Source of the DNA: Komagataeibacter melaceti
GTDB taxonomy: Bacteria > Pseudomonadota > Alphaproteobacteria > Acetobacterales > Acetobacteraceae
Reading direction: 5' to 3'
DNA: 64,000 nucleotides
Assembly: GCF_003403295.1 (NCBI RefSeq)
Contig: NZ_QUWV01000020.1
Location: forward strand, 1-64,000
Part shown: in pieces, positions 1 through 64,000 of the stretch
How positions within the stretch are numbered: position 1 is the stretch's first letter
Layout of the letters: every line of letters begins with the position of its first letter
Program-made: the position numbers and the translations under genes
Notes under the pieces: generated by a model
The model's input: the letters and a program-made list of their open reading frames with translations, nothing else
Databases searched by the model: none
Told to the model about the DNA's origin: nothing

Positions 1-812
1 TGCCCACCCCCGATGCCCCCACGCCCCGGGGCGCACCCGGTGGCGATGCGGCGGGGACAGGCCCGGATGGGAGTGGTGGTAGCCAGCCCGGTTCCGGCGG
101 CGGGGCGAGCGAGGTCTATCGCCTCGAGGCCACGGGCCATGTCCATGCCTTCAACACGAACGACCAGGCATGGGGCGACCACGCGGTGTATGACATGGAC
201 CAGGCCATTCTGGTCCTGACCGGCCAGCACCTGAAAATGACCGCGCCACAGGACATCCTGACCGCGCGTGACGTGCTGGAATACCATTCGCACGAGCACA
301 TGTCCGTCGCCCGGGGCAACGCGACCCTGACCACCAATGACGGGCGGCAGATCCGCGCCGATGTCCTTGTCGGCTATGACCGGCCCAAGGCCCAGCGCGG
401 CCACCCCCATGAAAACACGGACAGTACGGGCACCATTCACCCCGACATGGTGCCTGATGCCTCCCAGCCCGACACGGCGCACCATGCTGCTCAGGCCACC
501 CCGGCGGCCGATGAGAAGCCCGCCCCCGGCGCAGGCACGATGGACCACGTGAACGCATTCGGCCATATCGTGATCCGCACCCGCACCGAGACCGTAACGG
601 GCGACCGGGGCGTATATGTGCCCGACACCGGCATTGCCCGGCTGGTGGGCAACGTGCATATCACACGTGGGGAAAATCAGGTCAGTGGCTCCGCGGCCAT
701 CGTGAACATGCATACCGATATCGCGACGCTGACGGACAGCCCCGGTTCACGGGTCAGTGGTCTGGTCATACCGAACCAGGCCGGCAAAGGTGACAAGGGA
801 TCAGCAAAATGA
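1..812 (+). CDS. lptA: LptA/OstA-type LPS transport protein (5' truncated by window edge)
   Basis: Periplasmic bridge protein of the lipopolysaccharide transport machine. The frame is open from base 3, so the true start is outside the window; 269 codons are visible. The repeated short beta segments typical of the OstA fold can be read (ATGHVHAF, LVLTGQHL, ARGNATLT, GDRGVYV, LVGNVHIT). Two stretches interrupt them: a Gly/Pro-rich run in visible residues 1-40 and a His/Asp/Ala-rich run at about 127-181. These make it longer than a compact LptA. The stop overlaps the lptB start as ATGA (809-812), so the two are translationally coupled. The product name rests on fold hints plus the lptB neighbour. 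lptC is probably just upstream, which cannot be seen here. Confidence 0.85.
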   Translation, partial: PTPDAPTPRGAPGGDAAGTGPDGSGGSQPGSGGGASEVYRLEATGHVHAFNTNDQAWGDHAVYDMDQAILVLTGQHLKMTAPQDILTARDVLEYHSHEHMSVARGNATLTTNDGRQIRADVLVGYDRPKAQRGHPHENTDSTGTIHPDMVPDASQPDTAHHAAQATPAADEKPAPGAGTMDHVNAFGHIVIRTRTETVTGDRGVYVPDTGIARLVGNVHITRGENQVSGSAAIVNMHTDIATLTDSPGSRVSGLVIPNQAGKGDKGSAK

Positions 813-1591
813 ACATGACAGCCACGGCGGATGCCCCCGACACCACCAGCGAGCAGGTTGCCCCCCCTTCCACCGGGCTGATCGCCAGCGGCATTGGCAA
901 GAGCTACAAGAAGCGGCAGGTCGTGCGCGATGTCTCGCTACAGGTGCAGCGTGGCGAGGCCGTGGCCCTGCTCGGCCCCAACGGCGCAGGCAAGACCACC
1001 AGCTTCTACATGATCGTGGGGCTGGTGCGGCCCGACATGGGTACCATCACGCTGGATGGCGCGGACATTACCCAGTTGCCCATGTACCGCCGCGCGCGGA
1101 TGGGTATTGGTTACCTGCCACAGGAATCGAGCATCTTCCGTGGGCTGAATGTCGAGCAGAACATCATGGCCGCACTCGAGATTGTCGAATCCGATCCCGA
1201 CCGGCGGCAGACCATGCTTGATGGCCTGCTGGGGGAATTCGGCATTACCCGGCTGCGCCATTCGCCCTCGCTCGCGCTGTCGGGTGGTGAGCGCAGGCGC
1301 CTCGAGATCGCGCGCGCGCTGGCCAGCCAGCCGCATTATGTCCTGCTGGATGAGCCGCTGGCGGGTATCGACCCCATCGCGGTGGGGGAAATCCGCGATC
1401 TGGTCGCCCACCTCAAGGACCGTGGCATTGGCGTGCTGATTACCGACCACAACGTGCGCGAGACGCTGGAAGTGATCGACCGGGCCTACATCATGCATAG
1501 CGGGCAGGTTCTGACGGAGGGGCGGCCCGAGGAAATCGTGGCGAACGAGGATGTGCGCCGCGTCTATCTTGGTGAAAAATTCACCCTTTAG
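809..1591 (+). CDS. lptB: LPS export ABC transporter ATP-binding protein LptB
   Basis: Cytoplasmic ATPase that powers LPS extraction from the inner membrane together with LptF, LptG and LptC. All ABC motifs are present in 260 aa: Walker A GPNGAGKT (56-63), Q-loop in GYLPQE (Q105), signature LSGGE (157-161), Walker B YVLLDEP (177-183) with the catalytic Glu, and H-loop in TDHNV (H214). A 20-residue polar N-terminal extension precedes the domain. The start overlaps the lptA stop by four bases. In many Alphaproteobacteria rpoN follows lptB; here hpf follows directly after about 280 bp. Confidence 0.97.
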   Translation: MNMTATADAPDTTSEQVAPPSTGLIASGIGKSYKKRQVVRDVSLQVQRGEAVALLGPNGAGKTTSFYMIVGLVRPDMGTITLDGADITQLPMYRRARMGIGYLPQESSIFRGLNVEQNIMAALEIVESDPDRRQTMLDGLLGEFGITRLRHSPSLALSGGERRRLEIARALASQPHYVLLDEPLAGIDPIAVGEIRDLVAHLKDRGIGVLITDHNVRETLEVIDRAYIMHSGQVLTEGRPEEIVANEDVRRVYLGEKFTL

Positions 1592-1870
1592 GCTTACGGG
1601 TGGCAACCTGTAGCGGCAGGCGGGCATACAAGGCCCCTGCCGCATAAAAACCTGTCCCCTTTCATGCAAGGAAGGCATGGACAGCCACGGTGCAACCATG
1701 CCCAAATGAACCCGTTCGGGATCGTGTGCCCGACTGGTACAACGCAACAGCCACTATCATGCAGGCCGTACGGGAGCAGGAACGTCCCCCTTATACATAG
1801 CCATAGGTAACCGACGGTATCCCGCCCCCCGCACGTGACTGCGCTGTGATCATGTAAGGAGTTGCCCCTT
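1592..1870 (+). other. lptB-hpf intergenic region with two stem-loops
   Basis: No gene is seen. Two inverted repeats can be read: GCGGCAGG/CCTGCCGC (1613-1620 with 1636-1643) soon after the lptB stop, and GGCATGG/CCATGCC (1674-1680 with 1696-1702). Neither is followed by a T-run on the plus strand, so calling them terminators would be speculative. The hpf Shine-Dalgarno AAGGAG is at 1856-1861. Confidence 0.5.
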
Positions 1871-2491
1871 ATGCACATCAGTGTTGCCGGAAAGCAGATT
1901 GACCTGTCCGATGCCCTGAAACACCGGGTAAGCGCCCATCTGGACCGTATTTCGGAAAAGTATTTCGGTCAGGCGATGGAAGCGCGCGTCACTTTCAGCC
2001 GCGCCCGCTCGTTTTTTACCTGTGACATCAATATCCACGCCACGCGCGGCCTGACCCTGCGTGGCGAGGGCGAGGCCGCTGATGCCCATTCCGCCTTTGA
2101 TGATGCAGCGGAACACATTGCCCGCCGCCTGCGCCGCTATCACCGCAAGGCCACCAACCACGGGCACATGAAAGCCCGCCAGCAGGTGCCCGAAATGGGG
2201 CGGGGCTACGTCCTGCGCCCCGGCATGGTCGAGGCCGCCACCGAGGAGGAAACCCCGGTTGAGGAGGAGGACACAGCCCTGCCCGCGACCGGCCCCTACG
2301 CCACTATCATTGCCGAGCACCCCACCGAAATTCCGACCCTGAGCGTGAGCGAGGCGGTCATGCGCCTTGACCTGGCGGACAGCCATATCCAGCTTTTCCG
2401 CAACAGCGCGACCGACACGGTCAATGTGCTTTACCGCAGGCCGGACGGAAATATCGGCTGGCTCGACCCGACGGGCGTGCAGACCCACTGA
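1871..2491 (+). CDS. hpf: Ribosome hibernation promoting factor, long form (HPF/RaiA)
   Basis: Binds the 30S subunit and dimerises 70S ribosomes into inactive 100S particles in stationary phase. The 206-aa product has the N-terminal sigma-54 modulation/S30EA beta-alpha-beta domain (residues 1-100), an acidic linker (around 125-140) and the C-terminal dimerisation domain (about 150-203, with LYRRPDGNIGW), which defines the long form. The ATG at 1871 is chosen because AAGGAG lies 9 nt before it; an in-frame TTG at 1862 has no such site. In many relatives this gene sits between rpoN and ptsN; neither is present here. Confidence 0.95.
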   Translation: MHISVAGKQIDLSDALKHRVSAHLDRISEKYFGQAMEARVTFSRARSFFTCDINIHATRGLTLRGEGEAADAHSAFDDAAEHIARRLRRYHRKATNHGHMKARQQVPEMGRGYVLRPGMVEAATEEETPVEEEDTALPATGPYATIIAEHPTEIPTLSVSEAVMRLDLADSHIQLFRNSATDTVNVLYRRPDGNIGWLDPTGVQTH

Positions 2492-2510
2492 ACAGCCTCA
2501 CCAATGAAAA

Positions 2511-2543
2511 ATGGCCCTGCCCGGTTCATCCGGGCAGGGCCAT
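2511..2543 (-). terminator. Rho-independent terminator of the hsp20-DUF1150 operon
   Basis: A perfect 14-bp stem, ATGGCCCTGCCCGG paired with CCGGGCAGGGCCAT, has a 5-nt loop (2525-2529). Read on the minus strand it is followed at once by TTTTCATT, as expected for an intrinsic terminator. It lies between convergent hpf and the DUF1150 gene and may also stop plus-strand transcripts. Confidence 0.85.
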
Positions 2544-2567
2544 CGCGCCATCTGGCATGTTGAAAGG

Positions 2568-2831
2568 CTAGTGGAGCGGGACCGGTATCATCTCATGGCT
2601 GAGGATGGCGTTGATCGCCGCGTCACGGTCATCGGTCACGGCCATGGGGGTGCCGTCGGCCGCGTGGATGGTGAAGGCATTCGCCCCATCCACCTTGACC
2701 GCACGGATATAGGCCACCGATTCCACACCCAGGCCGCGCAGTTCACCGATGCTGATTTCATGCGGGTTGCCGACCGGCGTTTCCGGCTCGTTGTGCAGCA
2801 GTACCCGACCATTCTGTGTTGTCACTCTCAT
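2568..2831 (-). CDS. DUF1150 family protein
   Basis: Small acidic protein of 87 aa from the alphaproteobacterial DUF1150 family, function unknown. It includes the segments NPHEISIGELRGLGVESVAYI and ADGTPMAVTDDRDAA. The family commonly sits next to a small heat-shock gene, as here (82 bp downstream of hsp20, same strand). The ATG at 2831 is preferred over longer starts because a strong AGGAG lies 8 nt upstream. Co-transcription with hsp20 from the RpoH-like promoter suggests a heat-stress role. That is inferred from context. Confidence 0.8.
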   Translation of the reverse strand: MRVTTQNGRVLLHNEPETPVGNPHEISIGELRGLGVESVAYIRAVKVDGANAFTIHAADGTPMAVTDDRDAAINAILSHEMIPVPLH

Positions 2832-2913
2832 CGCGTCATCTCCTGCATCATGAAGGGGGAAGCCCCTTCCCATCTGCATCGCAACATGGGTCGTTACATT
2901 ACGGCGCAGGCTG

Positions 2914-3414
2914 TCACTCCTCGTCAATCACCCTCACGACACGTTGCTTGCGCCCGGCGGGCACATCCACCACCGGCGGCACGCGTTCATGCGGCGGCGC
3001 CACGGGCGGGCGGGTGATCTCGATCTTGCGTACACGGACTTCAGGCTGCGGGCGTTGCAGTTCGATATGCAGCAGCCCGTTATCAAGCCACGCACCACCA
3101 ACCTCGATTCCCTCGGCCAGTACGAACGCCTTCTGGAACTGGCGCGCCGCTATGCCACGATGCAGGAAAATCCGGCCCTGCCCGTCATCACTCTGCCGCC
3201 CGCGAATGACGAGCTGGTTGTCTTCCTGCGTGATGTGCAGGTCTTCCATCACGAACCCGGCCACTGCCAGCGTGATGCGCAGTGTCGTTGGACTGACCTG
3301 CTCTATGTTATAGGGCGGATACCCGTCCGACGCATTTTTCGATGCGCGTTCCAGCATCTGCTCCAGATGGTCAAACCCCAGAAACATGGGTGACCCGAAA
3401 ACTCTTCCCGACAA
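2914..3414 (-). CDS. Small heat-shock protein, Hsp20/alpha-crystallin family
   Basis: ATP-independent holdase chaperone that binds unfolding cytoplasmic proteins. The alpha-crystallin domain runs from about residue 30 (GYPPYNIEQ) to 135, including LRITLAVAGF, DNQLVIRG and the later HIELQRP; the C-terminal tail is Pro/Arg rich. The start is a judgement: a TTG at 3414 has AGAGGAGG 5 nt upstream and gives an N-terminus SGRVFGSPMFLGFDHLE like related IbpA-type proteins (166 aa). The ATG at 3387 (157 aa) has only a weak site. The gene lies downstream of an RpoH-like promoter, with DUF1150 following. Confidence 0.92.
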   Translation of the reverse strand: MSGRVFGSPMFLGFDHLEQMLERASKNASDGYPPYNIEQVSPTTLRITLAVAGFVMEDLHITQEDNQLVIRGRQSDDGQGRIFLHRGIAARQFQKAFVLAEGIEVGGAWLDNGLLHIELQRPQPEVRVRKIEITRPPVAPPHERVPPVVDVPAGRKQRVVRVIDEE

Positions 3415-3492
3415 ATCGGCCTCCTCTGCTCGAGCGAGACAAGAAACGGAGAAAACGGACCCGAAACGGCATCCGCCTCCCGTCCCTTCACG

Positions 3493-3520
3493 ATATGGGA
3501 GAATAACAGGCATACGCAAG
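3493..3520 (-). promoter_or_regulatory. RpoH (sigma-32)-like promoter of hsp20
   Basis: On the minus strand CTTGCG (-35, at 3515-3520) and CTCCCATAT (-10, at 3493-3501) are separated by 13 nt. This resembles the heat-shock consensus CTTGAA-N12/13-CCCCATNT and sits about 80 nt upstream of the proposed hsp20 TTG start. Function is inferred from position and match. Confidence 0.6.
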
Positions 3521-3613
3521 GGGACCCCATACGAAAGGCGAACAGCACCGCCATCGGCTTTTTGGCGCCATCACCTCTGGCATCGCACAGGCGGAAACGC
3601 TAAATGGCGAACT

Positions 3614-4156
3614 ATGATTGATCATGATGTCATCGCTCAGGCGACCCCCATGCCGATCCTGGTCGCACCCCAGGCGGTCCTGCGCCAGAAAACCCGCCTT
3701 GTCCGCCCCGAGGACATGAGCGAACTGCGCACCACCATCCCCCGCATGTTCTCCGCCATGTACCAGGCCCCCGGCATCGGGCTGGCCGCCCCGCAGGTGG
3801 GGCTGGGCCTGCGCTTCGCCATTGTGGACGTGTCCGACAGGGATGAAGGCCGCAACCCGATCGTGCTGATCAACCCCGAGGTGATTGCCGAGACGGACAG
3901 CATGGCCGCGCGGGAGGAGGGCTGCCTGTCCCTGCCCAACCAGTATGCCGAAGTCATCCGCCCCGAGGCCGTGCGCGTGCGCTATCAGGACATGGAGGGC
4001 AAGCGCCATGAACTCGAGGCCGATGGCCTGCTGGCCACCTGCCTGCAGCATGAGATCGACCACCTGGAGGGCATCCTGTTCGTTGATCACCTGTCCACGC
4101 TCAAGCGCAACATGATCATGCGCCGGCTGGCCAAGGAACAGCGCCAGAAGCACTGA
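3614..4156 (+). CDS. def: Peptide deformylase
   Basis: Metalloenzyme that removes the N-formyl group from nascent proteins. The 180-aa product has all three motifs: GIGLAAPQ (54-61), EGCLS (102-106, metal ligand C104) and HEIDH (146-150, two metal His and the catalytic Glu). The ATG at 3614 gives a normal-length N-terminus; no strong Shine-Dalgarno is seen, and an in-frame ATG at 3650 is possible. It leads the plus-strand group def-fmt-truA, pairing deformylation with formylation. Confidence 0.97.
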   Translation: MIDHDVIAQATPMPILVAPQAVLRQKTRLVRPEDMSELRTTIPRMFSAMYQAPGIGLAAPQVGLGLRFAIVDVSDRDEGRNPIVLINPEVIAETDSMAAREEGCLSLPNQYAEVIRPEAVRVRYQDMEGKRHELEADGLLATCLQHEIDHLEGILFVDHLSTLKRNMIMRRLAKEQRQKH

Positions 4157-4231
4157 CCCCGCCCGCGCCCACCTGCCGGAGCCTGACGTGAGCGGACGGT
4201 TCCGGCCCAGCCTGAACGGACCCCACACCAC

Positions 4232-5167
4232 ATGCGACTGGCCTTCATGGGCACGCCCGACTTTGCCGTACCGGCCCTGCATGCCCTGCACGCGGCCGGG
4301 CACGAGATCGTAACCGTCTATAGCCAGCCCCCCCGCCCGGCGGGCCGGGGGAAGAAACTGCGCCCCTCCCCCGTGCATGAGGCGGCGCTGGCGCTGGGCA
4401 TTCCGGTACGCACGCCAGCGGGCCTGCGCCGCAATACGGAAGAACAGGCGCATTTCCGTGCCCTGCAACTGGATGCCGCCGTGGTCGCGGCCTACGGACT
4501 GATCCTGCCCGCCACGATGCTGGACGCCCCCGTTCACGGCTGCCTGAACATCCATGCCAGCCTGCTGCCGCGCTGGCGGGGGGCCGCCCCCATACAGGCC
4601 GCCATACTGGCCGGTGACAGTGAAAGCGGTGTCACCATCATGCAGATGGATGCCGGGCTGGATACGGGCGCCATGCTGCTGCGCGACCGCGTGGCGCTGA
4701 CGGAGCATACCACCGCCACCAGCCTGCATGATGATCTGGCCGCCATGGGGGGCCGCCTGATCGTGGAAGCCCTGCGCCTGCTGCCCACGACCGGCACGCC
4801 GCAGCCGGAAACCGGCGTGACTTACGTGCAGCGCCTGAGCCGGGAGGACGGGCGCATTGACTGGACCAGCCCCGCCATCCAGATCGACCGACAGGTCCGT
4901 GCCCTGACCCCGTGGCCCGGCACGTTTACCGTGCTGGACGGGCAGGTCATCAAGATCGGTGCGGCAATCCCCGCACCCGGCACGACACAGGCCCAGCCGG
5001 GCACGGTTGTGGATGACCGCCTGCTTGTAGCCTGTGGCGCGGGCACGCTGCTGCGCATCACCCGCCTGCAACGCCCCGGGCGTGGCATGATGGATACGGC
5101 CGACTTCCTGCGTGGGCAGGCTGTCCCCCCCGGCACATGCTTCGGCACGGAGGCAGGCGATGCCTGA
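4232..5167 (+). CDS. fmt: Methionyl-tRNA formyltransferase
   Basis: Formylates initiator Met-tRNA with 10-formyl-tetrahydrofolate. The 311-aa product opens with the Rossmann-like [14 protein letters not shown]. It carries the catalytic block N106-I-H108 followed by [13 protein letters not shown] (110-122) and D145 in GLDTGA, then a C-terminal OB-like tRNA-binding domain from about residue 205. It lies 75 bp after def. Its end overlaps the truA start by 8 bp, consistent with one transcript. Confidence 0.98.
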
Positions 5168-5981
5168 AGCCTCCGCCCCCCGCCCCGGTGACGCCGCACC
5201 GCCATCCGTATGCCGGTGGGCCGTGCTGATGGAATATGATGGCCGCGACTTCATCGGCTGGCAGCGCCAGCCGGTGGATAGCCTCATATCCATACAGGGC
5301 CTGCTGGAAGGGGCCGCGCGCAAGCTCACCGCAGGCCGGAACGTGCCCAGCATCACCGCCGGACGGACCGATGCAGGCGTGCATGCCAGCGGGCAGGTCG
5401 CGCATCTGGATTTTCCCGCCGATGTCACGCTGTCCAGCGCGACGGTGCGCGACGGGCTGAATTTCTACATGAAGCCGCACCCGGTGGTCATCCTCATGGC
5501 GCGTCCGGTGCTGCCGCAGTGGAATGCCCGCTTTTCCGCCAATGCGCGCGCCTATCGCTACCGTATCCTCAACCGCGCGGCGCGCCCGGCGCTGGAGGTG
5601 GGGCGCGTCTGGCACGTCAAGTCACCGCTGGATGTCTCGCTGATGCAGCAGGCCGCCAGCGCGTTGAGGGGGCGGCATGATTTCACATCCTTCCGCGCCA
5701 CGGCCTGTCAGGCCCGCAGCCCCATACGCACGCTCGACCAACTCGATGTGCGGCGAGAGGGCGAATATGTCGTGATCGAAACGCGGGCCCGCTCGTTCCT
5801 GCACCATCAGGTCCGCAACATGGCGGGCACGCTGAAACTGGTGGGCGAAGGCCGATGGGCGCCCGAACGTGTGGAACAGGCCCTTGCCGCGCGTGACCGC
5901 CGGGCCGCTGGCCCCACCGCCCCGCCAGACGGGCTATGCCTGACGGAAGTGGGGTACGAGGACAACCCCTTCACCCGCTAG
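5160..5981 (+). CDS. truA: tRNA pseudouridine(38-40) synthase TruA
   Basis: Converts uridines 38-40 of the anticodon arm to pseudouridine. It has 273 aa. The catalytic Asp is D71 in GRTDAGVHA (68-76). Also visible are the family segments [23 protein letters not shown] and [14 protein letters not shown]. The ATG at 5160, inside the end of fmt, is chosen because GGAGG lies 6 nt upstream; longer in-frame starts would run deep into fmt. Confidence 0.97.
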
Positions 5982-5984
5982 CAC

Positions 5985-6006
5985 CCCGCCCCTGCACCGG
6001 GGCGGG
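5985..6006. terminator. Hairpin between convergent truA and a membrane-protein gene
   Basis: CCCGCCCC (5985-5992) pairs with GGGGCGGG (5999-6006) across a 6-nt loop, immediately after the truA stop and just before the 3' end of the minus-strand gene. It has no T-run, so termination is inferred from placement. Confidence 0.45.
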
Positions 6007-6014
6007 CGCGGATG

Positions 6015-6659
6015 TCAGTGGCCGCCGCCCTGCTGCTGCATGAGCAGGGGATACAGGAATTCGTGCCAGGCTCGCTGATCGGGTGAGAACAGCGCCGTCA
6101 CGGCGGCCAGCAGCCCAAGGCTGCCAATAATGGCCAGCACCAGCAGCACGGCCTGCCCGCGCCGCAGCAGCAGCCCCACCCGTGCCACGTACCATGTCAG
6201 CCACAGGCTGTAGGCGAACTCGATCCCGTTCAGGATCAGTTCACCCGTGGGCGATTCCAGCAACTGCGGCGACGCCAGCGCCATCAGCAGCGCCACCACC
6301 AGCCCCGCAAGCAGCGTGACCCAGTCCGTCCACCATGCGGCGGTGATATAGCGCAGCCACAGCCCCTCGCGCTTCCAGCGCTTCGCCAGCGCATGGGTCA
6401 CCACCGCGGGCAGCAGGATCAGGCATAGTGCAAACAGCACCTTGACCCCGCTTATGGGCTGCGGGGCATAGCCAATGGTCAGCCCGCCGCCAACCAGCCA
6501 CAGCGCAAGCCGCGGCGCCAGCGCCGACAGCACGGAATCGCGCGTATTGCCGAAATAGGCGATACCTTCCGCACGGCCCCGCCCGAGCAGCAGCATTCCC
6601 CGGAGGATACCGCCTAGCCCCGCTCCATTCGGGTCGGGAGATGGGCCGCGTTCAGACAT
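6015..6659 (-). CDS. Conserved integral membrane protein, function unknown
   Basis: The 214-aa product has about five hydrophobic segments (for example LALWLVGGGLTIGYA, VLFALCLILLPAVV, WVTLLAGLVVALLMALA, LVLAIIGSLGLLAAVTALF) and a charged N-terminus. No catalytic motif or named domain is recognised. Its ATG overlaps the dapE stop by one base (TAATG), so it is probably translated with dapE. That gives no clear functional hint. Confidence 0.8.
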   Translation of the reverse strand: MSERGPSPDPNGAGLGGILRGMLLLGRGRAEGIAYFGNTRDSVLSALAPRLALWLVGGGLTIGYAPQPISGVKVLFALCLILLPAVVTHALAKRWKREGLWLRYITAAWWTDWVTLLAGLVVALLMALASPQLLESPTGELILNGIEFAYSLWLTWYVARVGLLLRRGQAVLLVLAIIGSLGLLAAVTALFSPDQRAWHEFLYPLLMQQQGGGH

Positions 6660-7828
6660 TAGCGCATTACCTTTTCAAGAAAACCGGCATAGATCGCCGT
6701 CAACTGCTTCAGGTCGGCCAGACTGACATGCTCGTCCGCCTTGTGCATGCTCGTTCCCACCAGCCCGAATTCGGCCACGGGGCAGTAACGGCTGATGAAG
6801 CGGGCATCGGACGTGCCGCCCCCCGTATCAAGCCGGGGCACCTGGCCGGTCACGTCGCGCACGGCGGCCCGCAGCGCCTCCACCGGTTCATGTGGTTCGG
6901 TCAGGAAGGATTCGCCACTGATCGCGATGTGAATGTCAGCCCCCGGGGCATGCCGGGCGGTAACGGTACGTATCCAGCCCGACAGATCCGCCCCGGTATG
7001 CAGGTCATTGAAGCGGATGTTCAGCCGCGCCACAGCCCGGGCGGGAATGACATTGGTGGCCGTGTTGCCCACATCAATGCTCGTGACCTGCAGGCTGGAG
7101 GGCTCGAACCACTCGCTGCCCGTATCCAGCGGGGCCGCCGTCAGTTCACCCAGTAGCGCCAGAAGCCGGTGCACGGGATTATCCGCGCGGTGCGGATAGG
7201 CCACATGCCCCTGCGTTCCGTTGACGGTGATGCGGGCGTTCAGGCTGCCACGCCGGCCGATCTTGATGACCTCCCCCATCCCGGCAGGATTGGTCGGTTC
7301 ACCCACAAGGCAGAAATCGGGTATCTGCCCCTGCTTTTCTATCCATTCCAGCACGCGCACGGTGCCGTTGGTGGCGGGGCCTTCCTCATCACCGGTAATG
7401 AGCAGGCTGATCGAACCCTGTGGCCGTGGATGCCGGTTCAGGTACAGCCTGACCGCCGCGACAAAGGCGGCGATGCCACCCTTCATGTCGCACGCGCCGC
7501 GCCCGAACAGGATGCCGCCATGGATTTCCCCACCAAAGGGGTCATGACTCCAGTCAGCATCCCCCACGGGCACCACATCCGTATGCCCGGCAAAGCACAG
7601 ATGGGGCTGGCCGGTGCCAATGCGCGCGAACAGGTTGGGCGTGCGGGCCGCGCCCTCGCCAAACGGCAGAAGGGTCACGCTGAAGCCGATCCGCTCCAGC
7701 ACAGCGGCCAGCGCGGCAATGCCGCAGCCATCATCGGGCGTGACGGAAGGGCAGCGGATCAGGTCACGCGCGAGGGTGACAACACCACCGGGGTCCTGTT
7801 CCGTGATGGCCATTCCGTCATCGCTCAT
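6659..7828 (-). CDS. dapE: Succinyl-diaminopimelate desuccinylase
   Basis: M20-family zinc amidohydrolase that removes succinate from N-succinyl-LL-2,6-diaminopimelate in the succinylase branch of lysine and meso-DAP synthesis. In 389 aa it shows H82-T-D84 in FAGHTDVVP, D114 in GRGACDMKGG and the E148-E149 pair in TGDEEG; these provide metal ligands and the general base. A dimerisation lid domain lies between about 180 and 290. It follows dapD by 5 bp, so the two consecutive succinylase enzymes share a transcript. Confidence 0.97.
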   Translation of the reverse strand: MSDDGMAITEQDPGGVVTLARDLIRCPSVTPDDGCGIAALAAVLERIGFSVTLLPFGEGAARTPNLFARIGTGQPHLCFAGHTDVVPVGDADWSHDPFGGEIHGGILFGRGACDMKGGIAAFVAAVRLYLNRHPRPQGSISLLITGDEEGPATNGTVRVLEWIEKQGQIPDFCLVGEPTNPAGMGEVIKIGRRGSLNARITVNGTQGHVAYPHRADNPVHRLLALLGELTAAPLDTGSEWFEPSSLQVTSIDVGNTATNVIPARAVARLNIRFNDLHTGADLSGWIRTVTARHAPGADIHIAISGESFLTEPHEPVEALRAAVRDVTGQVPRLDTGGGTSDARFISRYCPVAEFGLVGTSMHKADEHVSLADLKQLTAIYAGFLEKVMR

Positions 7829-7833
7829 GCCGT

Positions 7834-8682
7834 TCAGCCGCGCAGCAGGTCGTTGATCGACGTCTTGGAGCGGGTGCGCTCATCCACGCGCTTAACGATC
7901 ACGGCGCAATCCAGCGACGGCAGCGGCTTGCCATCGGCCGATGTCGCCTGGCGCGGCGGCAGCGTGCCGGGCACGACCACGGAATAGGCCGGGACGCGGC
8001 CCATGAAGACCTCACCCGTGGCGCGGTCCACGATCTTGGTGGAGGCGCCAAGGAACACGCCCATGGACAGCACGCTGCCACGTTCGACCACCACGCCTTC
8101 CGCCACTTCGGAACGTGCGCCGATGAAGCAGCCGTCCTCGATAATGACGGGTGCGGCCTGCAGCGGCTCCAGCACGCCGCCAATCCCGACGCCACCGCTG
8201 ATGTGGCAGTTCTTGCCGATCTGCGCGCAGCTACCGATCGTAACCCACGTATCGACCATCGTGCCGCTATCGACATACGCACCGGCGTTGACAAAGCTGG
8301 GCATGAGCACGACACCCGGCGCGATGAAGGCCGAACGGCGCACGATGGAACCCGGCACCGCACGGAAGCCCGCACCAGCAAATGCCGCCTGGTCCCAGCC
8401 CGCGAATTTCAGCGGTACCTTGTCATAGCTCGGCGCACCGGCGCCACCACCTTCAACCAGGCGGTTGTCATTGAGGCGGAAGGACAGCAGCACGGCCTTT
8501 TTCAGCCATTCATTGACAACCCAGCCATCGGCCCCCGGTGTCGCGACACGCAGCTTGCCGGAATCCAGCGCCGAAAGCGCGGCCTCAACGGCATCACGGT
8601 CAGCGCCGGTGGTGGCGGTGGACAGCGTCTCGCGACGCTCCCACAGGGCCTCGATCTGGCTCTGGAGGGATGTATCGGTCAT
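7834..8682 (-). CDS. dapD: 2,3,4,5-tetrahydropyridine-2,6-dicarboxylate N-succinyltransferase
   Basis: Transfers succinate from succinyl-CoA to tetrahydrodipicolinate. The 282-aa product has a helical N-terminal domain and a left-handed beta-helix of hexapeptide repeats from about 100 to 240 ([51 protein letters not shown]). The ATG at 8682 ([14 protein letters not shown]) has AGGA about 12 nt upstream and fits family length better than an upstream in-frame start. dapE follows directly; argB is 136 bp upstream. Confidence 0.97.
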
Positions 8683-8818
8683 GTTTGCAAAATCCTGTAT
8701 GGGGCTGCTCCCCCCGGCGGAAGCCACCGGGGCCGGATCAATTTGACTGCGGACCATGCGAAGGATCATGGGCAATGTCAACGATTGCCCCGATCCCCCC
8801 TGCCATGGATACAGCCGG

Positions 8819-9724
8819 TCACGCGCCGCGGATCAGCGTTCCGGGGCCAGCTTCGGTGAACAGTTCGAGCAGGCAGGAATGCTGCACCCGGCCATCAAGG
8901 ATGACGGCGGCCTTGGCGCCCGCGCGCACGGCCTCGAGGCAGGTCTCGACCTTCGGGATCATGCCGCCGGAAATCATGCCACTGGCAATGCCACGGCGCG
9001 CGTCTTCCGCCGTCAGTTCCGGGATCAGCTTACCCTCACCATCCAGCACGCCGGGCACGTCCGTCAGCATGAGCAGGCGGCTGGCGTTGATCGCCCCCGC
9101 AATCGCGCCCGCTGCCGTATCGGCATTGATGTTGTAGGTCTCGCCCTGTTCACCCACGCCGATGGGCGCGATGACGGGGATCAGGCCCGAGCCGGACAGC
9201 GCATAGATCACGCGCGGGTCGATGCGGGTCGGTTCACCCACAAAACCCAGATCCAGCAGGCGATCGGTCTCGACACCGCCCTCACGCGCGCGGCGCTGGA
9301 GCCTGCGGGCGGAAATCAGGCCGCCATCAAGGCCGGAAATGCCCACCGCCAGCGCACCGGCGCGGTTAATCAGGCCCGCCACCTGCTTGTTCACCTTGCC
9401 ACCCAGCACCATCTCGATCACGTCGATCATGGCGGCATCGGTCACGCGCAGGCCGTCGATGAAGGTGGATTCGATCTGCAGGCGCTTGAGCATGGCGCTG
9501 ATCTGCGGGCCGCCGCCATGAACCACCACGGGGTTGACGCCAACCTGCTTGAGCAGCGCGATGTCATGGCCAAACGCGGTGGAAAGCGAGGTATCGACCA
9601 TCGCGCTGCCACCATATTTCACGACCACCGTATCACCCGCATAGCGGCGCAGATACGGCAGCGCCCTGGCCAGAACCTCGGCCCGTACCTGTGCTTCCCG
9701 GTCGCCCGGTCCTGTTCCTGTCAT
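8819..9724 (-). CDS. argB: Acetylglutamate kinase
   Basis: Second step of arginine synthesis: phosphorylates N-acetyl-L-glutamate. The 301-aa amino-acid kinase shows VVKYGGSAM near residue 36, the substrate loop [11 protein letters not shown], and [12 protein letters not shown] near the C-terminus. The ATG at 9724 has AAGGGA 8 nt before it. A longer in-frame start would add an atypical 17-residue extension. It lies downstream of engB and upstream of dapD-dapE, grouping arginine and lysine genes. Confidence 0.97.
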
Positions 9725-9792
9725 CCGAACGGTCCCTTCGCTCCTGACTGCTGAATATCCATGCCTGCCGACCACGCCACCATGGGCCGGAA

Positions 9793-10470
9793 CTACATTC
9801 CCGCCCGCGCCGGGTTGGCCAGGCGGGCCAGTTCCGCTCGCAGCACCTCTATCCCCATGCCGGTCTGGCTGCTGGTGGCCAGTACCTCAGGGAAGGCGGC
9901 GGCATGCGTGGCCACGACCTCGCTGACCGCACGCAGCTTGGCCGCAAGCGCATTGGGCTTTGGCACGTCACATTTGGTCAGCACCACCTGAAACGTCACG
10001 GCGGCGCGGTCCAGCAGCTTCATGATTTCCCCATCCGACTCCTTGAGCTCCACCCGGCTGTCCAGCAGCAGCACGACGCGGCGCAGCGTGGGCCTGCCGC
10101 GCAGGTAGGAGAACATCATCCCCTGCCAGTCATCCTTGACGTCCTTGGCCGCCTTAGCGAATCCGTAGCCCGGCATGTCCACCAGCGTCAGGCGGTCGGC
10201 CAGCTCAAAGAAATTGAGCTGCTTGGTCCGCCCCGGCTGCGAGGACGCACGCGCCAGCGCCCGCCGCCCGGTCAGGGCGTTGATCAGGCTGGACTTGCCC
10301 ACGTTGGAGCGGCCCGCGAACGCGATCTCGGGCAGGAGCGGGTCAGGAAGCTGGCCCAGCTTCTGCGCGCCGAAGACGAAATTGAACTCGCCCGAAAACA
10401 GCACGCGCCCGATTTCCCGGTCGCGTTCCTGTTCTTCCGGCGTCGGTGTGGGGGAAGTGAAATCCACCAT
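9793..10470 (-). CDS. engB: Ribosome biogenesis GTPase EngB (YihA/YsxC)
   Basis: TRAFAC-class GTPase needed for 50S subunit maturation. The 225-aa product has G1 GRSNVGKSS (53-61), the G3 segment DMPGYGFA, G4 TKCD and a C-terminal SSQTG (G5). The ATG at 10470 is supported by AGGGA 6 nt upstream; a longer frame would run back into yidC. It is 14 bp downstream of yidC in the rpmH-rnpA-yidD-yidC-engB series conserved in many Alphaproteobacteria. Confidence 0.96.
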   Translation of the reverse strand: MVDFTSPTPTPEEQERDREIGRVLFSGEFNFVFGAQKLGQLPDPLLPEIAFAGRSNVGKSSLINALTGRRALARASSQPGRTKQLNFFELADRLTLVDMPGYGFAKAAKDVKDDWQGMMFSYLRGRPTLRRVVLLLDSRVELKESDGEIMKLLDRAAVTFQVVLTKCDVPKPNALAAKLRAVSEVVATHAAAFPEVLATSSQTGMGIEVLRAELARLANPARAGM

Positions 10471-10484
10471 CTTGGTCCCTGTGG

Positions 10485-12236
10485 TTATTTCTTCCCGGCC
10501 GGAAGTGCCGTCTTGCCGCCCGCGCCCCGGTTCATGCGCCGCTGGATGACCGTCTGCTGCGCCATGGTGAGCAGGTTGTTCCAGCAATAGTAGATCACCA
10601 GGCCCGAGGGCTGCCGCGCCATGAAGAAGGTGAAGATGATCGGCATGAACTGGAACATCTTCTGCTGCGCCGGGTCAGCCGCCGGGGCGGGGTTGAGACG
10701 CTGCTGGGCAAACATGGTCAGCCCGAACGCGATGGGCCACAGGCCAAGCTGGAGCATGGGCGAGATGACCGACGGGTCCCAAGGGATCAGCCCGAACAGG
10801 GTGAACAGGTTTGTCGGGTCAAATGCCGAAAGATCGTGAATCCAGCCAAAGAAGGGCGCATGGCGCATCTCGATCGTGACGTACAGGTCCTTATAGAGGC
10901 ACCAGAACACCGGGATCTGCAGCAGCATGGGCAGGCAGCCGCTGGCGGGGTTGACACCTTCCTGCTTGTACAGCCCGATCATCTGCTGGTTGAGCGCCAT
11001 CTGGTCATCCTTGTAGCGCTCACGCAGGGCTTTGATCTTGGGCTGGAGCTGGCGCATCTTGCCCATGGAGTGGAACTGCTTGGTCGCCAGCGGGAAGAAC
11101 AGCGCCTTGACCAGCAGGGTGAACGCCATGAGTGCGAGGCCAAAGTTGCCCAGCATGGTGTTCAGCCAGTCCAGCACGGTAAAGATCGGACGCGTCAGGA
11201 ACGCGAACCAGCCGAAATCCACCGCTTTCCAGAAATCGGGGATATGCAGGCTGGACTCGTATTTTTCCAGCAGCGGCACTTCCTTCGCACCGGCAAAGAC
11301 ATGGCTGGCGGTAGCCGCCTCGCCACCCGCCGCGACCACCAGCGGCGCGCGGGCGGTAAAGCCCACCTCATACGTGCCCTTGTCGCCCCCGGCGGACTGG
11401 TAGGCATAGTTACCCGCCACGTCGCTATCCTGCTGCGGGACCACGGCGGTCAGCCAGTACTTGTCGGTAATGCCGGCCCAGCCGCCCTGGCCCGACTTGC
11501 TCCACGCGATGTTGCCCGGCGGCACGGCACCCTTGCGCAGGGACTTGTACGAGCTTTCGTCCAGCCTGCGGTCAATGACCGAGATCGGCCCCTCATGCAC
11601 AAGGTAGCCACCCGTCTCGACCGGCGTGTAGCCGCGCTCCACGCGTGAGAACGGGTAGAGGGAAACAGCCTCGCCACCGTGGTTGATCACCTTCTGCGTC
11701 ACCGAGAACATGTAGTCGTGGTCGATGGCGACAGTAATCTGGAACACCTGGCCCTGCCCGTTATCCCAGCTCAGGGTCACGGGCTGCGCCTGTGTCAGCG
11801 TGTCATGGTCGGCGGTCCACAGGGTGTTGGAGTCCGGCACGCGCACCTGCGCGCCGCTGACATTGGCCCAGCCGACCTCGACGAGGTTGGGCTGGTCCTT
11901 GCCGCGCGGCTCCAGCACGCGCACCAGCGGGCTGCCGTCCTTTACGGTCTCGTGATAGTTCTTGAGCACGAGGTCATCGAGACGCGCGCCACGCAGGTCG
12001 AGCGAGCCATGCACCCGGTCGGCGTCGATCGCGACGCGCGGGTCGGACCGGCCGTCATCCGCCACGGCGGCTGGAGTCGGGGCCGCACCGGCATCCGCCA
12101 CGGGCGGCAGGGCGGGCGCGCCTGCGGGGGCCTGCTGTTCCACCGTCTTATGGTTCTGCTGAGGCAGGAAATACTCAAAACCAACCAGCACCACGGCAGA
12201 CAGTAATGTTGCCACCATAAAACGCTTGATATCCAT
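10485..12236 (-). CDS. yidC: Membrane protein insertase YidC
   Basis: Inserts proteins into the inner membrane, alone or with Sec. The 583-aa Gram-negative form has an N-terminal anchor (MVATLLSAVVLVGFEYFL), a large periplasmic beta-domain (about 60-345) and the conserved insertase core from about 365 (ALMAFTLLVKALFFPLATKQ, GCLPMLLQIPVFWCLYK, MPIIFTFFMARQPSGLVIYY). The C-terminus is basic, suited to ribosome contact. Its start overlaps the yidD stop by one base (TGATG). Confidence 0.98.
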   Translation of the reverse strand: MDIKRFMVATLLSAVVLVGFEYFLPQQNHKTVEQQAPAGAPALPPVADAGAAPTPAAVADDGRSDPRVAIDADRVHGSLDLRGARLDDLVLKNYHETVKDGSPLVRVLEPRGKDQPNLVEVGWANVSGAQVRVPDSNTLWTADHDTLTQAQPVTLSWDNGQGQVFQITVAIDHDYMFSVTQKVINHGGEAVSLYPFSRVERGYTPVETGGYLVHEGPISVIDRRLDESSYKSLRKGAVPPGNIAWSKSGQGGWAGITDKYWLTAVVPQQDSDVAGNYAYQSAGGDKGTYEVGFTARAPLVVAAGGEAATASHVFAGAKEVPLLEKYESSLHIPDFWKAVDFGWFAFLTRPIFTVLDWLNTMLGNFGLALMAFTLLVKALFFPLATKQFHSMGKMRQLQPKIKALRERYKDDQMALNQQMIGLYKQEGVNPASGCLPMLLQIPVFWCLYKDLYVTIEMRHAPFFGWIHDLSAFDPTNLFTLFGLIPWDPSVISPMLQLGLWPIAFGLTMFAQQRLNPAPAADPAQQKMFQFMPIIFTFFMARQPSGLVIYYCWNNLLTMAQQTVIQRRMNRGAGGKTALPAGKK

Positions 12237-12532
12237 CAGCGACCCGCCAGACTTTTACTGTTTTTTATGGAGTCATGCATGCCACATCCACAGGCCGTGC
12301 CGGGAACGGGGTCATGACCACCCGCATTCCACGGGTTGCAGCGCAGGATGCGCCACCCGGCCAGCACACTGCCCCGCATCGCCCCATGTTGGGCAATGGC
12401 GTCGCGTGCGTAATGACTGCATGAAGGAACGAAACGGCAATGCGCGCCCCACACGGGGCGGATTACCAGTTGGTACGCGCGGATGAGCGCGCGCAACATT
12501 CGGGCGGCCAGACCTGGGGAAGACGTAATCAC
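12236..12532 (-). CDS. yidD: Membrane protein insertion efficiency factor YidD
   Basis: Small membrane-associated protein that assists YidC. The 98-aa product contains the hallmark HCRFVPSCSHYA with two cysteines, then ILRCNPWNAGGHDPVP. A GTG start at 12532 overlaps the rnpA stop as GTGA, and the stop overlaps the yidC ATG. It is therefore coupled on both sides. Longer in-frame starts would lie inside rnpA and are not needed. Confidence 0.93.
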   Translation of the reverse strand: MITSSPGLAARMLRALIRAYQLVIRPVWGAHCRFVPSCSHYARDAIAQHGAMRGSVLAGWRILRCNPWNAGGHDPVPGTACGCGMHDSIKNSKSLAGR

Positions 12533-12909
12533 GATTCTTCCTTTACTCCGGCCTTGCGCAGGGCCTTGCGATAATCGCCCATAAGGGCATCGAATCGCCG
12601 CCCGCATGTGCCGGACCGGCCAATGACCACGATATCAACGCCCGCAAGCGCCGTTTCGCGGCCGACCAGCCTTACAACTTCCCGCAGGCGTCGCCGCGCA
12701 CGATTGCGCACGACGGAGTTGCCCACTTTTTTGGTAACGGTAAAACCGTACCGGGCAGCTTCCGTGTCACCGCGTTCAAGCGCCTGTAGCACCAGTCCCG
12801 GCACGGGAGCCTTGCGGCCTTTTGCCGCAACCCGCAGGAACTCGGCACGTTTTTTAAGACGCGTGGACTTTTCGGCCACTTTAAGCCGCCCCTTTGTAGA
12901 GACATTCAT
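12529..12909 (-). CDS. rnpA: Ribonuclease P protein component
   Basis: Protein subunit of RNase P, which matures tRNA 5' ends. The 126-aa product has KRAEFLRVAAKG, RYGFTVTKKVGNSVVRNR and the basic RNR motif RARRRLREVVR typical of RnpA. The ATG at 12909 is assigned; an in-frame GTG at 12921 is an alternative. Neither has a clear Shine-Dalgarno, and a perfect hairpin ends one base before the ATG. It follows rpmH by 45 bp. Confidence 0.95.
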   Translation of the reverse strand: MNVSTKGRLKVAEKSTRLKKRAEFLRVAAKGRKAPVPGLVLQALERGDTEAARYGFTVTKKVGNSVVRNRARRRLREVVRLVGRETALAGVDIVVIGRSGTCGRRFDALMGDYRKALRKAGVKEES

Positions 12910-12910
12910 G

Positions 12911-12936
12911 GTTCCGGGCACAAAGGCACCCGGAAC
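12911..12936 (-). promoter_or_regulatory. Stem-loop at the rnpA translation start
   Basis: GTTCCGGG (12911-12918) and CCCGGAAC (12929-12936) form a perfect 8-bp stem with a 10-nt loop in the rpmH-rnpA spacer, ending one base before the rnpA ATG. The alternative GTG start would lie in the loop. It has no T-run, so control of rnpA translation or RNA processing is more likely than termination. That role is inferred. Confidence 0.5.
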
Positions 12937-12954
12937 GTACAGACGTCACCTGCC

Positions 12955-13089
12955 TCAGGCAGAAAGACGCTTGCGGCCCTTGCTGCGACGGTTTGCAACA
13001 ACTTTGCGGCCACCAACGGTTTCCATACGCGAACGGAAGCCGTGGCGACGCTTGCGGACCAGCTTCGAGGGTTGATACGTGCGCTTCAC
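12955..13089 (-). CDS. rpmH: 50S ribosomal protein L34
   Basis: Short, very basic 44-aa ribosomal protein, read as (M)[17 protein letters not shown] through [10 protein letters not shown], matching L34 end to end. The start is GTG (13087-13089) with GGGAG 8 nt upstream. It heads the rpmH-rnpA-yidD-yidC-engB cluster on the minus strand. dnaA, often its divergent neighbour, is not adjacent. Confidence 0.97.
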
Positions 13090-13104
13090 AACGGCACTCC
13101 CAGA

Positions 13105-13134
13105 TTGACAATGACAGACAGGTTACGGAATAAA
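13105..13134 (+). promoter_or_regulatory. Candidate promoter for the small plus-strand gene at 13241
   Basis: TTGACA (13105-13110) and AATAAA (13129-13134) are separated by 18 nt, about 100 nt upstream of the small plus-strand gene. The -35 is perfect and the -10 matches four of six positions. Confidence 0.35.
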
Positions 13135-13240
13135 TTCCACAGGCCCCGTATGACACGGAAGGCCCGAGCGGCGCCTTATACTGCCGCTTTCCGGCAACGT
13201 CAATGCTGCCGGTCCTTTCTGCCCGAACCGGATGGATTTC

Positions 13241-13468
13241 ATGACCACTCCCGCCCATGACCCCGCCCCCGCCATGGATGACGCGCTGCGGCGGCATATC
13301 CATGACATCCGGGGCCATCTCTCACCCGCCATGCTGCAGGCGGATGTGCTGGCGCTCAGTCAGGACGCGGCCACCCGCAAGGCCGCACAGGCCATTCTGG
13401 ACGCGCTGGACGCCGCCACGCGCGACCTTGCGGCCATGCGCCGCCTGCTGGGCACGGGCCGGCCGTAA
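13241..13468 (+). CDS. Small histidine-kinase dimerisation-like protein
   Basis: A 75-aa protein with no catalytic domain. Its core DALRRHIHDIRGHLSPAMLQA followed by a second amphipathic helix (TRKAAQAILDALDAATRDL) looks like the two-helix DHp unit of sensor kinases, with a His-Asp-Ile-Arg box. Both ATG codons 13232 and 13241 are possible; 13241 is chosen because GGATGGA precedes it. It stands alone, divergent from rpmH and convergent with gloA. A phosphotransfer or kinase-inhibitor role is inference only. Confidence 0.65.
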   Translation: MTTPAHDPAPAMDDALRRHIHDIRGHLSPAMLQADVLALSQDAATRKAAQAILDALDAATRDLAAMRRLLGTGRP

Positions 13469-13487
13469 CAGCCAGCCCCCTGAAACC

Positions 13488-13877
13488 TCAGCGCTTTTCG
13501 ATCAGTTCGATCTTGTAGCCGTCCGGGTCTTCCACAAAGGCGATGACGGTGGTGCCGAACTTGACCGGCCCCGCCTCACGCGTGACCTTTCCGCCACCCG
13601 CACGCACCTTTTCCACCATGGCGGCGACATCGGGCACGCCCACCGCAAAATGGCCGAATCCGGTGCCAACGTCATAGCCATCATCCTGACCCCAGTTATA
13701 GGTCAGTTCGATTTCGGCCTGCCCGGCCTCGTTATCGCTATAGCCGATGAAAGCGAGGGTGTACTTGCCTTCCGGCACTTCCTTGCGGCGCAGTTCATGC
13801 ATGCCCAGCAGGCGATAGAAGGCCAGGCTCGCATCAAGGTTGCGCACGCGCACCATGGTATGCAGGTAGGTTCCCAT
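13488..13877 (-). CDS. gloA: Lactoylglutathione lyase (glyoxalase I)
   Basis: Converts the methylglyoxal-glutathione hemithioacetal to S-lactoylglutathione. The 129-aa vicinal-oxygen-chelate fold has two beta-alpha-beta-beta-beta modules: [16 protein letters not shown] with the metal Glu in AEIELTYN, and [10 protein letters not shown] with [19 protein letters not shown] precedes the ATG at 13877. It is the last gene of the long minus-strand run, 20 bp after lpxI. Confidence 0.95.
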
Positions 13878-13897
13878 TCTTACGTTCTCCCTTCGGG

Positions 13898-14761
13898 TTA
13901 TTTTTCGTTCCCGCTATTGATGCCCATCAGGAACAGGCCCGCCTCATCCGCCATGTCGATGCACGCGGCAGGGTCGGTAATGAGCGTGGCCCCGGCCTCA
14001 AGGGCGATGCCACGCAGCCCCGCCGCCATGGCGCCCGCAAGGGTGCGTGGCCCGATTGTCGGCAGATCGGCACGCCGTTCCTGACCCGGCTTGGCCATCT
14101 TGACCAGAACACCACCGGGACGGTCAGGTTGCCGCAGGGCCGCGACACGTTCAAGCATCCGGTCCGTGCCTTCCAGCGCCTCGACCGCCAGCACGAGTCC
14201 CCCCTGCACCACGCAGCCCTGGCCGATATCCAGCGCGCCAAGCTGGCGGACGACCTTCCGGCCAAGGTCAATATCCGCGCGGGCGGCATCATCGGGTGCC
14301 ATCCGCCCCATCACCCCATGCCGCGCAACGGAGCCTGCCAGATATTCATGCGCGCCACGAATGGTGAACCCTTCCTCGCCCAGCACGCGCACGATCGCGC
14401 CCAGCAGGCCGTCATCACCCGCAAACAGCGCCTTGCCGATACGCGCGAGAATCCGCGCACCCGTCGCATCAGGCCGCAGGTTGAGAAAGGAGGGACGCCG
14501 CACCGGGCCGATCAGCACAAGGTCACGGCATCCGTGCTCGTGCAGCGCGGACAGGATTTCACCCGCCGCAGCCAGCCGGATCATACGATGGGGCCAGGGG
14601 CCGATCACATCGGGCTCGGCAAAACCTTCAAACCCGACAATGAAAACGCGCCCACCCGCCTGCGCCACCGCGCGGGCGACCTGACCGGGCAGCGGGCCGC
14701 CGCCGGCCAGAATGCCCACACAGGGCGTATCGGGGCGAGACAGCGCCGGTTCAGGCGCCAT
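13898..14761 (-). CDS. lpxI: UDP-2,3-diacylglucosamine pyrophosphatase LpxI
   Basis: Hydrolyses UDP-2,3-diacylglucosamine to lipid X; it is the alphaproteobacterial replacement for LpxH. The 287-aa product has the Gly-rich start [15 protein letters not shown], the central [11 protein letters not shown] and a C-terminal domain with [17 protein letters not shown] and LPTIGPRTL. It starts at ATG 14761 (a GTG abuts it at 14764), overlapping the end of lpxA. lpxB, often next, is not downstream; gloA is. Confidence 0.95.
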
Positions 14762-15602
14762 CACTCTCGATCATGTCCCCGCTCTGGACACGCACAAGGC
14801 CGCGATGGCTGGGGGCTGCGATAAAATCAAGGATTTCAACCACGCGCGCATCATCGGCATAGGCCTTGCGCACATGCTCCAGACGGTCCTGAAACACTGC
14901 CCCGGTGGCGTGGGCCACCTTGGGATACAGCGCACGGAAGGCCTGGCGCATCCGCCGTATCTCATCAGGCATGACGCCGTTGCGGCGCAGCCAGATCCAG
15001 TGCAGCCCAACCAGACGCGCGCGGTTGCCCAGCACGCTGCCATAGGGGATGACATCGGCCTCGACCCCACACACGCCGCCCACCAGCGCCGCATGGCCAA
15101 TACGCACGAACTGGTGCAGCGCCGCCGCCCCCATGATGCGCGCATCGTCACCAATCACCACATGGCCGCCCATGACCACGTTGTTCACGATAATCACGCC
15201 CCGACCCAGTGTGCAGTCATGCGCCACGTGGGAGTTGGCCATGATCAGGCAGTCCTCCCCGATGCGGGTCATGCCCGTGCCGGTGGCCGTGCCGCGATGG
15301 ATGGTCACGTTCTCACGTATGGTGGTGCGCGCGCCGATGTTGCAGCCGGTCGGCTCGCCCCTGTATTTCAGGTCCTGTGGGGCCATGCCCACGCTGGTGA
15401 AGGGGTAGCAGACAACGCCCTCGCCCAATGTGGTGTGACCGTCGACGACCACATGCGAGATCAGTTCGACATTATCCCCGATCACGACATCCGGCCCGAC
15501 CGTGCACCACGGCCCGATCCGGACCCCGCTGCCAATCCGGGCATGGCTGGATACGATGGATGACGGATGGATTTCAGGCGACTTCCCACGCCGTTCATCC
15601 AT
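14751..15602 (-). CDS. lpxA: UDP-N-acetylglucosamine O-acyltransferase LpxA
   Basis: First step of lipid A synthesis: transfers a 3-hydroxyacyl chain from ACP to UDP-GlcNAc. The 283-aa product has left-handed beta-helix hexapeptides from residue 10 to about 190. The catalytic His is in NSHVAHDC, and the family block VGLHWIWLRRNG precedes the helical C-terminus. No good Shine-Dalgarno is seen before ATG 15602. It is part of skp-lpxD-fabZ-lpxA-lpxI. Confidence 0.97.
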   Translation of the reverse strand: MDERRGKSPEIHPSSIVSSHARIGSGVRIGPWCTVGPDVVIGDNVELISHVVVDGHTTLGEGVVCYPFTSVGMAPQDLKYRGEPTGCNIGARTTIRENVTIHRGTATGTGMTRIGEDCLIMANSHVAHDCTLGRGVIIVNNVVMGGHVVIGDDARIMGAAALHQFVRIGHAALVGGVCGVEADVIPYGSVLGNRARLVGLHWIWLRRNGVMPDEIRRMRQAFRALYPKVAHATGAVFQDRLEHVRKAYADDARVVEILDFIAAPSHRGLVRVQSGDMIESDGA

Positions 15603-15737
15603 CTGGGTACCGTTAGGTGAACTTCCTGCCAGAATAGCCTCCCTCGCCGCAGGTAACCATGGGTTACAGACCCAAAGGCCGCCACCCGTCCCCTCCCCCC
15701 TGGGGCAGGACGATGGTCGCGGCCATTTCGTGCAGGA

Positions 15738-16232
15738 TTAGCCCATGATCATGGCGCTGAACGTCGCCTCGGCAACGGAGACGCCATCAACCCGCGCCAC
15801 ACCCTTGAACTTCCACACATTGGCGCGGCTGCGTTCTTTCTCGACATGAATGCGCAGCTGGTCGCCCGGGCCGACAGGGCGGCGGAATTTCGCGCCGTCT
15901 ATCGTCATGAAATAGACCAGCTTGCCTTCAAACGCCTGTCCAAGCGTCAGCACCACCAGGGTTGCCGCCGTCTGGGCCATGGCCTCGATGATCAGCACGC
16001 CCGGCATGACAGGGCGCGCCGGGAAGTGCCCCTGGAAATGCGGTTCATTCACCGTGACATTCTTGATGCCGACCGCTGACTGCCCCAGCACGATATCAAC
16101 CATGCGATCAATCAGCAGGAACGGATAGCGATGGGGAATCGCTTCCATGATCCGCATGATGTCAATCGATTCCAGGACCGCAGGTATTGCGTCCGCGGGC
16201 AATGCCTCTACTTCTTTATCCACGTCGTCCAA
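15738..16232 (-). CDS. fabZ: 3-hydroxyacyl-ACP dehydratase FabZ
   Basis: Dehydrates 3-hydroxyacyl-ACP in fatty acid elongation, competing with LpxA and LpxD for the same acyl-ACPs. The hot-dog fold enzyme has [11 protein letters not shown], the catalytic His in [13 protein letters not shown] and the Glu in LIIEAMAQT. The 164-aa form starts at TTG (16232); a GTG at 16223 and a shorter ATG are alternatives, so the start is uncertain. Confidence 0.95.
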
Positions 16233-16315
16233 CCACTTGTTCGGTCAGGAGGGAAGCCTGCCACCAGACGGAACAGGCGCCTCCTACCGGTTGAATATCT
16301 GACAGCGACAGGCAA

Positions 16316-17401
16316 TCAGGCTTTGTCGGCCTTTTCGCTACCTCCATCCTGCGTCGTTTTTTTGGCCATCCGACGCAGAAACGCCACATTCCGGAAAAAC
16401 TCCCGAAATGGCATGGCCGGGCTGCCGATCACATCGGCCCCGGCCTCCACATCGGACATGACACCACATTGCGCCCCGATCCGGGCCTTGGCACCGATCT
16501 TGATATGTCCGATAAGCCCGGCCTGCGCCGCGACCGTCACGAAGTCACCCAGTTCGGTCGAACCGGAAATACCAGCCTGGGACACCACGATACAACAGCG
16601 TCCCAGCCGCGCATTATGGCCAATCTGCACCAGATTGTCGAGGCGCGAGCCAGCGCCGATCACGGTATCACGGATCGAGCCGCGATCCACGGTGGAATTG
16701 GCCCCGATCTCGACCCCGTCCTCCAGAATGACACGGCCAAGCTGCGGCACGCTCTCGAAGCCTTCCGGCGTTACCGCAAAGCCGAACCCGTCCTGCCCGA
16801 TCCGCGCACCGGGCAGCAGCGTCACGCGCTCGCCCAGCAGGGCATGGGAAATGGCCACATGCGCGCCGATACGGCAGCGTGCCCCAATTTCCACGCCCGC
16901 GCCAATGGTGACATGCGCGCCAATATCCACGCCCGCGCCAACACGCACCCGGTCACCCAGCACGGCAAAGGGACCGATGGCGGCGGTCGGGTCAACATCA
17001 CACCCTTCCCCCAGCACCGCCGTGGGGTGAATGCCCGGCTGGACCGGCGGCGGCGGGTAGAACAGGGAAGCCACGCGCGCCCAGGCCTGATACGGCGCGC
17101 GGGAGACGAGAACCGCCGCATGGGCGGGCACCTTGTCGGCAAAGGCGGGGGCGACGATCACCGCCCCGGCCCCCGTCCCCTCCAGCAGGGGGAGATAGCG
17201 CCGGTTATCAAGAAAGCTGACCTGATCGCGCGTGGCGGACTGAAGCGGCGCGATGCCCGTGAACTGGCGGCCCACACCCGCGCCATCAGCCGCGGGCCGC
17301 AGCTCGGCCCCGCTGCACTGCGCCAGCGCCTCCAGCCCGAAAGGCCCGTGCGTTACGAAAAAACGCGAATCACCCGGTACGTTATCCGGCGTCACTGTCA
17401 T
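16316..17401 (-). CDS. lpxD: UDP-3-O-acylglucosamine N-acyltransferase LpxD
   Basis: Third step of lipid A synthesis, adding the N-linked 3-hydroxyacyl chain. The 361-aa product has an N-terminal uridine-binding domain (about 10-110), then a beta-helix (VGAGVDIGAHVTIGAG and following repeats), the catalytic His in LVQIGHNARLG, and a helical C-terminus. ATG 17401 is supported by AAGG 8 nt upstream; a longer frame would enter skp. It lies 10 bp after skp. Confidence 0.97.
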   Translation of the reverse strand: MTVTPDNVPGDSRFFVTHGPFGLEALAQCSGAELRPAADGAGVGRQFTGIAPLQSATRDQVSFLDNRRYLPLLEGTGAGAVIVAPAFADKVPAHAAVLVSRAPYQAWARVASLFYPPPPVQPGIHPTAVLGEGCDVDPTAAIGPFAVLGDRVRVGAGVDIGAHVTIGAGVEIGARCRIGAHVAISHALLGERVTLLPGARIGQDGFGFAVTPEGFESVPQLGRVILEDGVEIGANSTVDRGSIRDTVIGAGSRLDNLVQIGHNARLGRCCIVVSQAGISGSTELGDFVTVAAQAGLIGHIKIGAKARIGAQCGVMSDVEAGADVIGSPAMPFREFFRNVAFLRRMAKKTTQDGGSEKADKA

Positions 17402-17411
17402 CAAACAGACC

Positions 17412-18260
17412 TTAATGCTTGGCAGGCGCGGCCGGGGCGGGCGTGTTGGCGTCCGCCGTGGTGGGCATGGTGCCCGATTTGGCCAGTACCTCGGGGTCCA
17501 CGTCGGCAGCCGGGATGAAGACCGTGGGCAGCACCGCATTCAGCTCGCTGGCCACCTGCTGCGTGATGTCGAGGCTTTCCTGGCTCAGGGCGACCTGTTC
17601 ACGATGCAGCACAAGGTTCATGCCACGGCTGGCCGCGACCTGCCGGATGATCTGGACCAGTTCACGCTCGATCTGCCCCAGCGAGACCTGTGCCGCTTCC
17701 TGAATGATGCGGTTGCGGTTGCGGAAATCCTTCTGCGCCGCGATCACACGTTCCTGCAGCTTGCGCTCACTGGCCTGGATCTGGTCAGACGACATGGTGC
17801 GCGCCTGGCCCTGCAGCTTCTGCTGCTCATCACGCCAGCCGGCCTGCTCCTTCTGCGCATCATGCGCCAGATCGTCACGCCGGGCGCCAAGCACGCGCTC
17901 GGCCTGCTGGGCGGCGGAAGACAGGCGCATGACATCAGGCACGCTGATCACGCCGATGATCGGGGCCGGGGGCGGCGCACTCTTGGCCACGTCCGGCGCC
18001 TTGGGCACGGGCGGCAGGGGCAGGATCGGCGGGTTCTGCGACTGCGCTTCCTCGCTATCGGCGGCGGGTGCGGCGGGCAGCGGCACGGGGGCTGCGGCCT
18101 CATGCTGGGGAGCATGTGCGGCGGGCTGGGAGGCCTTGGGCACGAACCAGCCGGCATTCCCCCCTCCCGCGCTTTGGGCATGCGCCCCCGGCACGATCAG
18201 AGTTCCCCACCCGAGCAGAGCGGTTGCGGCAAGCAGACGGATGCCGGATTTACGCAACAT
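17412..18260 (-). CDS. OmpH/Skp family periplasmic chaperone
   Basis: Holdase that keeps outer-membrane proteins soluble on their way to BamA. The 282-aa product has a signal peptide (LLAATALLGWGTLIVPGAHAQ), a long Pro/Ala-rich linker (about 30-105, unusual for E. coli Skp), then the OmpH coiled-coil (about 108-245, rich in Gln, Glu and Arg). A low-complexity Ala/Pro tail follows. GAGGTGAT precedes ATG 18260. It is 7 bp after bamA. Confidence 0.9.
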   Translation of the reverse strand: MLRKSGIRLLAATALLGWGTLIVPGAHAQSAGGGNAGWFVPKASQPAAHAPQHEAAAPVPLPAAPAADSEEAQSQNPPILPLPPVPKAPDVAKSAPPPAPIIGVISVPDVMRLSSAAQQAERVLGARRDDLAHDAQKEQAGWRDEQQKLQGQARTMSSDQIQASERKLQERVIAAQKDFRNRNRIIQEAAQVSLGQIERELVQIIRQVAASRGMNLVLHREQVALSQESLDITQQVASELNAVLPTVFIPAADVDPEVLAKSGTMPTTADANTPAPAAPAKH

Positions 18261-18267
18261 TATCACC

Positions 18268-20727
18268 TCAGAATTGTTGGCCGAAGCCAAAGCGGAGCAA
18301 CTGCGTCCTGTCATGCTCCTGACGGACCAGCGGGACGCCCAGATCGATATTCACGAGCCCGAACGGGCTTTTCCACGCAATGCCGACACCGGTCGAGACG
18401 CGAGGCGTGAGTGTATCGCCATAGACAGGAGTATATTTGGGCCAGTCCTTCATGGATGTATAGCGGTTACGCACGCGCAGGCCATCAAGTCCGCCCATAT
18501 CAACGAAATAACGCCCGCTCAGGCCCATGGCGGAAGCAAACGGAATGGGGAAATGCACCGTGGCCGAAGCGGTATAGAGGAACCGGCCACCCAGAAAGTC
18601 TTCCTGCGAGTGCATGGGGTTACCGTCACGCGCGGAAATGGCCATGCTTCGCGGCCCGACACCACCATCCATGAACCCGCGCAGCGTGGTGCCGCCCAGA
18701 TAGAAGTTATCGATGATGTCACTGCGGCCACCGCCCCAGTTCATGATGTCACCCACGCCGCCGCGCATTTCCACCGTCCAGTCATGGTTGCCCATGATGC
18801 TGTCAAGCGGGACATAATAGGCCGCATCAATCTTGCCACGCAGGTAGCGTTCGTTCCCGCCGATACCGGCGAAGTCACCACCCACGCGGATCACGAAGCC
18901 CTTGTGCGGCTGCTGGCGCCGGTCGCGCGTATCATAGGTCAGCGTGGTGCTGAGCTGTGACAGCAGGGACCAGCCCGCCTGGTCCAGAACGTAGTACGAT
19001 GAATCCGACCATGTATCGCCCACGTTACGATCGGTCAGCGTGTAGCTCCACGACTGCGACAGGCGATTGTTATAGGAATACCCCATGCGCAGCGTGATGC
19101 CGTACCGCCCTTCCGAATAGCTCTGGTAGGTCATGTAACGGTTCTGGATACCGAAAAGATCCACACCCGCCACAAGGTTGCGGTTGAGGAAGTAGGGATC
19201 GGTCAGCGAGATGTCGGCCTGATCTTCATAATACGCCGCGGTGCCGGTAAAGCCCGCGTCAATGCCGGTGCCCAGCAGGTTATGCTGCTTGAGCCCAAGG
19301 TTGCCCAGCACGCCCGCATCGGTCGAGTAACCGCCACCCAGCGAGAACTCGCCCGTCGGCTTTTCCACCACATCGGCCGAGATGTTGACCTTGTCCGGCG
19401 CGGAGCCGGGGGTCTGGTCGATCGAGACGGTTTTGAAGAACCCCAGATCTTCCAGGATCATCTTGGAATATTTGCGGTCAAGCGGCGTGTACGGGTCGCC
19501 TTCGGCCATGGGCAACTGGCGGCGGATCACCTTGTCCTGCGTGATGGTGTTGCCGTTGATGTCGATGCGCTCGACATACATGCGCGGGCCTTCGCTTATG
19601 TCGAACAGCAGGTTGACCGTACGCTTTTCCGGGTTACGGGCAATTTCGGGATGGACCATGGCGAAGGGATAGCCCTTGCCCTGCAGCATCTCCTGCATGT
19701 TGGTGGCGTTGTGCTCGATCGCGCTGCCATCGTACCACTGGTTGTGGAACAGGGTGATGTATTTGCGCATGGACTCGCCGGTCACATGGCGCAGGGACGA
19801 GCGCACGTCCATCCTGTTCAGGCGGTAACGCGGCCCCTCTTCCATCGTATAGGTGATGTAGAAGGACTTGCGGTCCGGTGAGAGTTCACCCGTGGCGTTC
19901 TTGATCTGGAAATCGACAAAGCCGTTTTTCAGGTAAAAGCGGTGCAGCAGTTCGGCATCGTATTTGATGCGCTCGGGGCTGTACTGGTCGCTTGAGGCGA
20001 AGAAGCGGTACCACGCCGTCTCCTTCGATGAGACGATCCCCGCCAGCCGCGCGCTGCTGAAGGCGCGGTTCCCGACGAAGGTGACCTTCTTGATAAGGGT
20101 CTTCTGCGCCTCGTTGATATGGAAGATCACGTCCACGCGGTTATGCGCCAGCCGGATGATCTGCGGCGTGACGGTGGCGGCGTAACGCGCCTTTTCCGCA
20201 TAGACGGCCAGAATCTTCTGCCGGTCGGCCGCGATGCCCTGCGGGGAATAGACCGCGCGCGGACGCAGCGAGATGACCTTGGTCAGGTCCTCGTCCTTGG
20301 CGGAATGATTGCCCTCGAACACGATGCGGTTGACGATGGGGTTTTCAACCACGTGCACTTCCAGCACGTTGCCCAGACGCTTGAGCGTCACGTCATGGAA
20401 CAGGCCCGTGGCGTAAAGGGTCTTGAGCGAACGGTCCAGCAGGTCCTGATTGAAGCGGTCACCCGGCTGCACCACCATGTAGGACAGGATGGTGCTGGTC
20501 TCGATCCGGCTGTTGCCCTTGATGTCCACCGCCTCGATCGGGTCTTCAAGCGGCGGCGGCTTGATTGGCTCGATCTCGGGCGCCTGCTGTCCCGCATCGC
20601 CCGGCGCCATATCCCCGCTGAATGGTGTGTTGTCCTGTGCCGCTTCTTCCTGTGCGTAGGCACTGGCTGTCCAGAACAGCGGCACAACGCAGACAGACGC
20701 AAGCAGCGCTGAACGTTTACTCGACAA
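18268..20727 (-). CDS. bamA: Outer membrane protein assembly factor BamA
   Basis: Central barrel of the BAM complex that folds beta-barrel proteins. The 819-aa product has a signal peptide ending ASAYAQ, five POTRA domains (about 45-465) and a 16-strand Omp85 barrel. The lid-loop motif is present as GGTTLRGF, and the protein ends in a terminal Phe (FGFGQQF). The start is TTG (20727) with GAGGA about 9 nt upstream. Order rseP-bamA-skp-lpxD is conserved in Gram-negatives. Confidence 0.98.
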   Translation of the reverse strand: MSSKRSALLASVCVVPLFWTASAYAQEEAAQDNTPFSGDMAPGDAGQQAPEIEPIKPPPLEDPIEAVDIKGNSRIETSTILSYMVVQPGDRFNQDLLDRSLKTLYATGLFHDVTLKRLGNVLEVHVVENPIVNRIVFEGNHSAKDEDLTKVISLRPRAVYSPQGIAADRQKILAVYAEKARYAATVTPQIIRLAHNRVDVIFHINEAQKTLIKKVTFVGNRAFSSARLAGIVSSKETAWYRFFASSDQYSPERIKYDAELLHRFYLKNGFVDFQIKNATGELSPDRKSFYITYTMEEGPRYRLNRMDVRSSLRHVTGESMRKYITLFHNQWYDGSAIEHNATNMQEMLQGKGYPFAMVHPEIARNPEKRTVNLLFDISEGPRMYVERIDINGNTITQDKVIRRQLPMAEGDPYTPLDRKYSKMILEDLGFFKTVSIDQTPGSAPDKVNISADVVEKPTGEFSLGGGYSTDAGVLGNLGLKQHNLLGTGIDAGFTGTAAYYEDQADISLTDPYFLNRNLVAGVDLFGIQNRYMTYQSYSEGRYGITLRMGYSYNNRLSQSWSYTLTDRNVGDTWSDSSYYVLDQAGWSLLSQLSTTLTYDTRDRRQQPHKGFVIRVGGDFAGIGGNERYLRGKIDAAYYVPLDSIMGNHDWTVEMRGGVGDIMNWGGGRSDIIDNFYLGGTTLRGFMDGGVGPRSMAISARDGNPMHSQEDFLGGRFLYTASATVHFPIPFASAMGLSGRYFVDMGGLDGLRVRNRYTSMKDWPKYTPVYGDTLTPRVSTGVGIAWKSPFGLVNIDLGVPLVRQEHDRTQLLRFGFGQQF

Positions 20728-20877
20728 AATCGCTATTCCTCACCATTCGGCATGCGGATCAGCCATGCATTAAGACCGGATGGAGGGCCGGCTCCCTTCC
20801 TGTCATGTATCAGCTTTCGTGGCGGACCTATCCGATATCCGCCACAATGTGCAAGCACTTGTGTCACACGGTGCACC

Positions 20878-21987
20878 TTAGCCCTGGCCGGCGCGCGAGG
20901 CGAGCCACTGAAACAGGCCGAAATGTGACAGATCGTTAAATGTCGAGAACAGAAACAGTCCGGCTATAAGCGCAAACCCGGCCTGAAAGCTGACCTCCTG
21001 CACGCGGCGCGAAACCGGCCGGCCCAGAATGGCCTCAAATATATAAAATACCAGCCGCCCGCCATCCAGAATCGGCACCGGGAACAGGTTGATCAGCCCG
21101 AGGTTGATCGAAAGCAGCGCCATGAACGAGACCAGGCTGGACAGGCCATACTGCGCCACCTGGCCCGACATCTGGGCAATGCGCAGCGGGCCGCCAAGGT
21201 CTTTCGTGCTGTGCTGGCCGCTGATCATCTGCCACAGCCCGTCCAGCGTCTGGACCGAGACATGCCACGTCTCCTTCACCGCAGAGACGAAAGCCTGCGG
21301 CAGAGGCTGCGGCCGGCCCATTTCAGCAGCAAAGGACACGCCGATCTGCCCATGAGCGGCCGCGCCCTTTTCAGCCACGCTGCCAATATGGACCGGCAGC
21401 GTCACATCCGCCCCGTTGCGGTGAACCGTAAGCGTGGTCTGCGCCCCCGCCTGCCCGCTGACGAAGGACTGGAGATCGGTCACGTCACGCACCGCATGCG
21501 TGCCCACGCGCACGATCTCATCGCCCTTTTCCACGCCTGCCGTGGCGGCGGCGCTGCCGGGCAGCACCTGCGCGACCTGATTGAGGATATGCGGCTGCCC
21601 GGACATGGCGAACAGCCCGGTAAACAGGACAATGGCGAGAAGGAAGTTGAAGACCGGCCCCGCGACGATCACGATCGCCCGCGAGAGGACCGGCTTGTCG
21701 TGAAACGTGCGACCCTGCTGCCAGGCGGCTTTCTGTTCCTCGGTCGCGTCTTCCGGTCCCTCGAATCCGTGCGGGCGGACATAGCCACCCAACGGCACGG
21801 GGCACAGGCGCCATTCCGTGCCCACGCTGTCATGCCAGCGCAGGAGCGGACGGCCGAAACCGATCGAGAATACCTCCACATGCACGCCACGCCAGCGCGC
21901 GGCAAGGTAGTGACCAAGCTCGTGAATGAAAACCAGAACCCCCAGAACCAGGGAAAAGGCCAGAACAGTCCGGATCAGATCATGCAT
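20878..21987 (-). CDS. rseP: RIP metalloprotease RseP (site-2 protease)
   Basis: Intramembrane zinc protease that cleaves anti-sigma factors and signal peptide remnants. The 369-aa product shows HELGH (22-26) in the first membrane helix, one PDZ domain (about 110-205, with VLPGSAAATAGVEKGDEIVRVG) and the C-terminal metal-ligand motif NLFPVPILDGG. It lies between dxr and bamA in a standard envelope cluster. A single PDZ is shorter than the E. coli form but usual in Alphaproteobacteria. Confidence 0.96.
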   Translation of the reverse strand: MHDLIRTVLAFSLVLGVLVFIHELGHYLAARWRGVHVEVFSIGFGRPLLRWHDSVGTEWRLCPVPLGGYVRPHGFEGPEDATEEQKAAWQQGRTFHDKPVLSRAIVIVAGPVFNFLLAIVLFTGLFAMSGQPHILNQVAQVLPGSAAATAGVEKGDEIVRVGTHAVRDVTDLQSFVSGQAGAQTTLTVHRNGADVTLPVHIGSVAEKGAAAHGQIGVSFAAEMGRPQPLPQAFVSAVKETWHVSVQTLDGLWQMISGQHSTKDLGGPLRIAQMSGQVAQYGLSSLVSFMALLSINLGLINLFPVPILDGGRLVFYIFEAILGRPVSRRVQEVSFQAGFALIAGLFLFSTFNDLSHFGLFQWLASRAGQG

Positions 21988-22035
21988 GGTCGCTACGCTA
22001 TCTCCCGATGGCCTGAAAGACCATCCAGAATCATA

Positions 22036-23193
22036 TCAGGCCGCGCGCGCAACCGTGCGAAGGCGGGCGACACGACGGGCCTCATGGTCCCAGTGCAGCA
22101 CTTCCTCCAGCGTGTCGGCCCGCTGCGCGCCAAGTGATTGCATCACATCCTCGACAATACGCGCAATATCCAGAAACCCGATTTCGCGCTTCAGGAAGGC
22201 TTCCACCGCAATTTCATTCGCACCCGACAGGATGGCGGGAGCAGCCCCACCCGCACGCAGGGATTCGCGTGCAAGGCGCAGCGCGGGGAACCGGACCTCA
22301 TCGGGGGCCTCGAAATCAAGGCGCGCCAGCGCGGCCAGATCCAGGCGCGGCGAATTGGTGGGCATGCGCGCGGGCCAGGCCAGCGTATGGGCAATGGGAA
22401 TACGCATGTCGGCCGAGCCAAGCTGCGCCACGATCGAGCCGTCGGTGTACTGCACCATGCCATGCACCACGGATTGCGGGTGCACGACCACGCCCAGCTT
22501 GTCCTCCGTCACGTTGAACAGGCGCGCCGCTTCGATCAGTTCCAGCCCCTTGTTGAACATGGTGGCGGAATCGATGGTGATCTTGGAGCCCATGGTCCAT
22601 GTGGGGTGCTTGAGCGCGGCTTCCAGTGGGGCCTTTTCCATTTCTTCCAGCGTGGCGCGGCGGAACGGGCCGCCGGAAGCGGTCAGGATGATCTGTTCGA
22701 CCTCACCCGCCTGCTTGTCCGCCATCGACTGGAATACCGCGTTATGCTCGGAATCGACGGGCAGCAGGGTCGCACCCGCCTCCGCCACCGCGCGGAGCAT
22801 GACATCACCCGCGCAGACCAGTGCTTCCTTGTTGGCCAGCGCCACGGACTTTCCGTTACGCACCGCAGCCAGCGTCGGCTCCAGCCCGGTGGCCCCCGTG
22901 ATGGCGGCCATGGTCCAGTCCACCGGCAGGGCCGCGGCCTCGATCACGGCGGCGCGGCCACCGGCGGTTTCCACGCCGCTGCCAGCCAGCAGGGTTTCCA
23001 GTTCGGGCAGCAGCTTCTCATCGGCAATGACCGCACGCCGCGCACCCAGCGCACGCGCCTGCTCGGCCAGACGGGTCACATTGCGCCCGCCCACCAGCGC
23101 CACGGTGCGGAACTTCTCGGGTGCCTGGAGCAGCAGGTCCACGGTGGAACAGCCAATGCTGCCCGTACAGCCCAGAACGGAAACTGTCTTCAT
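22036..23193 (-). CDS. dxr: 1-deoxy-D-xylulose 5-phosphate reductoisomerase
   Basis: Second enzyme of the MEP isoprenoid pathway; supplies precursors for hopanoids, undecaprenol and ubiquinone. The 385-aa product begins MKTVSVLGCTGSIG (NADPH loop), has the active-site segment LLPVDSEHNAVFQ, then GSKITIDSATMFNKGLELIEA with the metal and substrate residues. The ATG at 23193 matches the family start; an upstream TTG is less likely. Confidence 0.97.
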   Translation of the reverse strand: MKTVSVLGCTGSIGCSTVDLLLQAPEKFRTVALVGGRNVTRLAEQARALGARRAVIADEKLLPELETLLAGSGVETAGGRAAVIEAAALPVDWTMAAITGATGLEPTLAAVRNGKSVALANKEALVCAGDVMLRAVAEAGATLLPVDSEHNAVFQSMADKQAGEVEQIILTASGGPFRRATLEEMEKAPLEAALKHPTWTMGSKITIDSATMFNKGLELIEAARLFNVTEDKLGVVVHPQSVVHGMVQYTDGSIVAQLGSADMRIPIAHTLAWPARMPTNSPRLDLAALARLDFEAPDEVRFPALRLARESLRAGGAAPAILSGANEIAVEAFLKREIGFLDIARIVEDVMQSLGAQRADTLEEVLHWDHEARRVARLRTVARAA

Positions 23194-23236
23194 TATAACG
23201 TCATTCCCCAAAACATCTCATGGCCGGGCCATGGCT

Positions 23237-24076
23237 TCAGTGCAGCCCCACATACCAGAAAGCAGCCCGGCCGACTGCCCATAATGACAGCAATGCCGCC
23301 ATGGGGGCCGCAACCAGCAGGCCATCGAAACGGTCCAGAAGACCGCCGTGACCGGGCAGGATGGTGCCCGAGTCCTTCACGCCGCGCGCGCGCTTCAGCG
23401 CGCTTTCCGCAAGGTCACCGATCTGGGCGGCAATGGCCACAAGCCCGCCGAACACCGCACCGCGCCACAGCGCCCCCGGCATGGCGCCAGGCAGGAAATG
23501 CGCGATCACCATGCCCATCACCACCGCACTGAGCAGCCCGCCGATGGAGCCGGACCATGTCTTGGCAGGTGAAATACGTGGTGCAAGCTTGGGGCCGCCA
23601 AAAATGCGCCCCGCCATGTAGGCGCCCGTATCGCTCATCGCCACGCAGGCAACCAGAAACAGCACGACACCCGAGCCGGGATCAGTCATGTAGCGCAGCC
23701 ATAGCAGCGACAGGCCCGCGCAGCCTATCGCCACCTGCCCCGCCCATAGCGCCGGACCCAGCACGCCCGCCGCCACCATGAGCAGCAGCGCGCCGCCCCA
23801 GTGCCCGGCCACCGCCGTAATGCCCATGCACGCCGCCCATGCCATGCATAGCTGCCCGCGCCGCACCCGCAGCCCGAAACCGAACATGCGCGCCCACTCG
23901 CTCGCCATGCCCGCCATGACCAGCACGATCAGCGCACCGTAAACCAGCCCGCCCGCCCATACGCACACGCCCGCCAGCGGCACCAGCACGGCGGCCGAAA
24001 GCACGCGGGCGCGCAGGTCTTTCCAGTTGCCGGACTTGGCAGGCGCGCTGTCACGCTTTTCAGGTTGGCCTTGCAC
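23237..24076 (-). CDS. cdsA: Phosphatidate cytidylyltransferase CdsA
   Basis: Integral membrane enzyme forming CDP-diacylglycerol from phosphatidate and CTP. About seven hydrophobic segments precede the CDS signature near the C-terminus (ESALKRARGVKDSG, then GHGGLLDRFDGL). The start overlaps the uppS end; GTG 24076 is chosen because AAAGG lies 7 nt upstream, and GTG 24091 is an alternative. It lies between uppS and dxr, linking phospholipid and isoprenoid supply. Confidence 0.93.
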   Translation of the reverse strand: MQGQPEKRDSAPAKSGNWKDLRARVLSAAVLVPLAGVCVWAGGLVYGALIVLVMAGMASEWARMFGFGLRVRRGQLCMAWAACMGITAVAGHWGGALLLMVAAGVLGPALWAGQVAIGCAGLSLLWLRYMTDPGSGVVLFLVACVAMSDTGAYMAGRIFGGPKLAPRISPAKTWSGSIGGLLSAVVMGMVIAHFLPGAMPGALWRGAVFGGLVAIAAQIGDLAESALKRARGVKDSGTILPGHGGLLDRFDGLLVAAPMAALLSLWAVGRAAFWYVGLH

Positions 24077-24797
24077 CGAATCGCCTTTCACGTCGCGAAT
24101 AGATCGCCAGGACGGTATCGAAATGCGTCTCGTCAAAATCCGGCCATGGGGTTTCGAGGAACACCAGTTCGGCATAGGCCGACTGCCATAGCAGGAAGTT
24201 GGACAGACGACATTCCCCGCTTGTACGCACGATCAGGTCAGGGTCGGGCATGCCGGCGGTCTGGAGCGCACCGGCAAAAACCTTTTCATCAATCGCACTG
24301 GCGGCAATCTCGCCGCGCGAGACGGCCTGTGCCATCCGTACGGCGGCCTGCACGATATCGGCCCGCCCGCCATAGGACAGCGCCAGCACAAGCACCAGCC
24401 TGCCATTAGCCGCCGTCACCTGCTCGGCGCGGCGGGCTTCTTCCTGAATATCGACCGGAAAGCGGCTCAGGTCGCCAATAATCCGCAACTGCACGCCCTC
24501 GCGTGACAGTTCGGCCACCTTGTGCCGCAGGTAATAGCGCAGCAGGCCGGTCAGGTCAGCGACCTCGCCCGGCGCACGCCGCCAGTTTTCGGATGAGAAA
24601 GCGTAGAGCGTGAGCCACTTCACGCCACGCTTGGCGGCGGCGCGCACGGTGCGCTGCACCGCCTCCCCCCCGGCGCGGTGCCCCGCCAGCAGCGGCAGCC
24701 CGCGCAGGTTGGCCCACCGCCCGTTGCCATCCATGATGATGGCAACATGCTCCGGCAGGCACGGATTACCCGCGACCCGATGATCTGACCCGGACAA
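24060..24797 (-). CDS. uppS: Undecaprenyl diphosphate synthase (cis-prenyltransferase)
   Basis: Makes C55 undecaprenyl diphosphate, the carrier for peptidoglycan and O-antigen units. The 245-aa product has the catalytic D23 in IIMDGNGRWA, AGGEAV for substrate binding, and the C-terminal conserved RTSGECRLSNFLLWQ with AELVF. The start is TTG (24797) with GGGGGA 7 nt upstream. Its 3' end overlaps cdsA. Confidence 0.97.
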   Translation of the reverse strand: MSGSDHRVAGNPCLPEHVAIIMDGNGRWANLRGLPLLAGHRAGGEAVQRTVRAAAKRGVKWLTLYAFSSENWRRAPGEVADLTGLLRYYLRHKVAELSREGVQLRIIGDLSRFPVDIQEEARRAEQVTAANGRLVLVLALSYGGRADIVQAAVRMAQAVSRGEIAASAIDEKVFAGALQTAGMPDPDLIVRTSGECRLSNFLLWQSAYAELVFLETPWPDFDETHFDTVLAIYSRRERRFGARPT

Positions 24798-24862
24798 GCC
24801 CTGATCCCCCTACTCAGTCACGCATGGGGAGAAGCGGAGTGAATGCGGCGCTCACCGACCGA

Positions 24863-25429
24863 TCAGACCTGCTTGATCTCGCGCTCTTTTTCAGCCAGCA
24901 GTTCGTCAACGCGCTTGACGTACTGGTCCGTCAGCTTCTGGATCGCATCGGACCAGACCTTGACGTCATCCTCGCTGATCTCGCTGCCCTTTTCGAGCTT
25001 GCGGGTCTGGTCCATGCCGTCACGACGCACGCCGCGCACGGCAATCTTGCCATTTTCCGCGTACTTGCCCGCCGCGCGCGCCAGTTCGTTGCGCCGCTCC
25101 TCGGTCAACTGGGGAATGGGCACGCGCACCGTCTGGCCATCGGCCGCCGGGTTCAGGCCCAGACCGGCATCACGGATGGCGCGCTCGACCGCGCCCACCA
25201 GCGTGCGGTCCCAGACCTGCACCGTCAGCATGCGCGCCTCGGGCACGGCAATGGAGCCAACCTGTGTCAGCGGCACTTCACCACCATAGGCTTCCACCCG
25301 CACCGGCTCCAGCAGCGCCGGGCTGGCGCGGCCGGAACGCAGGCCGGCAAAATCACGACGCAGGCTTTCAATCGCGCCGTCCATACGGCGGGTCAGATCC
25401 GCCAGCAAACTTTTCTGATCGACAGACAC
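24863..25429 (-). CDS. frr: Ribosome recycling factor
   Basis: Splits post-termination ribosomes with EF-G. The 188-aa product matches RRF in length, with the three-helix bundle ends ([33 protein letters not shown]) and the hinge segment [15 protein letters not shown]. The start is GTG (25429), preceded by AGGAGGAGGG. It lies 70 bp downstream of pyrH, the usual order. Confidence 0.98.
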
Positions 25430-25499
25430 CGTGGCCCTCCTCCTAATTTTTCTTCCGCCACCATGATGGCAACCGCGTCAGCAGGGAACTGCCCTGCCC

Positions 25500-26243
25500 T
25501 CAGTCCGCCGTCACGATGGTGGTAAAACGCCCTTCGCCGCGCATGACACGCGAAAAGGCATCGTGCTCATGAATATTGAATACGACTATGGGCAGCCGGT
25601 TTTCGCGCGCCAGGCTGATGGCTGCCGCATCCATAACGTTAAGGTCATTGGCAAGGACATCGCGATAGGTCAGGGTCTCGTAACGCTGGGCCGTGGGGTC
25701 CTTGCGCGGGTCGGCGGAATAGACGCCATCAACCTGCGTGCCCTTGAACAGGGCGTCACACTCCATTTCCGCGGCGCGCAGCGCGGCACCCGTATCGGTC
25801 GTGAAGAACGGGTTGCCCGTGCCCGCGGCAAAGATCACGACCCGGCCCTTTTCCATATGCCGCACGGCGCGGCGGCGGATATACGGCTCGGCTATGGATG
25901 ACATGTGGATGGCGGTCATGACCCGCGTGGGCACGCCATGCCGCTCCAGCGCGTTCTGCATGAGCAGCGCGTTGATGACGGTGGCCAGCATGCCGGCGTA
26001 ATCGCCCTGCGCGCGGTCCATGCCGCGGGCGGCGGCGGCCATGCCGCGAAAGATGTTGCCGCCACCGATCACCAGGCAGACCTCGATCCCGGTGCTGGCC
26101 ACGGCGGCCACATCGGCCGCGATGGCGTCAACCGTGGCCGGATCGACCCCGTAAGACCCGCTTCCCATCAGGGCCTCCCCCGACACCTTCAGGAGGACGC
26201 GCTTGTAGGAGGCAACGGACTGGGGTGCGGCAGGCTGGGTCAT
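25500..26243 (-). CDS. pyrH: UMP kinase
   Basis: Phosphorylates UMP to UDP. The 247-aa amino-acid-kinase fold protein shows [40 protein letters not shown] and the C-terminal [16 protein letters not shown]. It is followed by frr as in most bacteria. However rpsB and tsf, usually just upstream, are missing; era is the upstream neighbour. Confidence 0.98.
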
Positions 26244-26360
26244 TGGTCCTCAGAACAGGTCAGACTAACAGGGCTAGGATCGGGCAGGCCACCCGGCCAT
26301 GCCCTGTCATATAGAGGGATGCCCCCCCCCACAAGCCGATGATGCCCCTCTTTTGAGGAT

Positions 26361-27275
26361 TCAGGATGCGTCATCCAGCCCGATGGCGCGCAGGCGGGCG
26401 CGCTCCTCGTCCCATCCGGCGCGCTCCTTGACGTTGAGGAAAAGGTGGCATGTCCGGCCCAGCAGGCGGCCGAGTTCACGCCGCGCCTTTTCGCCTATGG
26501 CGCGAATCCGGCTGCCGCGCTCACCGATCAGGATGGCCTTGTGCGAAGCCCGCGCCACATAGATGGTCACGTCAATCCGCACCGAGCCGTCCGGCCGCTC
26601 CGCAAAGCCTTCGGTCTCGGCCGTTGCGGCGTAGGGCACTTCCTCGTGTGTCTGGAGGAATATCTGCTCGCGCACCAGTTCCGCCGCCAGCAGGCGGTCA
26701 GGCAGGTCGGTCAGGTCATCCTCGGGATACAGGTACGGCCCCACGGGCAGGTCGGCCGCCAGACGGTCCAGCAGGTCATCCACCCCCTCGCCCGAACGCG
26801 CGCTGACCATGAACACATGCTCGACCGGCAGGATGGACGACAGTTCCGCCGTCAGGGGCAGCAGCGCGTCACGGCGCACGAGGTCCGTCTTGTTCAGCAC
26901 CAGCCACAGCCTGCGCTTCTGCTCCGCCAGCCTTGTGGCGATGGCGCGCAGCGCATCGGTCATGCCCGCACGGGCATCGACGATCAGCAGCGTGATGTCC
27001 GCGTCTTCCGATCCCGTCCACGCGGCGGCGACCATGGCACGGTCCAGCTTGCGCCGGGGCTGGAAGATGCCCGGCGTATCCACCAGCAGGATCTGGGTCT
27101 GGTTGCGCATGAGAATGCCCAGCACCCGGAAGCGCGTTGTCTGCGCCTTGGGGCTGACAATGGACAGCTTGGTGCCCGCCATGCGGTTGAGCAGCGTGGA
27201 CTTGCCCGCATTGGGCGCGCCCACGATGGCCACGAAACCGCAGCGTGTCGTCCTGTCCTGATCCTGATCGGTCAT
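26361..27275 (-). CDS. era: GTPase Era
   Basis: Binds the 3' end of 16S rRNA during 30S assembly. The 304-aa product has G1 GAPNAGKSTLLNRM, G3 LLVDTPGIF, G4 LNKTDLV and a C-terminal KH domain (about 215-290, with AILIGERGSRIRAIGEKAR). The start overlaps the rnc stop as ATGA. The lepB-rnc-era order is conserved. Confidence 0.98.
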   Translation of the reverse strand: MTDQDQDRTTRCGFVAIVGAPNAGKSTLLNRMAGTKLSIVSPKAQTTRFRVLGILMRNQTQILLVDTPGIFQPRRKLDRAMVAAAWTGSEDADITLLIVDARAGMTDALRAIATRLAEQKRRLWLVLNKTDLVRRDALLPLTAELSSILPVEHVFMVSARSGEGVDDLLDRLAADLPVGPYLYPEDDLTDLPDRLLAAELVREQIFLQTHEEVPYAATAETEGFAERPDGSVRIDVTIYVARASHKAILIGERGSRIRAIGEKARRELGRLLGRTCHLFLNVKERAGWDEERARLRAIGLDDAS

Positions 27276-28048
27276 TGTCCGTGCCCTTTACGGTCGGGGG
27301 TGGGGGTAGCCTGCCGTTCCGCGCCAAGCTGGCGCAGCAGGTCGGATGCGGCCTCGCTCTCGGCGGCGCGCTTGCTTCCGGCCACGCCCTGCCCGGTTTT
27401 TCCCTGCACGTCCACCGCAATGACGAAACGCGGCGCGTGCGACGGGCCATCGGATGAAACCACGCGGTACTGCGGCAGGGCCAGCCCGCGCCCCAGCACC
27501 CATTCCTGCAGCGCGGTCTTGGGGTCCTTGGGCGGGTGGGCCTGCGCCACGATGGAGTCATTCCACATCCTGCGCACGAAGCCGCGCGCGGGTTCCAGCC
27601 CACCATCAAGATAGATCGCGCCCAGTATCGCCTCTACCGCATCCGCCAGCACGTTGGCGGTCTGCCGCACCCCGGCGCGCGCCTCATGCTCGGCCACGTC
27701 GAGTGCCGCATGCAGGTCCATGGCCTGCGCGATCCGGGCCAGGACCGTGCGCGAGACCAGATGGGCATGGCGGGGGCCGAGCGCGCCCTCCTGCTCATCG
27801 GGGAAGCGTTCGAGCAGCCATTCCGCCATGAGCAGGCCAAGCACGCGGTCGCCCATGAATTCCAGCCGCTCGTTGGAGCCGACGCCACGTTTCGCCGCAC
27901 TCTGGCGCGCGCGGCGGCCGCCATTGCGCTCATGCGCGGCGGAGCGGTGCGTCAGGGCCTGCAGCAGCAGGGCCGGCTGGACGAAATGATAGCCCAGATG
28001 CTCTTCCAGGCGCCTGATCTCAGCGGCGGGAACGCGCGCGCTCTCCAT
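27272..28048 (-). CDS. rnc: Ribonuclease III
   Basis: Cleaves double-stranded RNA in rRNA and mRNA processing. The 258-aa product has the catalytic signature NERLEFMGDRVLGL, the second catalytic region LADAVEAILGAIYLDGG, and a C-terminal dsRBD (about 180-248). ATG 28048 is chosen because GGGAG lies about 9 nt upstream; it sits just inside the lepB stop region. A basic insert GGRRARQSAAKRG precedes the signature. Confidence 0.97.
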   Translation of the reverse strand: MESARVPAAEIRRLEEHLGYHFVQPALLLQALTHRSAAHERNGGRRARQSAAKRGVGSNERLEFMGDRVLGLLMAEWLLERFPDEQEGALGPRHAHLVSRTVLARIAQAMDLHAALDVAEHEARAGVRQTANVLADAVEAILGAIYLDGGLEPARGFVRRMWNDSIVAQAHPPKDPKTALQEWVLGRGLALPQYRVVSSDGPSHAPRFVIAVDVQGKTGQGVAGSKRAAESEAASDLLRQLGAERQATPTPDRKGHGQ

Positions 28049-28050
28049 GC

Positions 28051-28863
28051 TCAGCGAACTCCCATGAACAGGCGGTTCCACCTGATTTCGGCCGGCCAGT
28101 ACCAGAACTGCCAGAACGGATGCATGCCATCGACGGACATGAAGATCCATTTGGCCTGCCCCACCAGATTTTCCATGGGCACGAAGCCAAGATCCTGCGG
28201 TTCATCGCCCATGAAGCGGCTGTCGGCGCTGTCATCACGGTTATCGCCCATGGCGAAGAAGTAACCCGGCGGCACGACATATTCAGGCGTGTCGTTCTTG
28301 CCGCCCTCATCGGTCAGTTTCAGGATGTCATGGGCGACCGGCCCGCGCCCGTCACTGCCGGGCAGAATCTCGCGGTAGCGGTCCCCCTCCATATGGGTGC
28401 GGTGTTCATCTATCGCCACGTACTCGCCTTCCGGCTCACGCGGGACTTCCTGACCGTTGAGGTAAAGGTGACCCTCACGCATCTGGACATGGTCACCGGG
28501 CAGGCCGACGATGCGCTTGATATAGTCGATCGACGTATCCTTGGTGAAGCGGAAGACCGCCACATCGCCCCGGTGGGGGGTGTGATCGAAAATCCGCCCC
28601 TGGAACAGGTTGGGGGAACCGGGCAGCGCGAAGCGGGAATAGCCATAGCTGTATTTGGCCACCCATACGTAATCACCCACCTGCAATGTCGGGATCATGG
28701 AGCCGGACGGGATATTGAACGGCTCGAACAGCACGGTACGCACGCCTATGGCCAGCACACCCGCAATGACAATGGTGCGCAGCAGTTCCATCAGCCCCCC
28801 ATCCCGGCGTGACGGGCCGGTTCCGGGCTGGGAGGAAAGGGTCTTGTTATCGTCCATGGGCAT
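28051..28863 (-). CDS. lepB: Signal peptidase I
   Basis: Inner-membrane Ser-Lys protease that removes signal peptides. The 270-aa product has one N-terminal membrane helix (LLRTIVIAGVLAIGVRTVLF), the catalytic Ser in NIPSGSMIPTL, the catalytic Lys in DYIKRIVGLPGD and box E in FFAMGDNRDDSADSR. ATG 28863 is used; ATG 28857 is nearly equivalent. It lies between acpS and rnc in the conserved operon. Confidence 0.97.
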   Translation of the reverse strand: MPMDDNKTLSSQPGTGPSRRDGGLMELLRTIVIAGVLAIGVRTVLFEPFNIPSGSMIPTLQVGDYVWVAKYSYGYSRFALPGSPNLFQGRIFDHTPHRGDVAVFRFTKDTSIDYIKRIVGLPGDHVQMREGHLYLNGQEVPREPEGEYVAIDEHRTHMEGDRYREILPGSDGRGPVAHDILKLTDEGGKNDTPEYVVPPGYFFAMGDNRDDSADSRFMGDEPQDLGFVPMENLVGQAKWIFMSVDGMHPFWQFWYWPAEIRWNRLFMGVR

Positions 28864-28982
28864 AATTGTTCTTTAATCCGGATCTGGTATCGACCGGACG
28901 GCAATCGCCGGACGAATAACGTGCGGATCAAGCCCACGCGCCACCTGCCTGTCAAGCATTGCGCGCACCCGCTGCATGGGGA

Positions 28983-29396
28983 TCAGGCCGCGCCGGTCTT
29001 TTCCGCCATGATCATGACCTGCGCGAAGGCATAGGGGTGTTCATCCGTCATGGTCAGGAAAATCCGCGCCTCGCAGCCCGCGGGCCGCAGCTTTTCCAGC
29101 CGAGCCAGCGCCCCGCCCGCCAGCCGGATGACCGGCTGGCCACCGGGCAGGTTTTCAACCCCGATGTCGCGCTGGAACACCCCGTGCGCAAAACCCGTGC
29201 CCAGCGCCTTGGCGCAGGCTTCCTTTGCCGCCCAGCGCTTGGCATAGGTACCAAGGCGGGCCAGCCCCTGCCTGCGTTCGGCCGCAGCCTGTTCATGGGC
29301 AGTGAACACACGCTGCACGAAGCGCGGGCCGTGGCGGGTGAGTACCGCCTCGATCCGCCTGACATCGCACAGGTCGGAGCCCATGCCGATCAGCAT
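28983..29396 (-). CDS. acpS: Holo-[acyl-carrier-protein] synthase
   Basis: Transfers 4'-phosphopantetheine from CoA to ACP. The 137-aa product has the metal-binding GMGSDLCDVRRIE (residues 4-16) and the core KRWAAKEACAKALGTG. It lies 3 bp downstream of rsh; pdxJ, often between them in Alphaproteobacteria, is missing. The gap to lepB is about 120 bp. Confidence 0.96.
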   Translation of the reverse strand: MLIGMGSDLCDVRRIEAVLTRHGPRFVQRVFTAHEQAAAERRQGLARLGTYAKRWAAKEACAKALGTGFAHGVFQRDIGVENLPGGQPVIRLAGGALARLEKLRPAGCEARIFLTMTDEHPYAFAQVMIMAEKTGAA

Positions 29397-29399
29397 GGC

Positions 29400-31733
29400 C
29401 TAGCCCCTTGCCCGCTCGACCTGCACCACGCCCTTGGCCGAGCGCAGCCCCACCATGATGGCGGTCAGGTGCCGCAGGTCACGCACCTCGATATCCGCGA
29501 GGATTTCCATGAATTCGAGCTGGCGGTTGACGATGCGCAGGTTGACCATCACCCCTTCATGCTTGGCGGCGATGTTGGTCAGCGTGGCCAGCATGGCGGG
29601 TTCATTGGCCGTGACCACGCTCAGCCTGCCGGTATGGTGGCCGGTGGCGTTGCGGGCGATCAGGTCGTAATCCCAGTCAAGGTCCATGAACCGCTCGGGC
29701 GTGGCGGCAAAGGTTTCCAGCGTCTGGCAACCCTGCGCATGCACGGTGATCCCCTTGCCGGTCGAGACGATGCCCACGATCCGGTCACCGGGCAGCGGAT
29801 GGCAGCACCCGGCGAAATGCACCGCCATGCCAGCCCCAACCCCGGCCAGCGCCATGCCCGCCGCAGCAGGCCTGCGCCGCGCGGCACCACCGCCGGGGCC
29901 ACCGCCAACGGGCGCGCGCATGGACAGGCCCGGCACCATGCGCGGTGCGCGCGGCGCACGACGCAGTTCGGGATAGGCAAGCTGCACGACCTCCCGCGCG
30001 GACTGGTTGCCATTGCCCACCGCCACATACAGGTCAGCCACCGATTGCAGGCGCAGATCCTTGAGCAGGCTGTCCAGCACCTTTTCCGAACCGTCCACCC
30101 CTTCCTGCCGGAAGGCCTTGGCCAATGCCACGCGGCCGCTTTCCAGATGCGCCTCGCGCTGCTGCAGGGCGACATGGCGGCGGATACGCGCCCGCGCCTT
30201 GCCGGTGACGACAAACCGCTCCCACGATGGCGAGGGCGTGCCCCCGCGTGCGGTCATGATCTCGACCTGATCGCCATTCTGCAGTTCATGGCGCAGCGGC
30301 ATGAGGCGGCCATTGATGCGCGCGCCCACGCAGGCATCACCCACCTGGCTGTGCACGGCATAGGCGAAATCGACCGGCGTTGCGCCACGCGGCAGGGAAA
30401 TCAGCTGCCCCTTGGGCGTGAAGCAGAAAACCTGATCCTGATAGAGTTCGAGCTTCGTGTTCTCGAGGAACTCATCGGGTGCTGCTGAATCTTCCAGAAT
30501 ATCCAGCAGATCCTGCACCCAGCGCAGGCCCGAGATGACGCCCCGCGTCTCACCGGCCGCAGCGGCATCGGGCAACTGCTTGTACAGCCAGTGCGAGGCC
30601 ACGCCGTTTTCTGCCACGTCATGCATTTCCGCCGTGCGGATCTGCACCTCGATCTTCTGGTTGCGCGGATGGCGCAGCGTCACCCCGGTATGCAGGCTCT
30701 GGTAACCGTTGGCCTTGGGGGTGGAGATATAGTCCTTGAACCGCCCGGCAATGACCGGATAGGCGGCATGGACCGCGCCAAGCGCGATGTAGCAGGCCTC
30801 CCGCGTGGGAACGATGATGCGGAAGGCCATGATGTCGGAAAGCTGCTCAAACGCGACATTGCGCCGCTGCATCTTTTCCCAGATGGAATAGGGCGTCTTT
30901 TCACGCCCCGTCACATCCACGCCTTCCAGCCCGGCTTCGGCACACAGGGCCAGAAGCTCACGGCGGATTTCCTCGATCACGTCCGCGCCCTGCCCGCGCA
31001 GGTAGTTGAGGCGGGCGCGGATGGTGGCCATCGCCTCCGGCTCAAGGGCTGCGAAGGAGAGGTTCTGCAGTTCGCCCTTCACCTTGTCCATGCCGATACG
31101 GCCGGCAAGGGGGGCGTAGATTTCCATGGTTTCGCGCGCGATGCGCTGCCTGCGGTCCAGACGCTGCACGTAATGCAGCGTGCGCATGTTGTGCAGGCGG
31201 TCGGCCAGCTTGACCAGCAGCACGCGGATGTCGCGCGACATCGCCAGCACGAGCTTGCGGAAGTTCTCGGCCTGCTTGGTGCGGTCGGACTGGAGCTCCA
31301 GTCGCGTCAGCTTGGTGACGCCATCGACCAGATCGGCAACCGTGTTGCCGAATTGCTCGCGCAGTTCCTGCTGGGTTACACCCGTATCCTCGATCGTATC
31401 ATGCAGCAGCGCCGTGATGATTGAGGAAATATCGAGATGGAAGCCCGCCAGTATGTTGGCGACGGCCAGCGGATGGATGATGTAGGGGTCGCCATTGTCG
31501 CGCAGTTGCCCGGCATGGGCCGTCTGCGCCACGGCAAAGGCGCGGCGGATCAGGTCCGCGTCGGCCGTGGGGTCATACGCGTGGATGCGGCGGATCAGCC
31601 CCTCACACGTAATGGCGCGCTCCCCTTCCCCCTTGCGGGCGGGAAGGGCCAGCGCATCCCCTTCGGCCACTCCGCCCGCGACGGGCGCGGGCACGGAGGA
31701 AGATGTCGTTTCCGATCTGACCGGGTCAGTCAC
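29400..31733 (-). CDS. Bifunctional (p)ppGpp synthetase/hydrolase (RelA/SpoT family)
   Basis: Makes and degrades the alarmone (p)ppGpp. The 777-aa product has the HD hydrolase domain (about 45-200) with HDTIEDTG, the synthetase domain (about 250-370) with REKTPYSIWEKM and YQSLHTGV, TGS (about 420-480, beginning CFTPKGQLISLP) and a C-terminal ACT domain (about 700-777). Both catalytic halves look intact, as expected for the single Rsh of Alphaproteobacteria. The start is GTG (31733) with AAGG just upstream. rpoZ is 21 bp upstream. Confidence 0.97.
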   Translation of the reverse strand: MTDPVRSETTSSSVPAPVAGGVAEGDALALPARKGEGERAITCEGLIRRIHAYDPTADADLIRRAFAVAQTAHAGQLRDNGDPYIIHPLAVANILAGFHLDISSIITALLHDTIEDTGVTQQELREQFGNTVADLVDGVTKLTRLELQSDRTKQAENFRKLVLAMSRDIRVLLVKLADRLHNMRTLHYVQRLDRRQRIARETMEIYAPLAGRIGMDKVKGELQNLSFAALEPEAMATIRARLNYLRGQGADVIEEIRRELLALCAEAGLEGVDVTGREKTPYSIWEKMQRRNVAFEQLSDIMAFRIIVPTREACYIALGAVHAAYPVIAGRFKDYISTPKANGYQSLHTGVTLRHPRNQKIEVQIRTAEMHDVAENGVASHWLYKQLPDAAAAGETRGVISGLRWVQDLLDILEDSAAPDEFLENTKLELYQDQVFCFTPKGQLISLPRGATPVDFAYAVHSQVGDACVGARINGRLMPLRHELQNGDQVEIMTARGGTPSPSWERFVVTGKARARIRRHVALQQREAHLESGRVALAKAFRQEGVDGSEKVLDSLLKDLRLQSVADLYVAVGNGNQSAREVVQLAYPELRRAPRAPRMVPGLSMRAPVGGGPGGGAARRRPAAAGMALAGVGAGMAVHFAGCCHPLPGDRIVGIVSTGKGITVHAQGCQTLETFAATPERFMDLDWDYDLIARNATGHHTGRLSVVTANEPAMLATLTNIAAKHEGVMVNLRIVNRQLEFMEILADIEVRDLRHLTAIMVGLRSAKGVVQVERARG

Positions 31734-31754
31734 CTTCCACCCTTTCGTCAGATG

Positions 31755-32147
31755 TTACCGGCCGCGTCCGCTCAGGGCCGCCTCGACCGAGGCTTCCAGT
31801 TCTTCAGCCGACATGCCGCCGGAATGGCGGGCTTCTTCCTCGGCCGAGACATCCTGGAGACCAAAGATGTTCTGCTCGGTCGGGATCAGGTCGACCACTT
31901 CCTCATCAGCAGGCTCGGGCTCGGGCGCGCGGGCCAGCGAACGGATGAGGTCGCTGCGGATCTGGTCCAGACCCACGGTCTGGTCAGCAATTTCACGCAG
32001 GGCGACAACGGGGTTCTTGTCGTTGTCACGGTCAATCGTCATTTCCTCGCCACGCGACAGGGCGCGCGCGCGCTGGGCCGCCAGCAGCACCAGTTCAAAA
32101 CGATTGGGAACCCGCTCAACGCAGTCCTCGACAGTGACGCGTGCCAT
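31755..32147 (-). CDS. rpoZ: RNA polymerase omega subunit
   Basis: Assists beta' folding and contributes to the ppGpp site of RNA polymerase. The 130-aa product begins [20 protein letters not shown], the universal omega start, with [10 protein letters not shown] following. The C-terminal half is an acidic, Glu/Ala-rich extension. It is adjacent to rsh, the usual pairing of alarmone enzyme and target. Confidence 0.97.
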
Positions 32148-32228
32148 CAGGCCTGAACTCCGGTTGTTAATTGGTTGTGTGGATCAGAATTTACCTTATT
32201 ACCCCCACCCCCGTCCTGATGCAAGGTT

Positions 32229-32762
32229 TCAGTCAGCCGCGGCCCTGCGGGTGATCTCCTGTCCCGCCACGGCGGGCAGCAGCGCGTCCAGCGCCTGCCC
32301 GCTGACCGGATCGCGCCAGTCCGGCATGACATCGCGCAGCGGCAGAAGTACAAAGGCACGCTGCGTGGCGCGCGGGTGCGGCAGGATGGGGTCGGGCGCT
32401 GTCCGGACCAGATCCCCCATGGCGATGATGTCAAGATCGAGCGGGCGGGCGGCGTTGGCCACCGTGCGCCTGCGCCCGGCTGCGGCCTCGATCCCGTGCA
32501 GCCTGTCCAGCAGCCATGCCGGGTCCACCTGACCCGAAAGCCGCACCATGCCGTTGACATAGGGCGGCTGGCCCGACGGGGGTACGGGTGCGCTTTCATA
32601 CCAGTCCGACACCGCCACGACGGACAGCCCCTCGATCCGGGCAAGCTGCTCCACGGCCCACAGGCAGGTTTCGGCCGCAGTTTCACCACTTTCGCGTGGC
32701 AGGTTTGCGCCAACCGCAATCAGGATGTCGGTACGCGAAGAAGCAGATTGCAGCATTGTCAT
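32229..32762 (-). CDS. folK: 6-hydroxymethyl-7,8-dihydropterin pyrophosphokinase
   Basis: HPPK step of folate synthesis. The 177-aa product has ILIAVGANLPRE near the start, SDWYESAPV, PYVNGMVRL and the signature RPLDLDIIAMGD with DPILPHPRATQRAFVL. It starts at ATG 32762 (32756 possible). It is 81 bp upstream of rpoZ and divergent from the NYN gene. Confidence 0.96.
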   Translation of the reverse strand: MTMLQSASSRTDILIAVGANLPRESGETAAETCLWAVEQLARIEGLSVVAVSDWYESAPVPPSGQPPYVNGMVRLSGQVDPAWLLDRLHGIEAAAGRRRTVANAARPLDLDIIAMGDLVRTAPDPILPHPRATQRAFVLLPLRDVMPDWRDPVSGQALDALLPAVAGQEITRRAAAD

Positions 32763-32954
32763 ATGAAATCTGTATTCCGGACGGTTATGGTCGGGTAGTA
32801 ATCCACCCTCTGGGAAACTTCTGGCAGGATACCGGCTTCATACATCATGAAACAGCGTTACCCGACAACTTTCACTTCGATGCGGAATACATACCAGACA
32901 GAATTTAACCTGACCGACACGCATTCACTTTCTTTTTTCAGGGACAGACCATAA

Positions 32955-33563
32955 ATGTTTTTTCAACCTCAGGAGCGGCTCTGCCTGTTTATAGATGGCA
33001 CAAGCCTGTATTCCGCTTCCCGCAATCTTGGATTTGAGGTCGATTATCGCAAGCTGCTGCAGTTCTTCCGTTCAAAATCAAACGTATTGCGAGCCTATTA
33101 CTACTCCGCCGTCCTGGACACGGACGAGTATTCGCCCCTCAAGCCGCTGACGGACTGGCTTGTCTATAACGGCTACACCCTTGTGACCAAAAGCGCGCGT
33201 GAGTTCATTGACAACAGTGGCCGCCGCCGCGTGCGGGGCAACATGGATGTGGAACTGGCGGTGGACATGATGGAAATGGCCCCGCGCATCGACCACGCCG
33301 TGCTGTTCAGCGGGGATTCAGATTTCCGCCGCCTGCTGGAATCCGTGCAGCGCCAGGGCGTGCGCACCACCGTGGTCGGGTCCATCAAGACCTCGCCCCC
33401 GCTGATTGGTGATGAACTGCGCCGACAGGCCGACCAGTTCATTGAACTGGCTGATATCGCAACGCATTTCATGCGCCGCCAGATCGACAACCGCCCCCCG
33501 CGCCCGCCCGCGCCGCCTGTCCGCCATCCGGCCGACCAGATGAGCGAGCATGACGAGGAATAG
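32955..33563 (+). CDS. NYN domain protein (LabA/DUF88 family), putative RNase
   Basis: PIN-like fold predicted to cut RNA. The 202-aa product has LCLFIDGTSLY (first acidic residue, D14), RGNMDVELAVDMME (central acidic residues) and LFSGDSDFRRLLE (last acidic pair), followed by VVGSIKTSP. The C-terminal 30 residues are Pro/Arg/Asp-rich. AGGGAC lies 8 nt before the ATG. It is divergent from folK, next to rpoZ and rsh. Substrate unknown. Confidence 0.9.
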   Translation: MFFQPQERLCLFIDGTSLYSASRNLGFEVDYRKLLQFFRSKSNVLRAYYYSAVLDTDEYSPLKPLTDWLVYNGYTLVTKSAREFIDNSGRRRVRGNMDVELAVDMMEMAPRIDHAVLFSGDSDFRRLLESVQRQGVRTTVVGSIKTSPPLIGDELRRQADQFIELADIATHFMRRQIDNRPPRPPAPPVRHPADQMSEHDEE

Positions 33564-33575
33564 CAACTGAACCAT

Positions 33576-33600
33576 CCGCCCGGCCCCCAAGGCCGGGCGG
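33576..33600. terminator. Hairpin between convergent NYN gene and mqo
   Basis: CCGCCCGGCC (33576-33585) pairs perfectly with GGCCGGGCGG (33591-33600) across a 5-nt loop. On the plus strand GTTTT follows a few bases later. It separates two convergent genes and probably stops both. Confidence 0.7.
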
Positions 33601-33608
33601 AACCGTTT

Positions 33609-35105
33609 TCAGCCTTCCAGTTGCAGGATCGTGCGGGTGCGTTCGCGCACCTGCGCGCACAGGTCGGGGTCCTGCGCCAGCTTGCTGCCGTAGGAGGGCA
33701 CGATCTCGCGCAGGCGGCCCGCCCATTGCGGCAGGCGGCCACCAAAGCAGCGCTGGAGCACCGTCAGCATGATGGGGGCTGCGGTCGAGGCGCCGGGCGA
33801 GGCGCCCAGCAGTGCGGCGATGGACCCGCCCGCACCGGTCACGACCTCCGTGCCGAACTGGAGCACGCCCCCACGGGCGGGGTCTTTCTTGATCACCTGC
33901 ACGCGCTGGCCCGCGGTAATGAGTTCCCAGTCCTCCTTGCGCGCGGAGGGGACAAAATCCTGCAACGCCTTGATCCGGTCATCGGCGGACTGGAGCACCT
34001 GCTGGATCAGGTAGCGGGTCAGCGGCCAGTTATCGCGCGCCACCGCCAGCATCGCCCCGATATTGTCCATACGAATCGAACGCGGCAGATCCAGCCACGA
34101 TCCCTGTTTCAGGAACTTGGTGGAGAACCCGGCATACGGGCCGAACAGCAGGCCGCGCTGCCCGTCGATCACGCGCGTATCCAGATGCGGCACCGACATG
34201 GGCGGCGCGCCGACCGATGCCTTGCCGTAAACCTTGGCATGGTGGCGCGCCACGATCTCGGGGTTGGTGCAGCGCAGGAACTGCCCGCTGACGGGGAAGC
34301 CGCCAATGCCGCGCGCCTCCGGTATGCCGCTTTTCTGCAGCAGCGGCAGCGCGCCGCCACCCGCGCCGATAAACACGAATTTCGTCCGCACCTTACGCTC
34401 GGCCCCGCCATGCATGGAGCGCACCGACACGTCCCATTCATTATTCCCGGCGGGCTTGAGGTCTTCCACCTCGTGGCCAAGGTTGAGTTCAAAACCCGGC
34501 CTGCTTTTCAGGATACCGATGAGGCGGCGTGTCAGCGCGCCGAAATTCACGTCCGTTCCCGCCGGGTGCCACGTCGCGGCAAGCTGCTCGCCGGGCTTGC
34601 GGTCATGCATGACCAGCGGCATCCACTGGCGCAACTGCCCCTCATCGGTTGAAAACGACATGCCCGAGAACAGCGGATGTTCCTGCAGCGTCGTATGGCG
34701 GCGGCGCAGAAAATCCACATTCTCCGCCCCCCACACGAAGCTCATGTGCGGGATGGGATTGAGGAAATCACGCGGCGAGGAAATCTGCCCCGATTCCACC
34801 AGATAGGACCAGAACTGGCGTGAAACCTGAAAGGCCTCGTTGACGTTCACGGCCTTGGAAATATCCACGTTCCCGTCCGGGCGCAGGGGTGTGTAGTTGA
34901 GTTCACACAGGGCGGAGTGGCCGGTGCCCGCGTTGTTCCAGCCATTGGAACTTTCCAGCGCCACGTCATCCAGCCGCCCGAACAGGGCGATGGACAGGTT
35001 GGGTTCAAGCTGCCGCAGCAGCACGCCCAGTGTGGCGCTCATAACGCCGCCGCCAATCAGGACAACATCGTAAGTGGAAACGGCGGATGAAGGATTCGAG
35101 GTCAT
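33609..35105 (-). CDS. mqo: Malate:quinone oxidoreductase
   Basis: FAD-dependent peripheral membrane enzyme that oxidises malate and feeds electrons to ubiquinone. The 498-aa product begins with the dinucleotide site VVLIGGGVMSATLGVLL and shows NGWNNAGTGHSALCELNYTP, FVFIGAGGGALPLLQKSGI and GGFPVSGQFLRC, all characteristic of Mqo. This quinone-linked step suits an organism whose metabolism is dominated by membrane oxidations. It stands alone on the minus strand. Confidence 0.97.
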   Translation of the reverse strand: MTSNPSSAVSTYDVVLIGGGVMSATLGVLLRQLEPNLSIALFGRLDDVALESSNGWNNAGTGHSALCELNYTPLRPDGNVDISKAVNVNEAFQVSRQFWSYLVESGQISSPRDFLNPIPHMSFVWGAENVDFLRRRHTTLQEHPLFSGMSFSTDEGQLRQWMPLVMHDRKPGEQLAATWHPAGTDVNFGALTRRLIGILKSRPGFELNLGHEVEDLKPAGNNEWDVSVRSMHGGAERKVRTKFVFIGAGGGALPLLQKSGIPEARGIGGFPVSGQFLRCTNPEIVARHHAKVYGKASVGAPPMSVPHLDTRVIDGQRGLLFGPYAGFSTKFLKQGSWLDLPRSIRMDNIGAMLAVARDNWPLTRYLIQQVLQSADDRIKALQDFVPSARKEDWELITAGQRVQVIKKDPARGGVLQFGTEVVTGAGGSIAALLGASPGASTAAPIMLTVLQRCFGGRLPQWAGRLREIVPSYGSKLAQDPDLCAQVRERTRTILQLEG

Positions 35106-35476
35106 GACATTCTCCGGATCGGCATCGGAAACCCGCTGCGTGGCTGTTCATCGGCTTGACCGGGCAGCCCGCCCGGCGGCGCGGGCAAGCCCGGCCTGAT
35201 TGCACGTTCATATCTGGCGCCAGCGGCATCCGCCGCGCTGGCCTGTCCCGGGCCTGCGCCGAGATGGACCGGATTCAATCCGGTATCCGCCCCTTCCTTG
35301 CCATCATGTGCGCCGGGGCGGGGCATCATCTCTGCGCGAGGAACATGGCCCCTGCCCGCCATGATGGCGCGCGCATCAGGCGTGACACCACCCCCACCGC
35401 CCGGAATACCCGGCCCTGTGGGCTGGCGCGGCGGCGGGCGGGAACTGGTAACTGATTCATGCATTGTATATATGCA
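35106..35476. other. 371-bp region without a recognised gene upstream of mqo
   Basis: The sequence is G+C-rich with only low-complexity open frames, which are not credible genes. At its distal end two ATGCAT hexamers (35459-35464 and 35472-35477) flank an A/T-rich GTATAT core. This could be a promoter or operator for mqo reading leftward, but would leave a leader of about 350 nt. Nothing else is seen. Confidence 0.4.
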
Positions 35477-36430
35477 TTAACCGCATTGATCCATGCGCGC
35501 CACCGGGCTTGCGCCGTAACCCTGCCGGATCATGACCGCCGCCACCAGGCACGACAGCACCCGCACCGGCACCGGGTCGGCCCGGCTGGTCAGGATTACG
35601 GGCACACGCATGCCCATGACAATGCCCGCCGCCTGCGCCTGCCCGATAAAGGTCATCTGTTTCGCAAGGATGTTGCCCGCCTCCAGATCCGGGGCGACAA
35701 GAATATCCGCCAGCCCCGCCACGGGGGAGACGACACCCTTGCACCGCGCGGCCTCGGGGCTAATGGCGTTGTCGAACGCCAGCGGGCCGTCAACGATGCC
35801 GCCGGTGATCTGCCCGCGCTCGGCCATCTTGCACAAGATCGCCGCGTCCAGCGTGGACTGGAGTGCCGGGTTGACCATCTCCACCGCCGAGAGCAGCGCC
35901 ACCCGGGGCTGCGGCATGCCCAGCATGTGCCCGAGGTCGATGCTGTTCTGGACAATATCGCGCCGGGCCTCGATTTCAGGGGCGATGTTCACCGCGCCAT
36001 CAGTCACCAGCAGCACGCGCGGGGCCTGCGGCGCGTCAATCACATAGACATGGCTCATGCGCCGGGTGGTGCGCAGCCCGCCTTCATGGTGGCCAAGTTC
36101 ATGCAGGAAGATGCGCGAATGGAGTGAGCCCTTCATCAGCGCCGCCACCTTGCCCGCATGGGCCATCTGCACGCCCATATGGGCCGCGTCCTCTGCCGTG
36201 GGCACATCCACGAACATACAGCCGCCAAGATCGATTCCGGCGGTCGCGGCCATCTGGCGCATATGGGCGGCGGGACCGATCAGGGTGGGCACGGCCATGC
36301 CCTGCGCCACGATCCGGGCCGCGGCCTGCAGGGCGGGTACGCTGCATGGATAGACCACCCCCAGCGCCATGGGGGGATGGCGGGCAAGGGTTCTGGCAAG
36401 ATCGTCAAAAAAATGCAGGGACCGCATCAT
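35477..36430 (-). CDS. Phosphate acetyl/butyryltransferase family protein
   Basis: Family that interconverts acyl-CoA and acyl phosphate. The 317-aa product has MALGVVYPCSVPALQAA, LVTDGAVNIAPEIEARRDI, GPLAFDNAISPEAA and DILVAPDLEAGNILAKQ, all typical of the Pta_Ptb domain. There is no hydratase or DRTGG extension, so it is the short form. It starts at ATG 36430 (36427 adjacent). No acetate kinase is next to it. In acetic acid bacteria such an enzyme could handle acetyl phosphate from phosphoketolase; that is inference. Confidence 0.88.
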   Translation of the reverse strand: MMRSLHFFDDLARTLARHPPMALGVVYPCSVPALQAAARIVAQGMAVPTLIGPAAHMRQMAATAGIDLGGCMFVDVPTAEDAAHMGVQMAHAGKVAALMKGSLHSRIFLHELGHHEGGLRTTRRMSHVYVIDAPQAPRVLLVTDGAVNIAPEIEARRDIVQNSIDLGHMLGMPQPRVALLSAVEMVNPALQSTLDAAILCKMAERGQITGGIVDGPLAFDNAISPEAARCKGVVSPVAGLADILVAPDLEAGNILAKQMTFIGQAQAAGIVMGMRVPVILTSRADPVPVRVLSCLVAAVMIRQGYGASPVARMDQCG

Positions 36431-36618
36431 GTCTTTATCTTTTTTCCCGTTACGGCAGGCCGTCAGCCCCTGATGCCACAGGACCCCGCCCCTCCCCGCC
36501 ATCATCTTTATGCGAGGGGCAGCCCCCGCATGGCGTCCGGGCGCGGGCTCATGCATGCTGGCGGCCGCCTGCCGCCCCGCCACGGGCGGCCCATTGCACA
36601 CCACGCAAGGAGAATGTG

Positions 36619-37494
36619 ATGTCTACTGCTCCCCTGATCGGTTTTGTCGGATTCGGCGCCATGGCCTCGCGCATGGGCGCCAATCTGGTCAGGGCGGGGT
36701 ACCAGATCGCCGCCTATACGCCATCGGGCAAGGGGGGCGATGGCAGCACGCGTTTCGTCTCCCCGCCGCGCGCACTGGCGCAGGAAGCCGGTATCCTGAT
36801 CGCCTGCGTGCCGGATGACGAGGCGCTGGATGCCTCCATGCACGGCCCGGATGGCGCGCTTGCGGGGCTGAAAGCGGGCAGCCTGCTGATCAATACCAGC
36901 ACCGTCGCCCCCGAAACGACCGAGGCGCTGGCCGCCACATGCGCCGCGCGCAACATCCGCCTGATCGACGCCCCCGTGGCGGGCAGCACGCCCGAGGCGG
37001 AATCGGGCAACCTGATCGTGCTGGCCGGGGGATCGGCGGATGACATCCGCCAGGCACAGCCCGTATTCGACGCCATTGGCCGCCTGACCATCCATGCAGG
37101 CCCGATTGGCAGCGGCGCGAAACTGAAGCTGGTCATCAACGGCATCATGGGGGCCACGCTCGCCGTAGTGGCGGAAGGCGTGACCTATGGGCTGGCGGCC
37201 GGGCTTGACCGTGACATGCTGTTCAATGCGCTCGATGAAGTGCCGGTGATCTCGCCCCACCACAAGCGCAAGCTCAAGGCCGCGAAGGCGCGCGATTTCA
37301 GCCCGCAGTTCCCCGCGCGCCTGATGCAGAAGGACATGCGCCTGCTCATGACCGACGCTGCGCGCCAGACCGCGCCACTCCCCGCCATGGCGGCCGCCAC
37401 GCAGGGCCTGTCGCTCACCCGCCGCCGCCACCCGGATGAGGATTATTCCGCCCTGTTCGCGGTCATGGAGGGCATGGTGGCCAATACGCCCTGA
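36619..37494 (+). CDS. NAD(P)-dependent beta-hydroxyacid dehydrogenase (3-hydroxyisobutyrate dehydrogenase family)
   Basis: Cytoplasmic oxidoreductase of 291 aa. The N-terminal Rossmann domain has IGFVGFGAMASRMGANL, the substrate loop reads DAPVAGSTPEAESGNL, and the catalytic Lys is in SGAKLKLVINGIMGA. AAGGAG precedes ATG 36619. Substrate cannot be told from sequence: 3-hydroxyisobutyrate, tartronate semialdehyde or succinic semialdehyde are all possible. It is divergent from the transacylase gene. Confidence 0.9.
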   Translation: MSTAPLIGFVGFGAMASRMGANLVRAGYQIAAYTPSGKGGDGSTRFVSPPRALAQEAGILIACVPDDEALDASMHGPDGALAGLKAGSLLINTSTVAPETTEALAATCAARNIRLIDAPVAGSTPEAESGNLIVLAGGSADDIRQAQPVFDAIGRLTIHAGPIGSGAKLKLVINGIMGATLAVVAEGVTYGLAAGLDRDMLFNALDEVPVISPHHKRKLKAAKARDFSPQFPARLMQKDMRLLMTDAARQTAPLPAMAAATQGLSLTRRRHPDEDYSALFAVMEGMVANTP

Positions 37495-37513
37495 TCCCTG
37501 AGCGACCTCCGGC

Positions 37514-38368
37514 CTACAGCCTGCGCCGCAGCAGCGCGGCCATTACGGCCAGCCGGTCGCCCAGCCCGCGTGGTGACAGGCCATCGTCCCGCGCGGCGCG
37601 GGGCCGCATGTCGCGCAGTCCCAGCACGGCGGGCAGGCCCGTGCTGAACGCCGTGCGCGGCAGGCGCGCACCCGCACGCACATCCGCCAGCCATGCGCGC
37701 CCCTGCTGGCGCAGGCCCTCACGCAGTGCCGCGACCTGCGCCGCATTCGCCTGCCCGGTGCGCAGGCCATCGCGCGTCAGCCCTGCCTCGGCCAGCATGT
37801 CCTCAGGCAGGGGGCAGCGCCCGGCCGCCAGCACGGCGGGCAGGTAGCGCACCAGCGCCCCCACCCCGTAAATCCCGCCCATAAGGCGGACGCGCTCCAG
37901 TTGCGCGGGATCGGTCACACCGGCGGCCTGCGCAATGGCCACCTGCACGCCGCCCGCGCCCCCCAGCATGCTGGCCTGCCATGCGGGCTGGTCGGGCAGG
38001 CCCTCCAGTTCACTTTCCCGTGCCGTAATGATGCCGTCCACCACCGTGGCCGACACCGCCCCGCGCGCCAGCAGACCAAGCAGCGCGATTGCCGTGTCAT
38101 GGCGGTGCGGGTTGCCGCTTTCCAGCACGTCACGCCACCATTGCAGCCGGATCAGTCCCGCCATGGGGCCTGCCACCGACCACGATGCCGCCGTGGCCAC
38201 GGCCCGCGTACATTCATGGTTGAACGCGATCAGCGTCATTGCCGCCTCCCGCGCGGGGGGCGACAGGAACAGCGCGCAGAAGAAGCGGTCAGGGTCCGCC
38301 TGGCGCGCGGCATGCGTGAGGGAATGACCTGCCCCGCCCGATCGGGATGCATCCATCGGGCCGGTCAT
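37514..38368 (-). CDS. Squalene/phytoene synthase-like protein (NDUFAF6 type)
   Basis: All-alpha isoprenoid-synthase fold of 284 aa. The family block MAGLIRLQWWRDVLE is clear (about 70-84). The two Asp-rich motifs that bind diphosphate in true squalene synthases are not evident, so a non-catalytic role like the complex I assembly factor NDUFAF6 is plausible. In many Alphaproteobacteria this gene follows secD-secF; here it is isolated, about 2.3 kb from yajC. Confidence 0.8.
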   Translation of the reverse strand: MTGPMDASRSGGAGHSLTHAARQADPDRFFCALFLSPPAREAAMTLIAFNHECTRAVATAASWSVAGPMAGLIRLQWWRDVLESGNPHRHDTAIALLGLLARGAVSATVVDGIITARESELEGLPDQPAWQASMLGGAGGVQVAIAQAAGVTDPAQLERVRLMGGIYGVGALVRYLPAVLAAGRCPLPEDMLAEAGLTRDGLRTGQANAAQVAALREGLRQQGRAWLADVRAGARLPRTAFSTGLPAVLGLRDMRPRAARDDGLSPRGLGDRLAVMAALLRRRL

Positions 38369-38417
38369 GGCGTTTGGGCCGGAAGGTACCGGGCGGGCCT
38401 GCTCATCGGTCCGTCAC

Positions 38418-38446
38418 TTGACGCACCTGCTCCGCATCCATAGCAA
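38418..38446 (+). promoter_or_regulatory. Candidate sodB promoter
   Basis: TTGACG (38418-38423) and TAGCAA (38441-38446) are spaced 17 nt apart, about 50 nt before the sodB ATG. The -35 matches five of six positions; the -10 is weaker. Assigned by similarity and position only. Confidence 0.4.
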
Positions 38447-38497
38447 TTTGGATATGGTGGCCACGCGCCGCCCCTTGCAGTTTTCAGGAGAATGTTC

Positions 38498-39106
38498 ATG
38501 GCTTTCGAATTGCCGTCCCTTCCCTTCGCCTATAACGCGCTTGCCAACCGTGGCATGTGCCAGGAAACACTGGAACTTCACCACGACAAGCACCATCAGG
38601 CTTATGTGACGGCCCTGAACGGCTTTGTCGAATCCAAGCCGGAACTCCAGGGCAAGTCGCTTGAGGAAATCATCCTCATGGTCAAGGGCAAGCCCGACCT
38701 CGCCCCCGTGTTCAACAACGCGGGCCAGCATTGGAACCACATCCTGTTCTGGCACAACCTGTCGCCCAAGGGCGGTGCGATCCCCGACTCCCTGTCCAAG
38801 AAGCTGGTCGAGGATTTCGGCAGCATCGAAAAGTTCAAGGCCGACTTCAAGGCCGCTGCCGCCTCGCAGTTCGGCTCCGGCTGGGCATGGCTGGTGCTGG
38901 CGTCCGATGGCAAGCTGAAGGTGACCAAGACCGGCAACGGCTCCAACCCGCTGGCCGAAGGCCATGGCAAGGTGCTGCTGGGTCTGGATGTGTGGGAACA
39001 CTCCTACTACCTGGATTTCCGCAACCGTCGCCCCGACTACATCGTCAACTACCTGGACAAGCTGGCCAACTACGAGTTCGCCGAGGCGCAGCTTCAGTCC
39101 GCCTGA
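38498..39106 (+). CDS. sodB: Superoxide dismutase, iron type
   Basis: Dismutates superoxide to peroxide and oxygen. The 202-aa product has the metal ligands H28 in ELHHDKHHQAY, the His in HWNHILFW, and Asp and His in LDVWEHSYYLDFRNRRPDY. The Gln in NAGQHWNH favours the Fe form over Mn. AGGAG lies 7 nt before ATG 38498, and a strong terminator follows. It is useful in cells with very high respiratory oxygen flux. Confidence 0.97.
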   Translation: MAFELPSLPFAYNALANRGMCQETLELHHDKHHQAYVTALNGFVESKPELQGKSLEEIILMVKGKPDLAPVFNNAGQHWNHILFWHNLSPKGGAIPDSLSKKLVEDFGSIEKFKADFKAAAASQFGSGWAWLVLASDGKLKVTKTGNGSNPLAEGHGKVLLGLDVWEHSYYLDFRNRRPDYIVNYLDKLANYEFAEAQLQSA

Positions 39107-39130
39107 TCCGGCCCACAGGCCAGATACGGA

Positions 39131-39158
39131 AAAACCCGGCCTCGCGCCGGGTTTTTTT
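39131..39158 (+). terminator. Rho-independent terminator of sodB
   Basis: AAAACCCGGC (39131-39140) pairs with GCCGGGTTTT across the loop CTCGC, followed by a seven-T run (39152-39158). Read on the other strand it also ends in a short T-run, so it may serve the convergent region as well. Confidence 0.92.
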
Positions 39159-39184
39159 GTGCTCCATCACATGGCCCGTGGCGG

Positions 39185-40624
39185 CTAGCGGCCCTGCCGC
39201 GCCAGCCTGCCCAGCGCGCGCAGCGGCGTGCCGCGCATGAGTTCGGATTCGATCTGCTCCAGCGTCATGCCCCGCGTTTCGGGCACGAAGCGTATCGCCA
39301 GCAGCATGAACAGTCCGTTCAGCGTTGCGTATCCCCATATGACACGCCCCGCCCCCAACACCTCCAGCCCGGTCAGGAACGTGATGCTGACCAGCATGTT
39401 CGCGATCCAGTTGGCGCAGGTAGAACACGCCATGCCGAACTCACGCCCCCGCAAGGGCAGGATCTCGGCACAGAGCAGCCACGCCAGCGGTCCCGCCGAA
39501 AACGCGAACGCTGCCACGAACAGGAGCATGGATGCCCCCATGAGCAGCCGCATGCCGGGCACGGGGGCCATCCCCGTCCCACTGCCAAACGCGACCGCCA
39601 GCGCCGCCATGGCCACCGCCATCACCGCGAACCCGCCAATCAGCATTGGCCGCCGCCCGATCCGGTCCACGCAGTTCAGGGCGACGAAGGTGGAGAGGAG
39701 GTTGATGATCCCGATCCCGACCGGTCCCCACACCTGCACCTTCTGGCCATACCCCGCCAGCCCGATGATATGGGGCGCATAATACAGCACCGCATTGATG
39801 CCCGAGAACTGCTGCGCCGTCTGCAACCCCACGGCCAGCCACATGGCGCGGCGGCAGTTGGGGTCATTCACGAAACTGCCGATCCCGTCGCGCCGCGCGG
39901 CAAGCTGCGCCATGATGGCGTTACGTTCCGCCACCACCAGCCGGGGCAGGCCGCGCAGTTCGATCAGCACCCGCCGCGCATCACGCTCACGCCCCTGCGC
40001 AAGCAGCCAGCGCGGGCTGGGCGGCAGGAACAGCACCCCCATCATGAACACAAGGCCGGGAAAGCCGACAATGCCCAGCATCCACCGCCAGACCCCGAAA
40101 TAGGAGAACAGCCCATCGGACACGAAGGCCGAGAGCAGCCCCAGCGAGATCATGATCTGGTAGCCTAGGATCATGGCGCCCCGGCGGCCTGAATCAGCGA
40201 TTTCGGCAATATAGAGGGGGGTGACGAACGTGGTCGCCCCCGTGGCCAGCCCCAGCAGCATGCGGGCGAGCATGAGCATGTGGAACGAGGAGGCTTCGGC
40301 GCACAATAACGGGCCGATCACGAACAGCCCCGCCGTCAGGACCAGCGTGCGCTTGCGCCCCCATGCATGGGACAGCCACGCCGCGCACAGCACGCCGATC
40401 GCCGCCCCCAGCAGCATGACGGCCACCAGCGCCTCGCGCTGGAAGTCCGACAGGATGAATTCCTGCGTAATCAGGTCCAGCGCGCCGGACATCACCCCGG
40501 TATCAAGCCCGAACAGGATGCCGGACAGTGCCGCCAGCCCCCCAATCAGCCCGGCGCGCCCGCGTATGGCCGGACCATGCCGGATGGTCGGGCTGGTTTG
40601 CGTAATGCCGGGCTGCCTCTGCAT
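39185..40624 (-). CDS. MFS sugar transporter (sugar porter family)
   Basis: Inner-membrane proton symporter or facilitator of 479 aa with twelve hydrophobic segments. Sugar-porter signatures are present: the loop 2-3 segment SHAWGRKRTLV, ARMLLGLATGATTFVTPLYIAEI, the central QQFSGINAVLYYAP (sugar-binding helix 7) and the end FVPETRGMTLEQIE. It resembles GalP/XylE-type carriers; the exact sugar is not predictable. It lies 85 bp downstream of yajC, where secD would be expected. Confidence 0.93.
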   Translation of the reverse strand: MQRQPGITQTSPTIRHGPAIRGRAGLIGGLAALSGILFGLDTGVMSGALDLITQEFILSDFQREALVAVMLLGAAIGVLCAAWLSHAWGRKRTLVLTAGLFVIGPLLCAEASSFHMLMLARMLLGLATGATTFVTPLYIAEIADSGRRGAMILGYQIMISLGLLSAFVSDGLFSYFGVWRWMLGIVGFPGLVFMMGVLFLPPSPRWLLAQGRERDARRVLIELRGLPRLVVAERNAIMAQLAARRDGIGSFVNDPNCRRAMWLAVGLQTAQQFSGINAVLYYAPHIIGLAGYGQKVQVWGPVGIGIINLLSTFVALNCVDRIGRRPMLIGGFAVMAVAMAALAVAFGSGTGMAPVPGMRLLMGASMLLFVAAFAFSAGPLAWLLCAEILPLRGREFGMACSTCANWIANMLVSITFLTGLEVLGAGRVIWGYATLNGLFMLLAIRFVPETRGMTLEQIESELMRGTPLRALGRLARQGR

Positions 40625-40709
40625 TATGCCTTCTCCTGCTTTAAGTCAGGAACGGCACAACGCGGGGGAAGTTCAACCGTGGGTGGGTGAATGTGGCTAG
40701 GTGGTGGCC

Positions 40710-41099
40710 TTACGCCTTCTTCACGGGCTTTTCGGGGGCCGTGTCATTGGCGGGGGTGGCGCTGCTGGTGATGACGGAGCTGATGGTGTCACGCAGCACG
40801 AGCACGCGCACGCCCTGCGCGATATCGACTTCCATCTCGTTCGAATCCGCCTGCACCTTGTGCACCACACCGATGATGCCGCCCGCCGTCAGCACCCGGT
40901 CGCCCCGGCGCAGGCTGGAAATCTGGTTGCGCAACTGCTTCTGCTTGACCTGCTGCGGGCGGATCAGCAGGAAATAGAAAATACCGAACATGGCCACGTA
41001 CGGCAGCACCGCCATAAACCCGTCAGCACTCAGGAAACCGCCACCCGCGGACTGGGCATGGGCGGGCGTGGTCAATAAATCGTTGAAAATCGAAGGCAT
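40710..41099 (-). CDS. yajC: Preprotein translocase subunit YajC
   Basis: Small Sec-associated membrane protein. The 129-aa product has one membrane helix (MAVLPYVAMFGIFYFLLIRPQ), then QQVKQKQLRNQISSLRRGDRVLTAGGIIGVV, the standard YajC block, and a charged Ala/Lys tail. The usual partners secD and secF do not follow; a sugar transporter does. It is divergent from the DUF815 ATPase gene. Confidence 0.95.
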   Translation of the reverse strand: MPSIFNDLLTTPAHAQSAGGGFLSADGFMAVLPYVAMFGIFYFLLIRPQQVKQKQLRNQISSLRRGDRVLTAGGIIGVVHKVQADSNEMEVDIAQGVRVLVLRDTISSVITSSATPANDTAPEKPVKKA

Positions 41100-41270
41100 T
41101 GCTATCTTTCCGGCACAAGAGGAAATGGAACGGGTTGCGGGTTTGCCATGCGGACCATAGTTTTCGCCTGTTTCCCGTCAAGGCGTTCGCCCGCTGCAAA
41201 CTGGCCAACGCGCTCCGGATCACCCGGTGGCACCAGCCGCCGTTTCTGTCATGCTGAATCAGGATTGACG

Positions 41271-42149
41271 ATGGACAGTACTTCCCTTCCCGTTCTCGAA
41301 CGTATTGCGGCGGCCCTTGAGCGGCTGTCGCCGCCCGCGCCCTCCCTTGCCGGTCTCGACCGGGCGGACGCCTTCATCTGGCATCCTGCCCTTGGCCGCC
41401 TGACGCCCGTGCCCCATGTGGCGCATGTCGAGATGGGGCTGCTGCAGGGCATCGACCGCCAGCGCCGGATGATCGTGGACAACACGCAGCACTTCGCCCG
41501 GGGGCTTCCGGCCAACAACGCCATGCTGTGGGGTGCCCGCGGCATGGGCAAGTCATCGCTGGTCAAGGCGGCGCACGCGCAGGCCAACATGGTGGACGGC
41601 AGCCCGGCCGAACCGGGCAAGGGGCGGGTGGTGCTGGTTGAAATCCAGCGCGAGGACCTGTCCACCCTGCCCGAACTGTTGGCCCTGCTGCGTGAAAGCC
41701 CGCGCCGGTTCATCGTGTTCTGCGATGACCTGTCCTTCGAGCGGGAAGACGCGGATTACAAGGCGCTGAAATCCGTGCTGGATGGCGGCATCGCCGGGCG
41801 GCCGGAAAACGTGCTGTTCTACGCCACGTCCAACCGCCGCCACCTGATGCCGCGCGAGATGATCGAGAACGAAAGCTCGACCGCCATCAACACCTCCGAG
41901 GCGACGGAGGAAAAGGTCTCGCTGTCCGACCGCTTCGGCCTGTGGATCGGGTTCCATAACTGCGCGCAGGATACGTTCATGGACATGGTGCGTGGCTATG
42001 CGCGTGAACGGAACCTGCCCATTTCGGATGCGGATCTGGTCCACCGGGCTAATGCATGGTCGCTGGGGCGCGGGGGCCGTTCGGGGCGCGTCGCCTTCCA
42101 GTTCATCGAGGACCTGAGCGCGGAACTGGCCGCCGCGCCACAGGCATGA
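41271..42149 (+). CDS. DUF815 family P-loop ATPase
   Basis: AAA-like ATP-binding protein of 292 aa, function unknown. Walker A is GARGMGKSS (88-96); FIVFCDDLSF is the Walker B strand; NESSTAINTSEATEEKVSLSD is the conserved sensor region. AGGA lies 7 nt before ATG 41271. In many Alphaproteobacteria the gene sits near yajC, as here, though divergently. Confidence 0.9.
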   Translation: MDSTSLPVLERIAAALERLSPPAPSLAGLDRADAFIWHPALGRLTPVPHVAHVEMGLLQGIDRQRRMIVDNTQHFARGLPANNAMLWGARGMGKSSLVKAAHAQANMVDGSPAEPGKGRVVLVEIQREDLSTLPELLALLRESPRRFIVFCDDLSFEREDADYKALKSVLDGGIAGRPENVLFYATSNRRHLMPREMIENESSTAINTSEATEEKVSLSDRFGLWIGFHNCAQDTFMDMVRGYARERNLPISDADLVHRANAWSLGRGGRSGRVAFQFIEDLSAELAAAPQA

Positions 42150-42372
42150 CGTGGGGCTGGCGCGTGCTGCTGCCCGCCATGGCGGCTGGCACCGCGCGCC
42201 GGGTCCGTGCGTTACAAAACAAGTCTGGTGCGAACCATTTGCGCTGCCCGTAAAAAACATCCTTAATATCGCCATGGCGACAGGATACGGTTGCAACCGA
42301 TGCCCCCTTGCAATCCGGCACCCGCCCCGTGGCACACCGGCTGCCATGCCCTGTTAACAGTCAAGAGAGCCA

Positions 42373-43494
42373 ATGGACCAGTCGTTACCATCTGACAGCA
42401 TGCAGTCCCCTCCCGCGTCTGGCGGACGGGACCTGCGCCGCATCCGTTCCAATCCCGACTTCTGGTACCCTGTCGCATGGTCGCGGGAACTGAAGCCCGG
42501 CAAGACGATCGGCACCCGCTATGCAGGGCAGCCCATCGCACTGGTCCGCCCGCGTGAGGGCGGCAGCGTTTTCGCGTTGGAAGACCGCTGCGCACACCGG
42601 CAGGTGCCGCTCAGCCAGGGGGTGGTAAAGGGCGACTCCGTGCAGTGCTGCTACCATGGCTGGGCCTACGGGCGGTCCGGCCGGTGTATCGACGTGCCCT
42701 ATCTGGGCAAGGGCAAGCTGCCCAACGGGGTGCGCACCTACCCCGTGCGGGAGATGGACGGGCTGATATTCGTCTTCCCCGGTGATGCGGCAAAGGCGGA
42801 GACCACACCGCTGCCCCGTCTGGCCGAGGTTGCGAATCCGGCCTACAAGACCCGCCGTTTCGGCCAGCTCGTGCACTGTCACTACAGCTTCATGCATGAG
42901 AACCTGATGGATATGAACCACCAGTTCATGCACATGAAGCAGATGGGGCAGATGAAGCCGCGCTTCCTTGGGCAGGAACGCGGGCCGGGACTGGTGGAGG
43001 CGCGCTACAGCTTCGCGCGCACCGGCGGCAAGCAGCCGCTGGGCGAGGCGCTGATCTTTGGCCAGAAGCGCGATAACAGCGAGAAATTCGCCTTTCGCGA
43101 TGTCATGACCATCCGCACGGTCTATCCCTACCAGACCCTGCACATCCAGACGGGCGACAGCCCGCCGGTCATGGACCTGTGGATCGCCTACGTCCCGCAG
43201 GATGAGGCGGAACTGACCAACCGCGTGTTCGGGCTGCTCTCGATCCGGCGGCCGGGCATTCCGGGCCTGCTGGACCTGGCATGGCCGTTCCTGACCGCGT
43301 TTACCGAGCGGATTTTCCGTGAGGACCGCGAGATCGTGGAACTGGAACAGGCCGCCTGGCGCGAACAGGGCGGCGACCGGAACCAGGAAATCTTCCCCGT
43401 CATCTGCAACCTGCGTGAACTGCTGGCGGAATGCGGGCTGCCCGCGGATCAGGACACAAAAGCCCCGGTGGCCACGGGCGCCCCTGCCGCATGA
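42373..43494 (+). CDS. Rieske non-heme iron oxygenase, alpha subunit type
   Basis: Oxygenase of 373 aa that would hydroxylate or demethylate an aromatic or similar substrate. The Rieske [2Fe-2S] ligands are C73-x-H75 and C92-x2-H95 (CAHRQVPL ... CCYHGWAYG). The mononuclear Fe triad region is N177-x2-D180-x2-H183-x3-H187. No ferredoxin or reductase partner is nearby. Its stop overlaps the next gene's start as ATGA. Substrate unknown; it most resembles the single-component oxygenase group of vanillate demethylase. Confidence 0.9.
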
Positions 43495-44507
43495 GCGAAT
43501 GGACAGGACACCAACCCGGTCTCATGCTCGAAGCCGGGGATTACCGCCTGCGTGAAGTCCGCACATCCGATGCGGGCACCATGCACAGGCTGATCAATGA
43601 CTGGAGCGTGGTGCGGATGCTCAGCCGCGTCCCGTTCCCCTACTCCCTCTCCATGACCGAGGAATGGATCGCCGCCACGATCGAGCAGTCCCGGCGGGGG
43701 GAGGCCTATCATTTCGCCATCACCTGCCCGGACTCCGACCAGCCTGATGCCCTGATCGGGTGCATCGGGCTGCGCATCAACCCGGCGGACCGTTCCGGCA
43801 CGCTGGGCTACTGGGTGGGCCGCACGCACTGGAACCGCAAGGTGGCCAGCACGACGGCGGGGCGGCTGGCGCGGTGGGCGCTGGCCAACCTGCCGGTGGA
43901 CCGGCTGACCGCCTCCGCCGCGCATGACAATCACGCCTCCATCGCGGTGCTGCGCCGCATCGGCTTTCGGGAAAATGGCACGGGCACGCAGGAATTCGTC
44001 TCCCGTGGGGGGGAATACCCCGTCCGCCTGTTTGAAGCCCGCCATGCCGACCTGTCCGGCGCGGATGGACACGACGCCACCACGCAGGAAGAAGAAGCTG
44101 GCAGCGGGCGCAGGATCGTGCTGGTTGCCGCCGTGGCGCTGGTGGATGCGGATGCCCGCGTGCTGCTGGCCCGCAGGCCCGAAGGCAAGTCCATGGCCGG
44201 GTTATGGGAATTTCCGGGCGGCAAGGTCGAGCCGGGCGAAACACCCGAGGCGGCGCTGATACGTGAACTGGACGAGGAACTGGGGCTGGACGTGGCCCGC
44301 TCCTGCCTCGCACCATTCACGTTCATTTCCCATGATTACGGGCATTTCCACCTGCTCATGCCCGTCTATGTCTGCCACCGGTGGAAGAACACGCCCACCG
44401 CACGGGAGGGGCAGACACTGCAATGGGTGCCCGCCGCCAGGCTGCGCGACTACCCCATGCCTGACGCCGACCGCCCGCTGATCCCGCTGCTGCAGGATCT
44501 GCTATAG
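43491..44507 (+). CDS. GNAT acetyltransferase-Nudix hydrolase fusion
   Basis: Two-domain protein of 338 aa. Residues 17-185 form a RimJ-type N-acetyltransferase ([17 protein letters not shown], then [19 protein letters not shown]). Residues 208-338 form a MutT-like Nudix domain with a complete box G244-x5-E250-x7-R258-E-L-x-E262-E263-x-G265-L. The Nudix half may clean 8-oxo-dGTP; the GNAT substrate is unknown. ATG 43491 overlaps the Rieske stop. The stop codon abuts that of the convergent lactonase gene in CTATAG (44502-44507). Confidence 0.9.
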
Positions 44508-45428
44508 CCCGCGCGGCATGTTGCCCAGCACGGCCAGTTCCTCCGCCGGGAACGCCGTGGGGGCCTGCCCCGGCACATCCACACGCATGCTGAACAGGCC
44601 ACCGGCCTGCGGCATCCGGGCCAGTTCCTCAGGCGACATACCCTTGCGCGCGGTGGTAATATAGAGCGTGCGTAGGTCCGCGCCGCCAAAAGCCACCTTG
44701 GTCACGTTCCGCGCCGGTACCGCCACAGGCGGCAGGCGCGTGCCATCGGGCAGGAAACGCTCGATCCGCCCCCCGTTCCATACCCCCACCCACAGGGTGC
44801 CGGCACTGTCCACCACCACACCATCGGGATAGCCATCCGCGATACGGGCAAAGACCCGGCGGTTGGACAGCGCGCCATCGGGGGCAAGGTCAAAGACATA
44901 GATCACCCCGGCGGGGGAATGGTTATGGTAGAGCAGCCTGCCATCGGGCGAGATGCCGGGACCGTTGGTGACGATATATCCCTCATCATGGCGCAGCACC
45001 TCCAGCCCGCCGGGCGTGCGGGTGACGGAATACAGCGCGCCCGTGGGCGTGGTCTCACCATCATCCATGGTGCCGAACCACAGCCGCCCCATCGCATCGA
45101 CACAGCCATCATTGATCCTGTTGTCCGGCTGGCCCGGCTCGACCGCGACCTCGCGCCGGAAATCGCCCGATGCGGGGTCGAAGCGGTACAGCCCGTCCTT
45201 GAGCCCGCACAGCAGCGTGCCGTCACTGACCGGCACCACAAAACCGGGGCGCAGCGGCGTGGGCCATGAGGCATGCCCCCCCGTTGCGGGGTCAAGGCAG
45301 TGAATGGCGCGGCCTACGATATCCACAAAATACAGCGCCTGCCGGGCCGTGGACCACACCGGTCCCTCGCCCAGTTGTGCCTGGATGTCCCATACGCAGT
45401 GCGGCTGTGGCATTGCTGCCTTCTCCAT
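44502..45428 (-). CDS. SMP-30/gluconolactonase family protein
   Basis: Six-bladed beta-propeller lactonase of 308 aa, probably cytoplasmic as no signal peptide is seen. Visible are the N-terminal LGEGPVWS (metal Glu), [21 protein letters not shown] with Asn and Asp ligands, [16 protein letters not shown] and [18 protein letters not shown] (final metal Asp). It could hydrolyse glucono-, arabino- or related sugar lactones; acetic acid bacteria make these in bulk. AAGGAGAG precedes ATG 45428. No sugar operon surrounds it. Confidence 0.9.
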
Positions 45429-45509
45429 GTCCTCTCCTTCCGGTTGGCTGGCTGTCGTTATAGGATGGGGAGAAAATGCTCCCGCCCGCAACCTGTTGGA
45501 ATGTGCTTC

Positions 45510-46268
45510 ATGAACCCCACCGCCTGCCTGCTGGTCATTGGCAACGAGATCCTGTCCGGCCGGACACAGGATGTTAACGTGCAGTATATCGCACGCCGCC
45601 TGTCGGAAACCGGCATCACGCTGGCCGAGGTCCGGATCATACCGGACATCCGCGAGGTCATTGTCCGTAATGTAACGGAAGCCCGCGCCGCCTATGACAA
45701 TGTGTTCACCACTGGCGGCATCGGCCCGACGCATGATGATATCACCTCCGCCTGTGTGGCGGAATCCTTCGGCGTGCCATGGGTGCACCACCCCGAGACC
45801 TTCCGCACGCTCGAGGCCTATTTCGCACCCGGTGAATTCAACGCCGCCCGCCAGCGCATGGCCACGATGCCGCAGGGCGCGGTCCCGATCCGCAATGCCG
45901 TGTCGGTGGCGCCCGGTTTCACCATGGGCAACGTGCATGTCATGGCCGGGGTGCCGCGCATCATGCGCGCGATGTTTGACGAGGTGCTGCCCACCCTGCC
46001 CCACGGCACGCCCGTCACATCACAGGCATGGCATGCGAACGGGCTGTACGAGGGCACGCTTGCCGCCCCGCTTGAAGCGATACAGCACCGCTACCCCGGC
46101 ATTGATATCGGCTCCTACCCCTACCGGCTGGATGAAGCCCAGCGGGGCGTGTGCCTGCTGTGCAAGGGCACGGACGCACAGGCCGTAAGTGCCGCGGCAC
46201 AGGCCGTGCGTGACATGATCGTGGAACTGGGCTTCGAGCCCCATGCGGGTGAACCCGCAAAACCTTGA
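45510..46268 (+). CDS. CinA-type molybdopterin-binding domain protein
   Basis: The 252-aa product has only the MoCF-like domain of competence/damage-inducible protein A: LLVIGNEILSGRTQDVN, NVFTTGGIGPTHDDIT and VMAGVPRIMRAMFDE. The C-terminal NMN deamidase (PncC) domain of full CinA is missing, as in many Alphaproteobacteria. ADP-ribose pyrophosphatase activity is known for the family but untested here. ATG 45510 is preferred over 45501. Confidence 0.9.
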   Translation: MNPTACLLVIGNEILSGRTQDVNVQYIARRLSETGITLAEVRIIPDIREVIVRNVTEARAAYDNVFTTGGIGPTHDDITSACVAESFGVPWVHHPETFRTLEAYFAPGEFNAARQRMATMPQGAVPIRNAVSVAPGFTMGNVHVMAGVPRIMRAMFDEVLPTLPHGTPVTSQAWHANGLYEGTLAAPLEAIQHRYPGIDIGSYPYRLDEAQRGVCLLCKGTDAQAVSAAAQAVRDMIVELGFEPHAGEPAKP

Positions 46269-46278
46269 GCCGAAGCAG

Positions 46279-46302
46279 CCGTGCCGCATGCAGGCGGCAC
46301 GG
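46279..46302. terminator. Hairpin between convergent cinA-like gene and accA
   Basis: CCGTGCCGC (46279-46287) pairs perfectly with GCGGCACGG (46294-46302) across ATGCAG. It has no T-run on either side. It fills the gap between two convergent stop codons and so probably acts as a shared terminator. Confidence 0.5.
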
Positions 46303-46316
46303 TTACAGGGCCGGGT

Positions 46317-47282
46317 TCAGGACTTCGCGTTGACGGGTTCACGCCCCATGGCGAGGAATTTCTCACGCCGCTGCGCCTTGAGCAGCGCCGGGTCACGCCC
46401 CAGCAGCGCGGGCATTTCGGCCGCAATGGCATCGCCCACGGCGCGAATCGCGGCCATCGGGTCACGCTGCGCGCCACCCAGCGGTTCGGGGATGATACGG
46501 TCGATCAGGCCAAGCTGGAGCAGGTCCTGCGCGGTCAGCTTGAGCGCATCCGCTGCGGTGGAAGCCTGCTTGGGGTCACGCCACAGGATGGAGGCGCAGG
46601 CCTCGGGCGAGATGACGGAATAGATCGCGTGTTCCAGCATCATCACGCGGTCGCCCGCACCCAACGCCACGGCCCCGCCGGAGCCACCTTCGCCAATGAC
46701 AGTGGCGATGAGCGGCACCGGCACGCTCAGGCAGGTCTCGATCGAACGCGCGATGGCTTCCGCCTGCCCACGCGCCTCGGCATCGATGCCGGGCCATGCG
46801 CCGGAGGTGTCGATGAAGGTCAGGATCGGCAGGCCGAATCGCCCCGCCAGCTTCATCAGGCGCTGGGCCTTGCGGTAGCCCTCGGGCCGGGCCATGCCGA
46901 AATTATGCTTGAGCCGTGTCTCGATCTCGGCCCCGCGCTCGGTCCCGATCACCACCACAGGCTGGTCCCTGAACCGGCCGACACCGCCGATGATGGCCTT
47001 GTCCTCACCAAACAGGCGATCGCCCGCCAGCGGGGAGAAGTCGGTTATCAGCGTGCTGATGTAATCGACCGTATGCGGGCGCTGGGCATGACGCGCCACC
47101 TGTACCTTCTGCCCCGGTGTCAGCTTGGCATAGGCGGCACGCAACTGCCGGTCGGCCTTCTCGCTCAACCGGGTGATCTCATCGGCAATGTTGATCCCGT
47201 CGGGACCGGACATCGTGCGGAGCTCGTCGATCTTGTTCTCAAGCTCGGCGACCGATTTTTCGAAATCTAGAAACTGGCGCAT
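46317..47282 (-). CDS. accA: Acetyl-CoA carboxylase carboxyltransferase subunit alpha
   Basis: With AccD, transfers CO2 from carboxybiotin to acetyl-CoA, the first step of fatty acid synthesis. The 321-aa product starts MRQFLDFEKSVAELENKIDEL and has FGMARPEGYRKAQRLMKLA, FIDTSGAWPGIDAEARGQ and the oxyanion-loop GEGGSGGAVALG. ATG 47282 matches the universal AccA start. It lies 75 bp downstream of xerD. Confidence 0.98.
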   Translation of the reverse strand: MRQFLDFEKSVAELENKIDELRTMSGPDGINIADEITRLSEKADRQLRAAYAKLTPGQKVQVARHAQRPHTVDYISTLITDFSPLAGDRLFGEDKAIIGGVGRFRDQPVVVIGTERGAEIETRLKHNFGMARPEGYRKAQRLMKLAGRFGLPILTFIDTSGAWPGIDAEARGQAEAIARSIETCLSVPVPLIATVIGEGGSGGAVALGAGDRVMMLEHAIYSVISPEACASILWRDPKQASTAADALKLTAQDLLQLGLIDRIIPEPLGGAQRDPMAAIRAVGDAIAAEMPALLGRDPALLKAQRREKFLAMGREPVNAKS

Positions 47283-47357
47283 GCGCTGCCGATAGCACAG
47301 CCTGCACGCCAGCCAAACATTTTCACGCAGGGAATTTTCCCCGCCATGCATTTTTGT

Positions 47358-48278
47358 CTATTCCGCCCCATCCGCTGCTTGCGCCAGCGGGTGGTGCCGG
47401 GTCACCGCATCACGCAGGCGGTCGAGCATGACATGGGTATAGATCTGCGTGGTCGCGATGTCGGCATGGCCCAGCAGCACCTGCAATGCCCGCAGGTCCG
47501 CCCCGTGCGCCAGCAGGTGCGTGGCGAAGGAATGGCGCAGCACATGGGGCGAAAGCCGCGCCGGGTCAAACCCGGCCCGCAGCGCCACATCATGCATGAT
47601 CCGGTCGAATCCCTGCCGTGTCATGGGCTGCGCGCCGCCCCGGCCGGGAAACAGGTAGGGGCTTTCGCGCCCGGCATCCATGTCCATGAGCGCCCGGGCG
47701 GCGGCGCGCGCGCGGGCCGACATGGGCACCATGCGCTCACGCCCGCCCTTGCCGCGCACCAGCATCATGCCGGGGGCAGCATCCAGCGCCCGGCGGGGGA
47801 GTGACAGGAGTTCTGATATACGCAGGCCCGATGCGTACAGCATTTCCAGCGCCGCACGCGCCATGAGCAGCCGCCGCCTGCGCGCGGGCGTTGCATCCGC
47901 CTCCGGCTCACACGCATCCAGCAGCGCCGTCACCTCCCCTTCGGACAGGAAGCGCGGCAGGGGGGCGTCCAGCCGGGGCGCGTCCAGCAGGGCGGCGGGA
48001 TTGTCCGGCCGCATCCCCTCACGCGCCAGGAACAGGAAATACTGCTTCAGGCACGACAGCCTGCGCGCCTGCGTGCGCGGGGCCAGCCCCTGCCGGGCCA
48101 GACCGGACAGGTACTCACGCAGGTCCCCTTCCCCCACCTCCAGCGCTGTAAGGCCGCGCGCGTGCAACGCCTGCCCCATATCCGCCAGGTCGCGGGCATA
48201 GGCACGGATCGTGTTCAGCGCCGCGCCACGCTCGGCAGCCAGCATTTCAAGGAAGGCGTCGGTCCCGTCACTGCCCAC
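47358..48278 (-). CDS. xerD: Tyrosine recombinase XerD
   Basis: Chromosome-dimer resolution recombinase acting at dif with XerC and FtsK. The 306-aa product has an N-terminal SAM-like DNA-binding domain (1-100) and all catalytic residues: R153 in SGLRISELL, K177 in RGKGGR, H245 and R248 in SPHVLRHSFATHLL, H271 in LLGHADIATTQIYTHV and Y280. The end THVMLDRLRDAVTRHHPLA is XerD-like. The start is GTG 48278. It is not associated with a mobile element. Confidence 0.93.
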   Translation of the reverse strand: MGSDGTDAFLEMLAAERGAALNTIRAYARDLADMGQALHARGLTALEVGEGDLREYLSGLARQGLAPRTQARRLSCLKQYFLFLAREGMRPDNPAALLDAPRLDAPLPRFLSEGEVTALLDACEPEADATPARRRRLLMARAALEMLYASGLRISELLSLPRRALDAAPGMMLVRGKGGRERMVPMSARARAAARALMDMDAGRESPYLFPGRGGAQPMTRQGFDRIMHDVALRAGFDPARLSPHVLRHSFATHLLAHGADLRALQVLLGHADIATTQIYTHVMLDRLRDAVTRHHPLAQAADGAE

Positions 48279-48291
48279 CAGCAGCCGCCAC

Positions 48292-48501
48292 TTACTGCGC
48301 CGGGGCCAGCGGGGCTACGGGCAGGGCCGCAGGCACGCCCAGCGGAGATGCCACGGGTGCCGGGGCGGCCGCAGGGGCCATGGGAATATCCTTGTGCACA
48401 TCATGCTGCACCAGCGCGGGCGGAAACATGCCCAGCGACACGAAAACCCCGACCCCACCGAGGGCAAGGACGCCAATCACGGCAATAACAATACGGATCA
48501 T
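48292..48501 (-). CDS. Small single-span membrane protein, unknown function
   Basis: The 69-aa product has an N-terminal membrane helix ([20 protein letters not shown]) and a periplasm-facing Ala/Pro-rich tail. No family is recognised. ATG 48501 is chosen because GGGAAGCGG precedes it; a start at 48516 is possible. It lies 13 bp upstream of xerD, so the two are probably co-transcribed, and is divergent from aroKB. Confidence 0.7.
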
Positions 48502-48638
48502 CCAACCGCTTCCCATATCCTGCGCATGCCGGCGGCCCGTCCTTTCATGCCGTGGGAGCATGCCCCCCTGTCGGCGCGGGCGTGACCACACCCACGGACT
48601 CTACCGGTTCCGTACTGCTGTATGTTAGGTTGCCCGCC

Positions 48639-50372
48639 ATGTCACGCCCGATTCCCCCCCACCGGCCCAGCCCGGAGAACCCTTCGCTCACCATTCCGCT
48701 TGACCTGAATGCCGTTGGTCCCGCCGCCCCCCGGCAGGCGGGCAGCGGGCGCACCATCGTGCTCGTGGGCCTGATGGGGGCGGGCAAGACGACCATCGGC
48801 CGCATCCTGGCCACGCGGCTGGGTATTCCGTTTGTCGATTCGGATGAGGAAATCGAGCGCGCCGCCGGATGCACCATCGCCGACCTGTTCGAGAAATATG
48901 GCGAACCCGAATTCCGCCGCGGCGAGCGGCTGGTCATCCGCCGCCTGCTGGCCGGGCCGCCGGTCGTGCTGGCCACGGGCGGCGGCGCTTTCATGGACGC
49001 GCGCACCCGCGCCAGCGTGCGTGAGCATGCCACCTCCATCTGGCTGCGCTGCCCGCTGCCGGTGCTGGTGCAGCGCGTGGCGGAACGGACCCATCGCCCG
49101 CTGCTTAACGTGGCCGCCCCGCATGCGGTGCTGGCCGACCTCATGCGCGTGCGCCATCCGGTCTATGCGGAAGCGGATATCATCGTGGATTGTGGAGAAG
49201 ATAGCGTGGAACACAGCGCCGACCATGTCATAGGGGCCCTGAAACAGGGCCAGCAGCCCCTGCGTGTGCCGGTGCGGCTGGAACGTGGCAGTTACGATGT
49301 CATCATCGGCTCCGACGTGATCCGGCGGGCCGGGGCCCTGCTTGCCCCCGTGCTGCCGCAGAAGCGCGTGATGATCCTGACCGATGAGACCGTAGCCCCC
49401 CTGCACCTGCCCCGCCTGCTGGAAGGGCTGGAGGAAACCGGCACCCGCGCGGAAGTCATCACCATCCCCCCCGGTGAAGGCTCCAAGACCATCAGCATGT
49501 ATGAACGCGTGACCAACGCGCTGCTGGAAGCCCATGTCGAACGCGACACTACGGTCGTGGCGCTGGGCGGGGGCGTGGTGGGGGATCTGGCCGGGTTCTG
49601 CGCTGCGACCACGCTGCGCGGCCTGCCGTTCGTGCAGATTCCGACAACCCTGCTCTCACAGGTGGATTCGTCCGTGGGGGGCAAGACCGGCATCAACACC
49701 CCGTTTGGCAAGAACCTGCTGGGCGCGTTCCATCAGCCCATCGCGGTGCTGGCCGATACCTCCACCCTGGCTACCCTGCCGGTGCGCGAACTGCGCGCGG
49801 GGTATGCCGAGATCGTCAAGTCCGGGCTGCTGGGGGATGCGGGGCTGTTCGACTGGTGCGAACGCAACGGGGCCGAGGTGCTGGCGGGCAATCCGGCCAT
49901 ACAGGCCGAGGCCATCCGCATGGCCTGCGCGTTCAAGGCGCGCGTGGTGATTGCCGATGAGCGTGAGGAGCGCAAGACCGATGGCCGGGCGCTGCTCAAT
50001 CTCGGCCATACCTTCGGCCATGCGCTGGAGGCAGAAATGGGCTATGACGGCAGCCTGCTGCATGGGGAGGCCGTGTCCATCGGCCTGCGGCTGGCGTTCA
50101 TGCTTTCGGTCCGGCTGGGGTACTGCGCGATCGAGGATCTGGAACGCGTGACCCGCCATCTCGAACAGCTGTCCATGCCCGCGCGCGTGGGGGATACGGG
50201 GCGGACCTTCTCCGCCACGCAGCTTGTGCGCAACATGCAGCGCGACAAGAAAATGCGTGACGGCCGCCTGTCCTTCGTGCTGGTGCATGGCATCGGCCGG
50301 GCCTTTACCTGCCGTGACGTGCCCGATGACGCCGTGCTTGAGGTCCTGCGCGCGGATGGCTGCACGCCCTGA
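48639..50372 (+). CDS. aroKB: Fused shikimate kinase/3-dehydroquinate synthase
   Basis: Two shikimate-pathway enzymes in one 577-aa chain. Residues 38-205 are shikimate kinase: P-loop GLMGAGKT (44-51), DSDEEIE, FRRGE and ATGGGAF. Residues 215-577 are NAD-dependent 3-dehydroquinate synthase: [47 protein letters not shown] and [10 protein letters not shown] with zinc ligands. The steps are not consecutive (AroB is step 2, AroK step 5). Separate aroK-aroB pairs are usual; this fusion is known in Acetobacteraceae. ATG 48639 is preferred over an upstream in-frame start. Confidence 0.96.
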
Positions 50373-50652
50373 GCAGAAGACCCCTCCTCACGACTATGTG
50401 ACGTTTTTACAACATCCGGCCCTTCGCCATGTCACGCGGGGGGCCATTTACCATATTTCAATCCCTGCCCCGCACAACGGTCCGGCCATGGAACGATGCG
50501 GGCTGGCGCTGCGCCACTTCCCCCATACTTCCCGCTGGCACTCCGGATAACGGCCCACGGGCCGATTGTGTCAACACGTATCAGGCCGATGTGGAACATG
50601 CCCCCATTTCCGCAAGCATGAAGGCGTCTGATCGAACAGCAAGGATGGGAAT

Positions 50653-51873
50653 ATGCGTCTTCGCGCGGCATTGCTGGCGGCATCCCAGATCATGGTGCCT
50701 GTTACCGGCGCCATGGCAACGACCATAACAGGCCCTTATGTCGATATTGGCGGTGGGTACGACCTGACCCAGACCCAGCATGTCCATGATTATGACAGGC
50801 AGCGGCTCAATGACATCAACAACACCTATCTCAAGGGCGCGCCCTCTTCCGTAACCAGCGCCTTTGACAAGGGAATCGACCCCGGCCTGCATGAACGCCA
50901 GCAGGTGCGCCATGGCGATGGATGGACCGGATTCGGCGCCTTCGGCTGGGGCTTCGGCAACGGCCTGCGCGCCGAGGTGGAAGGGGTCTATAACTGGTCC
51001 GACCTCAGCAGCATTTCCGCCACCACGGGCGACCCGAAGGGCCACCGCATGCATGGCCGCACCGATGGTAGCGACCGCTCCTATGGCGGGTTTGTCAATG
51101 TACTGTACGACATCGACCTCAAGCGCCTGTTCGATATCGACGTGCCGGTGACCCCGTTCGTCGGTGTCGGCGCCGGTTACCTGTGGCAGAACGTAAGCGG
51201 CATCACCACGCTGCAGCATACCATAAGCCAGCATGGCACGAATGGCAGCTTCGCCTATCAGGGCATCGTGGGTGCGGCCTATGACATCCCGGGGGTGGCG
51301 GGGCTGCAGATGACCACCGAATACCGCATGATCGGGCAGGTCGAATCGTTTGATATGGGCACGATCAACCAGTCCTATTCCGGCCCGCTGGGGCGCGACA
51401 CCACCCACCTGCGCTACGACCAGCGCTTCAACCACCAGTTCATCGTGGGCGTGCGCTATGCGTTCAACACCGCGCCCCCGCCGCCACCACCTGCCCCCGC
51501 CATCGTGCCGGCGGCCCCCGTCGCCTCACGCACCTATCTGGTGTTCTTTGACTGGGACGGCGCTGCCCTGACCGGCCGTGCACGCGAAATCGTGACCGAG
51601 GCCGCGCAGGCATCCACCCACGTCCAGACCACCCGCATCGAGGTGAATGGCTATACGGACAGTTCCGCCGCCCATCCCGGCCCGCGTGGCGAGAAGTACA
51701 ACCTTGACCTGTCCCTGCGCCGCGCGGACAGCGTGAAGGCCGAGCTGATCCGTGACGGCGTGGCCGCCAGCGCCATCGACATCCATGGCTATGGCGAGGC
51801 CCACCCGCTGGTGCCGACCGGCCCCGGCACGCGTGAACCCCAGAACCGGCGGGTCGAGATCATCCTGCACTGA
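50653..51873 (+). CDS. gmpA: OmpA-family outer membrane protein, GmpA-like, long-loop paralogue
   Basis: First of three tandem OmpA-like genes, 406 aa. It has a signal peptide ending near TGAMA, an eight-stranded barrel (about 25-270), a Pro linker (PPPPPPAPA) and a C-terminal peptidoglycan-binding OmpA domain (IEVNGYTDSS, then LSLRRADSVKAELI). It is 43 residues longer than its neighbours: loop 1 is 27 longer, loop 2 is 12 longer, loop 3 is 4 shorter and loop 4 is 8 longer. In G. intermedius the first gene with an extra loop sequence is GmpA, induced through GinI/GinR and GinA and repressing acetic acid fermentation; the symbol is given on that match. The 280-bp upstream gap holds no gene. 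Confidence 0.85.
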   Translation: MRLRAALLAASQIMVPVTGAMATTITGPYVDIGGGYDLTQTQHVHDYDRQRLNDINNTYLKGAPSSVTSAFDKGIDPGLHERQQVRHGDGWTGFGAFGWGFGNGLRAEVEGVYNWSDLSSISATTGDPKGHRMHGRTDGSDRSYGGFVNVLYDIDLKRLFDIDVPVTPFVGVGAGYLWQNVSGITTLQHTISQHGTNGSFAYQGIVGAAYDIPGVAGLQMTTEYRMIGQVESFDMGTINQSYSGPLGRDTTHLRYDQRFNHQFIVGVRYAFNTAPPPPPPAPAIVPAAPVASRTYLVFFDWDGAALTGRAREIVTEAAQASTHVQTTRIEVNGYTDSSAAHPGPRGEKYNLDLSLRRADSVKAELIRDGVAASAIDIHGYGEAHPLVPTGPGTREPQNRRVEIILH

Positions 51874-51909
51874 CCGCACACAACAGCCCGTAAAATGAAT
51901 GAAATGAAG

Positions 51910-51935
51910 GGGGAGCGTCCCGGCGCTCCCCTTTT
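51910..51935 (+). terminator. Rho-independent terminator of gmpA
   Basis: GGGGAGCG (51910-51917) pairs with CGCTCCCC (51924-51931) across a 6-nt loop, followed by TTTT. It lies 36 bp after the gmpA stop, so gmpA and gmpB are probably separate transcripts. Confidence 0.8.
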
Positions 51936-52269
51936 CACATCGAATCGTTCCGGTCTTTTACCGGCATACACAGATGTTCCTTTGATGCCAGTGACCTATG
52001 CAAAATCGGGATACCTATCGGGGATATTTCATAAAACCCTTATAAATGCAGGGATTTTGACGTTTGTGACTAAAGATGCCTGAAAGATATGTGCTTTTTT
52101 TGTCACAACGTCCGCACTAGCGGCATTTAGCCCATTCTCAAGCGGGTTCAGACACGCTAAGTCCGCATCATAGCTTGCGGGTAATCTCAGGCTGCCCTGT
52201 ATCGGGGCAAATCCATTGCCCGGATCACAGACAGGGCCTGCCCTGCAATAATAGTTTAAGGACTCAACC
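51936..52269 (+). other. gmpA-gmpB intergenic region
   Basis: No gene is seen. The region is A/T-richer than the flanking genes. It holds an imperfect tandem repeat ATCGGGATA/ATCGGGGATA (52005-52013 and 52016-52025) and a TTGACG (52057-52062) without a clear -10 at normal spacing. The gmpB Shine-Dalgarno AAGGA is about 10 nt before its ATG. An own promoter for gmpB is likely but not pinpointed. Confidence 0.4.
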
Positions 52270-53361
52270 ATGCGTCTTCGCGCAGCGTTACTGGCAACCA
52301 GCCTGCTGGCAGCGACACCGTTCGCAGCCAAGGCCACGACCATTACCGGCCCCTATGTCGATATTGGCGGCGGTTACAACCTGACCCAGACCCAGCACGG
52401 GCACTTTGCTGATGAAAACTCCGGCCCCGGCCGTGAGAAGGTCGGCCATCGTCATGGCTGGACCGGCTTCGGCTCCGTTGGCTGGGGCTTCGGCAACGGC
52501 CTGCGCGCCGAGGTTGAAGGTGACTACAACTGGTCCGAAATCTACAGCAAGTCCCGTGGGGACAAGGGCAGCGACCGCTCCTATGGCGGCTTTGTCAACG
52601 TGCTGTATGACATCGACCTCAAGCGTCTGTTCAACATCGACGTGCCCGTGACCCCGTTCGTCGGTGTCGGTGCCGGCTACCTGTGGCAGAACACGCATGA
52701 TGCGACCATCGGCGCGAACAACGCCCAGGGCGCGCGCAGCATGAGCGGCACCAAGGGTGGCTTCGCCTATCAGGGCATCGTGGGTGCGGCCTACGACATC
52801 CCGGGCGTGCCGGGCCTGCAGATGACCACCGAATACCGCATGATCGGTCAGCCGCAGTCCTTCACCATGGGCAACTTCACGGCTGAAAATGGTCACGCCA
52901 GCTTTGACCATCGCTTCAACCACCAGTTCATCGTAGGCGTCCGCTACGCGTTCAACAACGCGCCGCCGCCGCCGCCGCCGGCCCCCGCCGTAGTGCCGCC
53001 CGCGCCGACGGCCGCCCGCACCTACCTGGTGTTCTTCGACTGGGATGGCGCTGCCCTGACCGGCCGTGCGCGTGAGATCGTGGCCGAAGCCGCACAGGCT
53101 TCCACCCACATCCAGACCACCCGCATCGAAGTTAACGGTTACACCGATAACTCCGCCGCCCACCCCGGCCCGCGTGGTGAGAAGTACAACCTTGGCCTGT
53201 CCCTGCGTCGTGCGGACAGCGTGAAGGCTGAACTGATCCGTGACGGCGTGCCCGCCAACGCGATCGACATCCACGGCTATGGTGAAGCCCACCCGCTGGT
53301 GCCGACTGGCCCCGACACGCGTGAGCCCCAGAACCGTCGCGTCGAGATCATCCTGCACTGA
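52270..53361 (+). CDS. gmpB: OmpA-family outer membrane protein, GmpB-like
   Basis: Second tandem copy, 363 aa: signal peptide (LLATSLLAATPFAAKA), eight-stranded barrel with short loops, Pro linker (PPPPPPAPAVVPP) and OmpA domain with NGYTDNS and LGLSLRRADSVKAEL, whose Asp and Arg match the peptidoglycan-binding pair of OmpA. It differs from the third copy at only four residues. AAGGA precedes the ATG, and it has its own terminator. Reported gmpB and gmpC of G. intermedius are not quorum-sensing induced; the symbol follows gene order. Confidence 0.85.
   Translation: MRLRAALLATSLLAATPFAAKATTITGPYVDIGGGYNLTQTQHGHFADENSGPGREKVGHRHGWTGFGSVGWGFGNGLRAEVEGDYNWSEIYSKSRGDKGSDRSYGGFVNVLYDIDLKRLFNIDVPVTPFVGVGAGYLWQNTHDATIGANNAQGARSMSGTKGGFAYQGIVGAAYDIPGVPGLQMTTEYRMIGQPQSFTMGNFTAENGHASFDHRFNHQFIVGVRYAFNNAPPPPPPAPAVVPPAPTAARTYLVFFDWDGAALTGRAREIVAEAAQASTHIQTTRIEVNGYTDNSAAHPGPRGEKYNLGLSLRRADSVKAELIRDGVPANAIDIHGYGEAHPLVPTGPDTREPQNRRVEIILH
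52290..53361 (+). repeat. Near-identical direct repeat, copy 1 (gmpB coding region)
   Basis: From about codon 8 to the stop, the gmpB and gmpC coding sequences are almost identical at DNA level, with scattered mostly silent changes. Flanking DNA is unrelated. Copy 2 begins 1453 bp downstream. Confidence 0.9.
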
Positions 53362-53380
53362 TCTGACCGATTCATTACTG

Positions 53381-53415
53381 AAAAAGGGGGAGCACGGTGT
53401 GCTCCCCCTTTTTTT
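53381..53415 (+). terminator. Rho-independent terminator of gmpB
   Basis: GGGGGAGCAC (53386-53395) pairs with GTGCTCCCCC (53399-53408) with a 3-nt loop. The stem is extended by A-T pairs (AAAAA from 53381) and followed by seven T (53409-53415). Confidence 0.93.
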
Positions 53416-53722
53416 ATTGCCTGTTGCTTACGCATCCTTCCGGGCAGGAAAGATTGTGTCCTTCTTGCCACAAAATACTCTAAATCTTTTATTACAATAT
53501 TGTTTCCACAACGATATTCCCATTTAGTAACTTGTTATTAAATATAAAAAGCATCTACTCCGCCACCGCGAACGATAGTGTCACCTTTTTGCCGTTCCCG
53601 AATGAAAAACAGGACGGAACCAGAAGAAGCATGCTGTGTTTGGGATGGTAGATGGATTAATCTTCGCATCATTAAAACGATGTGGTTTACAAAAAAGTAA
53701 TAACATGAGGAAGGATGATCAT
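53416..53722 (+). other. gmpB-gmpC intergenic region, A/T-rich
   Basis: No gene is seen. The stretch 53470-53560 is strongly A/T-rich compared with the genome and is unlike the gmpA and gmpB upstream regions, so each paralogue has its own control region. AGGAAGGA about 12 nt before 53723 is the gmpC ribosome-binding site. Confidence 0.5.
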
Positions 53723-54814
53723 ATGCGTCTCCGCTCTGCCCTGCTGGCAACCAGTCTGCTGGCAGCGACACCGTTCGCAGCCAAGGCCACGACCATTACC
53801 GGCCCCTATGTCGATATTGGCGGCGGTTACAACCTGACCCAGACCCAGCACGGGCACTTTGCTGATGAAAACTCCGGCCCCGGCCGTGAGAAGGTCGGCC
53901 ATCGTCATGGCTGGACCGGCTTTGGTTCCGTTGGCTGGGGCTTTGGCAACGGCCTGCGCGCCGAGGTTGAAGGTGACTACAACTGGTCCGAAATCTACAG
54001 CAAATCCCGTGGGGACAAGGGCAGCGACCGCTCCTATGGCGGCTTTGTCAACGTGCTGTATGACATCGACCTCAAGCGCCTGTTCAACATCGACGTGCCC
54101 GTGACCCCGTTCGTCGGTGTCGGTGCCGGCTACCTGTGGCAGAACACGCATGACGCGACCATCGGCGCGAACAACCCGCAGGGCGCGCGCAGCATGAGCG
54201 GCACCAAGGGTGGCTTCGCCTATCAGGGCATCGTGGGTGCGGCCTACGACATCCCGGGCGTGCCGGGCCTGCAGATGACCACCGAATACCGCATGATCGG
54301 TCAGCCGCAGTCCTTCACCATGGGCAACTTCACGGCTGAAAATGGTCACGCCAGCTTTGACCACCGCTTCAACCACCAGTTCATCGTAGGCGTCCGCTAC
54401 GCGTTCAACAACGCGCCGCCGCCGCCGCCGCCGGCCCCCGCCGTGGTGCCGCCCGCGCCGACGGCCGCCCGCACCTACCTGGTGTTCTTCGACTGGGATG
54501 GCGCTTCCCTGACCGGCCGTGCGCGTGAGATCGTGGCCGAAGCCGCACAGGCTTCCACCCACATCCAGACCACCCGCATCGAGGTTAACGGTTACACCGA
54601 TAACTCCGCCGCCCACCCCGGCCCGCGTGGTGAGAAGTACAACCTTGGCCTGTCCCTGCGTCGCGCGGACAGCGTGAAGGCTGAACTGATCCGTGACGGC
54701 GTGCCCGCCAACTCCATCGACATCCACGGTTATGGCGAAGCCCACCCGCTGGTGCCGACCGGCCCCGACACGCGTGAGCCCCAGAACCGTCGTGTGGAAA
54801 TCATCCTGCACTGA
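53723..54814 (+). CDS. gmpC: OmpA-family outer membrane protein, GmpC-like
   Basis: Third tandem copy, 363 aa, with the same architecture as the second: signal peptide, eight-stranded barrel, Pro linker, OmpA peptidoglycan-binding domain ending RRVEIILH. By reading both translations it differs from the second at four places: A/S in the signal peptide, A/P in loop 3, and A/S twice in the OmpA domain. ATG 53723 aligns with the other copies and has AGGAAGGA upstream; a longer in-frame start is rejected. Its own terminator follows. Confidence 0.85.
   Translation: MRLRSALLATSLLAATPFAAKATTITGPYVDIGGGYNLTQTQHGHFADENSGPGREKVGHRHGWTGFGSVGWGFGNGLRAEVEGDYNWSEIYSKSRGDKGSDRSYGGFVNVLYDIDLKRLFNIDVPVTPFVGVGAGYLWQNTHDATIGANNPQGARSMSGTKGGFAYQGIVGAAYDIPGVPGLQMTTEYRMIGQPQSFTMGNFTAENGHASFDHRFNHQFIVGVRYAFNNAPPPPPPAPAVVPPAPTAARTYLVFFDWDGASLTGRAREIVAEAAQASTHIQTTRIEVNGYTDNSAAHPGPRGEKYNLGLSLRRADSVKAELIRDGVPANSIDIHGYGEAHPLVPTGPDTREPQNRRVEIILH
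53743..54814 (+). repeat. Near-identical direct repeat, copy 2 (gmpC coding region)
   Basis: Partner of the repeat at 52290-53361, same orientation, offset 1453 bp. Homology stops at the first codons on one side and at the stop codon on the other. Confidence 0.9.
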
Positions 54815-54825
54815 CGCAGCATGAT

Positions 54826-54866
54826 GCAGGGTGGCAGGCAACTGCCCCCTGCTTCCTTTTTATTTT
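54826..54866 (+). terminator. Rho-independent terminator of gmpC
   Basis: GCAGGG and GGCAG (54826-54837, one bulged T) pair with CTGCC and CCCTGC (54842-54852) across GCAA. A T-rich tail TTCCTTTTTATTTT follows. Confidence 0.8.
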
Positions 54867-54963
54867 CAGTTCCCCTACCCTGTTGAGGTGCCTGTCAGGC
54901 ACAAAGGAAAGCTGTCGCCCTTTTTTTCAGTCCCCGCCCGCACAGCAGGCGAAAGGAAATATC

Positions 54964-55485
54964 TTGTCCACTCCGCCCCGTGAGAAAGTCATACAATTTC
55001 TGAAATTCGGCGTTGTTGGCTTGCTGGGGCTGTGCTGGGACACGACCACCGTGTACTCCCTGCGGCCATTCGTGGGGCTGACGATCGCGACGCTTGCGGC
55101 CTATTTCATCGCCGCGTCCATCAACTGGCTGATCAACCGGCTGTGGACATTCCGTGGCGCAGGCAACCAGCACCATTTCATCATCCAGTGGCTGCGTTTC
55201 CTGGCCGGTAATTCACTGGGCTTTTTCCTGAACCGGGGCTGCGTGTTCACGCTGTTCCATGTCTCGCCGGTCTTCAAGGCCTATCCCGTGCTGGCGCTCG
55301 CGGCGGGGGCCGTGACGGGCATGATGGCGAACTTCCATATCAGCCGGAAGCTTGTTTTCAACGCCACCCATGCCGCCCCACGCCAGAGCGCGACAATCCT
55401 GCCGTTTCAGCCCGAACGCGCGGTCGCCCAGAATGCGGTCTCCAGCCGGACGGATGTTGCGAATTCCCGCACCAAGGCTGGATAA
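54964..55485 (+). CDS. GtrA family membrane protein
   Basis: Small polytopic protein of 173 aa with four hydrophobic helices (FGVVGLLGLCWDTTTVYSL; IATLAAYFIAASINWLINRL; FLAGNSLGFFLNRGCVFTLF; YPVLALAAGAVTGMMANFHI). It matches the GtrA fold, often proposed to flip polyprenyl-linked sugars. The first credible start is TTG 54964 with AAAGGA upstream. Its last 26 codons run antisense through the end of tenA (55407-55485). No glycosyltransferase is adjacent. Confidence 0.85.
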   Translation: MSTPPREKVIQFLKFGVVGLLGLCWDTTTVYSLRPFVGLTIATLAAYFIAASINWLINRLWTFRGAGNQHHFIIQWLRFLAGNSLGFFLNRGCVFTLFHVSPVFKAYPVLALAAGAVTGMMANFHISRKLVFNATHAAPRQSATILPFQPERAVAQNAVSSRTDVANSRTKAG

Positions 55486-56108
55486 CGCGCCTGCGCGCCA
55501 CAGGCCGCGCCAACCTTTTCCAGCCTGTGGATGCCCTCTTCCACCAGTTCCGTATATTCCGCGCCGCCATACAGCGCGATCCATGACCAGTAGGGATTCC
55601 CTTCGCGCTTCGTGGCCGGGTCCGCGTGCAGCCGCGCGCCAAGTTCCGCATAGCCGATCAGGCACGGGGCCATTGTCACCAGCAGGTCAAGCAGGTCGCC
55701 CGTCTGGGCGCGGTCGAGTATAAAGCGGCTATAGGCAAGTAATTCGAGCGATTCCTCCGCCTGTTCCAGTGCTGTTTCATCTATTCCCCAGCCCGCGCAA
55801 TACGCCACATGCATAGACAGTTCGGTATTGAGTATGCCCGACAGCAGATGGGCGGCATGGCGCATACCCGTTACCGTATCGGCCTTGTGCACTGCCAGCG
55901 CGCATGCCCGGGTATACTGGATCAGGTACAGGTAGTCCTGGATAAGGAAGTTCCTGAACGCTTCCGGCGCCAGCGTGCCATCACCCACGCTCCTGACAAA
56001 GGGGTGGCGCACGAACTCCATCCACTGCGCCATGCAGTCATTGCGCAACCGCCCCGCCAGCCCCTGTGTCAGGAGGGGCCAGTCCCGTTCCGCCTGCCAT
56101 TCGTGCAT
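55407..56108 (-). CDS. tenA: TenA family thiaminase II-like protein
   Basis: All-helical enzyme that hydrolyses thiamin breakdown products to salvage the pyrimidine HMP. The 233-aa product has HPFVRSVGDGTL, FLIQDYLYLIQYTRACALA, the catalytic Cys region MAPCLIGYAELG and NPYWSWIALYGGAEYTELVEE near the C-terminus. AAGGGATACAGG precedes ATG 56108. No TPP riboswitch or thi operon is seen upstream. The 3' end overlaps the convergent gtrA-like gene by 79 bp. Confidence 0.92.
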   Translation of the reverse strand: MHEWQAERDWPLLTQGLAGRLRNDCMAQWMEFVRHPFVRSVGDGTLAPEAFRNFLIQDYLYLIQYTRACALAVHKADTVTGMRHAAHLLSGILNTELSMHVAYCAGWGIDETALEQAEESLELLAYSRFILDRAQTGDLLDLLVTMAPCLIGYAELGARLHADPATKREGNPYWSWIALYGGAEYTELVEEGIHRLEKVGAACGAQARYPALVREFATSVRLETAFWATARSG

Positions 56109-56263
56109 CCTGTATCCCTTTTTGCTCACGCAGCCGGACCGTCGCGCACCGGCCATATGGCAGAACACGCATGTTCGTACTTCCGGTCTGGTGCTAGCTG
56201 CGCTAGGTGAATGAATCCGGTTTTATATCTATATCTTCAATACAGGATCGTCTGTCTCCCGCC

Positions 56264-58915
56264 ATGCCCACAACAAACGACATTCGTGCCACCTTCCTCG
56301 ACTATTTTGCCGGGAATGGGCATCAGATCGTGCCGTCCTCGTCCCTGGTGCCGCACAACGATCCGACACTGCTGTTTACCAATGCTGGTATGGTGCAGTT
56401 CAAGAACGTGTTCACCGGGCAGGAAACACGCCCCTACTCCCGCGCCACCACGGCCCAGAAGGTGGTCCGCGCGGGCGGCAAGCACAACGACCTGGACAAT
56501 GTGGGCTACACCGCCCGGCATCACACCTTTTTCGAGATGATGGGCAACTTCTCGTTCGGGGACTATTTCAAGGCGGAAGCGATCGAGCTGGCCTGGAACC
56601 TGGTCACCGGCACCTTCGGCCTGCCCAAGGACCGGCTGCTGACCACCGTCTATGCCGATGACGAGGAAGCGGCTTCCCTGTGGCGCAAGATCGCCGGGCT
56701 GTCCGATGACCGGATCATCCGCATCCCCACATCGGACAATTTCTGGCGCATGGGTGACACCGGCCCCTGCGGCCCGTGTTCCGAGATATTCTACGACCAC
56801 GGCCCCGAAGTGGCAGGCGGCCCGCCCGGCTCCCCCGATGAGGATGGCGACAGGTTCACCGAGATCTGGAACCTCGTGTTCATGCAGTATTTCGAAAACC
56901 CGCCCGGCACGCGCTCGCCCCTGCCGCGCCCGTCCATTGACACCGGGCTGGGGCTGGAGCGTTTCGCCGCCATCCTGCAGGGCAAGCGGGACAATTATGA
57001 CATTGATACCTTCCGCGCCCTGATCCTCGCCTCGGCCGAGGTCACGGGACAGGACCCCGATGGCCCGTTCAACGCCAGCCACCGGGTGGTGGCCGACCAC
57101 CTGCGTTCCACCTCGTTCCTGATTGCCGATGGCGTGCTGCCCTCCAAGGACGGGCGGGGCTACGTGCTGCGCCGCATCATGCGCCGCGCCATGCGCCACC
57201 TGCACATGATGGGCACGACGGAACCGACCTTCTACCGCCTCGTCCCCGCGCTGATCCGCCAGATGGGCGAAGCCTATCCCGAACTGGTGCATGCCCGTGC
57301 GCTGATCGAGGAGACGATGAAGGGCGAGGAAGAACGCTTCAAGGCGATGCTCGACCGCGGCCTGTCGCTGCTGGCGGACGAGACGGAGCGGCTGGGCGAT
57401 GGCGCGCCCCTGCCGGGCGATGTCGCGTTCAAGCTGTACGACACCTTCGGCTTCCCGCTTGACCTGACGCAGGACGCCCTGCGTGGCAGCAGCCATGACG
57501 TGGACGTGGCCGGCTTCAACGAGGCCATGGACGTGCAACGCAAGCGCGCGCGCGCCGCATGGAGCGGATCGGGCGACAGCGCGACCGAAACCGTATGGTT
57601 CGAAGCCCGCGACACCTTCGGCGCGACCGAGTTCCTGGGCTACACCACCGAAACCTCGGATGCCGAGGTCCAGACGGTCATCGTCGATAACGCGCAGGTT
57701 GAAGCAGCCGGTCCCGGCACCAAGGTGGCGCTGCTGCTGAACCAGACCCCCTTCTATGGCGAAAGCGGCGGCCAGGTGGGTGACACCGGCACCATCACCG
57801 CGCCCGGCCTGCACATTGCCGTAACCGATACGCAGAAGAAGCTGGGCGACCTGATCGTGCATTACGGCACGGTCATCGAAGGCACGATCCGCCCCGGCAT
57901 GGCGGTCACCGCACAGGTTGACCATGACCGCCGCAGCGCCATCCGCGCGCATCATTCCGCCACCCACCTGCTGCATGAGGCCCTGCGCCGCCGCCTGGGC
58001 GCGCATGTGACCCAGAAGGGCAGCCTGAACGCGCCCGACCGCCTGCGCTTTGACGTAAGCCAGCCGCGCCCCATCACGCCCGAGGAACTGGCCAGCATCG
58101 AGGCCGAGGTCAACGCCCGCATCCGTGAAAACACGGAAGTGACCACGCGCCACATGACCCCGGAAGAAGCCATCGAGAACGGGGCCATGGCCCTGTTTGG
58201 CGAGAAGTACGGCGATGAGGTGCGCGTGGTCTCCATGGGCGCACCGGAAGAAGGCCGCGCGGGCTGGTCGATCGAACTGTGCGGTGGCACCCATGTGCGC
58301 CGCACGGGTGATATCGGCCTGTTCCGCATCACATCGGAAAGCGGTGTCTCGTCTGGCGTGCGCCGTATCGAGGCGGTGACGGGCCGCGCGGCTGAAAACA
58401 CGACCATCGCCACGGAGGAGCGTCTGCTCCAGATGGCCGCGATGCTGCGCGTTCCCCCCGCCGAGGCCCCGGAGCGCCTTGCCGTGCTGCTGGATGAGCG
58501 CAAGGTCATGGAACGCCAGATCTCGGACCTGCAGCGCAAGCTGGCCTCGGGCACGCAGGCGGCCACGACGGTGGAAGACATCAACGGCATCAAGCTCGAT
58601 GCCCGCAATGTGGGTGAACTGCCGCCCAAGGAACTCAAGCCGCTGGCGGATTCCCTGCGCACCGAACTCGGCTCCGGCGTGGTTGCCCTGATTTCCACCG
58701 CCGATGGCAAGGGCAGCATCGTGGTCGCCGCCACCCCTGACCTGGCGGAGCGGGTCGATGCGGTGGCGCTGGTGCGCGCGGCAAGTGCTGCCATGGATGG
58801 CAAGGGCGGCGGTGGCCGCCGTGACATGGCGCAGGCGGGCGGCCCGGATATTGGCAAGGTCGATGCCGCTCTGGCCGCCGTGCGCGACGCGCTGCGGCAG
58901 GTGGCCACGGCCTGA
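56264..58915 (+). CDS. alaS: Alanine-tRNA ligase
   Basis: Charges tRNA-Ala and edits mischarged Ser and Gly. The 883-aa product has the class II catalytic core (1-250; motif 2 segment [17 protein letters not shown]), tRNA-recognition helices, the editing domain with zinc ligands HSATHLLH and CGGTHV, and the C-terminal oligomerisation domain (about 760-883, with [12 protein letters not shown]). ATG 56264 is the family-standard start; no near Shine-Dalgarno is visible. Confidence 0.98.
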
Positions 58916-58947
58916 CGCGGCCCCGCTCCACCAACTCCGGCAACCTG

Positions 58948-58974
58948 CAACGGCGCGACCTGTTCGCGCCGTTG
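58948..58974 (+). terminator. Hairpin after alaS
   Basis: CAACGGCGCGA (58948-58958) pairs perfectly with TCGCGCCGTTG (58964-58974) across a 5-nt loop, 33 bp after the alaS stop. There is no T-run, so it is probably a terminator but not certainly intrinsic. Confidence 0.55.
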
Positions 58975-59035
58975 TGCTGTACGCATGGTTGCCAGCAAAT
59001 ACTTCAATACAGAAAGTGAATATTTATTAACTATA

Positions 59036-59064
59036 TTGCGGTTACATAGTATTTCCATTATACG
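59036..59064 (+). promoter_or_regulatory. Candidate promoter of the beta-carbonic anhydrase gene
   Basis: TTGCGG (59036-59041) and TATACG (59059-59064) are spaced exactly 17 nt apart in an A/T-rich region, leaving a leader of about 140 nt before the ATG. A TTTCCAT motif fills the end of the spacer. Confidence 0.5.
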
Positions 59065-59115
59065 CGATTAAGAAACATTTGTGGCCAGCATGTGTTTCCA
59101 TGATATAGATGGAAA
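59052..59115 (+). promoter_or_regulatory. TTTCCAT repeats, candidate operator
   Basis: TTTCCAT occurs at 59052-59058 (within the promoter spacer) and at 59095-59101. The second copy is followed after 7 nt by its perfect inverted copy ATGGAAA (59109-59115). Arrangement across and just downstream of a promoter suggests a transcription-factor site. The factor is unknown. Confidence 0.4.
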
Positions 59116-59210
59116 AGTTTCAGACCGGACCACCAGGCGCCACGCCAGTTCCGCCATGCAGCGTGGCTGCCTTTCCTCATGTCTGGCTGTTCAGGTGACA
59201 GGATTTTACG

Positions 59211-59897
59211 ATGGCCGATACCAATACTGCCCGGGATACCCTCATTGACCTCCTGCGCGGTGTAGAGCGCTTCAATACAGAAGTCTTTCCCCAGAACAGG
59301 GAACTGTTCGCCAGCCTGGCCGAAAGCCAGTCGCCCGATACGCTGTTCATTGCCTGCGCCGACAGCCGCGTAAACCCCAGCATGATTACCCAGACCCAGC
59401 CGGGCGACCTGTTCGTGCTGCGCAACATCGGCAATATCGTGCCTGCGTACGGGGAGATGCTGGGTGGCGTGTCATCCGCCATTGAATATGCGGTCAGCGC
59501 GCTCAAGGTCTCGCACATCATCGTATGCGGCCATTCCAACTGCGGCGCGATGCAGGCCCTGCTGGACCCGGACACGAGCAAGCTGAGCAGCATGCCCACG
59601 GTGGCAAGCTGGCTGCGCAATGCCGAGGCCGCGCGCGCCGTGCTGGAAGCATCGGATGCGGGACCGGCCAGCGTGCGCAGCCTGTCCGAGCAGAACGTCC
59701 AGCTCCAGATCGCCCACCTGCGCACACATCCCGCCGTGGCGGCAGGGGTTGCCCGTGGCACCCTGACGTTGCAGGGATGGTTCTATGATATCGCAAGCGG
59801 GGAAGTCGTGGTGCTGGACGAGACTTCGCGCAGGTTCATCCATGTGGATGAAGCCATCGCGGCACTCCAGCAGGCCAGAAGTTCGGCCACGGCCTGA
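59211..59897 (+). CDS. Beta-class carbonic anhydrase
   Basis: Interconverts CO2 and bicarbonate, supplying bicarbonate to carboxylases and buffering internal pH. The 228-aa product has zinc ligands C49, H108 and C111 (CADSRVNP; CGHSNCGAM) with the D51-R53 pair, and the family block GDLFVLRNIGNIVP. It sits behind its own candidate promoter, after alaS. The next gene begins inside its 3' end. In an acid-producing cell a pH role is plausible but inferred. Confidence 0.95.
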   Translation: MADTNTARDTLIDLLRGVERFNTEVFPQNRELFASLAESQSPDTLFIACADSRVNPSMITQTQPGDLFVLRNIGNIVPAYGEMLGGVSSAIEYAVSALKVSHIIVCGHSNCGAMQALLDPDTSKLSSMPTVASWLRNAEAARAVLEASDAGPASVRSLSEQNVQLQIAHLRTHPAVAAGVARGTLTLQGWFYDIASGEVVVLDETSRRFIHVDEAIAALQQARSSATA

Positions 59898-60771
59898 TAC
59901 CCCAGGCAGGCCGTGGCGGGGGCCACTATGCCTGCTTCTTGTCCTGACCCTGCCCGCCGGTGCCGCGCACGCGGCGGGCAGCCTTAAACTTTCCACATGG
60001 AATCTCGACTGGCTGACAGTCCGTGCGCAGGGTGACGCCGCCCTTCCCGCCGATGTCATGCCACGCACAACCGGGGAGATGGACCGGCTGGCGCAGTACG
60101 CCCATGCCCTTGCCCCCGATATTGCAGCACTTGAGGAAATTGACAGCGCGGACCTTGCCGCCCGGCTGTTTCCCGCCCCGGCCTATCACATCATCATCTC
60201 GGGCGATCAGGTGGTGCAGAAAGTCGCAGTCGCCATCCGTTCCGGGCTTCAGATCGAACGTTATCCCGATGTCACGGCGCTGGATGTCTATCCGCCCGAC
60301 GCCCCGCGCCACCTGCGTTCGGGGCTGGACCTGAGCGTTGGCACGGGCGCGGACAGGCTGCGGCTGCTTGTCGTCCATCTCAAGGCCGGATGCCGCGATT
60401 CCGGCCCGCGTGAGCGCAAACCCGCCTGCCGCACGCTGTTACGGCAGATGGCGGTCATTCAGGACTGGATCATGGAACGACAGGATGAGGGGGAAGCCTT
60501 TGCCGTGCTGGGCGACTTCAACCGCCTGCTGGCCCCTGATGACCCCGCCCTGCGCACGCTGGCGGAAAACGGGCCGCTGACCCTTGCCACCGCGGACCAT
60601 GCCAGCCCCTGCGCGCAGGGCAGTTATTTCATCGACCATATCATTCTGGGCGGGGCCGCGCGCGGCTGGCTGCAACCGGACAGCCTGCGCGTCATGCTCT
60701 ACCGCGCTGATGCGGCAACAACGCGCCTGTCCGATCACTGCCCGGTCTCGGTAAGGCTGTTGCTTCCCTGA
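59848..60771 (+). CDS. Exported endonuclease/exonuclease/phosphatase-family protein
   Basis: A 307-aa form. The hydrophobic signal LCLLLVLTLPAGAAHA is followed by an EEP domain with LSTWNLDWLT (metal Asn), ALEEIDSADLA (metal Glu), VVHLKAGC, AVLGDFNR (Asp and Asn) and LSDHCPVSV (terminal Asp-His). These are the DNase I-like catalytic elements, so it is probably a periplasmic or secreted nuclease or phosphodiesterase. The only nearby ATG/GTG/TTG starts in frame are 59848 and 59842, inside the carbonic anhydrase gene, giving an unusually long basic pre-signal segment. The start is uncertain. Confidence 0.8.
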   Translation: MKPSRHSSRPEVRPRPDTPGRPWRGPLCLLLVLTLPAGAAHAAGSLKLSTWNLDWLTVRAQGDAALPADVMPRTTGEMDRLAQYAHALAPDIAALEEIDSADLAARLFPAPAYHIIISGDQVVQKVAVAIRSGLQIERYPDVTALDVYPPDAPRHLRSGLDLSVGTGADRLRLLVVHLKAGCRDSGPRERKPACRTLLRQMAVIQDWIMERQDEGEAFAVLGDFNRLLAPDDPALRTLAENGPLTLATADHASPCAQGSYFIDHIILGGAARGWLQPDSLRVMLYRADAATTRLSDHCPVSVRLLLP

Positions 60772-60797
60772 AATGCCCCGATACAGGCAGGGGAGCA
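60761..60797. terminator. Hairpin between convergent EEP-family and small membrane-protein genes
   Basis: TGCTTCCCTG (60761-60770, overlapping the end of the EEP-family gene) pairs with CAGGGGAGCA (60788-60797) with one G-T pair and a 17-nt loop. Placement between convergent genes suggests a bidirectional terminator. Confidence 0.4.
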
Positions 60798-60800
60798 GGA

Positions 60801-61148
60801 TTATTCCGGCCAGATACCCGAGGCATGCATGGCGCTCCATCCCACGACCAGCACGCCCATCACGAACAGCACCGCGCCCATCAACTGGAGTGTATCCTTA
60901 TAGGGCCGGAGCACGTCCGCCATGCTGGCCATCGCACCTTCCGGCGTGGTGGCGACCGCATCATCGGGCGAGGCCACAACGCGCGTCTGGGCCGCAGGCA
61001 CCGGGCCGGGATCGGGCACATCGGTTGAGGCCTGGGCGGCTTCAGCCTGCTGCGCGACTTCGTGCGTCACCTCATCAGGATGCGCCACGCCATCGGGAGC
61101 GGGGGACTGGGCTGCCGCCACGCTATCCTGATCGGGGGTATTGGTCAT
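60801..61148 (-). CDS. Small C-terminally anchored membrane protein, unknown function
   Basis: The 115-aa product has an acidic, Ala/Pro/Asp-rich N-terminal 75 residues with no fold seen, and one C-terminal membrane helix (LMGAVLFVMGVLVVGWSAM). No family is recognised. It is divergent from the Tat-signal Rossmann gene and convergent with the EEP-family gene, so it is transcribed alone. Confidence 0.7.
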   Translation of the reverse strand: MTNTPDQDSVAAAQSPAPDGVAHPDEVTHEVAQQAEAAQASTDVPDPGPVPAAQTRVVASPDDAVATTPEGAMASMADVLRPYKDTLQLMGAVLFVMGVLVVGWSAMHASGIWPE

Positions 61149-61270
61149 GACGCTGTTACTCCTGCTTTACCCGACTCTGTGCCATATGTCTGTCAGTTCG
61201 GCAAAAAACCGGACTACAGATAGACCATTCCGGGCCAGACCACCACAGGCCCGATACAGCGGGAAAGCGT

Positions 61271-62047
61271 ATGCGGGCACCGAAACTGACACGCCGCCAT
61301 GGCATGGCTACCCTGCTGGGCGGGCTGCTGGCCACCAGCCTGCCACGCCACGGCCGAGCACGCGCACCCCTGCGCATTGGCATGATCGGGTCGGGGCATG
61401 TCGGCGGCACGCTGGGCGGGTTGTGGATCAGGGCGGGGCATCAGGTCATGTTTTCCGCCCTTGACCTGCGCGAAGCACAGGAACGGGCTGGCGGGTTTTC
61501 ATCCCCCCTCGCCCTGGCGGGAAGTACGCGGGAAGCCGCGCAGTCTGGTGATGTCGTCGTGCTGGCGGTGCCTTATGGCGCACTCCCACAGCTTGGCCAT
61601 GCCATCGGCCCGCTGCTGGGCAACAGGCCACTGATTGATGCCACCAATCCCTACCCATGGCGGGATGGCAGGATCGGCCGCCAAGCCCAGCGCGACGGGG
61701 CGGGAGTGACCACGCAGGCGCTGTTTCCCGGGGCGGCACTGGTCAGGGCCTTCAATTCCGAGGACATGACCACGCTGGCCGCGCAGAGCAATCGCCCGCC
61801 CCCGCGCATGGCGCTGCCCATGGCCGGGAATGTCACGCAGGCGCTGTACGCCACCGGCTGGCTGATCCATGATGCGGGCTTCGACCCCGTCATGGCGGGG
61901 CCGCTATCGCGCGCGAACCTGTTCCAGCCCGGCGGCCCCGCGTTCGAGGCGCGCATGACCGCCGATGAACTGCGCGCCGTGCTGGATGTCAGCGCAGACG
62001 AGCCGGTAGGCCGCACGCTGGCTGCTCAGTTCTCCGGCGGCAGGTAG
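61271..62047 (+). CDS. NADPH-dependent F420-reductase-like Rossmann protein with Tat-type signal
   Basis: The 258-aa product has KLTRRHGMATLLGGLLATSL at its N-terminus, a twin-arginine signal of modest quality. A Rossmann domain follows with GxGxxG at G40-S-G42-H-V-G45, DVVVLAVPYGALP and LIDATNPYP. This is the NADP-oxidoreductase F420-dependent fold (YjgR/Npd type) common in bacteria lacking F420. Export would imply folding with bound nucleotide before transport. The 3' end overlaps the hdeD-like gene by 22 bp on the other strand. Confidence 0.8.
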   Translation: MRAPKLTRRHGMATLLGGLLATSLPRHGRARAPLRIGMIGSGHVGGTLGGLWIRAGHQVMFSALDLREAQERAGGFSSPLALAGSTREAAQSGDVVVLAVPYGALPQLGHAIGPLLGNRPLIDATNPYPWRDGRIGRQAQRDGAGVTTQALFPGAALVRAFNSEDMTTLAAQSNRPPPRMALPMAGNVTQALYATGWLIHDAGFDPVMAGPLSRANLFQPGGPAFEARMTADELRAVLDVSADEPVGRTLAAQFSGGR

Positions 62048-62574
62048 GCCGCCTGGCGCAGGGCCAGGCCGAACTGGATCCAGCCAATGCCCGCCGCGAT
62101 CAGTTCAACGGCAATGAACGTGCCGATCAGCCACAGCCCCGACCACGGCAGCGTGATATACAGGCATATCCCCACCAGCAGGCTGATCACACCGCCCAGC
62201 AGGATCAGCCACCAGCCCTGCAGCCCGCGCTGCTGGAACGCCATGATGACGCGCCCGATGCCCGACACCACAAGGCAGGCCGCGATGAACAGGGTAATGA
62301 CCATGGAGCCGGTGGCCGGTTCCTCCATCATCATCGCGCCCGCGAGGATGTACAGCCCGCCACCCAGTATGGACATGAGCCTGCCGCTCCAGTCCCGCAC
62401 GGCAAAGGCATGCGCGAGCTGCAGCGAGCCCGCTATGAACAGCAGCACGCCAAACAGGATCGTGCTGGCCATCGAGACGACCAGCGCATCCGCCCATGCC
62501 ATGAACCCGAGCACGAGCGAGACGACGCCCAGCCCGACAAACAGCTCCCAGCGCTGCGTTAATGGCGTTTCCAT
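62026..62574 (-). CDS. HdeD family acid-resistance membrane protein (DUF308)
   Basis: The 182-aa product has six hydrophobic helices in three pairs, the DUF308 pattern (LFVGLGVVSLVLGFMAW; LFGVLLFIAGSLQLAHAF; LMSILGGGLYILAGAMM; TLFIAACLVVSGIGRVIMAF; WLILLGGVISLLVGICLYI; IGTFIAVELIAAGIGWI). HdeD contributes to acid resistance in E. coli at high cell density; in an acetic acid producer this is suggestive only. ATG 62574 has AAAGGG about 8 nt upstream. Confidence 0.9.
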   Translation of the reverse strand: METPLTQRWELFVGLGVVSLVLGFMAWADALVVSMASTILFGVLLFIAGSLQLAHAFAVRDWSGRLMSILGGGLYILAGAMMMEEPATGSMVITLFIAACLVVSGIGRVIMAFQQRGLQGWWLILLGGVISLLVGICLYITLPWSGLWLIGTFIAVELIAAGIGWIQFGLALRQAAYLPPEN

Positions 62575-62692
62575 GCGCAAAGACCCTTTATCTGTTTATC
62601 ATGATGGAAAAATTCATCCGCCTGCGCTTCATAACAGGTGGGCTGGCCTGTGCGATACAGGCTTTCGGCACCCTGCCTGTTCACCGCAATGA

Positions 62693-62721
62693 TTGACACG
62701 GACCCCGCAGTACTTCTATAC
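62693..62721 (+). promoter_or_regulatory. Candidate rpsD promoter
   Basis: A perfect TTGACA (62693-62698) and CTATAC (62716-62721) are spaced 17 nt apart. It predicts an rpsD leader of about 165 nt. The rest of the 320-bp hdeD-rpsD gap contains no gene. Confidence 0.65.
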
Positions 62722-62780
62722 GCGCCCGACTGCCGGGAACGTGGACGATACGGCTGGTGCCCATGGGTGATTGCTCCCCG

Positions 62781-62827
62781 GCGCCAGTAATACGTGGCGC
62801 GCCCGTCCTGTTCATGGGGAACAGGAC
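62781..62827 (+). promoter_or_regulatory. Two-hairpin leader of rpsD, candidate S4 autoregulatory site
   Basis: Downstream of the promoter, GCGCCA/TGGCGC (62781-62786 with 62795-62800, 8-nt loop) is followed four bases later by GTCCTGTTC/GAACAGGAC (62805-62813 with 62819-62827, 5-nt loop). Both stems are perfect. S4 is known to control its own operon by binding leader RNA in other bacteria; that role is inferred here. Confidence 0.45.
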
Positions 62828-62893
62828 CTACCGGTGCAACAACATGGCGCGTGCCCGCACGGGCCATGCAGATGAATGAAGTGAAAGCGCGAT

Positions 62894-63511
62894 ATGAGCA
62901 AGCGCCTCGAGAGCAAATATAAAATCAACCGCCGCCTTGGCGTGAACCTGTGGGGCCGTGCGAAGTCCCCGGTCAACAAGCGCGAATACGGCCCCGGCCA
63001 GCATGGCCAGCGCCGCAAGCAGAAGCCCTCCGACTTCTCCGTGCAGCTGATGGCCAAGCAGAAGCTGAAGGGCTACTACGGCAACATCGGCGAAAAGCAG
63101 TTCCGCAAGTACTATGACGAGGCCGTCCGCCGCAAGGGCGATACCTCCGAGAACCTGATCGACCTGCTGGAACGCCGGCTGGATGCGGTTGTCTACCGCA
63201 TGAAGTTCGCGATCACCCCGTTCGCGGCACGCCAGTTCATCAGCCACGGCCACATCACGGTCAACGGCCGCAAGGTCAACATCCCCTCCTTCCTGGTACG
63301 TGACGGTGATGTGATCGAGGTGCGTGAGAAGTCCAAGCAGCTCGCCATCGTGCTCGATGCGGCCCAGAGCGGCGAACGCGACGTTCCGGAATACATGGAA
63401 GTCGATCATCGCCAGATGAAGGGCACGTTCCTGCGCTCCGCCAAGCTGTCGGACGTTCCCTATCCGGTCCAGATGGAACCGAACCTGGTCATCGAATTCT
63501 ACTCTCGCTGA
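62894..63511 (+). CDS. rpsD: 30S ribosomal protein S4
   Basis: Primary 16S rRNA-binding protein that starts 30S assembly. The 205-aa product has [34 protein letters not shown] and the S4 RNA-binding domain (about 94-160: [32 protein letters not shown]). It ends [10 protein letters not shown]. It stands alone rather than in the alpha operon with rpoA, as is common in Alphaproteobacteria. Confidence 0.98.
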
Positions 63512-63536
63512 TCTGGTCCCGGAACCGGGCAGACGT

Positions 63537-63574
63537 GACGCCGGGCGTGGGGCTGTGTCCCCGCGTCCGGCGTC
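63537..63574 (+). terminator. Long hairpin between rpsD and prfC
   Basis: Bases 63537-63552 pair with 63559-63574 in a 16-bp stem containing two G-T pairs, with the loop CTGTGT. It starts 26 bp after the rpsD stop. Only a short T-run follows, so partial read-through into prfC is possible. Confidence 0.6.
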
Positions 63575-63629
63575 CGCGTTTCTGGCCCCTGCCTGGTTCC
63601 TCTGCCTTGCCGCCGGGCCAGCCGCAGGA

Positions 63630-64000
63630 ATGGACACGCTCGTGAACGCCCCCGCAGCCGATACCTCGCTTGCCGCCGAAATTACCCGCCGGCGCACATT
63701 CGCCATCATCTCGCACCCTGATGCGGGCAAGACCACGCTGACCGAGCGCATCCTGCGCGCGGGCGGCGCGATCCAGATGGCGGGCAATGTCCGGGCCAAG
63801 GGTGAGCGGCGGCGCACGCGCTCGGACTGGATGGGCATCGAGCGTGACCGTGGCATCTCGGTCGTGACCTCGGTCATGACGTTCGAATATGGCGGCTGCA
63901 TCTTCAACCTGCTCGACACGCCGGGCCATGAAGACTTCTCGGAAGATACCTACCGCACGCTGACGGCGGTGGACGCCGCCGTGATGGTGATCGACGCCGC
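63630..64000 (+). CDS. prfC: Peptide chain release factor 3 (3' truncated by window edge)
   Basis: GTPase that recycles RF1 and RF2 after termination. Only the first 123 codons are visible. They show [20 protein letters not shown] (G1), the RF3-type [29 protein letters not shown] (G2) and [16 protein letters not shown] (G3). The phrase SEDTYRTL separates RF3 from EF-G. ATG 63630 is used, but a GTG at 63642 has better spacing from AGGA. Confidence 0.95.

Follow-up and report, generated by a model that had tools for sequence, protein, structure and literature searches.

The 64,000-nt window analysed here, a stretch of the Komagataeibacter melaceti genome, contains three adjacent OmpA-family genes on the forward strand. 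The gmpA-like gene comes first (50653..51873, 406 amino acids), followed by the gmpB-like gene (52270..53361, 363 amino acids, short loops) and the gmpC-like gene (53723..54814), whose 363-residue product is 98.9% identical to that of gmpB. For the gmpC-like gene we chose the ATG at 53723 as the start over the GTG at 53636 of the mechanical ORF list. All three products contain the PF00691 OmpA domain in Pfam searches (E values of 1.6e-14, 4.2e-15 and 4.5e-15 for copies 1 to 3, respectively), and copy 1 gave sequence matches in the PDB when the OmpA C-terminal domain was tested. In the gmpA product this domain lies at residues 298-399, with a proline linker at about residues 273-292. The barrel model PF13505 scored above its cut-off for copies 2 and 3; copy 1 had no match to this model and instead matched Surface_Ag_2 just above the cut-off. 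Putative signal peptides were read by eye in the trio. The earlier note on this DNA had described three adjacent same-strand OmpA-family genes with a barrel, a proline-rich linker and an OmpA C-terminal domain, and the open reading frames and Pfam matches agree with that description.

AlphaFold predicted copy 1 with modest confidence (mean pLDDT 73.8, pTM 0.53); eight barrel strands and a C-terminal domain set apart from them can be made out in the model. A Foldseek search with this model ranked the E. coli OmpA model first, with low TM-scores. An N-terminal eight-stranded barrel of the OmpA type is accordingly the predicted fold for the trio. By analogy with the OmpA family, each product would sit in the outer membrane as a barrel and bind peptidoglycan through its C-terminal domain, so anchoring that membrane to the cell wall.

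The enlarged loops that the earlier note had seen in the first gene recur in the first copy of all 17 Komagataeibacter genomes compared. With loop boundaries taken from the strand positions in the copy 1 AlphaFold model, copy 1 has 43 residues in loop 1 and 18 in loop 2, where copies 2 and 3 each have 16 and 6. Across 17 genomes GmpA has 37-48 residues in loop 1 and 14-19 in loop 2, compared with 16-22 and 6-8 in the B/C copies (n=27). Long GmpA loops occur in LuxI-positive and LuxI-negative genomes alike. The loops are also by far the most variable part of the protein, with a mean entropy of 1.1-1.8 bits against 0-0.4 bits in the strands, linker and C-terminal domain. Long, fast-changing surface loops are what sets GmpA apart.

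Each of the three genes is followed by a hairpin on the forward strand. The one after gmpA (51906..51935; RNA fold -22.2 kcal/mol, z -4.0) is a likely transcription end, although the consensus scan placed a site there on the reverse strand only. The hairpin and T run after gmpB (53380..53414; -27 kcal/mol, z -7.1) and the hairpin downstream of gmpC (54823..54855; -23.9 kcal/mol, z -3.5), which a T-rich run follows, are likely terminators that the consensus scan did not call. That scan returned a single site, on the reverse strand, against a shuffle mean of 3.8, and called none of the three forward-strand hairpins; our terminator assignments rely on the folding of the hairpins. Since a 5' region precedes and a hairpin follows every one of the genes, the trio probably forms three separate transcription units.

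Upstream of the trio lies an aroK-aroB fusion encoding shikimate kinase and 3-dehydroquinate synthase (ORF extent 48552..50372, forward strand; NCBIfam aroB and shikimate kinase above cut-off). Downstream, an ORF at 54883..55485 (forward strand) encodes a small membrane protein that is, by its look, presumably GtrA-like; its scanned part (54967-55482) had no NCBIfam match. A homologue of this protein was found in 66 of 79 loci, a count in which some loci stop short of the gene position. It is followed by a TenA-type thiaminase II gene on the reverse strand (55407..56168, NCBIfam salvage_TenA above cut-off) and by alaS, encoding alanyl-tRNA synthetase, on the forward strand (56207..58915; NCBIfam alaS above cut-off for the scanned 56255-58912). 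The order aroKB, three genes, alaS is kept in Komagataeibacter. In 12 of the 19 Komagataeibacter genomes the complete triad lies on a single contig; among the other seven, five are cut at contig ends, one (G002) has two copies and one (G016) has a broken second copy. A gmpA-type gene was present in all 19 genomes searched, in two of them as fragments.

Outside the genus, an aroKB homologue lies upstream of ompA in 69/69 loci examined, and an alaS homologue is found in 62 of these. Other acetic acid bacteria carry a single ompA at this locus, with part of a second in only 1/69 loci (Novacetimonas maltaceti), as counted over loci some of which stop at contig ends. When 120 genomes of the family were drawn, 27 contained a close relative of these genes: three copies in two Komagataeibacter genomes, two in three genomes and one in twenty-two. 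Given this single ompA in most acetic acid bacteria outside the genus, the trio appears to be a local amplification. The ompA genes 3' of aroKB in Gluconacetobacter, Acetobacter, Gluconobacter, Asaia and others share the locus and domain plan of the trio, and their best segments are 53-66% identical to GmpA among the matches listed; their loop 1, however, falls short of the GmpA length in the 12 outgroup loci that were aligned. The first copies of 15 genomes form one clade (support 0.998) in a tree built without G012 and G009. In the genomes sampled, the three-gene arrangement was limited to vinegar producers such as Komagataeibacter, and to our knowledge it is confined to them.

In Gluconacetobacter (Komagataeibacter) intermedius NCI1051, Iida, Ohnishi and Horinouchi reportedly described in 2008 three adjacent OmpA-family genes, gmpA-gmpB-gmpC, with extra loop sequence in the product of the first. 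Deletion of gmpA in that strain is said to have raised acid yield or growth on ethanol. The trio described here resembles that cluster in having three adjacent OmpA-family genes with the long-loop gene first, but GinI and GinR, reported to control gmpA in NCI1051, were not found in the genome, and nor was GinA as far as its candidates show. We therefore consider it likely that the trio is the Komagataeibacter gmpABC, an amplified form of the single ompA downstream of aroKB, and that its gmpA is apparently uncoupled from the known GinI/GinR regulator. We base this identification on gene number and order, the locus and the pattern of loops, the NCI1051 cluster being compared by description. Of the earlier proposal that a gmpABC cluster with cell-density control lies here, the gmpABC-type cluster with its long-loop gene first was upheld, and the cell-density control was not, the searches for gin genes being negative.

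These searches covered the K. melaceti assembly, which comprises 248 contigs and is 100% complete by completeness estimate. A profile search found no LuxI-type AHL synthase (PF00765) in this genome, while the same profile detected LuxI in 7/19 Komagataeibacter genomes, our positive control, and in none of 14 named control genomes. For LuxR, the search covered the AHL-binding domain PF03472, of which there was none among 11 candidates scored; this domain is present in 16 of the 19 genus genomes, the exceptions being the present genome, G005 and G009. A GinI protein search gave a best E value of 0.311, and no LuxI of the K. saccharivorans CV1 type was found. K. intermedius GinA is said to be an 89-aa protein encoded downstream of ginI; neither of two ginA candidate ORFs, which are approximate stand-ins for GinA, was found in the genome. 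A counterpart of the K. intermedius GinI/GinR AHL system, with ginR, ginI and a small downstream ORF, was identified in 7/19 Komagataeibacter genomes and not in this one. The earlier note had itself held that absence of ginI, ginR and ginA homologues from the genome would count against it. With LuxI, the LuxR AHL-binding domain and both ginA candidates missing from our searches, its suggestion of cell-density control of oxidative fermentation in this strain is unsupported. As those genes were not found, it is very unlikely that GinI/GinR switches gmpA on here; gmpA would then have to be under other control, or constitutive.

In the nearest relative (G012), ginR and ginI lie on a plasmid-like 118-kb contig, where ginR, ginI and the small ORF occupy about 5.5 kb between two blocks. 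Both blocks are present in our genome on one shared contig (93% and 98% identical), separated by 628 bases that hold a BrnT/BrnA toxin-antitoxin pair. The flanks of the gin neighbourhood of another genome, G018, are likewise present, on two contigs and without the gin part. Searching PLSDB with GinI yielded 413 records, all below 60% identity, and none of the 20 matches listed came from an acetic acid bacterium; a K. saccharivorans CV1 plasmid, found by DNA similarity, carries a different luxI/luxR pair. The gin genes behave as an accessory element, carried in the nearest relative by a plasmid-like contig, whereas gmpA-type genes occur in every one of the 19 genus genomes searched. One tentative reading, to which we give less than even weight, is that in Komagataeibacter the control of oxidative fermentation by GmpA is an ancient task of the envelope, independent of quorum sensing. 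The gin genes would then be a mobile add-on, plasmid-borne in some strains, that was wired on and that is lost or swapped (here for BrnT/BrnA) while gmpA stays in place with its long loops and conserved leader.

It is also possible, though again short of an even chance, that the trio is simply housekeeping OmpA and that the long loops of copy 1 stem from selection that phages or neighbours exert on the cell surface, unrelated to oxidative fermentation. The exceptional variability of the loops and the ompA copy that the other acetic acid bacteria examined have at the same place fit such an origin. Against it, reviews describe K. intermedius GmpA as quorum-sensing-controlled and as inhibiting acetic and gluconic acid formation, and depict GinI/GinR-GinA-GmpA as a quorum-sensing brake that holds back acetic acid fermentation in that species.

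A further explanation, conceivable but not one we would favour, is that the conserved 5' leader of gmpA governs its expression, or that a non-AHL regulator, fed by the GinA pathway in gin-positive strains, does so. The 5' region of gmpA (50373..50652, forward strand) ends in about 75 bases that are strongly conserved in 17 genomes, whether or not they encode LuxI. No column of this alignment, from which G003 and G010 are omitted because contig ends truncate their gmpA, separates the 7 LuxI-positive from the 10 LuxI-negative genomes. However, we found no sign of conserved RNA structure. A structured RNA leader was rejected (fold z-score -0.25, with a covariation term of only -0.34 in the consensus fold), as was a hand-drawn leader hairpin, which showed no two-sided changes. 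Rfam had no match for the leader region of the window or for two outgroup leaders. The outgroup leaders (69 loci minus 3 identical duplicates, leaving 66, of which 60 were aligned) gave no consensus pair, and a promoter scan found 2 matches versus 1.7 expected, giving no signal.

An AHL may still be made where a recognisable luxI is missing, since K. xylinus CGMCC 2955 is reported to have luxR and no luxI found, yet its cultures were AHL-biosensor positive (PMC5908849). The assembly is moreover fragmented, so that a small replicon could conceivably have been lost. Nevertheless, that gmpA is here under GinI/GinR/GinA quorum sensing, with gin genes missed by the assembly or an unrecognised AHL system acting, seems to us improbable even given that biosensor signal and the plasmid-like location of ginR-ginI in the nearest relative, because the gin flanks of both G012 and G018 were recovered without the gin part, with BrnT/BrnA in its place in one case, and the LuxR AHL-binding domain was also not found.

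The picture that we favour is a gmpABC cluster that apparently is not coupled to the regulator known for it. A gmpA-type gene is present in 19/19 genomes and a LuxI-type synthase in 7/19. Strains like this one offer natural cases of GmpA without the quorum-sensing layer. When strains are selected for making vinegar or cellulose, the presence of gmpABC should not be taken as evidence of quorum sensing.

Within the cluster, the second and third copies differ at 4/363 residues and 28/1089 bases. They are 97.4% identical in nucleotide sequence to each other within their own genome (G000), and either copy is 89.3% identical to its G012 counterpart (identities were listed for 12 genomes, G010 not among them). 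Gene conversion is most likely what keeps GmpB and GmpC nearly identical within this genome.

The three tandem, same-strand OmpA-type genes described in the earlier note were borne out: open reading frames are found on the + strand at 50653-51873 (copy 1, gmpA-like), 52270-53361 (copy 2, gmpB-like) and 53723-54814 (copy 3, gmpC-like), each with an OmpA C-terminal domain. The gmp cluster of the window is real, and of a kind already known. NCBIfam gave nothing above cut-off for copies 1 and 2 among the matches listed. In the AlphaFold model of copy 1, which is of moderate quality (mean pLDDT 73.8, pTM 0.53), one can trace eight barrel strands (residues 26-47, 80-101, 105-123, 133-153, 166-186, 190-211, 218-244 and 247-270, with adjoining pieces split by DSSP merged), then a linker rich in Pro and a distinct domain. 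Its fold matches in the PDB are outer-membrane barrels of various sizes headed by an E. coli OmpA model; their TM-scores are low (0.28-0.38 by query length among the first ten listed). The C-terminal domain of copy 1 has sequence matches to solved OmpA-like domains. Elsewhere in the genome (L170, G000:C74:102535-103506) there is another, more remote OmpA-type paralogue with 54% identity to GmpA across residues 82-406; it has counterparts in the other listed genomes of the genus.

Copies 1 and 2 are 68% identical over the length of copy 1, with 94% identity in the C-terminal domain but only 16% and 6% in surface loops 1 and 2 of the N-terminal barrel (gaps counted as differences). In the 17 Komagataeibacter genomes with a complete gmpA, its loop 1 has 37-48 residues and its loop 2 14-19, as compared with 16-22 and 6-8 residues in 27 gmpB and gmpC copies. 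The loops are also where species differ most: their mean entropy is 1.1-1.8 bits, compared with 0.6 for the signal peptide and 0-0.4 for strands, linker and C-terminal domain. Between copies 2 and 3 there are 28 differences in 1089 bases and four in 363 residues. Among the 12 genomes in which gmpB and gmpC were compared, their protein identity is at least 94.5% in seven (K. melaceti itself, its nearest relative G012, and G013, G014, G015, G017 and G018) and 78-86% in five (G001, G004, G007, G008 and G011). At the DNA level the two K. melaceti genes are 97.4% identical, while gmpB against gmpB and gmpC against gmpC of G012 give 89.3% each. The simplest reading of this likeness would be gene conversion or recent re-duplication; since the sequences directly 5' of gmpB and of gmpC are, by eye, unlike one another, conversion of the coding part seems favoured.

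The earlier note had also suggested that cell-density control may apply to this cluster, and this suggestion fails on the K. melaceti genome as assembled, which has no match to the LuxI family (PF00765) or to the LuxR AHL-binding family (PF03472). These families are matched in 7 and 16 of the 19 genus genomes, respectively. Only part of the PF03472 matches are GinR-like, with 58-60% identity to GinR of G012 (G001, G002, G006, G013, G016, G017 and G018); the other loci compared reach at most 35%. A genome-wide search with the GinI protein of G012 returned a chance-level match alone (E 0.311), and the LuxI of a K. saccharivorans CV1 plasmid, which is unlike GinI and is itself recognised by PF00765, found none. 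As stand-ins for GinA we used a pair of conserved small ORFs that follow ginI; neither was found in K. melaceti. Candidate 1 has 89 codons in K. europaeus, the length given for GinA in a review; it is strong in 7 of the 19 genomes and weak (E up to 0.1) in five more, G012 being weak only. Candidate 2 occurs in eight, namely the seven with LuxI and G013. In this last genome, the locus L169 (G013:C3, ~9841-10700) keeps ginR and the small downstream ORFs, with most of ginI gone: the alignment to G016 jumps from 9654 to 10223 while G013 is continuous, a loss of ~568 bases, and L169 is on this alignment a natural ginI deletion.

Each of the 10 genomes that have a complete gmpA but no LuxI match, K. 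melaceti and the ginR-bearing G013 included, carries the long-loop form, and the cut gmpA genes of G003 and G010 have a long loop 1 as well. Judged from sequence, the form of gmpA does not track LuxI. According to two reviews, GinI/GinR control ginA, GinA exerts positive control of GmpA expression (directly according to one, in an unknown manner according to the other), and K. intermedius GmpA inhibits acetic and gluconic acid formation (PMC7889782, PMC8102297). A genome survey detected AHL genes in the type strains of three Komagataeibacter species (PMC8776678). For K. xylinus CGMCC 2955, a luxR was reported and no luxI was found, yet an AHL biosensor was positive (PMC5908849). Patchy AHL genes in the genus were thus already known, and the CGMCC 2955 case means that AHL may be made even where no luxI is found. 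An OmpA protein is up in one fermentation phase comparison in K. europaeus (PMC9100681). We found no comparison of gmpABC presence with gin presence in the open-licence papers searched; one may exist elsewhere.

In G012, ginR-ginI lie on a 118-kb contig that is very probably a plasmid, because around repC and a gene for an error-prone polymerase their neighbourhood matches plasmid unnamed3 of K. saccharivorans CV1. Both blocks flanking these gin genes are found on one K. melaceti contig (93.3% identity over 5.0 kb and 98.1% over 4.2 kb), separated by 628 bases as against ~5.5 kb in G012. This shorter stretch encodes a toxin-antitoxin pair, BrnT/BrnA (L208, G000:C56, 14964-15465), and on the CV1 plasmid the blocks almost adjoin. 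This differing content argues that the gin genes are one among several cargoes at a plasmid site; by eye, transposase-like ORFs lie beside them in G012. The gin loci of G001, G002, G006/G017 and G013/G016/G018 have little in common beyond the gin part (blocks >600 bases listed, some contigs being short), with one additional common block of 0.9 kb in G016 and G017. K. melaceti also has the flanks of the G018 locus, spread over two contigs, but not its gin part. The CV1 plasmid, of the same repC type, carries near repC a second, different LuxI/LuxR pair (L212, NZ_CP023039.1, 530-1895) that was not found in K. melaceti.

A hairpin 3' of each gmp gene folds better than shuffled sequences (z -4.0, -7.1 and -3.5 for gmpA, gmpB and gmpC); the sole site there in a mechanical terminator scan is on the - strand, after gmpA. 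We infer that the three genes are separate transcription units, which would fit the gin response that Iida et al. (2008) reportedly found limited to gmpA. The ~75 bases before gmpA (window 50575-50652) are strongly conserved across 17 genomes, and no alignment column tells genomes with LuxI (7) apart from those without it (10); because related genomes have states in common, the test is a weak one. Folding analyses gave no support for RNA structure in this leader. Consensus folding of a 60-sequence alignment of ompA leaders likewise gave no pair. The ~90 bases before ompA in many Acetobacter, Gluconobacter and Gluconacetobacter (L018-L086) have short blocks of conservation in common, GCATC and GAGGACGAAA for example, which surround a possible hairpin.

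The gmp genes lie between aroK-aroB (48552-50372, + strand) and, downstream, a small membrane protein gene followed by tenA and alaS. In 69 non-Komagataeibacter loci, drawn from the best 80 matches listed, aroKB is always upstream (69/69), alaS is found in 62, and 68 have a single ompA, some loci ending at contig ends; the exception, Novacetimonas maltaceti, has part of a second. Within the genus the full trio is on one contig in 12 of 19 genomes. Among the other seven, contig ends interrupt the cluster in five (G003, G005, G006, G009 and G010); G002 (K. europaeus LMG 18890) has two copies and the second copy of G016 is broken, lower counts being uncertain as repeats may collapse in short-read assemblies. 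The 12.5-kb gmp region is 89.5% identical to that of G012, and 83.7% over 5.8 kb to that of G009 (K. saccharivorans LMG 1582). A close GmpA relative (E 1e-100) occurs in 27 of 120 family genomes drawn, with three copies in both Komagataeibacter, two in three others and one in 22. Two neighbouring ompA copies are located in family genomes at G087:C1:1626489-1629245, where their scores are identical, and at G078:C2:643381-645726, and these pairs are apparently separate tandem duplications.
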